This document shows, one piece after another, positions 1 to 64,000 of a stretch of DNA of 64,000 nucleotides. The position numbers and the translations under genes were made by a program. The stretch comes from Thermomucor indicae-seudaticae (taxonomy: Eukaryota > Mucoromycota > Mucoromycetes > Mucorales > Lichtheimiaceae). The stretch's first letter is position 1, and every line of letters begins with the position of its first letter. The stretch is from the NCBI GenBank assembly GCA_000787465.1, contig JSYX01000060.1, positions 27,367 through 91,366 of the forward strand. Direction: 5' to 3'. The notes beneath the pieces are model-generated. The model saw nothing but the letters and a program-made list of their open reading frames with translations, was not told the DNA's origin and made no database searches.

Positions 1-1692
1 AAGGAAACCTATCCTTCCAAACGAAGTAAGTGGTATAATATTAGTCAAGTCGCGACGGTGAATGCTCACTTTTGGGAATTTCTAGCTGCTTGCACTCATA
101 TCAAACGGACCGGAAAAATTACATCAAATTGGAGCCGGGCTCCGGGAGTTGATGACCAAATACAACGACTTTACTAAACAAATACGACAAGGCGAGAACT
201 TCAATGAAGAACAGTGGCGCGCACAGTTCCAGACTGCATATAATGCAGAGCTAAGAAAGGTAAATAATTTATATGCACTATTCTAACGCAACTTGATGCA
301 TTAACTGCTATGTCTTTGAATAGTGTACTGCGTTGATGGATATATACAACACGATCAATCATCTTGAGAGCTGCCGAGATGGATTTGCCCAAGCCACGAT
401 ATTGGCCACAGATATAGAGGAGACACTGCGGGTTTTCATGACAGATGAAACTGGGTAATGTAGCATTGACAAGCAGAAGATGTAAGAAGCAGTGTTCTGA
501 TACTTGCAGTACAGTGAGAATGTTCCTGGCGCGTTGGATGATCAAATAGTGGTCAGTAGCCGACTAGTTCTGGTGGTTAGCATCATGTTCCGTCCTAACC
601 ATACATCGTACAGCAGCATATCTCTTCCGAAAACTTGCAGAAAATTCAGGAGCAGTTGTCAGCAGTGTCACAAACGCTGTCGATCCTGAAGTCTCCTGTA
701 GATGGAGTCGTAGCACTCTTGGAATCAATCGTGGTTATCGAAGTAGACGCTAACAATGAGCTGAAACCCGCTCAACAAACGGCAAAGGTAGGTGTGACTT
801 GTTCTAGTGCAACTCGTAAGGTTACTTACCATGATATCAATGTTGAACGCAGTCTACGCTGGAAAGTATAGCATCTGTAGAATCGATCTTGGCGTCTATC
901 GCATCCAAAGATGGGAAAGATTGGACATATCAGGATCTGGTAAGCTGGCAGAAGAGAAAAAATTTTGAAGCCCCTTTCCGGAGTTTTTTTTGACATTTCC
1001 CCTTTTATAGATGAGCTCTATTCATGAGGTCAGCAGGCAAATGGAGCAAATGTTCGGCTGCCTACGAACTCTCGAAGAATTCGGTCCTGATAAGCAAACA
1101 GAGGAAAACGTGTTGCACGAAGGCCAAACACATACCGAAAAAGATAAACAAGATATACCCAACTCTGATACTATCGGCTATAGTGACTATCAGAGTCCCG
1201 GAGATCACACTGAACTATCCGGTTCACAAGCCCTGGACAAGGTTATGGATAGCGCCTTGGCACCAGAAAATCATTCGAAACTTGCCAACTCGGTTTTAAC
1301 AACTACATATCAGCAGCATATTTCTACTGCTGTGGATCAAGATGAAAGCGCAAATGGTAATTATTAAAGAGCTACTGCGCAAACCAAGGGTATGTCTCAT
1401 AACGGAACCATTAATATAATATAGGTTGCGCTGGTATACCTCAACCAGTTGCACAACGTCGTGATGAACAAGTCTTGGGGATCATGCGCCGGATCCGAGA
1501 AAAATTGGAAGGAAAGGACTTTAATGTGCAGCACAGAATGGATGTTTCAGAGCAGGTAAGCGATGATACAGCTTTTGCCATATTGGATAGCGCTAACGAT
1601 GATGTAATAATCAGGTCACAAAGATGATTGAACAAGCTACATCGGTAGATAATCTGTCTCTTATGTATGAAGGCTGGACTAGCTGGGTATAA
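1..1692 (+). CDS. SMG1: SMG1-like PI3K-related protein kinase, C-terminal part (5' end outside window)
   Basis: Exons 1-25, 86-259, 324-454, 515-551, 614-787, 853-939, 1011-1356, 1425-1555 and 1615-1692. The last two exons encode a FATC domain: a KLEGKDF block, then a conserved helix, ending in YEGWTSWV. This ending is close to the SMG1 type (YEGWTAWV) and unlike mTOR, ATR, TRRAP or DNA-PKcs. Upstream lies a long helical region (motifs such as ENLQKIQEQLSAVSQ) and an acidic, Ser/Thr-rich stretch, which fits the long insert SMG1 carries between its kinase domain and FATC. In animals SMG1 phosphorylates UPF1 in nonsense-mediated decay. The kinase domain itself is not in the window, so the assignment rests on the FATC block and the insert. 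Exon phases agree throughout. The fourth exon uses an acceptor just after TACAG, which is the only choice that keeps the frame open. Confidence 0.82.
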
Positions 1693-1791
1693 TGGTTTAC
1701 AAATAAATAACTTTAATAGAGCGGACCGATAGTGTGATTGTTCATTGTATGTTATTATAAAAGGATAATATAGTACATGGATGGTGTATGT

Positions 1792-3881
1792 TTAAATCCG
1801 ACTTGCTGAACTTGTGTCATCTGAAGTTGGCCACCACATTTTGGACTTGACGTACTGTATTATGCCTGTTGAAGGTAGTTCTATTGTTGTGAGATGTTCA
1901 GCTGCGGCTTGTGTCATGACTGCAGCTGCGACTACGGCGGAGACGTCGCGGATGCGGTTCAAAGACGGATACAGTATGCCTATTCTCCGTTCCCGTGGTG
2001 TAAGCGACTCGGCGAGGGCCTTGGCAGCGGCGTAAATCATGCGGTTCGAAATGTATCGCGGACGAGAGAGGACGGCTCCCATTCCGAGACCGGGAAAGAT
2101 GTACATGTTGTTGCCTTGGTCAGGGGTGATAAGTGACGTTCCATCTGGGGGAGTGTACGAAGGGAACGCAGTGCCGGAAGCAAAGATCACTTTGTGATTG
2201 GTTGCCTTCATGGCTTGCTCAAAAGTGCATTCGGCTTGTGTAGCTGGATTCGATAGAGGAAAGATGATGGGTTGCTTGTTGATTTGAGCCATGCGTTCAA
2301 GGACAGCGATATCAAAGGCACCAGGGATAGAGGAAAGGCCGATCAAGCTTTATTCAGGAAAAACAATAAGAATCAGTCCTCTTTTGCTTTACGACGGACA
2401 CAACTTACGCAGTTGGTTTGACATAGTTGATGATATCCAAGAGGTTCTTGTACTGCTTGCCTTGGTTGTCGTTTCGAGCATAATATACCTTGTGTTCCGC
2501 TAGTTTATCACCGCGGTCAAGAGTTACCAAGCCCTGTATATAGAGAAAGAACCATGGTTTTAGTTTTGAGTGGATCGTAGAGGAAAAAGAGGGAGAACCA
2601 ACCTTGCTATCAACGATCCAAAACAGCTTTCGAGCTTGGTCCTCAGTCATGTTTTGCTCGATCTGAAAGTACTCTTGAATCTGACGTGCGACCCCGATCG
2701 CAGCCGAGCCGGCGCCATAGAATACGATACGATGATCGCGAGGCGAAACGTTGGATTCAGCCTGGACACGACGAATGGCGTTCATCACACCGGACAAGAT
2801 AACCGCGCCCGTGCCCTGAATATCGTCATTAAAGCACAAGAGTTTTTCCTGGTATCGGTCCAGCAATCCAAAAGCGTGCTCAGAAGACCAGTCTTCAAAT
2901 TGAATTAGCATGTCCGGGTATATATCGTGCAGCGCTTTCAAGACCTTGTCCGCAATGTCATAGAACTGCGTACAGTATATTCAGAGATGAGCAAGATACA
3001 TACTTCTTTTTCCTTTCCTTTCTTTTCTTGTTTACGTACCTCGTGGTCATTGGGTCGAGGCTCTCGTAGGCCCAGGTAGAATTCGTCGTTGCGAAGCCTT
3101 TCATTATTAGTTCCCAGGTCCAGCAAGATGGGCAGTGTCCGACGAGGATCGATACCTGCACCGGCTACATAGAGCTGAAGTTTACCGATTGGGATACCCA
3201 TACCATTGACACCGAGGTCGCCTAGACCCAGGATACGGGAGCCGTCCGAGATGACGGCAATCTGCGGACTAAAGTCTGGAAACGGCTGGTAGTTTCGAAT
3301 CGTTTCCCGTAACGCGGACAAATCGTTCTTGCTCAGGTACAGGCCGTCAGGGACGCCAGGGCCGGCCAAGAAGGGGAAAATGTTGGAATACTCTAGGCAC
3401 GCTGTGCCCACAGTAGGCGTGTAGATGACAGGTGCCAATTCCTACGTATCAGCCGGAAGAAATGTGAGCTAATATCTCTTCCTCAATTGGTTGTTTTTGG
3501 GACGGTGGGAGCTTACTTGTAGCTCATCCGTGACAATCTTGTAAAACAGTCGTACGTTCCGGGTGCGCATCTGCGCCATAAAGATATACTTGTCCAGCAT
3601 CTTGTCTTTGGACCGAAGCTGGTGTAGTGCGCGTCGTTTCTGGATCTCGAGGTCCTCGACGGCTGCGGGCAACAAGCCAGTCAAGCCCAAGGCCTTGCGT
3701 TTTTCCAGGTCCATGACAGTGGCTTTCGGGTTCGGGATAATCAGTGTTGGATGCTCGTCTGTGCAAGAAGCCAGCGCCTCAACAAACCTTCATTGATATA
3801 GGAAGAATGAATAGGCATAAAGGTTGACGGAGTCCGCGTATTTGTCTTGTTTTCAGCAGCGGAAGCAGCAGCAGGCGACAT
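1792..3881 (-). CDS. Malic enzyme
   Basis: Exons 3881-3788, 3758-3517, 3441-3040, 2965-2603, 2533-2409 and 2347-1792, giving about 593 residues. Oxidative decarboxylation of malate to pyruvate with NAD(P)H formation. Visible family signatures are LGLTGLLP near the N terminus, VIYTPTVG with the catalytic tyrosine, the LLDLGTNNE block, metal-binding FEDW and FNDDIQGTGAV, the dinucleotide-binding GAGSAAIGVARQ, and LSNPATQAE near the C terminus. The N terminus is Ala/Ser/Thr-rich and lacks an obvious mitochondrial presequence, so a cytosolic form is likely. Cofactor preference cannot be read safely. In oleaginous Mucoromycota the cytosolic NADP form supplies NADPH for lipid synthesis, but applying that here is inference. 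The junction of exons 1 and 2 requires a 29-nt intron (3759-3787) or hides a frameshift. A TATA-like run lies at 3953-3961, about 72 bp upstream of the start. Confidence 0.93.
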
Positions 3882-4788
3882 GACTGGATAATAGATGCAG
3901 CACCGCAAAATAAAAAGGAACGGAAGCCTTCTATTTAAATGGCTGGAAGGGGTATATATAATCCGGTCTTTGTGGTCAGCGGGTGCTTCATACGGTTTGC
4001 CCTGATGACAAAGGTACAATAACCGGCATCTCATTGGCTAAAAGCCTGGAAAAAAGCTTATTCCACAATGAGACCCTTTTCCTGGGGTCAAAATGTCTCC
4101 GCGGAGGGCCCCACTGGTCGATCGTCCCTGGAAATGTCCCCGCGCTTTCGTTTCCTAAAGCGTACATTGACATTCCCTTGTGAGGCTCCATTGTCCTGGG
4201 GTTCTGGGGAGAGATCACAGCGACACGGGCCACATCATAAGATCTTCGCGGCATTCAAATAGCGTATAAAGCAGTCGTGGAAAATCGTGGTATCCCGCGG
4301 TAAGTTTTTCCATTTTGAAAAGCTCCTTCAGAAACTCGTGGAGCAGAAAGTACATGCTAGAGCCGCTGCATGCAGCGATGAGTCCAGTCTGTTTCATTAG
4401 GAATGTTATTAGGAATGTATCCAGTCAGACTGTCAGGTCAAGCAGCCTTTTATTGGGCGCTAAAATCTTTAGCTTTCTCCAACTGACCAGCACCAGCATC
4501 CGTCAAGCGACCAGAGGTTGTCTCTCTCATACGTATCACGATCCAGTAAATTATTGTTGTCAACGTATTGTTTTAATTGAGATAGTCAAGATCGTGTACT
4601 GAGACAGGTGCATGCTTTACGAAAGACAATTCTCGCTCCTCATATTTTGCGCAACTATGACTTTACTGAAAAGCAGAACTTGGACAATTCAGACATAGAT
4701 AGATGTGTATGGGCCAGATAATATAGATAAGACAGGATATCATCGCTAAGTTATCGAGGAGTGCTTAGATGCGAATTATGGGCGAGAC
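3882..4788. other. Upstream region of malic enzyme; no gene seen
   Basis: The first 100 bp next to the malic enzyme start contain a TATA-like run (3953-3961) and an AT-rich TTTAAAT block (about 3934-3940). From 4060 to 4220 the sequence is rich in short C and G runs. Open frames on either strand here lack homology, splice consistency or biased composition, and I call none of them. Confidence 0.6.
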
Positions 4789-6429
4789 TTAATCCAAACT
4801 ATTCATCGGATCTTCCCGATTGTTTCTGGCATTGTTCGCATTGCCAAAGCGCCGGACTGGCTCGTTGGGTATGATATGGCCGTGAGGGCATATTCGGAAT
4901 GAGCGGGCCGTCGGAATCGCCCAACTTCGCTCGTCATCATCGTCGTCTTCGTCATAATCGTCTTCATTTCCTTGGTTTCTGTTAGCAGCGTACCCGAGGC
5001 TTGACATGGAGACCCCAATACTCGTAAAGCGACCATTGGAGTGCGAAGAGAGGGTAACGAATTGGCCGTCGGATTCCATGCTGAATGAAGTGCCCACGCC
5101 AAGTTCGTTACTCCGGGACTCATTGGATTCTTCTTCGCGAGAAACAGACTTTCGACTGCACATATTCCTCTTAATCTGGGAGTTTTCATTTCTACATTTT
5201 TCTACATTCTTACCACATTGGACAGGTTGAGCTGACCCGAAACCATTGACGTATACAATGTCCATGATATTCGTGATTGCATGGGAGCTTTATGAGCTCT
5301 ACTTTCACTCCAAACTCCTCTTGACAGATAATGCACTCAGTCTTGGTGGCTATTGTTTAACAGGGGTTTAATTTCGATTCCCTGCGCAATGGATGATTAG
5401 GATGTTTCCATACCGGCATCTCCTTCCTCGAGCTTCCTCTTCTCGAGTTTATCAATATCTGCGTCAGCAGCTGGGTTCGGTCGAGCATGACTATGGCGTG
5501 TGGAGAGAGCTGTTGTCAATTGTTAAAGCTTTTGTCGTTTCAATTAGGTTTTACCCGTCGCCCGAATCCATTAAAGATTGGAGGAAGCTTTCCCAAACTT
5601 GAGAGCTCGTAGTCCGGGTGCCGAGGTTATTGTATCCTTCATAGAGAATGCTAATCAAATGTCATCAGCACAAATACTGGTCCTCTAGGCCCGATAGAAC
5701 ACTGACTCAAGCAGATGCTCGAACATAGGATTTCTGTGTGTGGCATCATGCAGGTCTTCATCGTCCTCGTTCTCTTCCTCTTCCTCTCCTTCATAGTCGT
5801 AGTCATAATTATGGTCATGGTGATGGTGGTGGTAGTTGTGAAGATGCGGAGCGATATGTTCAGTCAGCAAATGCTGTCGATACACCAACCGAGCATTATA
5901 GTCGTAGACCGCGTCATAATAAGCATCAAAATCGTATTCATCTAAAGGATTGGTGTGACGCACGGATCTCCGCTGCGGTCGCCGTCTTTCTCTCTGGCGA
6001 CCTCGTTGATTCTCTTCGACTGACCAGCCGTCCTCAATATCTTCATATTCTTCGTCTCCGTCGTCGGTCACTGGTTCAGTATCCGTCACAGACTCGGCAG
6101 CACAGTCCGTCGTACCTTTTTGTCCTTGAGTTTTACATTGTGCTGGTCGATTATCCTCCTCGACCTGTTAGAACGTACGTGTTCTGTCAGTCTCGCCACG
6201 TTTCTTCACGCGAGTGAAGGTCATGACCATTTGTTCGACCCACCCTGGGCTTTTCCCGTACTTCATGAGAGGACGAAGAGGGAAGTGGTCGTGATCTGAT
6301 CCTTCAAAAAAGGATTCTGTCTTAACTTGCCTTTTCAACCGACCCGGAGTGGCACTTTTCGCAAACAGGTGAAGGTGTATCAGAAACTGTCGTCAGTGAT
6401 TTACAGTGATGACAATAGTAGCGTGCCAT
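4789..6429 (-). CDS. RING-H2 E3 ubiquitin ligase, RNF126/RNF115 (BCA2) type
   Basis: Exons 6429-6331, 6164-5707, 5650-5555, 5490-5414, 5349-5214 and 5155-4789, giving 410 residues. Residues 1-33 are a zinc ribbon (CHHC...CEKC) like the N-terminal ubiquitin-binding finger of RNF126/RNF115. A strongly acidic, Tyr/His-rich linker follows, with runs of five His and many Glu/Asp. The RING-H2 finger has the full spacing C-x2-C ... C-x-H-x2-H-x2-C ... C-x2-C, beginning at TECIIC and ending at STCPMC. The last zinc-binding Cys codon is split by the final intron (TG|T). The tail carries a poly-Asp stretch. The class transfers ubiquitin from E2 enzymes onto substrates in cytosol and endosomal sorting. 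Intron 1 uses a GC donor (AAG|GCAAGT), because a GT reading would stop at once. Substrate is unknown. Confidence 0.9.
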
Positions 6430-6589
6430 GACAGATCGCAGTTACAAGGAAAAGAGGAAAAGTTAAAACGCTGTTGGACAGTTACGCAACTTTTAAAGGG
6501 TGAAATTTCAGCCGCAGGAACAGTCCGAGTACCGAGCTAACTAACGCATGCTTTGACAAAGCCAGGCAAAGCTATCTGATTTAACAAAG

Positions 6590-6805
6590 TCAATGGGAAA
6601 AGAGAAGAGCTGGTCCTTGCGACATCACGTGCATGTTAGGGGGGTTAGTCGACACCGAGACTTGAGCATACGGCAGTGGAGGCGTCTTTTCAGCGTCTTG
6701 CGGAACAGGTCTTTTCGGTCCGTTTTCTTGTCTTGCTCCGTTTTCGTTGTCTTGTTTCGTTTTGCGCATCAAAAAGAACGCGATCAGTCCGCCAATAATA
6801 GCCAT
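6590..6805 (-). CDS. Small single-pass membrane protein (hypothetical)
   Basis: A 71-residue frame starting at the first in-frame ATG. It opens with a hydrophobic segment (MAIIGGLIAFFLM), then a basic RKTK stop-transfer patch and a polar, Pro/Gln-rich tail, so a short single-pass protein with the tail in the cytosol or intermembrane space is plausible. The frame is open for some distance upstream without an ATG, so a 5' exon may exist and the true N terminus could be longer. It would be divergent from FIS1 (start 7044). I recognise no family. Confidence 0.35.
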   Translation of the reverse strand: MAIIGGLIAFFLMRKTKQDNENGARQENGPKRPVPQDAEKTPPLPYAQVSVSTNPPNMHVMSQGPALLFSH

Positions 6806-7043
6806 CACTGTATCTTGTGATCCTTTCCAGGTAGTGTTCCATGCTACCGCCACAACGCAGCCTCTACGGCTCTGCTTGCGACCGCTCTGCTTGATAACCT
6901 TTTATGTGAACCAGCCTCTGGAACAGGCGAGTATAGAAAATGAATGAACGCTAAGGTTTCTCGTTCTCAAGTGTTTTCTGCCTCCGCCGGGCATATAAAC
7001 TGGTCAGCCGACAGTTCCTGCTATGTCACGCAAGTCCTAAATT

Positions 7044-7686
7044 ATGGTAGAATCAGTACCTTTGGTACAAGAAGCAGAGATACCCCTGAGCGCCGAGGAA
7101 CTGGAGGTATGACTTAAAAATACGGTTGTTGCAAGCCGAGACTCTAGAATTGACCCGAGCGCCATAGGTACTGCGGAAGCAATTTGAACGCGAAGGAGAA
7201 TTCGTCACGATACAAACAAAATTCAATTATGCATGGGGCTTGATCAAATCCACGGATTCTGCTCAAGTCAAAGTCGGCATTGGACTGTTGACGGGTAATT
7301 ACTTCTTGCAATGCGTCTAATGGCTGGCACTGGACAGGGTTAAAAGAATAGATATCTACTCTGATTCACCCGAACGACGACGCGAATGTCTGTACTATCT
7401 CGCGCTGGCACACAATAAGTTGGGAAATTATACGGAAGCTCGTGAGTTAGTACGTCGCCTCATTCGTTTGGAACCGACGAATACGCAGGCGCTAGCTCTA
7501 GGAAAGCTCATTGACGAAAAAGTGTCTCGAGGTAAGCCCGGATCTGGGATAATAAGTAGTTCTTATACTGATTGGCCTATGCATTTTCACGCAGAGGGCA
7601 TCATTGGATTGGCAATTGTCAGTGGTGCTTTGGTCGTTGGTGCTGCTCTTGTGGCAGTGATTATCATGAAGCGATCTTCCAAATAG
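7044..7686 (+). CDS. FIS1: Mitochondrial fission protein FIS1
   Basis: Exons 7044-7106, 7168-7294, 7352-7531 and 7595-7686, giving 153 residues. The tail-anchored adaptor sits on the outer mitochondrial and peroxisomal membranes and helps recruit dynamin for fission. The two TPR-like repeats are clear: YAWGLIKS in the first, and SPERRRECLYYLALAHNKLGNYTEAR in the second, the most conserved FIS1 block. The last exon encodes the C-terminal anchor (about 20 hydrophobic residues) followed by MKRSSK, a basic tail typical of mitochondrial tail anchors. The third exon begins after AGAATAG. An earlier AG would put the frame into a stop codon. Length matches the family. Confidence 0.95.
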
Positions 7687-9470
7687 TCACTCTCATTAAT
7701 CGTATCGCGAACGATCCTTTGGATAAAAATCACTTCTAACTTTAATCACGTGCAGAATAAATACCCATTTGGCAATGCGGTCAATAACAAGGGAGGAGAA
7801 AGTGGTTCTTGAAGTACATTAGTACCTGCTGGCAGGATAAAGTTTGGCATCATATATTTACGGTTTATAAGAGCATATTTAGCGCCTCCGATATTTATGC
7901 AAACAGGATATGACAAGTCATAATGATAAAGAGCAATATAGGGTACCATGGCATCATAATACAACGGACAAAGTAATGGTTCTTTTCGGAAGACGAATGG
8001 GACGGGTCCAGCGTCGATTATTTATCCAGGTCGACGTTTTTCCGGAATAACTGGAATATCACTGCCTAGATTGAAACAATCAACTGATACGGAACGCATG
8101 ATCACTCTATTTGTGAAAACGAATGCAAAAAAGCGGGTTGATTTTGATCATTTGCGGGATAATGCTACTCGTAACCGTTACTAGCTCAGCCAAGATGGAG
8201 TTCTATTCTATCGCCATCGGAAAGTAAGCGATAACAGCAAGACTCGTTAAGGAAGGTGGTCTAAACGAACGCCAAGTCGAAAGTTGATCAAATTTTTCGT
8301 GACAGCGTCAATGAGCTCGCATTTTGGACAAAAATATTTTCGATGTCAAATTTCAGACATACCTTGACAGCAAATTCAGTGAAAACCCCACTGCTCTCCG
8401 CCTTTGTTAAGGGAAGTGTTCTCAAATTCTCAAATAACCAGAGGACTATGATCTCGATTCTCACCGAATCGGCCAGGTCCTTTGGGACTGACGATACTTA
8501 AACGCAATGGCAGTACTCTTGAGCTGAGGAAATAGTTCGCACTGTACACGCGATAGCAAATCCGTCCAGCTCAGAAAATCATGATCCGCTTATTGCGTCA
8601 TTACAGTGGACACGATAGCTAGTTACAAATTTCGTTTTAGCCATGCTTATTAATATCTCTTGCACCCACTTTATATTCCTTGCGTTTCATAGAGCAATCC
8701 GTAGAACCTTGCTGTCGCGCACCCGTAAGCACGCCAAGTCAAAGTAAAGGAGACATAGTAAACGCATATTTTCATTGGCTTTTGGTATAAGGGTGGTGCA
8801 CTGGAGAAACGGTTATTGGTTGTTACGCCAAGTCCCAGTAGAATTTTGAAGCTACGGGAGCATATCCTAACGTCTCGCAGCGACGGTAAGTTGTATGGTG
8901 GCCGGTTCAGTGCTAAATTGTATCAAGGAAATAGAGCGCCCTGGCACTTTCAGAAGCTGAGCAGTTGAATCAGAGCCAATGGTGTCCGCAGCAAGAAAGG
9001 GATACAAACGTCAGATTGTGATTTATTAACCATGAACAGGTCGAAACAGTCTGGGCAAACGGGTTTCCCACAGAGGCTCCCAAGAGAAAAGTTAAAAAGT
9101 TATGGATCTGCTGTCTCCAGACATAATTTTCGTGCAATTCGAATAAAATGCCAGATTTGCATATCTTTTACACCGGAAGCATTTGCGCTAAACGACCCGA
9201 AACGGCGGCCGCCTATATCGTCGTAATCGGGATATTCCAACGCACCACAAGCCGTTGCCTCGTTCTCAGGCGCAGCGGCAGTCAAGTAAGATACAATCTT
9301 GCATTACAGGTTCGGAAACCGCACCTGCAGGCAGCGCTGGTCACTGAGCGTAACCGTTGATCTGGAATATAAGGAAGATTGGTTTGTGGCTGAAAGTAAA
9401 TCCTTTGATTTGACTGGACCAACCCAGACACATTGGTCTTTGACAGCCTTTCCGAGGCGGCGTAAAGCTC
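7687..9470. other. Intergenic, 1.8 kb, no supported gene
   Basis: No reading frame with family similarity or consistent splice structure. The decamer ACGCCAAGTC occurs three times (8269, 8731, 8825) inside about 560 bp; otherwise the stretch is unremarkable, with moderate AT content. It contains the 3' flank of FIS1 and the upstream region of the SET-domain gene. Confidence 0.6.
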
Positions 9471-11162
9471 ATGTCCGAAATCATGCAAGCCAATGGCCAC
9501 TCCGAGACCAAGACTGCTTTTGCCAATGGGGAAAGTAACAACAAGGAAGCGCCAATAGCAGACACTTTGAGTGAAGCCGCCGCTGTCAAAGCAGAGAATC
9601 ATCCAGAAAAGGAGAATTTAGAGCGTTGCTCTTCTGCCATGAGCATTGACGCCCCATTGGAGAAGCAAAGCACCGCGTCTGCAGTGCAGCCGGAGCAAGA
9701 GGCGACGGCAGGTGTCAAACGAACAAGCGATACGCTCATGGACGTCGATCAGAGTGAAGACGATGGGCCTATGAAGACCAGGCAAAGAAGAAGACGTACA
9801 GGATCACCAGCAGGAACACAACCGACGTGCCATGAGGCACGACGGCGTACGAGTCGACAGACATTGCATCGATCAGCGACACAGCCACGTTGGCACAACC
9901 AAGCTTACATGCTGTTTCTGGCGTTGCGTCAACATCCTAACCGGTGCCTATCGCGACCAGAACTCATCAAAGCAGCACTGGCTTTGGATGAAAAGATCAG
10001 CAAGGAGCGCAATCTTCCACGCGTATTCAAGGGCAAGGTGAGGGAAAAGTGAGAAAAAGAGACACATATATATAGGTACATGGCTAGCAGGAAGGAGGGC
10101 TTGCTAAGCTAAAGCTCGTTCTTTTTGTAGACACCCATGAATTCGGCGTCTGCTAGTTTGACGACTAATACGGACCGCTATTTTATACCCTTTCGCCCAG
10201 ACGGCAGCCGAGCCATGCATTTCAAACTAGCCTACGAACCGGGCGATTTCTCCAAAGCAGTGCAGGAATATCGAAAATGGGAGAAGAAACTGATCGAACA
10301 TGACTGGCCGTATTGTTTCGGCGTACCGATCAAAAAGCCAGAACAAGGTGCAAAGAAAGAAGAGCAGCCAAAGGACGAAAAAATGCCATCACCCGCCATC
10401 ACCACCACCGACAACAACACACCTGTCATGACCGAGTTTGACGAGTTCATTGCTAGCCGTAACGGGACACACAAGTCAAACGCTACTACGCAATCATCCA
10501 CAACAAACAACACGCCCACCTCCTCGTCGCCCGCCGCGGACAACAACGAAAATGACGGCAGCAATAAGGCTGCTTTGCAAAAGGCTGTCGCGGATAGAGA
10601 CACAGCTTCGGCGGACGCAGAGCCAGTGATTGATCTGGCTGACCTTGACTTGAGCAATGTGCCCAAATCATGGCGAGATATTGTACGGGTCGGGGAATCA
10701 ACGATTGAAGGGGCCGGAAAGGGCCTTTTTGCGACGCGAAAGCTGCCTTATAATACGCCTCTTGGGTTTTATTTCGGTGTTCCAATGACAGAAGACGAGT
10801 TTGATTCGCTCAAGGACGGTGTAGGACGAGCCTCTGAGTATTCCATCATGTACCGTCGGACAGTGCTAGATGCCACGGACGATAACGGCCAACCGTTCAC
10901 GGATCCGGATGGTGAAATGTTTTGTCCGTTCCACTTTATGAACGAGACAAGCGAGAAGCAGGCAAATATATTGTTTATCGAAGGCGCCGTTGTAAATCAG
11001 GTCATTTGCTGGACTAAACGTGATATCGAGGAAGGTGAAGAGTTGTTTGTCTGGTATGGACGAGACGTGGATCGACATTGGTCACCTTCTTCTTCTTCTT
11101 CTTCTACACGTTCAAATGCTTCTTCTGTAAAAAATAGTGTAAATAATAAGAAAAAACAATAA
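9471..11162 (+). CDS. SET-domain protein (putative lysine methyltransferase)
   Basis: Exons 9471-10037 and 10131-11162, giving 532 residues. The N-terminal third is low complexity with a basic patch (about residues 103-135), then a conserved-looking helical block (QAYMLFLALRQHPNRCLSRPE). A second block follows (YFIPFRPDGSRAMHFKLAYEPGDFSKA). The SET core lies at about residues 400-510: GAGKGLFATRKL at its start, a cofactor-site-like FMNETSEKQANILF segment, and the closing EGEELFVWYGRDVDRHW. The overall shape resembles the divergent SET fold of PRDM-like proteins more than SET1/SET2, since no pre-SET or post-SET cysteines are visible. Substrate cannot be inferred. The protein ends in a poly-Ser run and a Lys/Asn-rich tail, suggesting a nuclear protein. 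Confidence 0.8.
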
Positions 11163-11372
11163 AAGCTTTCTCGTTTTTTGATCCTTTGCAAACTGGACAA
11201 CCAAGCCATTATTGTTATTGAGTGACAGGGTATGATTAACTAATGAAATGCTGTTCTAGAGGAGAAGGGCAGGGCAGGGAGGGGGGATTGTAGTGTACAG
11301 ACTAAATGATGGGTTAGATAGTGAGATAGAGAAAGAGAGAGTGTGTGTGAAAGCTGCATAACGGTGGGAGTT

Positions 11373-12389
11373 CTATGAAGATGAAGAATGAGTGGAAGGG
11401 GTATCGTCACCAGCATGCCTTGGAGGAACAGAAAGATATCGAGTTCCCGCACTGCTAGAAGTCGACGCACTACTATTGCTGTGGCCACGTTCCATGGCAG
11501 GCGCTGCTGGACTGGTCAAGAGTGCATGTGGATCGGGTATGTTGATCTGTCGCCAGCAGCTCTGATGACGAGGCGGCGATTGAGACCGTGCGCGCAGTCG
11601 AAAGGATGTGGTTAACTTTTTAAAGATAGTAGACGAGGTACTTTCATGGCTTGGTTTGGGAGATAATGGCGAAGCGGGCAGTGGAGGCAAATGATCCATG
11701 GGTGATGGTTGTTGTCCGGCGATAAGGGATGGAGTACTCTTCAGACGACGAGGCGAAAGCGACAGACCTCTGCCAGAAATGATACTGGTTTTAGACGGTC
11801 TCGGCAAAAGTCGATTGGGATCCGTGGCGAACGGTATGAATGCGCTGATACGCATTAACTCGACTACAGCAATGCATGCAGGCCTGAGAACCGCTGGATG
11901 GTAGCACTGACCCTCTCTATAGATGTGCAGCAGCTCCTGCCGCAGTTCGTGAGGTATGTTGACTTCTTGAGGTGCATTATTCAAAATGAATCTTGTCATG
12001 ATATCTTCAAATTTGACTTTCAGGACGTTGAATCGAGCGAGCTCCTCGTCGTTAAGCATGTTTTGCTCTGATCGCAAGAAATGAAAGGAGCCGCCACTGC
12101 TGACGCGGACTGGTTCGTCGATCGACTCGGGTGAAGCGCCAAAGGATAGACGTGAGGATCGTGCATAGTCATTCACTGCCAGATAGAATGCAAGGTTTTC
12201 GGTGCAATAGGTCTGTTCGAGATATTCTGCAAATTCTTTGAGGCTGAAAGGGCTCTTCGATTCGTTCTGAAGGACTTTTTCCAGAGTCAGGCCGGTTGTT
12301 GAGATTGAGCCAATATTGGCACTTTGGTATTGTCGATGGCGAAATGGGGGAAGCTGCTTGTTGTCATTCACTTTATCGGAAAGGGACAT
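11373..12389 (-). CDS. RGS-domain protein (regulator of G-protein signalling)
   Basis: A single exon of 338 residues. The RGS fold spans roughly residues 36-200: it opens with LEKVLQNESKSPFSLKEFAEYL, continues with ENLAFYLAVNDYAR, and closes with a long helical part (FEDIMTRFILNNAPQEVNIP). A Ser-rich insert separates helices. RGS proteins speed GTP hydrolysis on heterotrimeric G-alpha subunits and switch off receptor signalling at the plasma membrane. The C-terminal half is Pro/Ser/Arg-rich and disordered. I use the ATG at 12389; the frame is open a little further upstream but without an ATG. A TATATA run just 8 bp upstream probably belongs to the 5'UTR. Confidence 0.88.
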   Translation of the reverse strand: MSLSDKVNDNKQLPPFRHRQYQSANIGSISTTGLTLEKVLQNESKSPFSLKEFAEYLEQTYCTENLAFYLAVNDYARSSRLSFGASPESIDEPVRVSSGGSFHFLRSEQNMLNDEELARFNVLKVKFEDIMTRFILNNAPQEVNIPHELRQELLHIYREGQCYHPAVLRPACIAVVELMRISAFIPFATDPNRLLPRPSKTSIISGRGLSLSPRRLKSTPSLIAGQQPSPMDHLPPLPASPLSPKPSHESTSSTIFKKLTTSFRLRARSQSPPRHQSCWRQINIPDPHALLTSPAAPAMERGHSNSSASTSSSAGTRYLSVPPRHAGDDTPSTHSSSS

Positions 12390-14205
12390 GTCGTATATAA
12401 AGGAGGGTTTCCCGTCATGCAGCAAGTGGGGGGGGAAATGTTCAAAGGAGCGACTGTCACGGAGGAAGAGCTGACAACAATGGGAAGGCTTTCAACAGTT
12501 TTTTAAATGGCCGTTTCGGGATTCTGATTGGATGGAGCACAATAGCGATAAAAGAGAAGTCTCTTCCCGCGCGCGAAAACATCGTCATGTCAGACCTTCT
12601 GAATGGATGGGCGCCGACCAAATAAACATTGCTGAATATCCGTCAATAGATAAGCTCTCTCTTTGCTAAAGATAATTAAATTGCTTCTGTTTGTGACCAG
12701 TTCATTGATGTAATCCAAATTTGACAGGCCAACACGCTTTCTCACGGAGCATGTCGTAAACCTAGACAGGCATTAGCAATTATGTTTTTACCCAGCGGAT
12801 GAACTTTTAGATGAAGCCTGCACAGATTGTATTCTCGAGTCTTGTAGAAATGCGGGAAACTGTTCAATTCATCGTCCAAGCTGTTGCGGCAGTTGGCAAT
12901 GAACGTGGCACAATTACTGCGGAGACAGAAATTTCATTTTTGATGACAAAAAGGGGAGGCATTTTCTCAAAACATTAAATGCAATATGCAATATGTGCCT
13001 CAATGTGATCCAAGGAACCAGGTTTCTGAGTTGGTGTCATTTCGGTAACTTGTCCGATTTCCGGCGTGTTTCTTATTGATTCCTCAATGCTCTCTATGTC
13101 CAATTCTGTCTTTTTCATGATCTTTAGAATCCAGAATCCAGGTTTGAGGATTCTAATCTTTGGATTTGCAGACTGAACTAACTATAGTAGAGCAGATGCG
13201 AAGACGGCGCTCATGGTTTATAACGCTGCATCATGTGACGGAACGAACAGTACAGAGTTGTCTCCGAAACAAGCATGCATACTAATTAGCTTCCTTATTT
13301 GTCTGGACGAGTTCAACGGATATGTTCTCAGTAACAAGCAGCCATGCACTCTTCAGAAGTTGAGCAATTATGGAATGCCGTCCGTTGGAACGTTTACCTC
13401 AAAGTGTAGCAAGATTTACTTCTACTCCCCTTGAACAGTCAAACAGTTCGCTAAGCAGTTAACCGATGCTACAAGATACCCTTTTCAGTCTGTGGCAGGC
13501 GCATTGGGCTGTCAATCGTGACGGCGCCCTCCTTCGTCGCACAACGAGTCATTGGATCTACAAGCTTGTAGATCATCGTATTGCTGGCGAAGCCGTCTCG
13601 TACGCTTATCGGCTTCATAAATCCGTCAATCCTTTTTCTGTTTCTGCTTCCACAACCTACCGTCTACAGATGCAATCCAAGCCCGTGTTAAACAACCTAT
13701 TAAGTTGATTCTCCGATGTTGCGCGTGAGTTTCCATGACGCGTGCCATGATTGTCATAGGCTAGTAATTTGCGTTCTATGTGGGTTGTTTGGGTGCTCAT
13801 AAAGATACTTGCAACTAGTAATTGAAGGGTTCTGTGGATTTGGCCATCGTTTGCTCTAATGAATGAGCTGATAGTACCAGTTCACAGTCTCATGTGCTCT
13901 TGGTCTGTCTGAAGTTTGCATTATTCAAAAATTTTGTTGGTTACTCCAAGTGTAATCTTATCAATTATTAACCAGTGTCAGTGGAAAGAGGACATTGGCG
14001 AGAACGCTAAAAAGGAGTTCTGTAGCGCCGCTACAGACGCAATGTGCTAGACAAGTAGAATGGATATATTATTAACCGAGCTTTTACAGATGCACAGTGG
14101 GGGAACTCACATTGGAAGAGGGTAACAAATACTAGACATAAGCACTGGGGTAACTTGGCAAGACACGAAAAGGAAAACTAAAAGGCACAACAGCTTCATT
14201 CTTTT
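12390..14205. other. Intergenic, 1.8 kb, with possible retroelement trace
   Basis: Promoter side of the RGS gene (ATTGG box about 12523-12531; E2F-like palindrome 12564-12579). The rest has no convincing gene. A 78-codon frame at about 13466-13708 (+) contains LWQAHWAVNRDG, reminiscent of the C-terminal part of non-LTR retrotransposon reverse transcriptases in these fungi. It is short and isolated, so at best a relic. Confidence 0.4.
12564..12579. promoter_or_regulatory. E2F-like palindromic site upstream of the RGS gene
   Basis: TTCCCGCGCGCGAAAA is two overlapping E2F/MBF consensus half sites, about 175-190 bp upstream of the RGS start. A second site of this type lies upstream of the DP gene in the same window. 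Binding is inferred from sequence only. Confidence 0.35.
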
Positions 14206-15422
14206 CTACGAGCTGGCCTGCTCGGCTTGTCTGCGCTGTTCTTCTTGGGCCTGTTCCATTAAAGACAGTCGTATTGCTTCCATAACCATGACATCTTCAA
14301 GATCGAACTCCAGACTATGACCTCCTGAATCGAGCGACGGAATTGACTGGCGGTTTGATACTCTGCTGATATCTGTACCAGCTGTATATCGTCTTGGTCC
14401 AGCGTTTGGACGCACAACTGTCCTTCGGGTTGTGCCACTTCCAGACATGGAGGTTGATGAACGCCTCTGACCTCGTGCCGACCCTTCCAGCATCCGGTGC
14501 CAGTTCGGTCTCACTTGATCTAATCAATAATGAATGTTAATAATTGATGAAGAGATCGCTCTGCATAAGGATTAGCATTACCAACAAGGACCACGTCAGG
14601 GTCATTGGGTGGAAGACGCCGTCGCCGTCGTCCGTTGGATTGGATTAGTTCCGATCTTCTCTCGCTGAACGTCTAATAGACAGTAATCAATTTCACCCTG
14701 CCATTATTATTATTCGATCTATCCCTCAGCAAACCTTGTAATGCGGGCTAAACTCCGGCGGTATATGTATGACACCAAAGTTGGGTTGAACACAAAACGG
14801 GCAAACGGCGGGTACAAGCGGGGAATCGGCGGATCGTTTAAGTTGTAGAAAGCAATCCGTGCAAATAGGTTTATCGCAACATCGTGACCGGTTAATGAAG
14901 CATGGATAATACTATGCCGACAGTATCAAGTTCAGCTGTATGCAGTGCTTATTCATGAAGACGACGACATACCAGAAAGCAGATAGGGCATTCTACTACG
15001 TTGCTATAAAGGAGAACATCGACGTCCTTGTGACGTACGTCACGACTCTTTTTCTTGATCCTGCACGTAAAGAACTGTCTGGGCCTTGCCAAAAGACGCG
15101 ATATGAACTTTTCCTTCACTTGTTCCTCGACGTCTTCCTGTCGTTCACAATATACCACTTTCTCGTTGCGCTCGTTGATACCCATTTGAGGCGGATCATT
15201 GAGGCCTTGCGCACGTCAGATTATTTTCGAGTATGAGTTACCGTTAAGGTTGTTACCTCGATAGAAGGGAGCCAGCCGCCCTTCCCGAATAAACTTTCTG
15301 ACAGCCTTCATGTCGCATTCCTCGTCATGAGGAGGGGGATAGATCTTTTGGGGCTGCAGCGATCCGAAATCGACCAGCTCACTTTCGGCATTATCGACGC
15401 CTTTGGAAATGCGTATGCCCAT
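14206..15422 (-). CDS. SIP5: SIP5-type zinc-finger protein (SNF1-interacting)
   Basis: Exons 15422-15257, 15205-14973, 14911-14735, 14672-14582 and 14519-14206, giving 326 residues. The N terminus begins MGIRISKG, compatible with N-myristoylation, and carries the family block [16 protein letters not shown]. The zinc module begins ECPICFLYYP, continues with [17 protein letters not shown], and ends with [19 protein letters not shown], matching fungal SIP5 proteins closely. A basic segment and an acidic helical C terminus ([19 protein letters not shown]) follow; the latter resembles a ubiquitin-interacting motif. In yeast SIP5 bridges Snf1 kinase and the Reg1/Glc7 phosphatase, so a role in glucose signalling is inferred. 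Between the RG block and the zinc module about 50 codons are poorly conserved and may hide an extra intron. Confidence 0.87.
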
Positions 15423-16939
15423 CCCCACGAAACAAGGTTGCCTGGACAGTAGCGAACGAACTCCTGTTGAATACAAGTAAAAGAGAGAGAGAAAAACAGA
15501 GAAACTTTTATGCGGGCGCCACTACGGTCACATTAGGTAACCTTTGGCGGAACTTTTTGCATGAAATTTCGCGTCAACCGGGAAAAAGCAGGTCGATATA
15601 TCCCGCCATCATAGTAGGATGGCATGCACGGCTCACAATTCAATGGTACGGTATCTGTTAATCCAATTGCGACAAGTGGTGTATGCCAGGTTTGAGAGTG
15701 CATTCCAAGTGGCGGATCTTGTTGGACAAACGCAGCTGCTCGGGATGGTCTCGAACATGAGAGAAAAGAATACCAAGTGGCATATGAACTTTTGCACCGG
15801 TATGACACGCCGTCGTTACTACGCGAGGTAACGCGACCTTCAAAAAAGATTCACGCTTTCGGTAGGCGAACTTTGAACAAGTCTCGTTCGCGGCGTCAGG
15901 GCAATTCTCGTTTTCTTCTCGGCTCAAGTGCCTTTCGCCATAGGTCATATTCTGCTGTGCTGAGCGTGTCTGCGCAGATTACCGGATTTGGTATGTTTGG
16001 TGAGCATGGACCACCAGGGCAGCAAACAGCACAGGTCTTTGGAACCAAAAGTCCGCACATCCTTAACCTTAACATAAGCATGCTTCATCTTCCCCATTAA
16101 TCTACTTCACGTGAGGTTCTTCAATTTCCTATAGCTCTTGCCTGCATAGCACAAGGTCCAAAAGACTAAAGTTCGGTTACTCTATCTTCTCGCAACACTC
16201 TTGTCTTGACGCGGTTTCGGTCCTGCCCTACTCGGAACCACCAGATATCGTTTTCCTTGGACACGGTTGCGTCTTGTGCTTACCATTGGCTAATTTAGAT
16301 CAGATTTGTCATGACACAGAAACAGAGAAGCATTCATAAAATCGAAGGTTACTAAATAGGCAGCATTTGATGTGCATCTTTTGCATCACTGTGAAAACAT
16401 GCAGCGGAAATAAGATCACCTCCTGTTCCTGCATGCTTCTGATTACCAAAGATTACAGTACCCGCGTGATATATCGATAGAGTCCGTGACGAAAAGATAC
16501 GATCGTTATATCCAGAATATCGTTATACCAAGCGGATATACGCCTTGAAAAAGCAAATCAGTGATTGCAGAGGTCGATCGGTATATCGCACGGGTACTAT
16601 AGGCTACTCTTATCCTCTTTGTGCATTGGTTCAAAGCAACCGGAATTGATCCTTGAACGCATGTTAGTCTCGCTTATAAAGTCAACCGTGCTGGACCCCG
16701 TCGGCAAAATACAAGGCATAAACTTGGTCGACTAGAACTCAATAACTATGAGCAGGAAATAGACAAGATGTCGTTTTAGGCGTCGCGCGATAAAAGTCCT
16801 GAATGAACTGTATCGGAAAGTCAACGGGGGCCCGGAATTTCTCAATACGCAAAAGGCGTTTTGGGAAAAAAACAGGACCAGCTGGGCAGTGCAACCTTAC
16901 GCAACCGCCACCCCTTTTCTTCTTTCTGTAACGCACTTT
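15423..16939. other. Intergenic, 1.5 kb, no supported gene
   Basis: Several 60-105 codon frames overlap on both strands (15533-16100) but none has recognisable similarity, splice support or a clean start. An imperfect inverted repeat (16458-16478 and 16577-16597) lies in an AT-rich part. The end of the region is the upstream flank of the CBS/PB1 gene. Confidence 0.55.
16458..16597. repeat. Imperfect inverted repeat with about 100 bp spacer
   Basis: The arm at 16458-16478 (begins GTACCCGCGTGATATA) is the near reverse complement of 16577-16597 (ends GCACGGGTAC), with 21 nt each and three or four mismatches. The spacer is AT-rich and contains further TATATC/GATATA words. It could be a miniature inverted-repeat element or a hairpin-forming spacer; no target-site duplication is evident. 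Confidence 0.4.
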
Positions 16940-19586
16940 ATGTCCGTGATATCGACCCACACCCATAGCAAGCGGACGAGCGGTATAAGGCCTGTCAGCT
17001 CCCTGAGCACAACCCATGAAACGATATCTTCGGCCGACGTCCTGTCGACCACGAGCCGTCAACGCCAGTCCAAAAAGGACGAGGTAAGAAAACAAGGTTT
17101 AAAGTATACATCATGGCTAGCCCCTTCCTCAACATTTCGGTTTACAGGCAATCCGCAAGAAAATTGAACAAGAGCTTTCAAAGAAGCGAGGTGGTTCGAC
17201 TCGCATTCGACAGACAAGGAAGATTGCAGGCACGGTGTCTGCACTGCGACCGGCGCAGGCACTGACCGTTCGAGAAAGCATTCTGGTCATTGAAGCTGCG
17301 CAATTGATGGCAGCGAAGCGAAGCGACTGTGTTCTGGTCGTCGACGACGAGGAGCATTTGAGCGGTATCTTTACGGTAAAAAGTGATTCTTTAAAAACCA
17401 TTATTCCTCGAACTGACTTGGTTCGTTTTAGGCCAAGGACTTAGCTTATCGGGTTGTCGCTGCTCAGATGGACGCTAGGTAAGAGAAAGCTCATATATAT
17501 CTGCGCTGAAGGAACATGTCCCCTGAACTCAGTCGTTCCTTCGGTTAGAGCAACGACGGTATCCGACATCATGACGAGAAACCCCATGTGCGTGACAGCC
17601 GATACGTCTGCCCAAGATGCTCTGAATCTGATGGTTTCACGCGGATTCCGCCATTTGGTAAAAGGGGAAACACAGATCGCTTGGAGACTTCTTTTCCGCT
17701 CATATTTCATTCCACTATTACTACTAGCCTGTGTGTAATGAAGAAGGCGACATTTTTGGTCTTTTGGACATCACGAAATGTCTTTACGAAGCGCTAAACA
17801 AGATGGAACGCGCGTATGGGTCATCACGTAAGCTTTACGATGCACTCGAAGGCGTCGAACGTGAATGGCACAACAGCCCGGTCCAGTTTGTCCAGTATAT
17901 GGAAGCCCTACGCGAGAAAATGTCGTGTCCGGACTTAACCACGGTTCTGGACAATGCTGCTCCGGTCCAGGTTCCTGTGAAAGCAAACGTTCGTGACGTC
18001 GCTAGACTGATGAAGGAGCATCATACGACAGCTGTCCTCGTGATGGATCACGGTGGTTTAGCAGGCATTTTCACGGTACGAATGATAAAACGATGTTGCA
18101 AAATCCTGCTTGTTTAACGATTGACGTCATTTCCCCCCTCCAGTCCAAGGACATTGTACTTCGTGTTATTGCAGCCGGCCTGGCGCCTGAGAATTGTTCT
18201 GTTGTCAGAGTGATGACTCCGCACCCAGATACGGCCTTGCCAACAACGAGTATACTGGATGCGTTGAAGAAGATGCATGGTACGTAGCCTATGACTAGGT
18301 AATGTATACGTCAGAAGCGAGACTTACGGTTATGTAGACGGACACTATCTCAACCTGCCTGTCCTGGACGAAGATAAACAGATTATTGGATTGGTTGATG
18401 TTCTGCGCTTAACGTATGCCACTTTGGATCAGGTAACTGCAATAAGATTAGCTATTATCGTGCTTTTTCTGGCAATAGCTGACTGGTCAATGTTATCGTA
18501 AAGATAAACAGCATTGAAGGCAACAACGGGGACGGAAACAAATTCTGGAATAGCATGCTGGCTGGCGATCACACTGAGTCTGAGTCTGTCCTTTCTGATT
18601 CCTTGTCTCAAGCTGCAAACTCTCGTATGTTCCACTCGCCCAGCCCACATACGGAGACGTCCAGTCATTTACATGGACACGCCGCCAGCTATGCAGGACT
18701 GGGATACCCTGAAATCACACCTGGAGACAGCGCCTCTGTCGCGAACGGTGATGACGGTCGATCCACAGTATCGTCCCATGTACAGGGCACATTTTCGTTC
18801 AAGTTCAACTATGGCAACAAGACCCATCGCTTCCGTTGCGAATATCACAATTATGCTGCACTCCGCGAGATTGTTCGTCAAAAGATAATGGCGGAGCACT
18901 TATCGTTATCGCAGTCGTACGTTAAAGTAGCTGACGGGGAAGGCGATGACCAAGACGCAGAAGGAAGTCGACGTGATGACGACAGTTGGCTTAACATCGC
19001 CTATTTGGACGACGAAAACGACGAAGTATTGATGACCTGTGATGCTGATCTGGCGGACGCAGTGCAGTTAGCCCGCAAGTCAGGACAAGACCGTGTTCGC
19101 TTGTTCGTGCATGATGCGATTGCTGAACAGCAGCAGCAACAACAACAGCAAGCAGCAACTGCTAGCCATGAAGAAGTTGCAGCTTCTCTTGAAGTACCAT
19201 CGGGTAAACCAACGATATCGGTTATTGACACTTCCGAGGAACAGCATAAGAGCGGATCTTCTGATGGCGAGGAAGCAGAGGGTGCGAAGAGCACGAAACG
19301 TCAGCGTGGGAAGCGTCATTCTCATCGTGGTAGCGAAGAAGCTGAAGACGGCGAGGAGACAAGCACTGAGAACTCGTCAGAGTGCGATGATGATGAGATG
19401 AAAGGGAAAGGAAGACATCGTCGTCATCAAAAACGGGCAAGTCGCAAGCGAGATATTGCAGCAGAGTATAATCTGCCCATTCCTCAGGAGATGCTGCTTC
19501 CAGCGGCTATCACTTTTCTTGGTGTGGTGATCCTGGGTGTTTTCACGATCACGAAGCTGACTGGCTCGAGCGATCGTCGGTACTGA
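16940..19586 (+). CDS. Four-CBS-domain / PB1-domain membrane-anchored protein
   Basis: Exons 16940-17083, 17148-17375, 17432-17478, 17549-17657, 17728-18075, 18144-18279, 18338-18432 and 18504-19586, giving 729 residues. Two Bateman modules come first. CBS1 is around ALTVRESILVIEAAQLM and CBS2 starts SDIMTRNPMCV; CBS3 is around QVPVKANVRDVARLMKEH and CBS4 starts RVMTPHPDTALPTTS. The SGIFT/AGIFT-SKDIVLRV joints are typical. A PB1 domain follows (FSFKFNYGNKTHRFRCEY ... LMTCDADLADAV), then a poly-Gln run and charged low complexity. A C-terminal hydrophobic segment (about 20 residues) near the end suggests a tail anchor. CBS domains bind adenosine ligands and PB1 mediates oligomerisation. S. pombe mug70 has the same CBS-PB1 layout, but ligand and partners are unknown. 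The start is the first in-frame ATG. Confidence 0.9.
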
Positions 19587-21076
19587 GGAAGGCTACCAGA
19601 AAACCATGTCTCAAGTATATACACAGTTCCTATGCCCCTAATATGATATATACAATATTCCCCATCCGTAATCTAAGCTACATATTTCGCAAGTTATATA
19701 GAGAAATACACCAAGATGTTGTCGACTCTAATTGATAGGCATGATATATGTTGGGCGCGGCCGGATAAGACTTCGTGCGAAGGGTAAGCTCCCAGATTCT
19801 GTGTGATCTGAAACACGAGCTGCTGTGTTCCGTTACAAAGCATGTGTTCCGGATCACTCCCGTTGTGGGGATGTACATGGCAAAGCCAAAGCGCACGGAT
19901 GATTGTATAAGACTGAAACTTTTAGTGCCTGAAAAACAGTTGGGAAGGCCCATTATACACTGGACATGGGACTGTAAATGTCTTTGATTTTCCACGAGAG
20001 CCCAAAGTGAGAGTTGGACACGTAGAAGGTGTCTCTCGGGATTCCTGAAGCTGGACGAAGCTTCAGAATTGATGATAACGAGAGCAAGAGAATTGAATGT
20101 TTTCTTATCGGGTATAATCGCAACCCGTCGATCAAACGACAGATACCAATGTCATGGGCAACATGTTTTGAGATCTGTGTCTTGCCTTATTTGGATCTTC
20201 CTTGCGGGTAAACGTTACCCAGTAGGTGCACTGACATTTTTCCGTCCACTTTAAAAAATGATAATGTTAGATATAATGGATCATTAAGGCATGAACCATC
20301 CCATCGACGAGAGAGTGAACAACTCTTTTCTTTGTTCCAATACAACGGTAATAGACTTTTTTTCACGGTGACGTTTTGACACAGTTCATGGCCAAATTTT
20401 AATTTCATGTTGGGGACAAACAAAAAGAAAATGGTCCTATGAACTGATAAAGATAACCCGTTAGGATAGATAGCGCGAAAATAAAAAGGTTATTTCTTTT
20501 TCTTTACTCGCTCTCATAAACACATGATAATTCTCTCACGCATATCGTGATAAGAAGGCGCCTTCTTTAAGAAAAAGCGCGGGAACCTGTCAGATTCATA
20601 GAAGCATCGGAATAGGGTCCTCCGATTGAAAGGGCGGAGGAAGAGAGCCGACAAAAGAGAAATGTCATGGGAACTGTGATGGGCCCGGTGATAGGGTTGC
20701 CGTTTATGTAATCCCGTGTTGGGATGTGCGCGAAACGAAGGAGGGAATCGACCAACAAGGTATCCCGACTTACTTAGTTTTGCCTTTGAAACGGCCGGAT
20801 CCGAGGTAAGGTGCTCTCTGCTTAAATTGTGTCCTAAAGAGAAAGAGAGAGAGCGCGCGCGTACAAGCACAAATGTGATAGTTTATATAGAGCTCTTGGT
20901 TTGGTTCAGTTTTCGCTTTTCTCCTCTCTCTCTCTCGAGACTTCCTTTTATCTTTTTTATTTTGCTTCCCGGGAAACAATAAAGAAGACCGCGACTGTTC
21001 TTATTCCATCTTTCCTTATCATCTTTATTAAGCATTTTTAGCAGAATTACCCGGCCTCTCGTTTATTGTTTAAGTC
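19587..21076. other. Intergenic, 1.5 kb; DP promoter at its end
   Basis: No supported gene. Toward the right end it holds an E2F-like motif (GCGCGGGAA, 20577-20585), a TATA-like TTTATATAG near 20881, and a long CT-rich tract (about 20920-20945), all on the upstream side of the DP gene. Overlapping open frames on both strands have no similarity to known families. Confidence 0.55.
20577..20585. promoter_or_regulatory. E2F-like site upstream of the DP gene
   Basis: GCGCGGGAA about 490 bp upstream of the DP start matches the E2F/MBF core TTCCCGCGC. Autoregulation is plausible but unproved. Confidence 0.3.
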
Positions 21077-22675
21077 ATGACGTCTGCTTTTGTCCCTTTC
21101 CAATCAGCACCAACAACGACCGTTACGCCTCCAACGCCACCATCGCTCCTATCGCCGCCTCCGCCGCCTCTGGCCTTCTTTGGACAGCATCCATCTAGTA
21201 ATAGCACGAAATTGCCTTCCGTCTTTGCACCGTCTGTATGCAGACGAACCGATGGTTGTCACGATGCGGATCTGCCATCCTACGGCTATAGTCTGCCTCC
21301 TCTACAAACCGTCATCCCACCTCCTGCCGAGGAGATCTTTCCAGCTGTTGTTAACCGCAAAGGGTCCATTGCCTCGATCCTGAACTCCGACCTTACACCG
21401 TGCCAGCAGCTGGTGGAGTCGCGTTTTCCGCCGCCGCCGCCTATGATGGCGAGCAGTTCCAGCACCAGCAGCAGCAGCAGCAGCGAGGAAGATGATGAGA
21501 GCGGTTCGTGCCTGAAACCGCGTACCACCAAAAAGCGGAAATGCCCAGATCCTTCTCCTCCTGTACCGCCAGTTAAGAGAGGAGGCACCTGTCGTCGCGA
21601 AGACGCGACGGCGCCGTCGAGAGCCAGTAAAGGATTGCGGCATTTCAGTAAGAAGGTGTGCGACAAGGTTGCCGAGAAAGGAGTGACGACCTACAACGAG
21701 GCAAGTAGCTTATCGTCCTCTTTCGAGAGACGAAAACATCTTGTCTGATCGATTTGGGCCCAGGTCGCGGACGAGCTAGCGAAGGATATCAGAGCTGCGG
21801 CGGGAGCCGAAGGCAATGAAAACGTGAGTGATTGGCAGGTGCGGCTTACGACATGAGTCATGAACGGGACTTTTAGAAACGGTCGTTTGATCAAAAGAAC
21901 ATTCGACGTCGCGTTTACGATGCGCTTAATGTTCTGATGGCCATGGGCATTATCGCCAAGGACAAGAAACAGATCAAATGGCTCGGTATCCCCAGCGACT
22001 TGCAGCAGCGCCAACCGAATCAAGAGACACGTGTCCAAGAATTACAGAAACAGGTGGAACAGGAAGAGGTAAAAAAAAAAGACTTCTATCAATTGCATTT
22101 GTTGCCATGTCATCGCGCTTATTGTACTTTTTTTCTGTAGCGCCGAAAAGCCCAGCTGACGTGCTCTCTGGAACAAACACGGACCATGATTCGTGACAAG
22201 GTTGCCCAGGTAAAATGGAGAAGCAGAGGACAGGAAGTGTTCAGTTGATTAACTCTTTATAAAGCACTTGCAAGTATGCAACTTGATCTGGCGTAACCAA
22301 CATAGCCATCCTGTTCCTGACGAACACAAGGTTTCTTTACCGTTTTTTGTTTTGGCTTGTCCCGAAGAGGATGAATTGAACGTTCAGCTGGCCAAGGACG
22401 GGTAAGTCGTACGCACACACTCTGACCTATAACTCTCTAATCATACCCTTCTCTTTTACGACAGTCGAGAAGCAGAGATTTCTTGCGCAACCGATTCGGA
22501 TCGTCTGGTCTACGAGGATGCAGATGTGCTACGATCACTCGGTCTCAACAGACTCTCGCACGACCAGATAGCCGCTTGGCTACCCGATCCATCCTACCAG
22601 TCCTTCCTTTCAACAAGGCCTGCAGGCCCGGATGGTACCATCTGCATTCAGTCGAATGCCCTCGTATCTTCATGA
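21077..22675 (+). CDS. Transcription factor DP (E2F dimerisation partner)
   Basis: Exons 21077-21700, 21764-21823, 21877-22068, 22141-22209, 22265-22401 and 22465-22675, giving 430 residues. The DP winged-helix DNA-binding domain is clear: KGLRHFSKKVCDKVAEKG, then QKNIRRRVYDALNVLMAMGI (the DEF-box type helix), then KKQIKWLGIP. A coiled-coil dimerisation segment follows (VQELQKQVEQEERRKAQL), and a conserved C-terminal DP domain (LACPEEDELNVQL, then SDRLVYEDADVL). DP proteins pair with E2F factors on TTTSSCGC sites and control G1/S genes. The N-terminal 170 residues are Pro/Ser-rich and disordered. Intron 1 has a GC donor (GAG|GCAAGT) and its removal is required to keep the DNA-binding domain intact. 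Confidence 0.93.
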
Positions 22676-23144
22676 ATTTTTTTCTTCTTCTTTAAATCAC
22701 ACGGCTACTTTCCACAAACCCTTCTTTTTTATATATTTCCCCTTTTTCTTTCGTGTATACTTTTTGTGATCCTGTATGTCTCATTACTTTCCTTATACAC
22801 AACAAAAAAAGCAGCAGCTATTTCCTAGTCTCTTCCCTTATATATATACTTACCCCTTCTTTTTTTATTAATTTACGGTTCTATCGGGTTGACCCCGCCT
22901 TACATTCATTGTGTCACACTTGACATTTGCACCTTTTGATACCCCTTTTTTATGTATGCACGAAACCCCTTCTATGTATCTATGTAAATTTTTTATCCTA
23001 CGAGCAAAAAAAGCGAACATTTTTATTATATGGTTTATTATTACCTACATGAATTGGCTTGGATATGTTGTATTTACTAACCAACATCCGTCCATCATTG
23101 CTTGTGTGTGTGTCAACTGTTCAGCGCCTAGATGATTGTCCGAC
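22676..23144. other. 3' flank of DP; pyrimidine- and AT-rich
   Basis: Long T-rich and C/T-rich runs with no gene. It probably contains the DP 3'UTR and terminator region. Confidence 0.5.
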
Positions 23145-23567
23145 TCACCATTTCTTTGATGCATGACAAGTGGCGTACGGCGCCAGTTTCTGTGTGCGAA
23201 TCGCGTTTATGCGCATTCCTTTGATAGAATATGAGCTAAAAAGATTCACAGTCGAGTCTTTGTTGATATTGAGTTGGCTAATGCCATTGAGCAGGATGCG
23301 GTACAAGTCAGCAACGTCGGTATCGATGCGTAATCCTGTCGGCGACAATAGTAATTTCCAGGTTACTGTCTGTTGTTGCCAGGAAGCGCAGTGACAGGGC
23401 GGATGTTTGAGGTACCAGTTCTTATCCACTTTGACGGCCTGTGCAGCCAAATGGTCGTCACTGACTGTCGTGTTATTACCATTATCTGTCGTTGCTAAAG
23501 CTCGGACTTGGGCTGGGTTAACTGGGAGCGGAGCCCAGCCCAGCCTAGTCCAATTAGCGCGTCCCAA
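23145..23567 (-). CDS. Unrecognised open frame, no upstream ATG
   Basis: About 140 codons on the minus strand. The frame stays open upstream to about 23680 but has no in-frame ATG there, so it would need a 5' exon, or it is a gene remnant. The upstream extension reads as a Trp/Gly/Asn-rich segment (GHGNWDEGYPSF). The body contains WYLKHPPCHCASW and a helical stretch (DVADLYRILLNGISQL). Composition is protein-like rather than random, but I recognise no family. Overlaps nothing else convincing. Confidence 0.3.
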   Translation of the reverse strand: MGRANWTRLGWAPLPVNPAQVRALATTDNGNNTTVSDDHLAAQAVKVDKNWYLKHPPCHCASWQQQTVTWKLLLSPTGLRIDTDVADLYRILLNGISQLNINKDSTVNLFSSYSIKGMRINAIRTQKLAPYATCHASKKW

Positions 23568-23704
23568 CTGGAAACTCGGGTAGCCTTCGTCCCAGTTACC
23601 GTGTCCCTGCTGGGATCTGGTGTCGTATGTATTAACGACTGCTTCATGATGAAGAGGGTTAACTTGTACGCGTGACCTTCAAACTCCGCCTAAAGAGCTA
23701 AAAT

Positions 23705-23893
23705 ATGCCGCGACCTAACCTTAAACGCAAGCCTTATCACAAGCGCAAACCTTTGCCTTCGTTTAGAGATCCAGGGGAAATAACGAAGCTTTCGGACCCC
23801 AGACTCAAGATAAAGTACGTCAAGCTCTTGGATGGTACCCACAAGAAGCTGTTGTGCTTCGATGCGAAACCTCGCCCGGTTGAGCAGCAGTAG
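23705..23893 (+). CDS. Small basic hypothetical protein, possibly a broken gene
   Basis: A 62-codon frame with a very basic N terminus (MPRPNLKRKPYHKRKP) and a compact helical/strand pattern (LSDPRLKIKYVKLLDGTHKK). After the TAG stop the same frame stays readable for about 20 codons, and then another frame gives an acidic, aromatic segment (NWVYIGYDDDFEEVPL, about 23968-24015). This suggests one coding unit interrupted by a stop and a frameshift, or an unrecognised intron. No family recognised. Confidence 0.35.
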   Translation: MPRPNLKRKPYHKRKPLPSFRDPGEITKLSDPRLKIKYVKLLDGTHKKLLCFDAKPRPVEQQ

Positions 23894-24049
23894 GCAGACG
23901 ACAACGTTGCGCTCCCAGCTGTTGCGCCACAGGCCAGAACTCTCTGGCGAAAGCCGAAGCTGACGACGGCAATTGGGTCTACATCGGCTATGATGACGAT
24001 TTCGAGGAGGTACCACTGGCCACTGACTTTCTTTGCTTCCTTTGTTAGA

Positions 24050-25586
24050 GACGAGCGGAACTATGAATGCCGGATCAGAGTAGAAAAGACAATAGATGGA
24101 ATAGAAAACAATAAAACGCATCTGTTTCTTCCGGTTTTACTTTACCTGAAAAGGGTGGAAGCGCAAATGAAAGCGAGTCTTCAAAGCCTAATTCATGTAT
24201 GGTAATAGGGATTATCTCTACTGCTGAAGAACAAACTATCGAGAATGCGCTAAATTTCCAGCTGATCTCCTATGCTCGTGTCATTGCTATACCACCTGTT
24301 CTAGTTACAGGTCATTAATATAAGCGGTTCATCAACAGCGATAACGTACTGACAGTATTCCCTTTTGTTCGCTGCGATGAGCAATGGAGAGAAGACACAT
24401 CGCATGGAAATCAAGAGTGTGCCACAACGTGCAACAGTAACGTGTGTTTTTTGATCAATGCATTATGCGCATGCTAAAAACAGTCGCTTCAATGAGACGG
24501 GGCCGCTTGCGATGCTGCAGTAGGTTAAATCCATGCTAATCTACACCTGTTGTGATTCTACTTTTGTCGAGGCTCATGCGCTGTATGCTACTGCGGGAAC
24601 TCTCGGTTTTGGCGGCCTTGTACATCGCTTTTCAAGATTTTCAATATGTGCCTGTGGTCTAGTTCCAAACACGGATTTGCACTAAGCTCTGCTTGTTGAA
24701 ATAGCGTATGAGGTTGAATAAGAATGCAGTGACAGGCCTACTTGAAGCTCGCTATTGAAACATTTGTGGTTTTGAGCACCTATGAATATAGGTGTTATTG
24801 TGCTGGAATTCTATGGTTATGTTTCTAGCATTGAGTTAGTTGGAGCTTAAACAGCCCATGAAATAACATGACAAACTTAGCGCATGGTTTATGCGTTCGG
24901 AGAAGAGACCTCTCCATTTCTATAAGCAAACTTTACCGGAAATTGACTCAGAGATATGCGATTAGATTAGACAGGGACTTATTCGTCAATCTATGCATGA
25001 ATGTGGCCAGCGCAGAATCACTGAAACTGAATACCCATGGCTTGTACTAAAAGGAACACAGACCCATTTGGAAACCTGATCGACGCTAGTAACCAGACTT
25101 GTATCATACTGTACTAATGGGATTGCCGTAATCTAGCTAGTCGCGTACACTTCTACCTCGGAGAAGTGACGCTTAACATGCGACAAAACGGGTTAAATCT
25201 GCATTAATTTTAACGATGATCATCTCGCAGCTCTAGTATCAGACTGTTGTGCATAAGGCGTTCTTTAGACCACAGAAGAACTCAAGTTACATCAGATCTT
25301 GCCGAGCGTACACCATGTTCTGTAGGCCAGGACTTAGGAGGTAGATGATCTTTTACAGATTTCTTCTAAACTGCCGAATTGAAAATCTAGCAAACAGGAG
25401 CTGACACATGAAAATGAAGCGGCCAATTTAGACTTTTTCAACCAACATCACGAGATAATGCCACCTATTAGCGGGGATTTGAATTCATTCGTTGCCTGAT
25501 GTTCGCCGTTTACTGAGTCATTACGCCTCTGTCGAATAAGGTATGCTGGGACCCTCACGCAGCCACTCTTTCACTCCTCGACCCAC
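24050..25586. other. Intergenic, 1.5 kb, no supported gene
   Basis: Only short frames without similarity on either strand. The last 100 bp are the upstream flank of the mitochondrial kinase gene. Confidence 0.6.
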
Positions 25587-26948
25587 ATGAAGCAACAACA
25601 AACGCCATTCCATATAATGAGAGTAGCTTCACGGCATTGTTTCTCATTTCGTAGCTTCTCTCGTCATGGCAAGAGATCACACATGTCACAGACAACTTCT
25701 GCTTACGACGCACCCGCCCCTCAGTCTAGCGTGAACACTGAATCAGATCTCCATTTTTACCGAAACAAGACTCTCGACAAATACGTGCAGCAAAAAGCGA
25801 CTCCTATCACTCTCCGGCAACTGATCTTTTACGAACGACACATAAACCTTGATCGACTTCTAAAGTCTGCGAACTATGTCCGTCAAGAGCTGCCAATACG
25901 AATATCCCACCGTATCCGAGAGTTCCAAAAGCTACCATTCATTGTCGGTACGAATCCTCACATACAGCATGTCTACGAACTCTACTGGCAAGCCTTTGAG
26001 CGTCTCCGGAAAGTCCCGCCGATCACAACGCTTGAAGAAAACGATGCCTATTGTCGTATCTTGACAGAGTCCCTGGAGTCACATTTGGTTGTGATCCCAC
26101 GATTGGCCCTTGGTATATCCGAATGTGGTCAGCACGTACAGCCGGAGCGCATCGACCGCTTCATGAACGCGACCCTGCGGTCTAGAATATCACGCCGCGT
26201 GCTAGCAGAGCAGCATTTAGCGTTATCGCACCAGCATCGCTTATCATCACATGGATGGTCATATGATGATGTGCATGCGAAAACTGCAGTGTTCAGCAGC
26301 TGTTCAGCCAGAGAGACGGTAGCGCAATGTGCTACGATGGCCCGAGCGCATTATTACAACAACAACAGCAGCAGCAGCCGACCATGCCCGGAAGTCATCA
26401 TTGACGGCCAAGAAGATGATGTCCAGTTCACATACATTTTTGATCACATCGAATACATTATTTACCAACTACTCTCGAATGCATTTCGACATACCCTTGC
26501 CACGCACGCGGAAAACGGTCGCTGTCCTCCTCCTCCCATTAAAGTCACCATCTGCTCGAGCGAGACCGACGTCCTCTTTCGCGTTTCCGATCAAGGCGGC
26601 GGCATGCCGGCAGAGATCTATAAACACCTGTGGTCGTATGTTCAGAGGCCACACTCGCGTTTTGGCAACTTTCGCGATATACCCCAGCTGGCTGCCCGTA
26701 TCACTGAGTATGATCAGCTGCGTATACCCCTTGGCATCGGATTGCCGATGAGCCGCGTGTATGCAGAGTACTGGGGCGGTGATATTAACATTGTGACGAT
26801 GGATGGGTGGGGAACAGACGCGTACGTCAGGATACCGCGTTTTGGCACACAGATGGAAAACATAGACTTGGATCATCCTGAAGACGGGGATGTTCCTCCT
26901 CGGCCTCAGTCTCATAATACAAGTCCTATTCGTCGATTCGTAGTTTAA
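25587..26948 (+). CDS. Mitochondrial PDK/BCKDK-family protein kinase
   Basis: A single exon of 453 residues. The N terminus (HIMRVASRHCFSFRSFSRHGKRS) is Arg/Ser-rich, without acidic residues, and looks like a mitochondrial presequence. The family's helical N domain follows (TPITLRQLIFYERH, PIRISHRIREFQKLP). The GHKL ATP site has N-box QLLSNAFRH, G1-box VSDQGGGMP, and PLGIGLPMSRVYAEYWGGD, then WGTDAYVRIP. These enzymes phosphorylate E1 of pyruvate or branched-chain keto acid dehydrogenase and shut it down in the matrix. The residue four positions before the conserved N-box Asn is Gln, where PDK2 and BCKDK have the Glu that acts as general base, so activity may be altered. It is divergent enough that PDK versus BCKDK cannot be settled. 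An Asn/Ser-rich insert precedes the ATP site. Confidence 0.88.
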   Translation: MKQQQTPFHIMRVASRHCFSFRSFSRHGKRSHMSQTTSAYDAPAPQSSVNTESDLHFYRNKTLDKYVQQKATPITLRQLIFYERHINLDRLLKSANYVRQELPIRISHRIREFQKLPFIVGTNPHIQHVYELYWQAFERLRKVPPITTLEENDAYCRILTESLESHLVVIPRLALGISECGQHVQPERIDRFMNATLRSRISRRVLAEQHLALSHQHRLSSHGWSYDDVHAKTAVFSSCSARETVAQCATMARAHYYNNNSSSSRPCPEVIIDGQEDDVQFTYIFDHIEYIIYQLLSNAFRHTLATHAENGRCPPPPIKVTICSSETDVLFRVSDQGGGMPAEIYKHLWSYVQRPHSRFGNFRDIPQLAARITEYDQLRIPLGIGLPMSRVYAEYWGGDINIVTMDGWGTDAYVRIPRFGTQMENIDLDHPEDGDVPPRPQSHNTSPIRRFVV

Positions 26949-27488
26949 GTCAACATATTTTTCTTCCATGTATCTAACTCAAATAATAAACCGGGCATCG
27001 TACATTACACAGATGGATTACATCGCATGTCTCTGGCTTGCGAATATCTCCATCGTTTCGGCGTCACAGACGGTTCTTATTACGTAAGCACGTTGAAAGC
27101 TTTTGGATTTTTAGAGATGCACACGGTTAGCGTGCCGTGGGATCAGATGAATAAACTGTTTAAGGCTAGGGTGAAGACAAGGATCATAGGAAACTGATGG
27201 CGTGCTCGCCTGTTGTAATGATTTTGGATGTACAGTGCCAGTTGACTGACCCGGCTGAGAGCGGATAGGACCAAGACTTTGTACTATCTATGAGCGATAC
27301 ATCCTCTGGTCCTGGCCCCGGGCATCGACATGAAGCCTGTGTTCCCGATGGGAGGACATCCGAGGCAGCCCTCTTCCGCTTTCTGAAGCAGGGTCTCACT
27401 CTTTACCTTTCGTCTCACAGACGCTTTAAAATCGTTCTCCGCAGAGTTTGGTCGCGACCAACATTGTTCCTTTACTGCTTTCTTCGAC
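26949..27488. other. Intergenic between kinase and MIF-like gene
   Basis: No gene supported. It contains a palindromic TTACGTAA-type bZIP-like word near 27078. Confidence 0.5.
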
Positions 27489-27962
27489 ATGCCGGCCCTC
27501 GAAATCATTGCTGAACAAGCTCCTAAGGATCTCGACGCCTTCCTCAAGAACCTCTCTGGTTTATTTTCGGAATGCATTGGAAAGCCTGAAAATGTAAGCT
27601 GCTGCATCAAGCGGTTAGCAATGGTGCTAATTCTTGCTTTTAAAAGTACTGCATGGTCACTTTCACCAAGGTAGACCGCGTTTATTTTGCGGGCTCCAGT
27701 GGCAATGCATTCTTGGCCAAGGTGACCTCCATTGGCAATATTGGTAAGTCCGCCAAGGATCATCAACCACCAAGCTTTCCTTATGAACAAATGTGTTGGA
27801 CATATAGTCAACGAGCGTAATGCCAATCTGTCGAAGCGCGTCGGTGAATTTCTCGAAAAGGAGCTCGGCGTCCAGACTGACCGTGGTTACTTTTTCTTCA
27901 ATGATGCAAACGCAACTGATACCGGCTTCAAGGGTACCACTTTTGCCAACTTGTTGCACTAG
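27489..27962 (+). CDS. Macrophage migration inhibitory factor (MIF/D-DT) family protein
   Basis: Exons 27489-27593, 27647-27743 and 27808-27962, giving 118 residues, the usual MIF length. It begins MPALEI, so removal of Met would expose the catalytic Pro1 of the tautomerase fold. The lysine of the active site is kept in the GKPENY block (Lys32 in human MIF numbering), and the central strand reads FAGSSGNAFLAKVTSIGNI. Near the C terminus RGYFFFND keeps the position of Tyr95 but has Phe in place of Asn97. The human CALC motif is absent. Animal MIF is a cytokine with keto-enol tautomerase activity. In a fungus an enzymatic or intracellular role is more likely, but that is inference. Divergent from most Dikarya homologues that I can picture. 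Confidence 0.88.
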
Positions 27963-28321
27963 GCTGAGCAATTTCAATATCATGCTTTTACACGTAATTT
28001 GCTCAATGTATCTTTATGGCTCAATTTGAATCCGGTGCGCACTTGGACTTTGAGTTGCTTTGCTACGAGAGTGATCAGTAACTTGCTTACCAGCTAATAA
28101 ACTCGACTCGTATAACTTTGTTTCATTGAGTTTGTCATCATATTGCCGCCTAGCATTGTCGATGCTGCGATGAATATGCTAGCGTTTTCGAGACCTCTTG
28201 CTTGCTGTGTCTCCATTCAAAGCGTGTAGTGAGCAGGAAGTATTCTGATTGGCTGAACGGGCACCCAGCAAAATTTGCTCCTCTTCCCGCTTTTACTCAA
28301 TCGTAACGTATAGCTCGCGAG
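27963..28321. other. Intergenic, promoter of the CID/RS protein gene
   Basis: No gene. TCTGATTGGCT (28244-28254) is a CCAAT box in reverse, about 75 bp upstream of the next start codon. Confidence 0.5.
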
Positions 28322-30839
28322 ATGTCCTTCTATGGTATGCTGTGCTTCGTCCTTGTGCCGTAATTTCATACGCCTTAACCATTTGCATTGTGTCTTTTGT
28401 CAAGGTCGTCCCACTCCACCTCGTCCGCGAGGGCCGTTTGCGCCACCGCCGCCGGGATCGAGAGCAATGCATGACACCGCGTTTCGTCCAGCTTTAGGAC
28501 CTGGTCAACCAATTTCTCCCGCAGACGCTTTTAGTCAATTACAGCATGTCCTAGACGGAGTCAATGTATCGGCCGCTCACAAGCAATCGCCCTTAGCGGA
28601 CCACTTTCGAACCATAGTGCAATCGATCATGCAGGAATGTTCACGAGCTCATATTGAAGTAAGTCTTAAAGCATGTCTGCTATATCTCCACGTTATTAAA
28701 CATCGTTAAAGGTCGGCAAAACATGGATTTTCGAACATTGCCAAAACGCGGCACAAATGGAAGCAGTATCCGATTATTTACTAGCACTTGCATACTCTCA
28801 GCCCGCGTTTTTCGAGAGACTTCATCTTGTTTATCTCATAAACGACATCTTGTACCATAGGCAAGTGAAAAGATTAGTATGGAACGGAAGAGACTGTTCC
28901 CTAAAGTAAAAGCTTTGCAGCGGTCGGCGTCAGCAGGAGTGGATGAAAGATGTGATCTTTCCCCGACTTGTTCCTCTGTTGCGTCAAGCCTATCAGGCAG
29001 CACAGGGCAACGAAGAACAGAAGGCTAAAGTTATGAAGGTAATAATGGGAAGAAATCCCCGTTTGCGCGCAACCTTTGTCCATCGGCTCTTTTTCTTGCG
29101 AGAAAGACTGTTGCGTCAACAAGGATAAAAATTTGTGGCCAGTGCGGTTCATCTTACATGTACCATTCTTCCACTGATATGGTTCGAACGTGAAATCAGG
29201 TCATTACCATATGGAGCGACAAGAGCTTTTTCGATCCTCAAGCGATCCAAAACATTCGAGAGAATGTCCTTCGTTCTCACGTACCGCCGCCGCCTCCTCC
29301 TCCTCCTCCTATTGAAGCCCCACCTCAAGGCATGCCTATCCGTGCTCCGTACCAAAGCTTTCCTCCGCATCGTCCACCACCACCATCTTCTGCGCCTCCA
29401 TACCCGCCTACGGGACGACCACCTATGCCGCCAGGCAACTTTCCATTGCCACCACCACCACCGTCTGCTCCGTATCCAGGAATGGCACCACCTCCAGTTC
29501 CAATGCCCATACCACAGAATACGATGTACCCTAACGTACCACCTCGCCCGCCTGCAATGCCGGCTCAACCTCCAGCCGCCAACATACCTGCGCCTGCGCC
29601 TACGACTAAGCCTGTTGTTCCTGATAAACAATACTTCGAACTTCCGGCAGGACTGATGGTGCCGGTGGTTAAGGTGAGCATATCTGTGACGCCTTCGGTG
29701 ACAGTTGAGTAGACAATGTTTACGTTTTCACCATTCTACATACGATCCAGGCAAATCCTAAGCCCTATGCGGCAATACCACCGTCGAAAGTGCAACTTCC
29801 AGCTCATAGGCCTCCGCCTTCAGAAATGCTCCAGAAGGCTGTAGAAGAGTTCTATTCTGGGTTGGACTTGCGGGATGATCCTGGTACTTTTGAAGAGCAA
29901 ACCGAAAGCAATATTGATCGAAGCGGATGGGAGCAAGGCTTCTTGGATGAGTTTTACGCGAAGCTCAAGGAAAGACGCGAACAGCAAAAAGCTTCGGAGC
30001 CTGATGAACCGCGACGGCAGTCTAGGTTTTCTGCTCCATTGAGCACCTCTAGTACAAGTAGCAATGCGCCAGTCTATTCGCGTGGCGCAAGACGGGATCG
30101 TAGCTACAGTCGTAGTAGAAGTCGACGTCCAAGCAGAAGTCCCAGTCGAGGCAGAAGTCGAGAGAGGCGCTATGGATGGCGTCGTAGAAGGTATTTAAAA
30201 AACGGAATCAGAAAGGAGAAGGAGGGGGGCATCGTATTAATAAGCCATCTGTAAAGTTATTCACGAAGTCCAAGTCGAAGTCGCTCTCGCACTCGTTCTC
30301 GCAGCTACTCTGATATGTCTTACTATTCAAGATCAAGATCACGATCACGTTCTTCAAGGTCGTACAGCAGGTCAAGATCGCGTTCATATTCTCGGTCTCG
30401 TTCGCGTTCTCGTTCTCGATCGAGATACCGACGTCGATTCCGCTCGCGTTCGCGGTCGAGATCGAGATCACCACCGTACAGCCATAGACCGACGGGTAGC
30501 TATCCTCGTCAGCAACGACCTGGTAATCCTTTACCTGGAGCAACTGGCTCTTTTACAGCAAGAATTCCTGAGCAAGCAAAATATTCACCTATGGAAGCTT
30601 CATTCGGCCGGTCTTCGAATGATGAATATGATGCTTTCAGACGGAGCAATAGCTATGCTTATAGCAATCGGCATATGATTCGTGGTGATCAGCAGGGACC
30701 TCCTGTATGCTTCAATTGCTCACAGGTATGGCACTGTTATTACTTCAAAAGGCCTTGGCTTCACTGTGTTTTAATGCTGTAATATGCGTAGCCTGGACAT
30801 TTGGCCCGAGATTGTCAGGAACCATCCTATCGACGGTAA
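28322..30839 (+). CDS. CID-domain, RS-domain and zinc-knuckle protein (CHERP/SR-type splicing factor)
   Basis: Exons 28322-28334, 28405-28658, 28712-28860, 28921-29038, 29200-29673, 29751-30190, 30257-30725 and 30792-30839, giving 654 residues. After a Pro-rich start, a CID (RNA polymerase II CTD-interacting) domain occupies about residues 40-200: HFRTIVQSIMQECSRAHIEVGK, FFERLHLVYLINDILYH, and FDPQAIQNIRENVLRSH at its end. A poly-Pro region and a block with PPSEMLQKAVEEFYSGLDLRD follow, then a long Arg/Ser domain. A CCHC zinc knuckle (CFNCSQPGHLARDC) closes the protein. Human CHERP shares the CID, the Pro-rich part and RS repeats but has SURP and G-patch domains, not a knuckle. A nuclear role in U2-type splicing is inferred. 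Intron 3 uses a GC donor (TAG|GCAAGT). Confidence 0.87.
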
Positions 30840-30961
30840 TTGCGAAAGAAAAGAGATAATTAACATGATAGTGTATTTTTCTTTCGAATTACAAGATACA
30901 TTATGTATTTGTCTTGCTTTTTGTGTGATGGGGTATATAATGGGATGGAGGATGTTCATGA

Positions 30962-31792
30962 TTATCGTGGGGATTGTATACTGTCAGCAGGGTCGGCGCT
31001 TCGACTTCGAACGACACGCTTTAGATGAGCTGGCAAGCTGAGGGTTGAGGTGTTCCCGGTGTTGATCCAGCCTTTGTGTCTGTCCAGATAATGCAGTTGT
31101 TTCGGCCACAAAGCGAGACCAAGGAAGCTGAACAATGGAGCGTAGACCATAAAGGTTTCCAATAAAGTCCAGTCAATCATGGACAGTAGATAACCACCTC
31201 GGGTCTCGATCATGGTATAAAACAGCCATGATTCGAGGGCCATGCCTGCCATGGTTATCGTGAGCAGCAACGCCATAGCCTGCAGCAGAACAGGGACACG
31301 TCTGGTAACGAGTAACCATAGTGCGTTGATGGCGCACAAGACAGCAAGTGCGGTGACGCAAAAGGCGAGCTGCATCCGTACGTAAGGTGCATTATCGTCT
31401 TGTAGGAGTCGAACGCAAATCAAGGCGACCGTGAGCGCAGCGTAGAGGACAAAAAGGGATACGAGCAACAGGACCTGCCAGCGCCGTCGACGATGGTTCT
31501 CTTCGTGTTGTGTTATGTAGACCCGTTGCACTTCTGCTAGTCCGGCAAACAGCAGTACTGAAAATATGGGCATGTGATTGATGACAACGCTTCGATCTGC
31601 CCAGGCGATCACAGTGTCAGCGTCATAATGTCGTACGAGCATGATGATATGGGCAACCAATGAAAGCAAGCTGAATACGATGAAGGGAAGCAGCAACAAG
31701 TTGTTACGCCAACAACGAGTCCCAAGCAGTACAATCAACAGTATAAAAACGACGCTATATACAGTCCACGCTGTTTGCTGTTGATTCAACAT
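30962..31792 (-). CDS. Orphan multi-pass membrane protein, about seven TM segments
   Basis: A single exon of 276 residues. I count about seven hydrophobic segments, beginning TAWTVYSVVFILLIVLLG, then the LLLLPFIVFSLLSLVAHII region, MPIFSVLLFAGLAEV, a helix after a basic HRRRR loop, LAFCVTALAVLCAINALWLL, VLLQAMALLLTITMAGMALES, and a last one around APLFSFLGLALW. The C-terminal tail is basic and Ser-rich, as in fungal seven-TM orphan or receptor-like proteins. No receptor signature is recognised. The start is taken at the first ATG; the frame is slightly longer but begins with GTG. Convergent with the CID/RS gene, whose stop is about 120 bp away, so 3'UTRs may overlap. Confidence 0.7.
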   Translation of the reverse strand: MLNQQQTAWTVYSVVFILLIVLLGTRCWRNNLLLLPFIVFSLLSLVAHIIMLVRHYDADTVIAWADRSVVINHMPIFSVLLFAGLAEVQRVYITQHEENHRRRRWQVLLLVSLFVLYAALTVALICVRLLQDDNAPYVRMQLAFCVTALAVLCAINALWLLVTRRVPVLLQAMALLLTITMAGMALESWLFYTMIETRGGYLLSMIDWTLLETFMVYAPLFSFLGLALWPKQLHYLDRHKGWINTGNTSTLSLPAHLKRVVRSRSADPADSIQSPR

Positions 31793-31902
31793 GTGGAAAG
31801 AAAACACGAAAAGGAACAGAAAAAGAGCGGAAAGAAACAGATCAGCTCAATGCCAAGACCCGATGTTCAATTTTTAGTCGTTTTTTTCTCCTCTCTTTCC
31901 AA

Positions 31903-33433
<1,531 letters not shown>

Positions 33434-35633
33434 GATGTACGTGTATAAACAGATGCAGATGGAGAGGAAGAGAGAGGGAGCGGATCTTTTATGTACTCGG
33501 TTGACCTATGAGATGGCTGTCGGATCGGGAACTGAACATTTTTTTAAGCTCTAGCGAAAAAGCAGTAGTTTGATCTCTCGCTTATGCTGCCTGTCCATCC
33601 GTGCCGGAGTTCCTGCTCACACTGCTTCCTTTTTTTATAGATGCCTTGTGCTGCAAGCCTACAGAGTCCCATTCTCCGTTATCTGCTTGTGTTGTTATTG
33701 ATAAAAGAGCTTTGGGGATCACCGACAAATTGCTAGAAGATGCACGCAGCAAACCAAACCGGTTGAAACTCAATGCTTCTTAATGCATAGCGACCACTCA
33801 ACAGTGTTGACACTTGTTGCTTGTGTAGAAAGCCTGCGCGGTTTCAGTCGCCTGGTGAGCACACCAAAACCGTTCTATAGACAAGCTGACTATATATGCG
33901 ATCGCGCCAATCGGGATCGAAAATGATTGGTTGTTGCGTGGCAGACTTATGCTAGTTGAAGATCGTCAAACAAGTTGTTCTTGCTACCATGCCTTCTGAA
34001 CCTCATGCGTGTTAGTCATAATAGACTTGTGCTATTGGAAAGACTGGATCCACATACTGTTTGATAAGGAAGTTATAGGCAGTAGACGCTACCTTAACGC
34101 CATGTCAGTCTGCATACGTTCTGAGTGGCGCGTATAATGTCTGTCCTCTTTAGAGCGTTTATAGATATGATTCAGTTTCGGAATGAGATTAACTTCAGTA
34201 CTGGTCTCATATTGTATGCTGCGCTTCATCTCTTACGACGGAACCATTCTCTTCATTTGTGCCTTTACAACGTTTCCATGCCTTCGTGCAAGCGCGACAA
34301 TTGTGTTACGCCCCCGGTTGCCGGACATTCAACTTTAATGCCAACCATGATTACAAATCGCAAGATTACACACTAAAGACAGTGTTGACGCGAATGCTGA
34401 CTGGTTGTAATTATCAGCTTATGAAAACAGAAGATACGTCATAGACATACGTGCATATCTATATAACGGCCGAAAGGCAGATGAGTTTGTGCTAGGGAAG
34501 ATCATGAAAACATGACTTACAGATCATCCTTTAGAGCAATCTCCATTGACGTTTAATAAAAAGAAGTGGAAGGGACAAGCTGCATAAAGAAGACATGCAC
34601 TGGACTTGACCATGGCAGTGGTTCTTTTTATAAGCTGAAAATAAACAGCCATTACAATAATTAGATGGCTGGATACAGTATTCTCAGGAAGCACAAAATG
34701 GGGGAACCGAGCCTACTTCATGGCGGTTCTAAAACAGGACACGAAGAGCAAAAAGAGAGTGAGATACAAGGGTACAGCATTAAAATAGCTGGGATCACAG
34801 AGAAGACGAAAGCAGCAATACAGATGAGTACGGATACTTTTGTGTCCTTTTCAAATGGCTTCGATATCAGGATACAAGCAGAAAGAGCCTATGATAAAGG
34901 GTCAAAGCTTTCAACAGGATAGACTCTTACCGAAACATATAGAAAGCATCGCCTTCCCATACATGCTGGCTATGTTTTCAAAGGTATCACAGTCAACGTT
35001 AGCGTAATAACGTATATACGCCTATATACGTCCATCAAGCCCTACCCGCACCTTTGGATATTCCTACGGTTATAGAAAGAAAGCTGATCATTGCTTGAAA
35101 CGCAGGGTACCAACCGGACGCCAAGGCGAAGTGGTCAGTAGGGCTGCTTTTCAAATAGACAAATGCAGAAGATCAGCAGGAGCATTGAAGTGAAGCTACT
35201 GCCTACTGCTACACCGCCCGCAAATCACTGCATTCTGCAGATGAAAGAAAATGAAGGAAACAGCACTCTGCCCGAACAACGTCACTCGACGAAGTCGAAT
35301 GAAACAGCGACGAGTGATCCAGTTTCCGATGAAACCTTCTCCAGCAAATCCTTGAACAAGTGTGCCTAGAAATGTCATTATTGTGGTGCGCAAAAGAACA
35401 ACTTGACTTACAAATAAGAAGCAATAGTGTTTTCAGTCAAAACCTCCCAGGTCTACAGACCTTCTTTCTCACTCTGCTGTTTCCTGGCAATAAATTTAAA
35501 GCACCGCTTAATCATCACGTCTTGCCAATCTGACCAATCAGCTTAGATTGGATCTCCATGGTGTTACCATTTATATCCGCTATTTCTAGTTACCGTAACC
35601 ATAAACGGTGTGTCGTCTTCCTCTTCTCGTCTA
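33434..35633. other. Intergenic, 2.2 kb, no supported gene
   Basis: Several short frames, none with a recognisable family. CCAAT words near 35525 and 35534 lie about 100 bp upstream of the lineage-specific gene that follows. The thiolase promoter is at the left end. Confidence 0.55.
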
Positions 35634-38006
35634 ATGTCCGGAACTTCCTCGTCCTCCTCTTCTCATCAATCAGAAAGCCACGGTAACACTGATAAGTCCA
35701 CATAGCTGGTAGACCTGACGCAGGATCCACAGACGTCCTGTCGGGGTACCTAGAAAAGTGTGAAAAACATGAAATTGGCACGTCTATCGCAGTTTATCCA
35801 CAACTATAAGAACACCGTTATTATGCTTGACCCAGATAGAAAAGATCCCGACGATTTAAAACGCTTATGGCATCGACGATTCACGAGTGGTATGGAAGTC
35901 CATGTTTGTTTCCGATCCAGACGTTGCCGACTGAATCGGGCTTTCAGCAGCGAAGCAGAAAGTAGGATCCGTTACCTTAACGTAACTACTAAGCAGTTTT
36001 AAAAAGTTGCATCCTTAGTATCAGTCGAACAAAGAGAAAGCCAGTGAAAACTTCCCGATCGTATTCAGCTTGACACGTCAAGTGTTGCGAGCGATACTGG
36101 AGAAAAGGTATATATGATTTCGTCTGGCTTTTGGTGCAAGGATTAATATACTTGTCACAGGTCAAGCGCAAGCGACGTGACGACGAACAAGTTTGTACTC
36201 TTGCTTTGCATCTTACGATTTCCGCAGTAAATGATTGATTATAATGGACTCAAATGTGTTTAGTCTGAGAGCGACAAAGTTGGAGGGGAAACCGAAATCG
36301 AAGTGGATGCCGCGTGCAGCACCACTGATGCAAAAACGCTGGAGCCCCTGCACCAGTACATGTTCAACTTGGTAAGGCTATCTTATCCTATCGCTTACGC
36401 TGCTTCAGGATGCTAACTTCTTGAATGAATACAGGAGAGAGGATAAATTCAGATCTTCCCAGCTGCCCCGGTTCTTGCCAAGGATACCAAAGTGCTCTGT
36501 TTCACTATTGTTTGGAGTTGTTAAGAAAGCCAAAACTCAGCAAAGTGCAACAGTCCTATCTTCAGTATGTGCCCGATCAGCTATGATCGCAACTGTAGCA
36601 GCTAAGGATCTGTCCACTTGTCATATAGCGTCGCACTTTCTGGGATAATTAACACGATGAGCTCCGGTGAGGTGCCTCATGTTCAAAATTTCATCGGTCC
36701 GTCTACTTTCGACCAGCTAAAGGTAGGAAGCTTGATCAAGGACATGGACGTCCCGCGCGCCGGATCCGAAGATTCCACGATCCAAGCTATTCAACATGTA
36801 ACAAATCTGTTTTACGGTCAGCAATTTTGTTTCTAATCGTCTTTTCTGCGTTTGTCTAGGCATACAATGAAGGTGGTCTCTTACAGGCGAGAGCCACTAT
36901 CTTAACAGCCAAGCAAAACTTGCTGCGCAAGTGCGAATTTTCGGCATCTTCTGTGGAGCTTAAGATTTATGACATATTCGACCATATGTGTGTAACATTT
37001 ACTTGTTGCGAAAATGCGTATCAATGTACTCGTCCACTAACGCCTTCGCATAGCTTCAACGCTATGCAGTTCCAATTCTCCGAACATCCACGACGGAAAG
37101 TGACAGAACTGGAAGCCTTCTACTACTGGTACCATATTCTGCTGATATTGTTTCGGGGTACCCACATTAAGCTGCGAATGTGAGTATCAATATCTGCTTC
37201 CGTATTCATTTTGAACTGACACTGTGGTAGTGGTGAGACGGTCTCCGTTGCGACCAAAATGCAACGGCGAGAAAATGAGGTCGCCTGTGGGGAATCTGCA
37301 GCAGGAACAACAGGCCACAAAATCGATATGCTCATTGCGACGCCAGGTGACGTCAATGAAACACTGGTGGAGCTGGCGGCCAACGAGCACAAGAGAGAGG
37401 ACATCCCTGACGAAGATGCATATGAACAGCAAAACAAAAATATAAGAACAAACGCATGTATCCTTTCACAGCTACAGAGACGATTCGGCATACCTCGGGG
37501 AAGGGATAGCGAAGCTAACCCAATGGTTATCGAGGCCATAGGTAATACGGTAAGCTCCCAAGCGAGCGTCTTCTTATTAACATCAAACTTTAGGTCTCAG
37601 AGGATATCTATATACTCTTTACAATCTCGATGACGCTTACGTCGCCGCGAAAGTGACGGACGCGTGCCTTGTTCTGCCTACCGCTTTGGTAGAATTAGAA
37701 GAATTTTTGCAGAATGGGATTCTCCCGATCCTTTTAAAATATATGGTAAGGCCATGTGCACAGTACACAGTAGACTAGCAGGTAACTTAATTGAGGTTTA
37801 GGAACATTGTTCCAACGCCGCAAAGAAGATTCGAAGTTTCGTCGACGACGGGCCAAGATTAAAATTCCAAAGAATTGCTGGTATGGATGTATTCCATGTA
37901 CAGGTGTTTAACTGAATAGAGCTCACGCTTGAGTGTAGGAGACGTCAAAGATGTTAATTCAGATCAGAATGGAACAAAACTACATGTTGTCATCGTAACT
38001 ATTTAG
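35634..38006 (+). CDS. Lineage-specific unknown protein with nuclease-like core (5' part of model uncertain)
   Basis: Confident exons are 36629-36797, 36860-36987, 37054-37179, 37231-37541, 37594-37745, 37802-37880 and 37939-38006, with more upstream (one ending 36564; others near 36030-36108, 36164-36192 and 36270-36371). A possible first exon starts at 35634 (MSGTSSSSSSHQSESH) followed by a LSGYLEKCEKHEIGTSIA block. The junctions between about 35790 and 36430 do not all resolve, so a frameshift there is possible. The central part contains AFYYWYHILLILFRGT, then ETVSVATK, and the charged signature GHKIDM ... VELAANEHKRED ... QQNKNIRTNACIL, and ends IGLRGYLYTLYNLDDAYVAAKV. The spaced D ... 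E-x-K is reminiscent of PD-(D/E)XK nucleases. I recall many unassigned Mucoromycota proteins of this shape but no described function. Confidence 0.6.
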
Positions 38007-39929
38007 AGGATCACTCTTGGTGTCGTTGAGGAAACTAACCTTTCTAAGGCGTTGGTGAGGCGCGACGTCTGGCCCTCGGATGGTTTTTTTCGGTTTCCAA
38101 TAAGCTGATAAAGTCCGGCTCAAAAAGATCCACACTTCATAAAATCCTGAATAACTTCATTGGTGTTAGCGACAGACAGGAAGAAATTACATCATTAGAA
38201 TCCTGACACCTTCGGATTTATGGCAATGTTATTTTTCTCAGGGTTTCATTAAAAAAAAGGGCGCGAAAAAGGGTATACTTGGAGGAGGAAAGAAAATTTG
38301 AAAGAGAATCGTGTGTAAAAATTCAGGTTACTCAACTTTCTACTCTTCAATGTCCTCTATTACTTGATCTGCTTCAAGTTCATCCTCCATCGCTTCTAGC
38401 AAAGATTGCTCTTCATGTTCTTGAGCAAGTTTTGTTCTCCTTTTACGGGTGTTTAAAGGTCATTATTGGTGAAGTGAAAAATTAAGAAAAAATGATTTTG
38501 AGCCGGACTTTATAGTAAATTTTATATGTAACCTTAGACCTAGATTACGTGCGATCTTTGAGGATTCACTTTGAAGTTAGTTCATTGACAAAATGCGGCT
38601 TCCTCTAATCCTCACTTCCGATGTTGAGTCGCAATTACTCTTAATTTACGATATCCATAAGCGTACTCCAGCTTCTGAAGGCGTACACGTTCCTACGTGC
38701 ATCTGTAGTCCGCGATCTATGGGACTATCGGCAACAAAATCCAGCAAGGCAATGGCTAGGAGTTCATTGATGAATTCCTCGGTCGCTTTGTTCTGTTCAA
38801 AGAATCGACCGACAATCCAAGGCATTTTCGTGGCGGTAGCCAAGCAAAATGCTCAGAAAGCCAGTTTCTTCCCGATATTGTTATATGTTGTGTTTCGCTG
38901 GCTTTGACTTGGGGAATTCCACATAGATGAAAAAGCGGTGCATACCGCTCAATGTTTTGTCGGACACGCGGTTTGGCTTGTGCGTCTGGTGGGCAATGAA
39001 TGGATGATGATTCACTGCTAAACCTGCAAGTGAGACAACCTTAAACGTATTTAGATCAAGCCTGTTGTTATTACCGTGTCTGATAGACTGCAGTTGATGC
39101 CTATGTAGACCATATTTCGTCCCAAAATTTTTGCCATCCGTTTATACAGTATGCAATGACGCTTGGGCAGAGTCAAATTTCTGCCTTTCATACACGCGAG
39201 AATCAGCCAGATCCTGAAGCAAGCATGGTTTTTGGAATGACATTTTATTGCATGTTGTCATTCGCGTGGCCAGCCTGCAATAGGATTGGTGATACTTGCC
39301 GTATCTGACATGCTTGATTGCTGGATCTGTAAACAGTGAGACCTTGACGACCCGTTATCCCTACCTTAAAGTCGACCAATAACGGTTGGTGCGGCGTCCA
39401 ATCCGATAGGATACGGTCTCCTTTTATGTATACCATGAGCGAGCATAGCAACGGGGTACAGTAGACAGGCTATTTCTTCACAATGCTTGTCTCATCAATG
39501 TCAGGTTTTGCCCAGACCTACATTGACACTTGTGTACATCGGTTTGATGCTAACGGCGTTGGAGGGAACTACGTCAGCTAGAAACTATCCAGCTTTTTCT
39601 GACTGCCCGGTTCAAAGAACTGGACGAGGAAACCATGAATTTACCTGTCGTTCACCAAGACCATGCGGTTTGCTGCGCGACCGCCTCCGACAAAGGGAGC
39701 TTTTCACTTAGTTTACCAAAGCATCATACATAGTCTCTGATGAAGAGAAACAACTTATCAAAGACTCATGTACAGCCACTGAAGGAGAAAAACCGACATT
39801 TTCCATGTCGAGTCGTAAAATAAAGAAGGCCAATATGCAAGCAGTTATGCCGCGTCAAAGAGTGCATGTAAAAAGTAGGCTGTTTTATTTTTTCTTTGTC
39901 TCTTTCTCTTTCTCAATTGCTGCGCAAGA
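38007..39929. other. Intergenic with possible decayed coding pieces on the minus strand
   Basis: Minus-strand fragments read like parts of broken genes: an acidic coiled piece ending about 38345, a segment at 38646-38990 that shifts frame in the middle, and DWTPHQPLLVDFKVG near 39365, which recalls the end of an endonuclease domain of non-LTR retrotransposons. None forms an intact gene. A plus-strand stretch (39484-39760) also changes frame repeatedly. I treat all as possible relics. Confidence 0.35.
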
Positions 39930-40420
39930 ATGATTCCTCGACTGCCACCGTTACTCTTGGCACTCATTGGCGGGGCATCTGTGTACGGCATCAAGTACAT
40001 TTTGGACAAAATGGAGCCGAAGGCCATTGGACCTCCGGGGTACAATGACGCCAGGGCCCGTTATTTGCAGTATATGCGTAAAAGCACCATAGCCGCCGCT
40101 GGTGCTGGGGTTCTGTATTTCGGCTACTGGCGTACGTACTTGAAATGACAGCTATTGCGTGAACAAGTGGACTAATTGCGGGCGCGCAATACGTAGTTTA
40201 TGACAAGCGAATGCATCGTCCCATACCCGCAACCTCCAAAGACACGGAGGACCGTGATTCATTCTACCAAGATCAGTACCGTGATCGCGATCGACGTTTA
40301 CAGCGAGAAAATGAGCAATGGAAACAATCAAGAGAACAACGAGAACGAGAGCTGCGTCAGCGGCTTCTTGCAGAGCAGCAGGCTCTATTGTCACAAACGA
40401 AGGACGAGAATAGTACATGA
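39930..40420 (+). CDS. Small two-TM protein with charged C-terminal helix (hypothetical)
   Basis: Exons 39930-40131 and 40197-40420, giving 141 residues. The first segment (LPPLLLALIGGASVYGIKYIL) and the second (STIAAAGAGVLYFGYWLYD) are hydrophobic with Gly/Ala-rich character. Between them is a short Pro/Gly loop. After a KR-rich turn comes a highly charged, probably coiled-coil tail (RDRDRRLQRENEQWKQSREQ), ending in a polar patch. Without splicing the frame would end after 72 codons; the intron phase (C|TT) joins a second exon seamlessly. Size and layout are like many small mitochondrial inner-membrane proteins, but I recognise no family. Confidence 0.65.
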
Positions 40421-41361
40421 CGCATATGTATAATAAACAACTTATAGAATATATAAACCACTTTGAGCCGGCAGAGGGGTATTCGCTGCTGGTTTCGCAA
40501 AGGGAAAGTATGGTGCTTGACGGGGACAGTGAGTGATATAGTATCAAGATAGAGGAAGCTATCTATACGATGGTGGAAACATTTGCGATGCACATATAGA
40601 AATTATTTTATTGATGGTTGCTTCAATTGACGTATCGACATTGGTTTTTGCGTTATTTTTGAGTGGCACTAATTACAGATCTAGAATAAAAATACGTAGT
40701 AAATTTGGATATCTATCAAAGGGAAAAGTGCAAAATGGGACAGTATTTATGAGAAAATGAAGTTCTCCTGGGCGCCTGATTTCCCAAGGAGTCCCGCCGC
40801 TGTGAAAAACTGGGACAACTGTGGAAGGTCCCCGATTTTCTGGGACCTCTACATTTTTGTTACGTGACAAGATGAAAATTGGAGTGTCACACATCTCGTG
40901 TCAAATTTTTGGAGAATTTTTGAATCAAGTATTTTTTTACCCTACAAGGAGGATAGGCTGTCAAAGTGAGGAAATGTACATGAATAGATGTGTAAATAAG
41001 AAAGTGTCATGTTGTCCTTGATCCGAACTCCTGGCTCTAAGCGGGGTTTAACTGCATGCGGGGCGTCTATAATGGTTCTATTTTCCCACCATTAAAAGTT
41101 TCGTAGCTCTGCGGAAAATGTCGCTGTAAAAGAAAGGTATGTCAAGGCAATATATCACGAATTAAATGGCTGAAAGGGAGTAAAGAAAAACGAAAACGAG
41201 AAGATGTCAGTATCTGCAGACTTGCTTACAGACAGGAGTTTTGGTATGGGGTTGATCGTTTAACTAACTGAAATGAAAAAGGTGAGATAGTGGGCGGGGA
41301 GACCACGTCATGAAAACCGTGGTAAAAGTGTAAATTCGTTCCGCCCAGCTAAAATCACGTG
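40421..41361. other. Intergenic, 0.9 kb, no gene seen
   Basis: AT-rich with a short perfect hairpin (AGGTCCC / GGGACCT around 40826-40852) and several GGGAC words. No supported coding region. Confidence 0.55.
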
Positions 41362-43262
41362 TTATTGCGACTTCCCCCCTTCGTCTCCTTCTTTTTGCGA
41401 CATGACGACATCGCGAATAGGGGGTAGGATTAAGCCTGTAATGCTGACGTGAGATGGAAGTCCTGTTTGATGATGTACAATTTCGGGGCGAGGGCTTATG
41501 GGAGACGCAAAAGTACTTCGTTCCGTCAGATCCGCGTAATGCATTGGGGATACCCGTGGCAGGTCTACAGACGCGCATTTTGCCGCTGCCGACACTGTAG
41601 CTGTCGTAATTCTAAAATTCTTAAAACCTTCAAAAGACACGTACTGGTCGGCACAAAAATGGGTTTGTTGGGTACTCGATGACGTTATAGCAGTTGCTAA
41701 TGGAGGAAGTTGTATAGGTGGTGCATACGTGCTACTTATCATGAATGCCCGGCTATATTCTTGCTGTGCTCTGGATGTTGACCAGAAATGTTGATCATCT
41801 CTCGCAGGTTGCGGATGCAATAAATCTGCTATTGATAGCCTGGTTAGACTGTTGCTTGGGCCTGGCAAGAGTGAAAAAAATGATGACTAAAATTGACTCG
41901 ATGTAGTCAAAATTTTTTTTAAATGGTTTAGCTTACCAGTGTGTGAGCTCTTTTCTTCGTGTTTTATTGGTATGCACCCTATAGGCCTTGATACTGCGGG
42001 TAGGGAGATTAATTCGTTTGTGTTGGTACGTTTTTTCTGTTCGGTATTGCCTATGTTGAACAACTCACGTTACGTGCGGCCCAAGATTTCGTGAAATGAT
42101 TTTTCTGAGTTACCTGGCGTGACGCTTCTGTTTTGCTCCGTTACCAAAAGAGGGCTAGAGTAACCTGGCGGGCTTGTCCGCGTCCCTAACAATGACGACG
42201 GTTCAAAGTGTGAAGCAGATGCTGGTACGGTACAGGGCGTGTTGTTGTGGCTCCATTCAAGAGGCCGCTTTTCCCTTGGGGTTGTTGGAACATTTTCAGA
42301 ATATTGCCTGCGTTTGTGTTTTGTCGATCTCCTGCCTTCTCGTTTTCGTGTCTCCTTGCGTATGCGAATTTTTAGCCCTTGTTCTGCAAAATGGCAGGCA
42401 AGAGCGCAGGATTGATACATGCCAGGAAACTAGAAAGGAGCAGGAGTGTCGGTCATCGTAGACATAAAAATTATGACTAAACGGTGTCACCTTTTTCGCA
42501 GAATAGACAGTAAAGGGCTCAGTTAAAATTGATGTTCTGAAGCAAACTGTCGATCTGCAAGACGCGCGGGCACGCATGTCGTTAGCTCATGTTGCTTCTA
42601 AAATGAATGGCAGAAATGCATGATTACTCTTCTATCTCGAATAGACACATGCGTAGTCGATAGACACCGTCTGCACGCACTGAAATGTCTGAAAAAACGA
42701 AGAATGCGCCTTCTGTGTTATCAAGATCACGTAAAAGGTAAAGAGATGAAACCGTTCGTCCAATGGTTAATCTGATGTGATAGTCCGTGTCGATCGGTGC
42801 ATCAAGCGCATCGTTACTGACATTATATGGAACGAGCATTGCTGTCAAAAACAGATGAGGTGAACGTCCATGGAGCCTAGATACGCTGCATCAGCCATTT
42901 TTCCTCGGAGGAAACGGTGCTCTTTCTTCGTCTTACTCGTTTATCATCACTTCTCCGTCAACACCACGTATTTTGAGCTGTACAATAGGCGGGGGATCGA
43001 TTGGTCTTCTGTCAACTGTAGGAGACGCTGTTAGCCGCTTGATCCAAATCCCCGACTCCCTTTTACCAAGGAAACCGTTAATTTTACCTCGTTCACCAAC
43101 ACCGCACATACGAGACCGTACTGGTTGTTGTCTGATGATCAGGTCGAACGATCTAATTGCGACAGTGGTCAGCAATGAGCGATCGGCAATTAGGTGTCGG
43201 GTTGCTCATGTCAGGAACGCAATCAGTTTCACTTGCCTCGGCTTGCTCGAGCTTCCTTCCAT
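41362..43262 (-). CDS. Velvet-domain transcription factor
   Basis: Exons 43262-43237, 43152-43088, 43015-42937, 42876-42628, 42554-42491, 42429-42114, 42050-41937 and 41861-41362, giving 470 residues. The velvet domain fills about residues 10-190. It starts with FDLIIRQQPVRSRMCGVGE, then RRPIDPPPIVQLKI, then the PHLFLTAMLV strand and EGAFFVFSDISVRADGVYRLR, then FTVYSAKKFPGMYQS and ends EQGLKIRIRKE, the most conserved block of the family. The Ser/Pro/Thr-rich C-terminal half is disordered. Velvet proteins bind DNA through an NF-kappaB-like fold and coordinate development and secondary metabolism in filamentous fungi. VeA, VelB or VosA type cannot be told apart safely, though the uninterrupted domain is more VeA/VelC-like. 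Intron 1 has a GC donor (GAG|GCAAGT). Confidence 0.92.
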
Positions 43263-46105
43263 GGTGAGCGACTGGGGAACGCTTTGTTGCTTTGTTCAAT
43301 TAGGTATACTTCTTGTTGATAAATAGAAAAGAAGAAGGAAAAAGAGTCTCAATGGGGGGAAAGAAAAAAGCTGAAAAAAGTGTACAAATCATAAATAGGA
43401 AGGTCGCGCGTCAAACCCGTTCACTGGCACTCGGCTAATAATAGGTGCGAGAACAAAAGGCAACAAGTAGAATTTTTCAGAGATTAAAGACCGCTTTGAT
43501 GCGATGTTTTGATATGCCAATAGTTTTTCCTCTTACTGTTCGAACATTGGGAAGAAGGCTCATCTTCGGATCCAATCAGAGCAGCCCAGTTTTGGGATGC
43601 AAAGCAAGAAGACTGGAAACTATTGCTTTATTAGGTTATCCAGTGTAACGAATCCGGTTCATGCTCAAGTGCTCCAAACATTCTGCTCCGGAATCACTAA
43701 TCAACAGTTTACTTTCGTTTCACATCTATGCGTTTGTGCCTCGCGAAAATTTTTTCCTGTCTGCTATTTCGGCCCTGGGCGAAATCTTGCGTAATATTCA
43801 CATTGTCAGGCAGTTCAACCCTCATCGTTTATCTTCCTTTTTAGGCATGTCGTTTGATCTCCGCTGGCGGCCGATATTTTTAAGGTTCCCAATTCGGGGG
43901 TCATCTGTTCTCGAAAACCTTGGAAGAGCTCGTTGTGGTAACCTTTTTCGTTGTCCGATTTACACGAATCCTTCCGAATGCATAGCGCAGAATCCTTTGG
44001 AATTCCAAGAGAACTCTTCAGAACACTTTTTATGCTTTCTGTATCCATAATAAGCATTCAGGGTGAATCCGACATCGTGGAAACTGACAGAAAAAGATAT
44101 TAAAGTTATCCACAGGTGCCTACTTCCCCAAAAAATGAAACTGAAACTTGACGAACAAGAAAGAAATTACGCAGATTCGCTCCACACATGAAAACTGCAC
44201 TATGATTTCAAGAGAAATAGGTTTATCCGGAAGAATGATCCTCTAACGAGTCAATTCTGATATCAATGATGAGACCAATTACAGTATCGTCCCAGAAGTT
44301 CGTCCTGCTTTACCCCAAAATTGGGCTATCCTAAATGTAGCCCCATTGTGACATGGCAGATCACGATCCAGGAAACTGTTACTGTAAGTTATGTGGTCAC
44401 GCTCGGGCGTTTCCGGTATTGGACGCAAAATGCCATGCGCCGTTATTCGGCGTTTAATCTGGGATCTTGACAAGACCCCCCTGGAGGGTCTTCAAGTGCT
44501 CCGGCCCAAGCAACAGGTTCCATTCACATTTGACATCAGTTTCAGCACCGTTACGCAGCGGATTCATTCCCGTGGTTACACCTTTGTTCGCTGTCAGAAT
44601 GGTCCAATCAGGGACTCCCTGGGCTTCGCAGAAAAGAAACGTGCCTTTTCTTCTCGGATTCTATGTTCCACTAGCATCCGCAATGTGCCGCTCACTTGAG
44701 GGAGAATAACACTGTAGCCTAATTTCGAACTATTGACAAACCTTACTCGGGGTGACAGCAGCTTTGTTATTTGGGTTTAGGCTTAAATATCTAGCCAGGT
44801 ACAACAAAGCAGAACGTCTACTCAACAAGAAATATGTAGACATTTCTTCCTTCTCAAAGTACTCTGATGTACATGATACGTATGCATACATATCAGGCGT
44901 CTGTAACATGTTCTCTTCTGCATTCCGTGTCAGGGAGCGGATCCAGGGTGCATCAAATGAAAAGCAGCGTTATGAAATTATGTGCAGTGAAGGCAGTGTT
45001 AGGATAATACCAAGGCATTCGGGATCGCTGATTGGAAATGTTTCTTAAGCTGAGATAGCAAAAGCCCGGCGCACAGAGTAAAGCCATTTGGGTCTACACT
45101 TGTCATGATTTTCTGCACACGATAGTGTAATATCCTCTCAGCGTCAATGGAATCCTCAAAGTGACGCAACTGATACTCTAGGTTCAGCGCAGCGAAGATA
45201 GGCCGAAATGCAAAACAACAAGTTGATCGTTGCCAATTACCTGGAATGAAGATAAAATGCATGCGCATAATATATAATGTTGAATATCGCGTCTAACCAA
45301 ACTCGTCGTGTACCCTGGGTTCATGTTCTAGATTGGCTGCCTATGTAGAGTACTGCTTTCCTCATGACTTGTAATGGTAAAGAACTATACCACGTTTCAT
45401 ATTACGTATGTCCTGCCTGTACGTAGATTTTAGAGTATTGAAGGGCAAATGAACTGTCTTGGGTTAATCCAGGAAAGGCATGTCAAGTTTCTGAACAAGA
45501 GACCGAAGCGTTCTTAATTGCGAAGAAGCTTTTGTATCGAACGTTCTGTCATACCCGCTTTCGCTTGACCGTCCATATCTACATAATCGTTCTACTGTGT
45601 TCCAAAGCCGGACCTTGCTATAGACGTCTGTGAGAGCAGGATCGCCTGAAAAGAACAGTCAATTCACGCTAGACGCGGGCACCTGAGTTTCTTGCGAAGC
45701 AAGATGCGACATCCTAATACCAAACACAAGGCAACACAGATCCGGGAATATACTCTCGTACTGTTTCTTTCTGCGTGCATGGACAGCACGGTTTATTGAT
45801 TTCTATTGCAAGACGGAAGAACCTGTTTGTGTTCAAAGAGGGTATGTAAATAGAAGATTATACATAAACTGCATACGACTTTAATGAGCTGCATAAATGT
45901 TCGATAAATGTTTGCGTGTGCTACAAACAACGGCCAAGCTCGACTGCCGTGTGATCCGCGAGGTTATTACATTATTACACTTGGCGATAAATGAGGTAAG
46001 TGATTAGTTGTCCTCTGTCGAACGCGGTGTCTGATTGGCTGCTTGCGCGTTTAAAATGCCACAACGATTTCCTGTTTTCTTTGTACGTCTCACTTGTCCT
46101 AAATC
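43263..46105. other. Intergenic, 2.8 kb, no supported gene
   Basis: Some medium frames occur (for example 43661-44050 plus, 43815-44057 minus, 44467-44709 plus) but they overlap each other on opposite strands and resemble nothing I recognise. The right end has a CCAAT box in reverse (TCTGATTGGCT, 46030-46040), 66-76 bp upstream of the next gene. Confidence 0.5.
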
Positions 46106-48371
46106 ATGTCCTCGCGCGAAGACCACGTAGCTGCCGCAAGTGATTCAAGAAGGCTCCGTGGCGTTGTGCCGACTGGCCTTTCTGAATTTGCCAAAGGAAT
46201 TAGCAAGGTGAGAATGATTTGCTTAGTGGAGCGCTTGCGTGTCTGTACTAAATGAAAATCTCGATCCTTGTTGTCTTTCGATCGATGATGGCTTTTCTTG
46301 TGCCGGATCCGTGTCTACTCCAATGTCGTTCCGCAATTTTGCACCAACCCCAATTACTACACGCTCTGAATCTGCGTGCTCTGATCAGCGAGTCTCGTCG
46401 AGACTCGCGTTGAGGGGCGGCCTCGACAAGAAGCTGGAGGAGGAGAGCCGCCGCCTCAAAAGACTCCAAGCAGCGCTCGAGACCGTGAGAGAGCAGGTAA
46501 TGCTTATCGTATTTAGCTCTGGCGTATTCACTGCTGACAAAGGAGCGCTGATGCAGTCAGCCGCCCTGGCACGACCATTTCACGAGCGTTCGCGTCGGGA
46601 TCACGCTTTCCCTGCCGAGGCGACAGCATACGCGTCACCACCGCGAGCTTCTACTTCTGCTTCTGCTTCTGCTTCTGTGCCGCCGCCACCACCGCCACCG
46701 CAGCAGCCTGGGTTGATAAGGGGCAACGCAAAGGTCATTATTTATAGTTCTTTGTTATGCTATCAATTAATTAACCCCTTATCCTATTTTCAGACCGTCG
46801 TTACAGAGGAAACACCAGCGCCCAGAGACAAGTTGATGGGCCGCGTTCTCAATGAAATCTCCACAGCGAAACTGCGGTCTGCAGAGATCGTTGAGTAAGC
46901 AATATGCGGTCCAGATACAGATCGCGGGCTTAACGTTGACTTGCCTTACAGGACACCACGGGGAAGCAAGGTGAGGAACCGATTCTGGCGCGAGATACAG
47001 GAGGCAAGAGAACGAGAACAGGCTGGTCCTGTTTCTCACTATCCGGAGTCCAGCTCTCCTAGGCTCGAAAGAAGCCATGACACCAAGGAAACAGATAAAG
47101 CCGATTGGTCACCAATTTTACCAAAGGACACACGGAGGGGATCCCTTCTGACAAGCTGCTACAACCCGCAATCCCCTAGACAGCCTTACGAATCCCCTGC
47201 CAGTAACTTCCAAGATCAGCATGTTATTGAGGCCGAGCCATCCCCCAGTCATACTAGATTGTCCAAATACCGCGTCTTATCATCCCACCGCTACAGTCCA
47301 TACTCCCGCAGAATTCCGTCACACTCCAATAACAGTGGAAGTTTCAGAACGGGACACGCAATGACCGATCCTCCAGTTGACGCAAGATCCATAGACCGTG
47401 ATCCAACATATACTTTAGACCATTCGCCACTTAGGGTCGCCTCCTTCAAAGAAAATGCATTTGATGCGCACGAACAAGGATCGCCTGTCGCTGCACCTGC
47501 GATAGACCCGCACAGGTTACCTCGATCGTCACCTAGACGCTTACGTCGAAGAGATACTGCAAGTCCTTTTGAAGCTGCCCGTCAGCGCTTCCATATTTCC
47601 CCTTTTATAAGAGATAAAGTGTCTTTCTTCTCAAAGCAGGCGAACGCATCTCATACACCGCCAGCGAGATCTACAACCGAGAGAAGTCTGCACGACGCAC
47701 ATTCCCCTGTCACCAGACGATCGCGTACACCGACATCTACAAAGCAGACGAATGACCTTGAGGTCTTGGACAAGATACATGAAATTAACGAAAGAGCCAA
47801 GGCGACTCTTCGCTCGACGAGGCATTCCATTTCCACTTCCTCTTTTGGTTCACCACGCACTGGAATGCATACAGCACGATATCATCCATATCTATCCCCA
47901 AGAAACAATACAAAGCAACCCTTTTCAATCAATTGGGATGATGAAGATAAGTTTTGGAACACGCCTGCCGGCCCTAGTGCTTTGAACGACAAGTTACGTC
48001 GTGTGGCTCGGGAAGAAAAGGAGGAGAAACTGAAACCCCGCAAGAAAGCCAAGGAAGATGAAGAAGAAGAGTTGAAACGTCGTCGAGTATTGTCTGGTGT
48101 AATGGCTACGTTGGATAAAGAACTAGGAGCGGCACAAAGTAAAGAAGCTGAGCGTGCTGCTAAAGAGAATCGCGCAAAGACTGATGCTATGTGTTTCGTG
48201 CTAGAATCTGTACATAGCGAGGACGGAGAAAACCTACGACCTCAAAGCTCGTATATTGAAGAAGAACGACCTCCGGAGGTGGCGAACAGAAACGAAGGCG
48301 TATATGCTATAGATGGCGATAAGTGGTTATTTGACGGAAAGCAGTACAGAGTGAACGAGAGCAAGTCCTGA
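46106..48371 (+). CDS. Unknown Ser/Arg/Pro-rich protein with coiled coils
   Basis: Exons 46106-46207, 46389-46496, 46557-46733, 46794-46894 and 46952-48371, giving 635 residues. The N terminus has a conserved-looking LRGVVPTGLSEFAKGISK. A coiled coil follows (LDKKLEEESRRLKRLQAALE), then a poly-Pro stretch. The large last exon is disordered, rich in Ser/Pro/Arg with many SP and TP dipeptides, as in substrates of cyclin-dependent or MAP kinases. Near the C terminus comes a second charged helix (REEKEEKLKPRKKAKEDEEE) and an ordered end (VYAIDGDKWLFDGKQYRV). I recognise no family. SP/TP-rich, helix-flanked proteins of this type are often cytoskeletal or nuclear; that remains a guess. Phases are consistent in all four introns. 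Confidence 0.75.
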
Positions 48372-48707
48372 AACCGCTTTATTCATTTGCAAAGAATTGT
48401 CTGATACAGTGTATATATTGTACGCATTATTCATCCTCACTTTGTCAAAAAAGATACCATTGCTAGCAGTTTATTGTAGTTTTCTTTTAATTCTTGGCAC
48501 AAATACAGAATGCTCTATATTAATAAATATGATTGCCGGTCTCAGTGATCCTGGCAGCTTTACTGCGGCCTTTGATAATGCAGTTAGCAACAGCACCGGA
48601 TGATCGCCCCAGAGACAAATTCCTTCAGGAGGAGATTTACGGTTCAGCGAAGTGACACAGCGAGACAATTTTGCAGCACTTACAGTAGCATCCTATAAGA
48701 AAACCTG
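48372..48707. other. Short intergenic stretch upstream of the TORC2 subunit
   Basis: No separate gene supported. A 24-codon ATG frame (about 48530-48603, MIAGLSDPGSF...) could be an upstream ORF or an unresolved 5' exon. Confidence 0.4.
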
Positions 48708-50310
48708 ATGGTATCCCCATACTTGGCCAACTCTCTCGATCAAACTGATGAACGACCAGCAGATATACCGTCAAAGTTGGCCTCACCAACATCGGCTTCT
48801 TCCAATTCTTCTTCATCTCTCTCCAATTACCTCGAACGCGCGACACCTAATTCTCTGAACATCTCCAGTGCCAGCCCTACTTTCAACGCCCCACTGAATT
48901 CTGGCACACAGCAGCCTCAATCATCATCGCATGGACCAATCCAATACAGTTCATCATCGAGCACACCGACCATGAAAGAACCACCCAGCGGAGGAGGTAG
49001 TCAAACAAAGCGGCACAGCATGCGATCGCCGCCATCACGGCAGGATTCTTTTCACAGCAACATGTCGACCAGTCTGGAGCGCACTTACTCTTCGCAGAGC
49101 AGCTTTTCATCGTCACAGCAACAACAGCAGCAGCAGTCGTCGTCTACGGCACAACAGAGACCAACGTCGCCCGTCATTTCGCCCAGTATTCACAAATCAC
49201 TTACGGCGCTGGACGCCAAGTCAATTACTCAGTCTATTACTCGTGACATGGAACGTTCATCTCAATACATGATGCGTGGCGATGATATTGTGCTGGCGTC
49301 GCCGTCGTCCCCGACCTTTAATAGTAATCCGGGAAACTTTTATTTCTCGCCCAGTACGCAACCTGCTTCGTCTGCTGCATCCGTTATCAGCGGGACGACG
49401 TCTGGCTATCATCCGCATCCATATACCCGTCAAGGCAGTGTGAGCAGTGTCCCTATTGGTGGACCAGCTGCCGCTGGATCATCGAGTGGAGCTGCTTCCA
49501 TTGCTCCGCCTCCGTCGGGCGATGTATGGCAGACACTGTGCGTCAGGGTATTGCCGCTGTTTAATGGGGAAGGAGTCCAAGGCAACATTGAAGACTTGAA
49601 TGAGCTCTTACGGTGAATAATAATGCTTCTTTACGTTTTTTTTCCTTGACAACTCATCTTCCGACACGAAAACTTTCTTTTTTAGGCGGTGTCTTACCGA
49701 TCCGGTCTCACCACAACTTTATGAAGATATTGAGGGCTTACTGAGAGACGGCATGTTCACATTGAATGCCAAGATGCTTGGCGTGTCGGACGAGAAGTTG
49801 TTGGATCGGTTGGTGGAGCAATGGTCCTTTTTCTTTACCTATGCGCTGCCGTACTTTGAGGCTGTGTTTCTACCGCTGCGCACAGACGTGCAGTATAGGT
49901 CGTTGGACGAGGCGGAAATGTGGAACGTGCGCAACATGGCGTTACAAAGTTTTCGCGATAATGTCATTTTGATGCAGGCGAAGCGTTTGGAAGGTAAAAT
50001 ATGGCTATTTTTCAGAAAGAGATATTTATTGATGCTTATATTATTATTAGATGCTTTTGCAAAGTTGTTCACCGAATTCGGATCATCACAGAATCCAGCA
50101 GCGACTGCAGCTAAAATGCTTCAAATGACGTCGCTCTTAGCCTCAGCACCCGGTCACAATGAAGAAATGGAGCGCATACTTTCCAGCCTGAGAACGAACT
50201 GGAAGGTCATGATGACAAAGGGAGATCGACGGGGATTTGCGGGAGTACGACGACCGCGTACGGGACAGTCTTCAGAGAGTTCTCATCAAATCTTTGGCAA
50301 TCTGACATAA
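48708..50310 (+). CDS. HbrB/Bit61-type TORC2 subunit (PRR5-like)
   Basis: Exons 48708-49612, 49686-49993 and 50051-50310, giving 490 residues. The first 260 residues are very low complexity (Ser, Gln, Pro; a run of seven Gln). The HbrB domain then starts with DVWQTLCVRVLPLFNGEG, then NIEDLNELLRRCL, EGLLRDGMFTLNAKML, LLDRLVEQWSFFFTYALPY and EAVFLPLRTD, matching the family called HbrB in Aspergillus, Bit61/Bit2 in yeast and PRR5/Protor in animals. It is an accessory subunit of TOR complex 2, linked to actin polarity, hyphal branching and sphingolipid control. The C terminus is basic and Ser-rich. All splice phases agree. Confidence 0.9.
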
Positions 50311-51070
50311 ATTCGTTCTACAGATTCTATTAAGGTTGTACAGCATATAGGATAATAGTCAACGTTCTTTTTTCGTGCGTGATGTGCGCGGGAACAAAGT
50401 GTAATGTCATCTCTTATGGTCATACGATGCATGCCACATGAGGGTTTGGAACACGAAAGAAGCATGATGCGTTCCCGCTCATGTGGATTCATTCAACAGG
50501 TTTCGGTGAACCACAGATTCGGTTTGTGTAACTATACGACCAAGTACTTTACCCTGAGAGGGATGTATCAGTCAGGATGTGAAATGAGATCGACGCCCTT
50601 GAATTAAGCATTTGCGCAAGTATATGTGTTTCAAATTAGAAAGCAGGTCGTCCAAAATTAGCCTGATACTGACAGAGTGGGCCTGAGCGAAAAAAAAAAA
50701 CGTTCCCGGAGCGAAACAGTTGTTCCCCTGGGCGAAAAGGATTTTTGCTAACCAATCAGAAAAGAGCCCAGTTCCGCAAAATTGGGAGGATAAGTTTAAA
50801 AGGATAATGACGATTCCGGTTTCTTGGCAATCCTGGCGCAAGACGAGGCGAGGTGTGAAAGACAAAGAAAAAGTGTGTATTTGTTGTCAGATAACTTCGT
50901 GATAATAGTCTGATGCGACATGATCAAGGCGTGAATAGGGCAACAAAACCACAGCGCCGGAGAAAAAGCTTATTTTTTCTTTTTTCTTGACCTGACGTTT
51001 TTTTCTTGTTTTCTTAGCCCTCCCTTTTTTCTCTCCTTCTTTCGCTTTCTTTCTTGTTTTTCTCCTGAAA
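50311..51070. other. Intergenic; MADS-box promoter
   Basis: No gene. A CCAAT box (50752-50756) and pyrimidine-rich runs directly before the start (about 50960-51062) belong to the MADS gene promoter and 5'UTR. Confidence 0.5.
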
Positions 51071-52091
51071 ATGGATCATTTTGGACAATTTTCAACGGGT
51101 CTGGCACATCCTCAAATGGCAGCACCTGGATACGAAGCATCAGCGAAACAAGAGCGAACAATTGTTGCAGATAACAGCATTCATGCGGAGGATTCAGATA
51201 GCGAAGGAAAACCCGAAAAACGCTCAGGACGACGTAAAATAAAGATTGAGTTTATTGAAGACAAATCGAGACGCCACATTACCTTTTCGAAACGGAAAGC
51301 TGGTATTATGAAAAAGGTAATGTGTCCCCTACACGAAAGAAGAAGCTTATGACTGAACTCGTTCGCACCTTAGGCGTACGAATTAAGTACTTTGACCGGA
51401 ACTCAGGTCTTACTCCTTGTCGTGTCAGAGACTGGACTCGTGTACACGTTTACGACTCCCAAACTGCAACCCTTGGTTACCAAACCAGAGGGCAAGAATC
51501 TAATACAGGCTTGTCTTAATGCTCCTGATCCTGAACCTGCTACAGCTGAGCCAGAAGCATCATCGTCATCATCATCATCCGTAAGCTTTTCTTTTCTTTG
51601 CTGATGGGGAGCATTGTGATTGATCTGTAGTAAATATAGTCTCGGTCAACCAGTCAAAGTAACACAGCGGGTGCCGCCTCCGTGGGTAAAACGGCGCACG
51701 GGAATCCCTATAGTGCGAGCATACGATCTCACGGATCATCAGGCATTTATACTCAGACCGAAAACTCAAAGGTAGTAAGGGGAGGAGAGGTTGTAATAAA
51801 AAAAGAAGTCAATTAACGAATGAATGGATGGGAACCCAGGCATCAGCACGACATCCTAGCACGGTGTACCCATATGGATATAGTCATGACGCATCGACAA
51901 ACTCAGGTTTTCCAGCACCACAATCTTACACGACGACTTATCAAAGTGCAGCAGGATACTACGGTTCCACAAATCAGACAACAACAGCCTATATTCCTTC
52001 TCCTCAAAACCCGTCAGTTTATTCTGTTCGACCAGGACGCTATGATGATTCCAAATGGTCTTCGTCAAACAACAATGAAGCTGGCCAGTGA
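51071..52091 (+). CDS. MADS-box transcription factor, MCM1/SRF type
   Basis: Exons 51071-51316, 51374-51580, 51640-51771 and 51840-52091, giving 278 residues. The MADS box starts GRRKIKIEFIEDKSRRHITF and runs SKRKAGIMKKAYELSTLTG and TQVLLLVVSETGLVYTFTT (about residues 53-120), with the SAM-type extension LQPLVTKPEGKNLIQACLN, all typical of the SRF/MCM1 branch rather than MEF2. MCM1-type factors bind CArG boxes as dimers and recruit partner proteins for mating, cell-cycle and metabolic genes. The remainder is Ser/Thr/Gln/Tyr-rich and probably activating. The splice after MKK lies inside the MADS box. Confidence 0.95.
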
Positions 52092-52567
52092 TCGTTGAAA
52101 ACAAAAATGTACTGTAGCATATAGCACTCTTTCCCACCTCTGTGTCATGGGACGTTGTGCGTAAGCTGGAATTACTCACTCCCCAACGCGGCCCCCTTTG
52201 TATCTTAACTTGTTTCTTTATGGCACTTGTTGATACAGTACAAAAATATGAAGCATAGCAATAAGCAGTTGTATGTTTGGATCGAAGAAACATTTTCATA
52301 GTCTATCAGTACAGCTGTGAGCCAATGACTGATGCTGGGTTCATTGTATCTAGCCATGGCACTGCGAATAATGCCCTTGCAGCCGTAATATCGAGAACGA
52401 AAAGCTATATTTTACGCAGAGTCTCATAGCAGTTTGGAGTGAACGTCATTGATCATCTGCGACTTCATGCGGAGCGCGCAGTTTTCACATGGAAATGAAA
52501 CCATTCTTTTTGCATGTGATTTCGTTATCCGCAAGAGTTGTTCTTTTCTCCCTCTTCCCTTTCTGTT
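52092..52567. other. Intergenic upstream of the ABCD gene
   Basis: Nothing with gene character seen; the last 70 bp are pyrimidine-rich and lie just before the ABCD start. Confidence 0.5.
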
Positions 52568-55252
52568 ATGCCACTTCCTTCAAGGCCGCTGGGATGGCTT
52601 CATTCCAGAGACAAGCTCTTGATATATTCATCCTTGACGGCAGCCATCTTGGCGTTTTTATACCGTCGATCACGAGCCAATACTGGCACCAGTAGCAGTA
52701 AAACCGCATTATACAAAGAGACGCCGCCGGAAACGTTCGAGAAACACAAGCAGCTGTTTCCTGTTGTGGAGGACCTTGAAAAGAATGTCGGTGTGAATCA
52801 CGAATTCCTTCATCAGTTGCGTGCGATTGCCAAGATTCTGTTTCCTCATTGGTACACCAAGGAAGCGTTCTTGTTGGTATTGCACTCGGCGTTTCTTATT
52901 CTCAGAACATACCTGAGTGTCGTCGTAGCAAGAATTGATGGGCGGATCGTGCGAGATCTGGTAAAAGATAACATGGATAAATCATATGAATGGATGATAC
53001 TCATGCAAAAAGGGGGGCCAGGTCAGCGGCAGGGGGAAGCGGTTTTTGATGGGTCTTGCGTATTGGTTTGCGATTGCTATTCCTGCCACATATACAAATA
53101 GCATGGTACAGCAGCAGACAGAGAGATGTAATAATCGTTCGTTAACGCATAAAGTGATAGATTCGCTATCTGCAATCCAAGCTCTCGATCGGTTTTCGTA
53201 CGCGTCTGACACGATATGTCCATGACCTTTACCTGGACAAGCACAAGACGTTTTACAAAGCAGTCAACTTGGATGGGAGAATACAGGGAGCTGACCAGTA
53301 AGTAACAAAAGTCGTATATGGCCCCTGCTTGCTAGAAATCTTCTGAATTTCCTGTCTAGATACATCACGACTGATATTGCCAAATTCTGCGATACCCTTG
53401 CATCCCTCTATTCGAACCTCGCCAAACCTCTTCTTGATACTGTGATTTTCAACTACCAGTTGATGAAATCCATTGGCGTTGCGGGAATGATCGGTCTTAC
53501 GGTCAATTACATTATCACAGCACGGTTGCTACGTGCTGTGACCCCATCATTCGGCAGACTCGCCGCCGTCGAGGCTAAACTAGAGGTAATTAGACCGGTT
53601 GACGCCCGCAACCATTTGATTCACTGGGGTGCTCTCGTTGACAGGGCGATTTTCGAGCAGCCCATACGCGTTTAATCACAAATGCGGAGGAGATCGCGTT
53701 TTACAATGGCAGCAAGTTGGAGCATTCTATACTCGATAAAGCCTATCTTCGGCTGGTGAAACACATAAATTCGATTTATCGGATTCGTATTAGCTACAAC
53801 ATGTTTGAAGACTTTCTGATCAAGTACGCATGGAGTGCGTTTGGGCTAGTGCTTTGCGCTATTCCTGTTTTCGTTCCCAACGTTGTGAGTGCGTCCAGTC
53901 GCGCCTCGATGGACGAGGAGGATAAAGTTGGGATGAGGACGCGTGGATTCATTACAAACAAGCGGTAAGCAAAGTGTATACCGCACAACGTCTTTTTCTC
54001 AACTTTTGACAATTTGGTTCTCCATAGGTTGATGATCTCACTGGCGGATGCCGGTGGAAGAATGATGTATTCATACAAGGAGCTGGCTGAACTCGCCGGC
54101 TACACGATGCGTGTGTACAATCTTCTGTCTGTTTTGCACGCCTTGCATGCCGGAGAATACGACGGTCCAAAGGAACCCAAACGGTTTGCGTTATCCAACA
54201 TCCAGGGCCAAGTCAAACTGGGATTCGACGGTATCCGCTTTGAAGACGTACCTATTGTGACACCGGCGCCTGGTAAAGAACGCGTTGGTGAGCTCTTGGT
54301 GAACCAGCTGAATATCCATGTACGACCGGGCGAACACATGTTGATCACTGGCCCCAACGGGGTGGGCAAGACGGCGGTCGCACGCGTCATTGCTACTCTC
54401 TGGCCGACCTTTGGTAAGGCCCCCAGGAAAAAAGGCCATCTTGCATAGACTAAATGTTGCGGTCGGCTTGCAGAGGGCGTATTATCACGGCCAAATGAGA
54501 AGGATATCTTTTATATTCCGCAGAGGCCGTATCTCAGCATGGGCACCTTGCGTCAACAGTACGTCCCACAAACACACTTGTTCTCTGTGGGTTCAAATTC
54601 GCATTAATAAGCAACTGTTAGGATCATTTATCCTCACTCGGATGAAGACATGAAGAAAAGCGGTCGCACAGACGACGATTTAATGAAGATCCTTGAGATG
54701 GTACGGCTTGCCTACATTCGTGACCGCGAAGGTGGATGGGATACCGTCAAGGAATGGAAGGATGTCTTTTCTGGTGGTGAAAAGCAAAGGGTAAATAAAC
54801 AAACGATGGAAAGTAAGATGCACATGCTAAGTTTTGACATATAGATTGGAATGGCTCGTTTGTTTTATCACCATCCCAAGTTTGCTGTCCTCGACGAATG
54901 CACAAGCGCTGTATCTGCCGACGTGGAAGGTCTGATGTATGCGCATGCCAAGGATATGGGAATCAGTGAGTAAGAGTTACGAATAGGCCATGAGAGCATT
55001 TGCTGAATAATCACTTTTTCAACTGCAGCACTGTTGACCATCTCGCATCGACCCGCTCTCTTTAAATATCACCAGCATTTGCTTCGGCTCACCGGAAACA
55101 ACGGCCAATGGGAGTTGGAGACCATTGGTACGCGTGAACAACAGCAATCTTTAGAGAACGAGATGCAGACCTTAGAATCCAAACTGAAGGATGTCGAAGG
55201 TCTCAAGGCCCGTCTGCGGGAAATCGAAACCGAGCTTAGTCTGAAGCTGTAA
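52568..55252 (+). CDS. Peroxisomal ABC half-transporter, subfamily D
   Basis: Exons 52568-52960, 53022-53105, 53161-53297, 53360-53585, 53645-53964, 54028-54413, 54474-54558, 54622-54790, 54845-54965 and 55029-55252, giving 714 residues. The transmembrane half includes [20 protein letters not shown] and the ABCD EAA-like block ([17 protein letters not shown]). The nucleotide-binding half shows Walker [13 protein letters not shown], the Q-loop [14 protein letters not shown], a signature written FSGGEKQR (instead of LSGGE), Walker [13 protein letters not shown] and the H-loop TISHRPALF. The family imports very-long-chain acyl-CoAs into peroxisomes as homo- or heterodimers. A coiled coil ends the protein. 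PXA1 versus PXA2 orthology cannot be decided here. Nine short introns all join in phase. Confidence 0.95.
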
Positions 55253-55770
55253 ACATACCCTATTAGAGTTTTCCCCTTTTTCTTATTGTATATGCCCGTC
55301 CTTCTTACTACGCCTTCTTTATTTTTATTTGAGAATATACGCGTTGCTACTTCAGTTTTCGGCACGTCGCGTGCAAAATGCATTGGGCGAACGCGTGGGG
55401 ACGGGTAAAAGTTGACCGTGTGCCGATCCGAAATGTTCCTTTCGGATCTCCGATGCATAAGAAAAAGTGTGCGTGTTTGTGAGTCATATGCCAGGGTTTC
55501 TGTGACTTGACGGGCAGGTTTAGCAGAAAGTGCCAACAATTCATACCATTTGAGGGGTCATGAGAATCCGGAATGTTTACGTTTGCAGAGAAGAGGGGAC
55601 TTTGCAGATATGTGGTCCGGGGTTCGTTTCCCACGAATGGCGCTAAAAAAGATTATCAGGCGATATCAGTGACGTTGGCGGTTATCTATAAATACTGCGT
55701 TCCATCGTTTTCCTGCCGTCTTTGCCTTTCTTTTCTTTTTTTCTCTGTCTGACACGTCATTAACAAAAAA
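55253..55770. other. Intergenic; THI5 promoter
   Basis: No gene. A TATA box (CTATAAATA, about 55685-55693) stands roughly 80 bp upstream of the THI5 start. The 3' flank of the ABCD gene is at the left. Confidence 0.55.
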
Positions 55771-56934
55771 ATGTCTACTGACAAGGTCACTTGCCTTTTG
55801 AACTGGTGAGTTTTGGACGCCTGCAATAGATCCGTAGACGCGTCTTGGCTTACGACAAGGATTATTAGGCACGCCACTCCCTACCACTTGCCTCTCTTCT
55901 TGGCCGAGAAGCTCGGCTACTTTGCTGAGGAAGGTATCAAGGTTGCCATTTTGGAACCCAACAACCCTTCGGATGTCACGGAAATCATTGGTTCTGGCAA
56001 GGTCGACTTGGGCTGCAAGGCCATGATCCACACGATTGCAGGCAAGGCTCGTGGTTTCCCCATCAAGTCCCTTGGTACACTTTTGGACGAGCCCTTCACG
56101 GGTGTCGTGTACCTCAAGTCCAAGAGCGGCATCACGACTGACTTCCAGAGCTTGCGGGGCAAGCGCATTGGCTATGTGGGTGAATTTGGCAAGATCCAGC
56201 TGGATGAACTGACGCGTCAGTATGGCATGACCCCCGACGACTACACCGCAGTGCGCGTTGGCATGAACGTTACGGGCGCCATCATTCGCGGTGAGATTGA
56301 TGCCGGTATTGGTCTGGAGAATGTCCAGATGGTCGAGCTTGAAGAATGGTCCGTCCAGCAGGGCCGACCTGCCAGTGACGTGGCTATGTTGCGTATCGAT
56401 GAGTTGGCTCACCTCGGCTGCTGCTGCTTCTGCTCGGTAAGTTCATGACGCGTTCTTTTTTTTTTTCTTTCGTATGCTTACGCGTTCCTTTCCTTTGGCC
56501 AATAGATTCTGTTCATTGGTAACGAGACTTTCATTCAAAACAACCCTGAAAAGGTCAAGGCTTTCATGAAGGCCGTTAAGCGTGCCGCGGACTACATGTT
56601 TGAACAGCCTGCCGAAGCTTACGAGCTCTTTGTTGAAATGAAGCCACACATGAACAGCGAAGTGAACCGCAAGATCTTCCAGCGCTCGTTCCGCTACTTT
56701 TCCAAAGATCTCAAGAACGTCCAGCGTGACTGGGACAAGGTCACCAACTACTGCAAGCGTCTCGGTATTGTTGGCCAAGACTTCAAGCAAAACATGACCA
56801 ACGAATTCTTGTCCTGGCCTTTGCTGCCCGAATCCACTCCTGGTGTCGAACCCCCAACTGTGGACACTGGCGTCCTCAAGGGATGCAGTTCGTGCAAATT
56901 CGGTGCTCAGTCTCCTGCACCAGTACAAGCCTAA
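55771..56934 (+). CDS. THI5: THI5/NMT1-type HMP-phosphate synthase (thiamine pyrimidine synthesis)
   Basis: Exons 55771-55805, 55869-56436 and 56506-56934, giving 343 residues. The single-turnover enzyme makes the pyrimidine of thiamine (HMP-P) from its own active-site histidine and PLP. Lys62 (PLP) and His66 (the pyrimidine donor) fall at exactly the yeast positions in LGCKAMIHT. The iron-linked Cys cluster GCCCFC is present at the end of exon 2, and the N terminus ([15 protein letters not shown]) is canonical. The C terminus ends in a short Cys-containing segment (GCSSCKFG). A 3'UTR intron (56948-57122) and a TPP aptamer follow, so thiamine feedback through the 3'UTR is expected. Confidence 0.97.
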
Positions 56935-56947
56935 GATAACAATATGG

Positions 56948-57122
56948 GTAAGTGCGAAAGAAAAACAGAAACGCAAATGGACTGGAATTAGCGTGCGTGT
57001 TTCTTTTGGTTTGGGCCAAGTTTTACTAAACTATTGATGGCAACGTTTTCCCCCTCTTTGCCTGCCTGCGTGGGGCGGTGACTTTGGGGAAAACTTGTTT
57101 TGCTCTTTTTATTTATTTGTAG
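56948..57122 (+). other. Predicted 3'UTR intron of THI5
   Basis: The donor G|GTAAGTGCG starts 14 nt after the THI5 stop and the acceptor TTTATTTATTTGTAG has a good pyrimidine tract. Length is 175 nt, longer than most introns here. The first nucleotide after the acceptor is the first nucleotide of aptamer helix P1. Being within 50 nt of the stop, it should not itself trigger decay when spliced. Confidence 0.6.
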
Positions 57123-57230
57123 TGGTCGATCCTAGGGGTGCTCGAGTTTGCGCTTAAGCAATCCAATGGGCTGAGATCATACCCTCACTACCTGATCAGG
57201 ATAATACCTGCGAAGGGAAGGTGTCGACCA
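57123..57230 (+). ncRNA. TPP riboswitch (THI box) in the 3'UTR of THI5
   Basis: The conserved aptamer parts occur in order. P1 is a perfect 7-bp helix, TGGTCGA (57123-57129) with TCGACCA (57224-57230). AGGGGTGCT (57134-57142) forms the 5' side of P2; CTGAGA (57171-57176) is the pyrimidine-sensing loop; ACCC (57181-57184) closes P2. CCTGATCAGG (57191-57200), ATAATACCT, and GCGAAGGGA (57210-57218) are the pyrophosphate-sensing arm P4-P5 and L5. P3 is replaced by an expandable hairpin as in other eukaryotic TPP aptamers. It binds thiamine pyrophosphate and normally lowers thiamine-gene expression. Confidence 0.95.
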
Positions 57231-57247
57231 TTGTGGGGTTCTCGGAC

Positions 57248-57253
57248 AATAAA
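57248..57253 (+). terminator. Polyadenylation signal of THI5
   Basis: AATAAA lies 18 nt after the TPP aptamer, consistent with the aptamer lying inside the 3'UTR of the mature transcript. Confidence 0.6.
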
Positions 57254-57693
57254 GCTCTTTTCTCTATGACTTGTATATAACAATTCTTCTGTGCTGTCTT
57301 CTGTCTTGTTTGAGTAGATGATACAGTCTAGCATGTCTTCGTCTGCGGGGAAACAGTCGTCCTCTTTAGCAATACAACACTTCGATGATCAACCAAGGTC
57401 GCATTTATGACGACGTTGTTTTCAACTTTTGCGCGGATCATTAGTAAATTCGCGTCTTATAACTCGGTACAAAGTGGTTATGTCGAAGGCAGACATGAGC
57501 TTAGAGTTGACACGTACGAGATCATTGTTCTATTCGCCTCTTATAACTCAACGGTTATGTGGGTGAAAGGCAGTAGAAATAGAAGCACATCAAAAGCTCA
57601 TAGACAAGGAGTGCAATGACACAAACAAGTTGCTGACAATTTATTACAACAAAGTTTTTCCATTGCATATCCTATGAAGACTTCTCGAGGCAC
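57254..57693. other. Convergent 3' flanks of THI5 and RPL30; imperfect direct repeat
   Basis: No gene supported. Two related units of about 60 bp (57435-57496 and 57520-57577) share GATCATT, TTCG.CTCTTATAACTC and GGTTATGT words in the same order. A 70-codon frame across them is probably fortuitous. Confidence 0.5.
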
Positions 57694-58213
57694 TTATTGG
57701 GCGCTCAAGATGTCAGAGTCACCAGGGTCGGTGATGGAAAGAACGCTGGTGCGGAAGAGCTTACCGCAAGCGGTACCAAGGTCAATGTTGTCTATATAAC
57801 ATATTTAGCCCACATGTATTATACAGCCAATTTATTCGATACATACTGCCGTTGTAGTGGTGGACACCAGTCTTGGACAACATGGCGTAGTACTCGAGCT
57901 CAGACTTGCGGAGAGGAGGGCAGTTACCAGCAATGATGACGAGCTTGGCTAAAGAGAAAAAGAAAGAATAGTGCATTAGTACCAAAAGGGGGGACGATCT
58001 CTGCCCGCACAATGTACGGCGACCACGAGATTCTCTGGGGCTCCTGTCCCCCGACGTGGTCTTCTAAAGGAAAGCGTACTTACCCTTTCCCTGACGAAGG
58101 GTCTTCAAGGTAGACTTGTAACCAAGGGTGTACTTGCCAGACTTGGTGACGAGCTGGAGACGAGTGTTGATGGATTCAACGTTCTTCTTGGTCTTTTTAA
58201 CAGCAGGGGCCAT
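57694..58213 (-). CDS. RPL30: 60S ribosomal protein L30 (eL30)
   Basis: Exons 58213-58084, 57948-57847 and 57791-57694, giving 109 residues, a normal size. The L30e fold shows [21 protein letters not shown], then [20 protein letters not shown], the [22 protein letters not shown] core, and DPGDSDI near the end. It is a 60S ribosomal protein close to the subunit interface. In S. cerevisiae free L30 binds a kink-turn in its own pre-mRNA and blocks splicing. Here the 5' splice site of intron 1 sits in a hairpin loop, a similar opportunity. Exon 2 ends at GGC A|GTATGT, which restores GNNIDLG. Confidence 0.97.
58069..58090 (-). promoter_or_regulatory. Hairpin enclosing the RPL30 intron-1 5' splice site
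   Basis: In the transcript GGAAAG pairs perfectly with CTTTCC, leaving the donor GGTAAGTACG in the loop. A further long hairpin follows inside the intron (GACCACG pairing with CGTGGTC, 58055-58061 and 58021-58027, with a GGGG/CCCC inner helix). Confidence 0.5.
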
Positions 58214-58463
58214 TGCTCAAACTGCGTCCGTCTTAGTTTGTACTGTCATTGAACACCCATTTCACGAAATGAACATACCAAGTAAAAGAGTATGGAGAAA
58301 GAGGAGGAATTTCACGATTCGGCTGTTCGCTGCCTCTTTGATGGAAAACAATTTTTTTCATCTCCCGCTATTGGGTTTTGATTGGAGCATATCCCGCAAG
58401 CCACAATTGGACCCTCCCACAGGCATCTCCACCCCTTGGATACCAGAAAGAAAATAGATAACA

Positions 58464-59571
58464 ATGAGTGCGCGACTTTTCCCCCTACGATTAGCCACCC
58501 AGCCTTTTGTTCGAGCGTTTGCTTCAGCCGCAGCCGTAAAGCCGGACATTAAGCTTCTCGCCAAGCTGCGTCAAGCGACCGAAGCGCCCATGTCGAAAGC
58601 AAAGGAGGCCCTGGTCCAGACCAACAATGACTATGAGAAAGCGCTTGCTTGGCTTGAAAAGGACGCGCAAGTTTCTGGAGCCAAAAAGGCACAAAAGGTA
58701 GCTGGACGAGTTGCCGGTGAAGGCTTAATCAGCATCGCGTCGATTGCCACGGAAGGCTCCGCCGTTAGCCGAAGCACCATTATCGAGGTACGTGGATCCT
58801 TCTTTTTCCTTTTCGCCACGCGTTTTCTGATCATGTATGTCTTGATAGCTTAGCTGTGAGACCGACTTTGTATCAAGAAATGATGTCTTTAAAAACCTGG
58901 CTTCGCGCATTGCGGCGACTTCATTATTACTGCACGACACGACCGGAAAGCAGCCGATTGAAGAAATTCCGATTGAGACTTTGCTTCAGGCTCCCTTGTT
59001 GCCTCATCCAGACCAATCTTCTTCCTCCTCAGTAAATCACAACGACAAGACAGTGCAAGAAGTCATTGTGGAAACCATCGGGAAACTGGGTGAGAATATC
59101 ACGCTGCGTCGTGCTGCTGTTGCTGTCGTGGAAAAGGGTGCATCGGCTGGCTATGTTCATGGCGGCGATTCGACTTCGGGAAAGATTGGCGGTCTGGCTA
59201 CCATCCAGGCAGCTGGTGGCATCCATAATGAAGCCGCGTCTGCCGCACTTGCAAAGGCTGCAAGACAGGTGGCACGTCAGGCGGTTGGCTACGCACCAAC
59301 CTATTTGAATCCAGAAGACGTGCCATCGGAGGAGCTTCAGTCACAGTCTGACGCGAAGCAATACCTGTCCGAAAAGGTCTTGACGCAGCAACCGTTCATA
59401 CTTACTCCAGATCAGACGGTGGCAGAGTATCTAGATAAAACCGCAAAAGAGGCTGGCCTGAGCGACGGCGCAAACATTACGGGCTTCATCCGGTGGGAAG
59501 TCGGTGAAGGCATCGAAAAGCAGGAAAACGACTTTGCTAGCGAAGTCCGAAAAGCAGCTGGAGCAAACTAG
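58464..59571 (+). CDS. TSF1: Mitochondrial elongation factor Ts
   Basis: Exons 58464-58787 and 58849-59571, giving 348 residues. The N-terminal 30 residues (RLFPLRLATQPFVRAFASAAA) are an Arg/Ala-rich mitochondrial presequence. The UBA-like start domain KLRQATEAPMSKAKEALVQ and the LEKDAQVSGAKKAQKVAGR block, then GEGLI and LSCETDFVSRNDVF are the defining EF-Ts signatures. The later part has a second EF-Ts repeat with an insert (Ser-rich). EF-Ts exchanges GDP for GTP on mitochondrial EF-Tu in the matrix. A clean single intron splits the protein between conserved blocks. Confidence 0.95.
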
Positions 59572-59865
59572 ATGACTGATTGACATTTGTATATAGCTTT
59601 TGTAATAGACACGATCATAAAATCCCTTTTACGTCAATGGACGTACTATGTACTCGTTTTTACCCTCATCTACCAGGCTTTTCTCGCAGAGGATAAGGAT
59701 AAGCTTCTGGCAGTTCCGATAGCCTCGGTCTTAATCCACCCAGGGAACTTTGGGAAGAACTTGCAATTTTTTGCAATGTGTACAGACTGTATTGAAAAAA
59801 GGGTATTAGAGAAGGTATTTACAATGAAAGACAGAGTAGATAGAGGGGGGAGGGGGGAAAAGGGT

Positions 59866-61134
59866 TCAAAAGCATTGATGACATAGCTCATCTGGAGCTA
59901 GCGGGGAGGAGCAGACGGGCCAGCCATCCGCATCAAGGTACTCGAGATCCGCCAGACCACCAACAAGCCGTTTGTACATCTCCTGGTAACGACGCGCATG
60001 ACTCACGAACTTCTCTAAATCGTCAGAGATCGAAGGATTGTTTCGAAATCGACGCAAATAGTGGAGAAAGCCGGGCGTCCAGAAGAAGCTTGATCTGACC
60101 GGGATCTTCAAGACCAGGAGCTGTGGGCAATGGTCGACAATGGCCTGGATTGTCTCTTCTCTGAAGGGAATGTCGGCCATTGCCAGATAGGCCAGGGACG
60201 CGCCACACTCCCGCACGATTCCCTCGACCGACTTTATGCCTGTGCACGCGGTCAAGTCAAGTGCCCGCCAGCCATCAGGTCGGCCCCGGACCAGATTCAG
60301 GACACCACGTGTGGTGATCCGGTAGCAGCCGCCCAGTTCGATGTTCGAAAGACGCGTAAGTCGCGAAAGGTACAAGAGTCCTTTGTCGGTGATTTGGGTG
60401 CAGTGCGTGAGCTTGATGGACTCGAGGCGTTCGCAACCCGTGCTTAGCCACAAAAGGCTGATGTCCGTGATTTGTTTGCAGTTCTCGAGAGAGATACGCT
60501 TGAGGTTAGGACAATGTTCGGCAATGTGGCGCACGGAGCAGTCGGAAGTGTAGCGGGGAGCCATGGTCAGGCGTCGGATCGACGTGCCGTATTTAGCAAT
60601 ATGGACTGGGAAAGACGCTGAAAGTCGATGTTCCTGACTGTTATTCTTGTGGGAGGTCGACCAGAGAGAAGTCCACTTGTGGGATAACAAAAGTTCCCGG
60701 TTTCGAGGGGAGGAGGAGCAGCAGCACACACCGCGGGCCGGGAACGGGGCTTTCCAGAGAACCGGTGTCACGAGGACCTGCCAACGCTGGCATACAGTCA
60801 TGCAGTTAAAGAGATCCTTGTCTCTGTAGATCATTTTAAATACGATCGTCAATATTTCATTGGGAAGCGCGTTGATATACGGCTTCGCTGGTACACATTG
60901 GGCCGCTGACGGTCTGTTCGACGGTCTCCCAAAACGCGACGCACGTGCAAGTGGTGGTGTCGGTGGTTGGGCAGCAACGTCAGTAACGGCCTGAATAAAA
61001 GCTGAGACGCGAACAGACGTTCGAAGAACGAAGAAACATAAGGCTACCAGTAGCTGTAGAAGCATCTTTGCTGATGCGCTAATGTAGGATCTAAGAACAG
61101 AGAAAAAAAGAGCTATCAGTAGCTGTAGGATCAT
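59866..61134 (-). CDS. F-box and leucine-rich-repeat protein with hydrophobic N terminus
   Basis: A single exon of 422 residues from the first ATG. An F-box lies near residues 90-130 (INALPNEILTIVFKMIY, then NCMTVCQRWQVLVTPVLW), followed by several LRRs of the GRR1/AMN1 type (ISLENCKQITDISLLWL, IKLTHCTQITDKGLLYL, IELGGCYRITTRGVLNL). The family selects substrates for SCF ubiquitin ligases. The N terminus is unusual: two similar hydrophobic segments (ILQLLIALFFSVLRS and MLLQLLVALCFFVLRT) come from a short tandem duplication. A start at the second ATG (61066), or a 5' intron, would remove one or both. Confidence 0.8.
   Translation of the reverse strand: MILQLLIALFFSVLRSYISASAKMLLQLLVALCFFVLRTSVRVSAFIQAVTDVAAQPPTPPLARASRFGRPSNRPSAAQCVPAKPYINALPNEILTIVFKMIYRDKDLFNCMTVCQRWQVLVTPVLWKAPFPARGVCCCSSSPRNRELLLSHKWTSLWSTSHKNNSQEHRLSASFPVHIAKYGTSIRRLTMAPRYTSDCSVRHIAEHCPNLKRISLENCKQITDISLLWLSTGCERLESIKLTHCTQITDKGLLYLSRLTRLSNIELGGCYRITTRGVLNLVRGRPDGWRALDLTACTGIKSVEGIVRECGASLAYLAMADIPFREETIQAIVDHCPQLLVLKIPVRSSFFWTPGFLHYLRRFRNNPSISDDLEKFVSHARRYQEMYKRLVGGLADLEYLDADGWPVCSSPLAPDELCHQCF
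61043..61134 (-). repeat. Short tandem duplication in the F-box gene N terminus
   Basis: The 24-bp blocks at 61111-61134 and 61043-61066 share CAGTAGCTGTAG with few mismatches and are 68 bp apart. On the coding strand they give the duplicated hydrophobic segment. Confidence 0.6.
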
Positions 61135-61538
61135 GATGTTAAGTGAAGAAAAGAGGAAAGAGAAGTAAAAGGGCCAAAGGAATGAAGACAAGCAAGTTTA
61201 TATATTTTTCTCGGTGGTACATGCATACAATTGAACTACAATGAAGGAGTTATAACAACTCGGTATGCGCCGTGTCCATGTTGTTTACATGGTTACCCGT
61301 GGAACGAAATCGCCTTCGTTCAGTGCCGTTCCGGATCAACACCGAACCTGATTCCAAAATATGTCATCCATCTTCGCATCACTCTTTTTCTTTGTTATGT
61401 GTATGCAAGTTACACGAAAGGGCGCCAGGCCCATTACAATAGACACCTCTCCTTTATGTGCGGGGTTATGCAGCTCTCCTTTTCCCATGCAGCTACCAGC
61501 TCTGCCGTAAATTTGTATCACTCTGTTTTTTATGCGTA
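61135..61538. other. Divergent promoter region of F-box and KXD1 genes
   Basis: No supported gene between the divergent starts. A TATATATT run (61200-61208) lies about 70 bp upstream of the F-box start. Confidence 0.5.
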
Positions 61539-62000
61539 ATGACCACCGCCGCAAACGAACTTACAGAAGCATTTATAAACGCGCGTAATCAGTCAGACTT
61601 TGATCAATTACAACATGACCAGACTGAATGGTTCGTAATCTCTCTGCATTCTCCCCACGATTCCTGGAAGCTCATTTCCCTTTTGTTGAAGTCTTGAGAC
61701 TTTTCAAGCAACGTGCCGACGTCTAGAGACGTTTAATGAATTTAGCAGGGCGAGATACCAAGATATTCATAAGCATTTTGGTTCCCATACAGCTGTGCTC
61801 AAAGAGATGAAGCGTGACCTTGACAGTGTCTTTAGCAAGTTAAGGTAAGGGCTTGTCAAAAGCGAGGATGAAAAGACCAGATGGTTATAAGAACAAGTTG
61901 TAGAAAAATAAAGGCCCAGTTGGCATTAAAGTACCCAAGTCAGATGGAACAAGTGCTGCAGCGATACCCACCAAAGTCTGTTCCTGATGACGAAGAATGA
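61539..62000 (+). CDS. KxDL-motif protein (KXD1/BORC-BLOC-1 subunit)
   Basis: Exons 61539-61630, 61692-61844 and 61904-62000, giving 113 residues. The KxDL block is clear: FNEFSRARYQDIHKHFGSHT, LKEMKRDLDSVFSKLRK (with the name motif K-x-D-L), and QLALKYPSQM, all in one small helical protein. KXD1-type proteins belong to BLOC-1/BORC-like complexes in lysosome and endosome positioning. The first donor (GTTCGT) is not a strong consensus, but it joins codons in phase. The tail (PKSVPDDEE) is acidic. Confidence 0.83.
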
Positions 62001-62936
62001 TCACTGTAACCATTGTCTTTTATAAACTCTCCCAAGATGAACCAGGAGACTTAAATGTGTCTTTGACGAGACGAAGATTTATTGATCTGTCACCATAATT
62101 GCTATGATTGATCATCGTTACAAATCAGCAGATATTTTTACTTTATAACCTTGTGGATCCAAGCCTGACTTGCAATACGTTTTGTTAATGAATCAATACA
62201 GGCAGGAGTAGAAATAATGTTCTTTTTCGCTTTTTAGACCAGTGCTGACATCCCGCAAATAAACGTCCTAGTTAGGAAGCTCTTTCGAAGTGTCGCTTGA
62301 AACTATCATGCGGTTTGATTATGACCGGCTTGCAAAGAACCGACATCAATAAAGCAAGTATATAGCTCAGTCCATTTAATTCTTGGTCTACACCAAATTC
62401 TGCATGAAAGATCACGCTGCTATATAGCAAGATCCAACGACTCAAATTCGCAATTTATGTTGATAACTAGCGCAAACGCGCTGTGTAGCATAAGCAATTC
62501 ACGCTGAAGGCTGGGCGCAAACCGCTTTGCTGCTGATATGGATCCATGTCCCCTCCCTGTTCCAGACGCGCGGAAAATGCCTCCGTCATCAGCGCAGCAT
62601 AACAGCAAGTCGCAAAACAAACGGAACCAGTATTCCGGATCAAGAGGTAGAAAGGGTCGGAGCTCCTGTCCCTGAGCTTCTTGTATTTGAGTGGCTTATC
62701 GTCCCCTTTGAATTTCCTAGTCAGGCCAGCTATGAATCACTCCCTCCTTTCGTGCTGACCCATCGGGTAAGGAACCGCTCCCCTCTATCCATCCTTCCAT
62801 CCATTTGACTGATGCATCCATCCATGGTATCGTTATATCATGGACTGGTAGTTTCAGCAACATACGTTAAATTTGGTTCGTGACATGGTTGCTCATTTGC
62901 TCATTTTGCAATGTAGCTTGCTTAGCATTTAGTACC
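62001..62936. other. Intergenic, 0.9 kb, no supported gene
   Basis: A 45-codon ATG frame at about 62537-62674 (MDPCPLPVPDARK) has no recognised family. A short CATC-rich simple repeat (about 62787-62826) lies before the uS8 promoter. Nothing else stands out. Confidence 0.5.
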
Positions 62937-63626
62937 ATGGTCCGCGTATCCGTTCTGAACGACTGCTTGAACGCCATCAACAACGCCGAGCGTCGCGGCA
63001 AGAGACAGGTTCTCATTCGTCCTTCCTCCAAGGTCATTGTCAAGTTCCTGTCCGTCATGCAGAAGCACGGTATGTTCTCCTTTCTTTTTTTTTTACTTTG
63101 GACATTTCCCGTAGATAACTGGTTGGAAGTTGCTATGCACACACAGCTTTCAGCTTTTAATGCTACGGAAGAGCAAAAAAAAGAAGCCTTGATCTTACAC
63201 TGAAACAGAATTTCCCGTGCTGTTTTCAGTTTAAATCATAGGCACATCTCATTTATCCAAATCTCTCGGTATGTGACAACTAACAAACATACGTACCTCA
63301 TAGGCTACATTGGCGAGTTTGAGGAAATTGATGACCACCGTTCTGGCAAGATTGTCATCCAACTCAACGGCCGCTTGAACAAGTGCGGTGTGATTTCTCC
63401 CCGCTTCAACATTAAGCTTGCTGATCTTGAGAAATGGACCTCCAACCTCTTGCCCTCGCGTCAGTTCGGTTACTTGGTTTTGACCACCTCTGCTGGTATC
63501 ATGGACCACGAAGAGGCTCGTCGCAAGCATGCTGGTAAGTCCATTTCTCGGACTATCATTCACCTCGAGTTCCCCCCACTGATGAAGTCACGGATAGGTG
63601 GCAAAATCCTTGGTTTCTTCTACTAA
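62937..63626 (+). CDS. RPS22: 40S ribosomal protein S22 (uS8/S15a)
   Basis: Exons 62937-63069, 63304-63534 and 63598-63626, giving 130 residues, the exact family length. [22 protein letters not shown], then [38 protein letters not shown], the [18 protein letters not shown] block and the GKILGFFY end are almost invariant among eukaryotes. It binds the central domain of 18S rRNA in the small subunit. The first intron is unusually long (234 nt) and holds an H/ACA snoRNA, mirroring S. cerevisiae, where the RPS22B intron hosts snR44. Confidence 0.98.
63109..63249 (+). ncRNA. H/ACA box snoRNA in RPS22 intron 1
   Basis: A 5' hairpin is closed by CCGTAG (63109-63114) and CTACGG (63163-63168), with an inner stem around GAAG-TT-GCT/AGCTTTC. 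The H box AGAGCA (63170-63175) follows. The 3' hairpin has lower stem GCCT-TGAT (63186-63193) with ATCA-T-AGGC (63235-63243), an internal loop (CTTAC / TTAA, the likely pseudouridylation pocket), and an upper stem ACTGAAACAG with CTGTTTTCAGT. ACA (63244-63246) lies three nt before the presumed 3' end. Total about 141 nt, typical for the class. The target base is not identified. Confidence 0.85.
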
Positions 63627-64000
63627 TTTGCATTGTTGCATCTGCTGTATTAATAAAGCAGCGTAGCTTGTACAAAATCGAACGTTATATTGTTGAAACT
63701 GGTGGATTTCACAAGGCACGTCCTATGGAATGTAGGGGAGATAATTAGGATCCATCGAGCAAACCCACAGTCGCTTTGCTTCGCGGATCGCTTTCTTGGG
63801 TCTTAGAGTTACAAGTTGATGTCGGGCATCGTTGTGGAACGTTTTAGGGAAGAAACAGCATACCTTGGGCGCGGGAACAAGATTAATTAAGACGGTCCGG
63901 CAGTCACTCTATCCAAGAATGCGATAGATCAAAGAGAATACATAATGGAACTAGTCACACAATATCTCATGCGTGGTCATTGCGCCGCAATTGAACGTCC
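63627..64000. other. 3' flank of RPS22
   Basis: AATAAA (63652-63657) is probably the poly(A) signal. No further gene is visible to the window end. Confidence 0.55.

Follow-up and report, generated by a model that had tools for sequence, protein, structure and literature searches.

Both genes for de novo thiamine synthesis in the genome of Thermomucor indicae-seudaticae carry, by their sequence, a TPP riboswitch aptamer behind the stop codon. The first is found downstream of the THI5/NMT1 gene in the window, the 64,000-nt stretch of DNA that was analysed and to which coordinates refer unless a locus is named, and the second behind THI4 elsewhere in the genome. The original prediction had placed a TPP riboswitch in the 3'UTR of THI5, and this observation is strengthened by the same predicted layout behind the one clear THI4 gene.

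The THI5/NMT1 coding region occupies plus strand exons 55771–55805, 55869–56436 and 56506–56934, whose joined frame is open and codes for 343 residues, with the stop codon at 56932–56934. The profile search assigns its product to the NMT1/THI5 family (PF09084, 6.4e-73). Its nearest named relatives, best among the matches listed, are from Apophysomyces ossiformis (89%) and Syncephalastrum racemosum (88%), both of which we take to be Mucoromycota. The carboxyl terminus aligns with the ends of 12 homologues chosen among 120 listed, its last ~20 residues being variable, and the aptamer is therefore outside the coding part. The gene that follows the aptamer, presumably RPL30 and read as such from its translated amino terminus, is on the opposite strand (57690–58213, minus strand); the aptamer is thus not the leader of this gene, as had been reasoned before. 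The introns of the RPL30-named gene are apparently about 135 and 55 nt long, so that introns above the usual 60 nt seem to be present next door. Between the aptamer and RPL30 a single ATG-started plus strand ORF of at least 60 residues begins (70 residues, at 57407); it does not amount to evidence for a gene.

An Rfam scan of the whole window gave one match above any family cut-off in the 64 kb, to RF00059 at 57124–57235 of the plus strand. It covers model positions 1–105 of 105, and its score of 61.8 bits over a cut-off of 54.3 (E 1e-9) excludes chance for the aptamer. The RNA predicted from 57123–57230 (plus strand) is a complete TPP riboswitch aptamer of the RF00059 class. P1 is formed by 57123–57133 with 57219–57230 and P2 by 57134–57137 with 57182–57185, the CTGAGA of the pyrimidine pocket is at 57171–57176, and P4/P5 spans 57191–57216. 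All elements named in the original prediction were found where it had put them, and the search with the Rfam THI model that it called for scored over the cut-off. P1, given there as TGGTCGA with TCGACCA, is present and longer, with 11 pairs and one bulge. P1 starts 188 nt after the stop codon, as had been counted, and is separated by 17 nt, not 18, from an AATAAA at 57248–57253 that is the likely poly(A) signal. The AGGGG of P2 (57134–57138) holds an AG at 57134–57135 that scores low, at 2.9 bits, in the local splice model; its counterpart is the plant and algal acceptor inside P2 (PMC9544697).

The RF00059 search of the genome (24.77 Mb in 735 contigs) yielded two aptamers over the cut-off and, with E allowed to reach 10, none further; it scored 49 of its 862 first-look candidates, so that a divergent aptamer could be missed by it. 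Pattern searches for P4/P5 with up to 3 mismatches and for CTGAGA-to-P4 led to the same two places, and their reversed control gave zero. The second aptamer, at positions 4951–5061 of locus L003 (64.9 bits with RF00059), is placed like that of THI5, behind the stop codon of the THI4 gene (L003 3740–4857, contig G000:C285; PF01946 at 6.8e-106). Its P1 starts 91 nt after the stop and is followed after 22 nt by AATAAA, versus 17 nt in THI5. The CTGAGA of the pyrimidine pocket, the GCG of the pyrophosphate side, P1, P2, P4 and P5 are all present in both aptamers, which are 87% identical over 53 nt of their 3' half. Their P1 and P3 sequences differ, yet 11 P1 pairs are kept in both, which argues for function rather than for a recent copy.

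Family searches of the genome identified one clear THI5 gene and one clear THI4 gene. An extra PF09084 match, barely above the cut-off (G000:C314:31463–31741, 23.4 bits versus 20.5), is found in a 208-residue open frame on a contig in which the genome aptamer searches found no aptamer, and the two extra PF01946 matches (contigs C20 and C268) are both below the cut-off. Neither the window nor the 9.9 kb around THI4 has a second match over the cut-off that could be a 5'UTR aptamer of fungal type I, the type with a 5'UTR intron and an upstream ORF, and the genome search, with its 49 of 862 candidates scored, identified no 5'UTR aptamer. The THI4 protein scores 431 bits with 1rp0 versus 344 bits with 3jsk (CyPBP37), which we take to be the Arabidopsis and the fungal enzyme, respectively, and among its 120 listed matches chytrid and plant proteins come after those of Mucorales. 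THI4 of this organism may be the ancestral fungal form.

TPP riboswitches have been called the sole class convincingly demonstrated in eukaryotes (PMC12335538), where those that have been characterised work by alternative splicing (PMC9544697). Fungal NMT1 and THI4 aptamers are mostly found in 5'UTR introns or in introns between exons (PMC5882874, PMC5997356, PMC11683625), in line with the premise of the original prediction that fungal TPP riboswitches are normally 5' elements. Some fungal or oomycete aptamers are in 3'UTRs, the named case being the eIF5B gene of Postia placenta (PMC5882874, conclusions). In Mucoromycota, Vargas-Junior et al. 2024 defined TPPsw-THI4 and TPPsw-NMT1, both present in one genome in several species; most of these sequences are in 5'UTRs, and the sections cited give no 3'UTR position (PMC11683625). 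The aptamers described here very likely belong to the same two groups. A Mucor NMT1 aptamer is reported in the supplement of Mukherjee et al. 2018 (PMC5882874). In the papers that the literature search turned up, and in the sections of them cited, no fungal THI5 or THI4 gene is described as having a TPP riboswitch in its 3'UTR; no claim of absence from print is made. Within that scope the aptamers are of a kind already known from fungal NMT1 and THI4, and their 3'UTR position on both genes would be new.

The THI5 and THI4 elements share the aptamer class and the same two genes with the Neurospora NMT1/THI4 type, whose aptamer is in a 5'UTR intron and works with alternative donors and upstream ORFs (PMC5997356, PMC5882874), whereas here it lies behind both stops. 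Their position is that of plants, where a 3'UTR TPP riboswitch is found on THIC and, except in angiosperms and some gymnosperms, also on THI1 (PMC10226581, PMC9544697, PMC4260697). Common to plant THIC and the fungal genes are a 3'UTR aptamer on the gene for the pyrimidine half, an upstream donor and an AG in P2, and in several plant groups the thiazole gene THI1, a THI4 homologue, likewise bears a second TPP riboswitch. The differences are that the gene here is THI5, that AATAAA stands behind the aptamer while the plant processing site is in the intron, that the best THI5 acceptor precedes P1, and that pairing between donor and aptamer does not rise above controls. A 3'UTR aptamer on a THI5-like gene is also known from the SSUA genes of the algae Micromonas RCC299 and Aureococcus, which differ in being single-exon; several of the riboswitches in that study may act in an undocumented manner (PMC4260697). 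Diatoms have 3'UTR TPP aptamers too, and the one tested gave no response (PMC9544697). The position is thus known outside plants, and in this fungus it may, as the original prediction supposed, have been arrived at independently.

The 3'UTR of THI5 has signals of an intron directly before the aptamer, and the donor and acceptor of the original prediction were located as it had them. The donor candidate G/GTAAGT (56948–56953, plus strand; the slash marks the splice point) follows 13 exonic nt after the stop and scores 9.1 bits. It is the top donor of the last THI5 exon and 3'UTR, where the one other site, at 56888, reaches 6.3 bits; sites that equal its score are found at 0.35 per strand-kb. 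The acceptor candidate TTTGTAG (57116–57122, plus strand) ends directly before P1, which begins at 57123. Its 5.7 bits are the median of the 24 introns of the splice model, a rough one since these were chosen by a coding heuristic, and sites as good occur at 4.28 per strand-kb. A 102-nt stretch free of AG extends from 57020 to 57122; counted over both window strands, 23 of 7809 AG-to-AG gaps reach this length. The consensus donor, the ordinary acceptor at 57122 and this AG-free stretch make a THI5 3'UTR intron at 56948–57122 plausible.

In the 3'UTR of THI4 the donor AAG/GTACGT, 53 exonic nt after the stop, reaches 10.2 bits (0.08 per strand-kb) and is the only donor over the 10th percentile. 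The acceptor candidate CACTAG/GGG at L003 4962, inside P1/P2, has 2.9 bits and is below all 24 model introns, a model that takes in 3 of the 5 known THI5/THI4 introns and puts 2 of the 5 known acceptors below all 24. An acceptor-like TTTTTATGCGCCAG/G inside P3 (L003 4994) scores 6.3 bits versus the 2.9 of the P1/P2 site; splicing there would also destroy the THI4 aptamer. No canonical branch site was found near a THI4 acceptor, the sole branch-like site (4918) being just behind the donor. With the donor alone convincing, a THI4 3'UTR intron is uncertain.

The presence of a candidate acceptor at or in P1 in both genes is suggestive of TPP masking the 3' splice site through the locking of P1. 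From the observed aptamers, their positions and these sequence signals we infer, tentatively and short of an even likelihood, a negative feedback on thiamine synthesis through 3'UTR processing, in which TPP would bind, splicing would take place and respond in the direction set out next, and expression would be lost. When TPP is scarce the aptamer would be loose and the THI5 intron 56948–57122 spliced, giving a normal mRNA polyadenylated behind the AATAAA at 57248. Bound TPP would lock P1, which would then run on through TTTGTAG and cover the 3' splice site; the intron would stay and the mRNA would be retained or decay. In THI4 the acceptor candidate CACTAG/GGG is itself inside P1/P2, and an anti-P1 segment beside the donor would compete for the 5' strand of P1. 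In plants it is the donor that is masked, and acceptor masking by a locked P1 is not described for TPP riboswitches in the passages cited of the literature searched. Nonsense-mediated decay, to which a 50–55 nt rule applies, was considered as a common mechanism and set aside, since the exonic distance from stop to donor is 13 nt in THI5 and 53 nt in THI4.

The P1 of THI5 can be prolonged by 7 of 7 unbroken pairs, in which the acceptor TTTGTAG joins TTGTGGG (57231–57237, plus strand). Shuffling the 3' flank gives such a run in 104 of 20000 trials and shuffling the 5' flank in 134 of 20000, counts to be read for a feature that was noticed first and tested afterwards. Local folds pair the TAG of the acceptor with its P1-extension partners at 0.64–0.92, and the continuation brings P1 to -17.8 kcal/mol, compared with -14.2 kcal/mol in its absence. 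Of the seven added pairs, six are G-U or U-G and just 3 are used by the energy model. In whole-3'UTR folds without ligand the P1 of THI5 forms (mean pair probability 0.82) while that of THI4 does not (0.00); TPP therefore need not be what zips the THI5 P1. In these folds the THI5 acceptor pairs with the donor region whether the aptamer is forced or free, and its accessibility goes from 0.23 to 0.22 on forcing the aptamer, with P4 pairing one base off. The whole THI5 3'UTR has a z of -0.52 (29 of 100 shuffles as good) and displays no clear switch; for THI4 the z is -1.75 (11 of 200 as good).

The P1 of THI4 extends by 2 pairs upstream and no more. Its predicted anti-P1, GTGTTGATTGT, overlaps the donor end and forms 11 pairs with the P1 5' strand at -14.9 kcal/mol, versus -12.3 for P1 itself. 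It is matched by 22 of 2000 shuffles, by 9 of 320 window segments and by 0 of 40 control donor segments (controls of 17 nt, tested segment of 20 nt). An anti-P1 was also looked for in the THI5 3'UTR and is absent (992 of 2000 shuffles as good). Speaking for the hiding of the acceptor are the two aptamers, each behind its gene, a strong donor in each 3'UTR, the AG-free stretch, the P1 continuation and the THI4 anti-P1. Against it are the THI5 P1 that forms without ligand in the fold model, the mostly G-U continuation, the unchanged acceptor accessibility, the poor THI4 acceptor and the missing THI5 anti-P1; in addition, a well-conserved diatom 3'UTR aptamer is unresponsive to thiamine (PMC9544697).

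The poor THI4 acceptor would be accounted for if the folded aptamer, standing before AATAAA, altered cleavage and polyadenylation without splicing, the donor-like sites being incidental. The AATAAA 17 nt (THI5) and 22 nt (THI4) after P1, a motif of which 0.012 are expected per 25-nt span, agrees with such control of 3'-end formation. However, this signal is expected after a gene anyway and lies outside the aptamer, exposed without structural change, and the THI5 intron signals are left unexplained; we consider this alternative rather unlikely.

The plant model, in which the free aptamer pairs with the donor (PMC10226581), would here have the free aptamer block the 3'UTR donor and TPP free it, the spliced 3' end then leading to an unstable mRNA. 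The parts are in plant order, stop, donor and aptamer with an AG in P2 (PMC10226581, PMC9544697), and in THI4 the stretch just behind the donor opens (unpaired 0.06 to 0.57) once the bound shape is imposed, through the anti-P1 and not through P4/P5. The likeness to plant THIC drawn in the original prediction holds for position (3'UTR, upstream donor) and finds no support for the switch: among 40 donor-like control sites (GGTANGT, from both window strands), 16 in one gene's test and 13 in the other's pair with J2-4/P4 at least as well as the donor does. This pairing had looked good on inspection of the two genes and was dropped as evidence. On forcing the bound fold, donor accessibility hardly shifts (0.18 to 0.19 in THI5, 0.28 to 0.34 in THI4) and the donor GU stays paired (unpaired 0.11 to 0.10 and 0.03 to 0.01); an equally large shift is seen in 18 of 60 and 19 of 60 versions with a shuffled intron, with P4 pairing one base off. 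Moreover, neither AATAAA nor ATTAAA is found between stop and P1 in THI5 or THI4, while the plant processing site is in the intron (PMC10226581). A plant THIC-like switch is unlikely on these grounds.

That the aptamers are relics or do not regulate, as in the THIC gene of the diatom Phaeodactylum (PMC9544697), has this precedent and agrees with the no more than moderate folding advantage of the isolated aptamers over shuffles, 13 of 200 and 10 of 200 of which do as well. It is nonetheless improbable, since 11 P1 pairs and the core motifs are kept in both despite different P1 and P3 sequences, which implies selection. A role as leader of a downstream transcript is highly improbable: plus strand ORFs of 73, 70 and 179 residues follow THI4, the last starting 521 nt after P1, but this list is mechanical, the next gene behind THI5 is on the opposite strand, and both aptamers stand directly behind thiamine genes and before AATAAA.

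The full reading, that an early-diverging fungal lineage controls de novo thiamine synthesis from both 3'UTRs by a ligand-locked P1 over the 3' splice site, is possible, if somewhat unlikely. Should both thiamine genes be controlled from the 3'UTR in a fungus, the plant-type position would be reachable outside plants. The two genes would then provide a means to study how expression is lowered by an aptamer in the 3'UTR, and a warning that surveys expecting a 5' position may have misfiled such aptamers.
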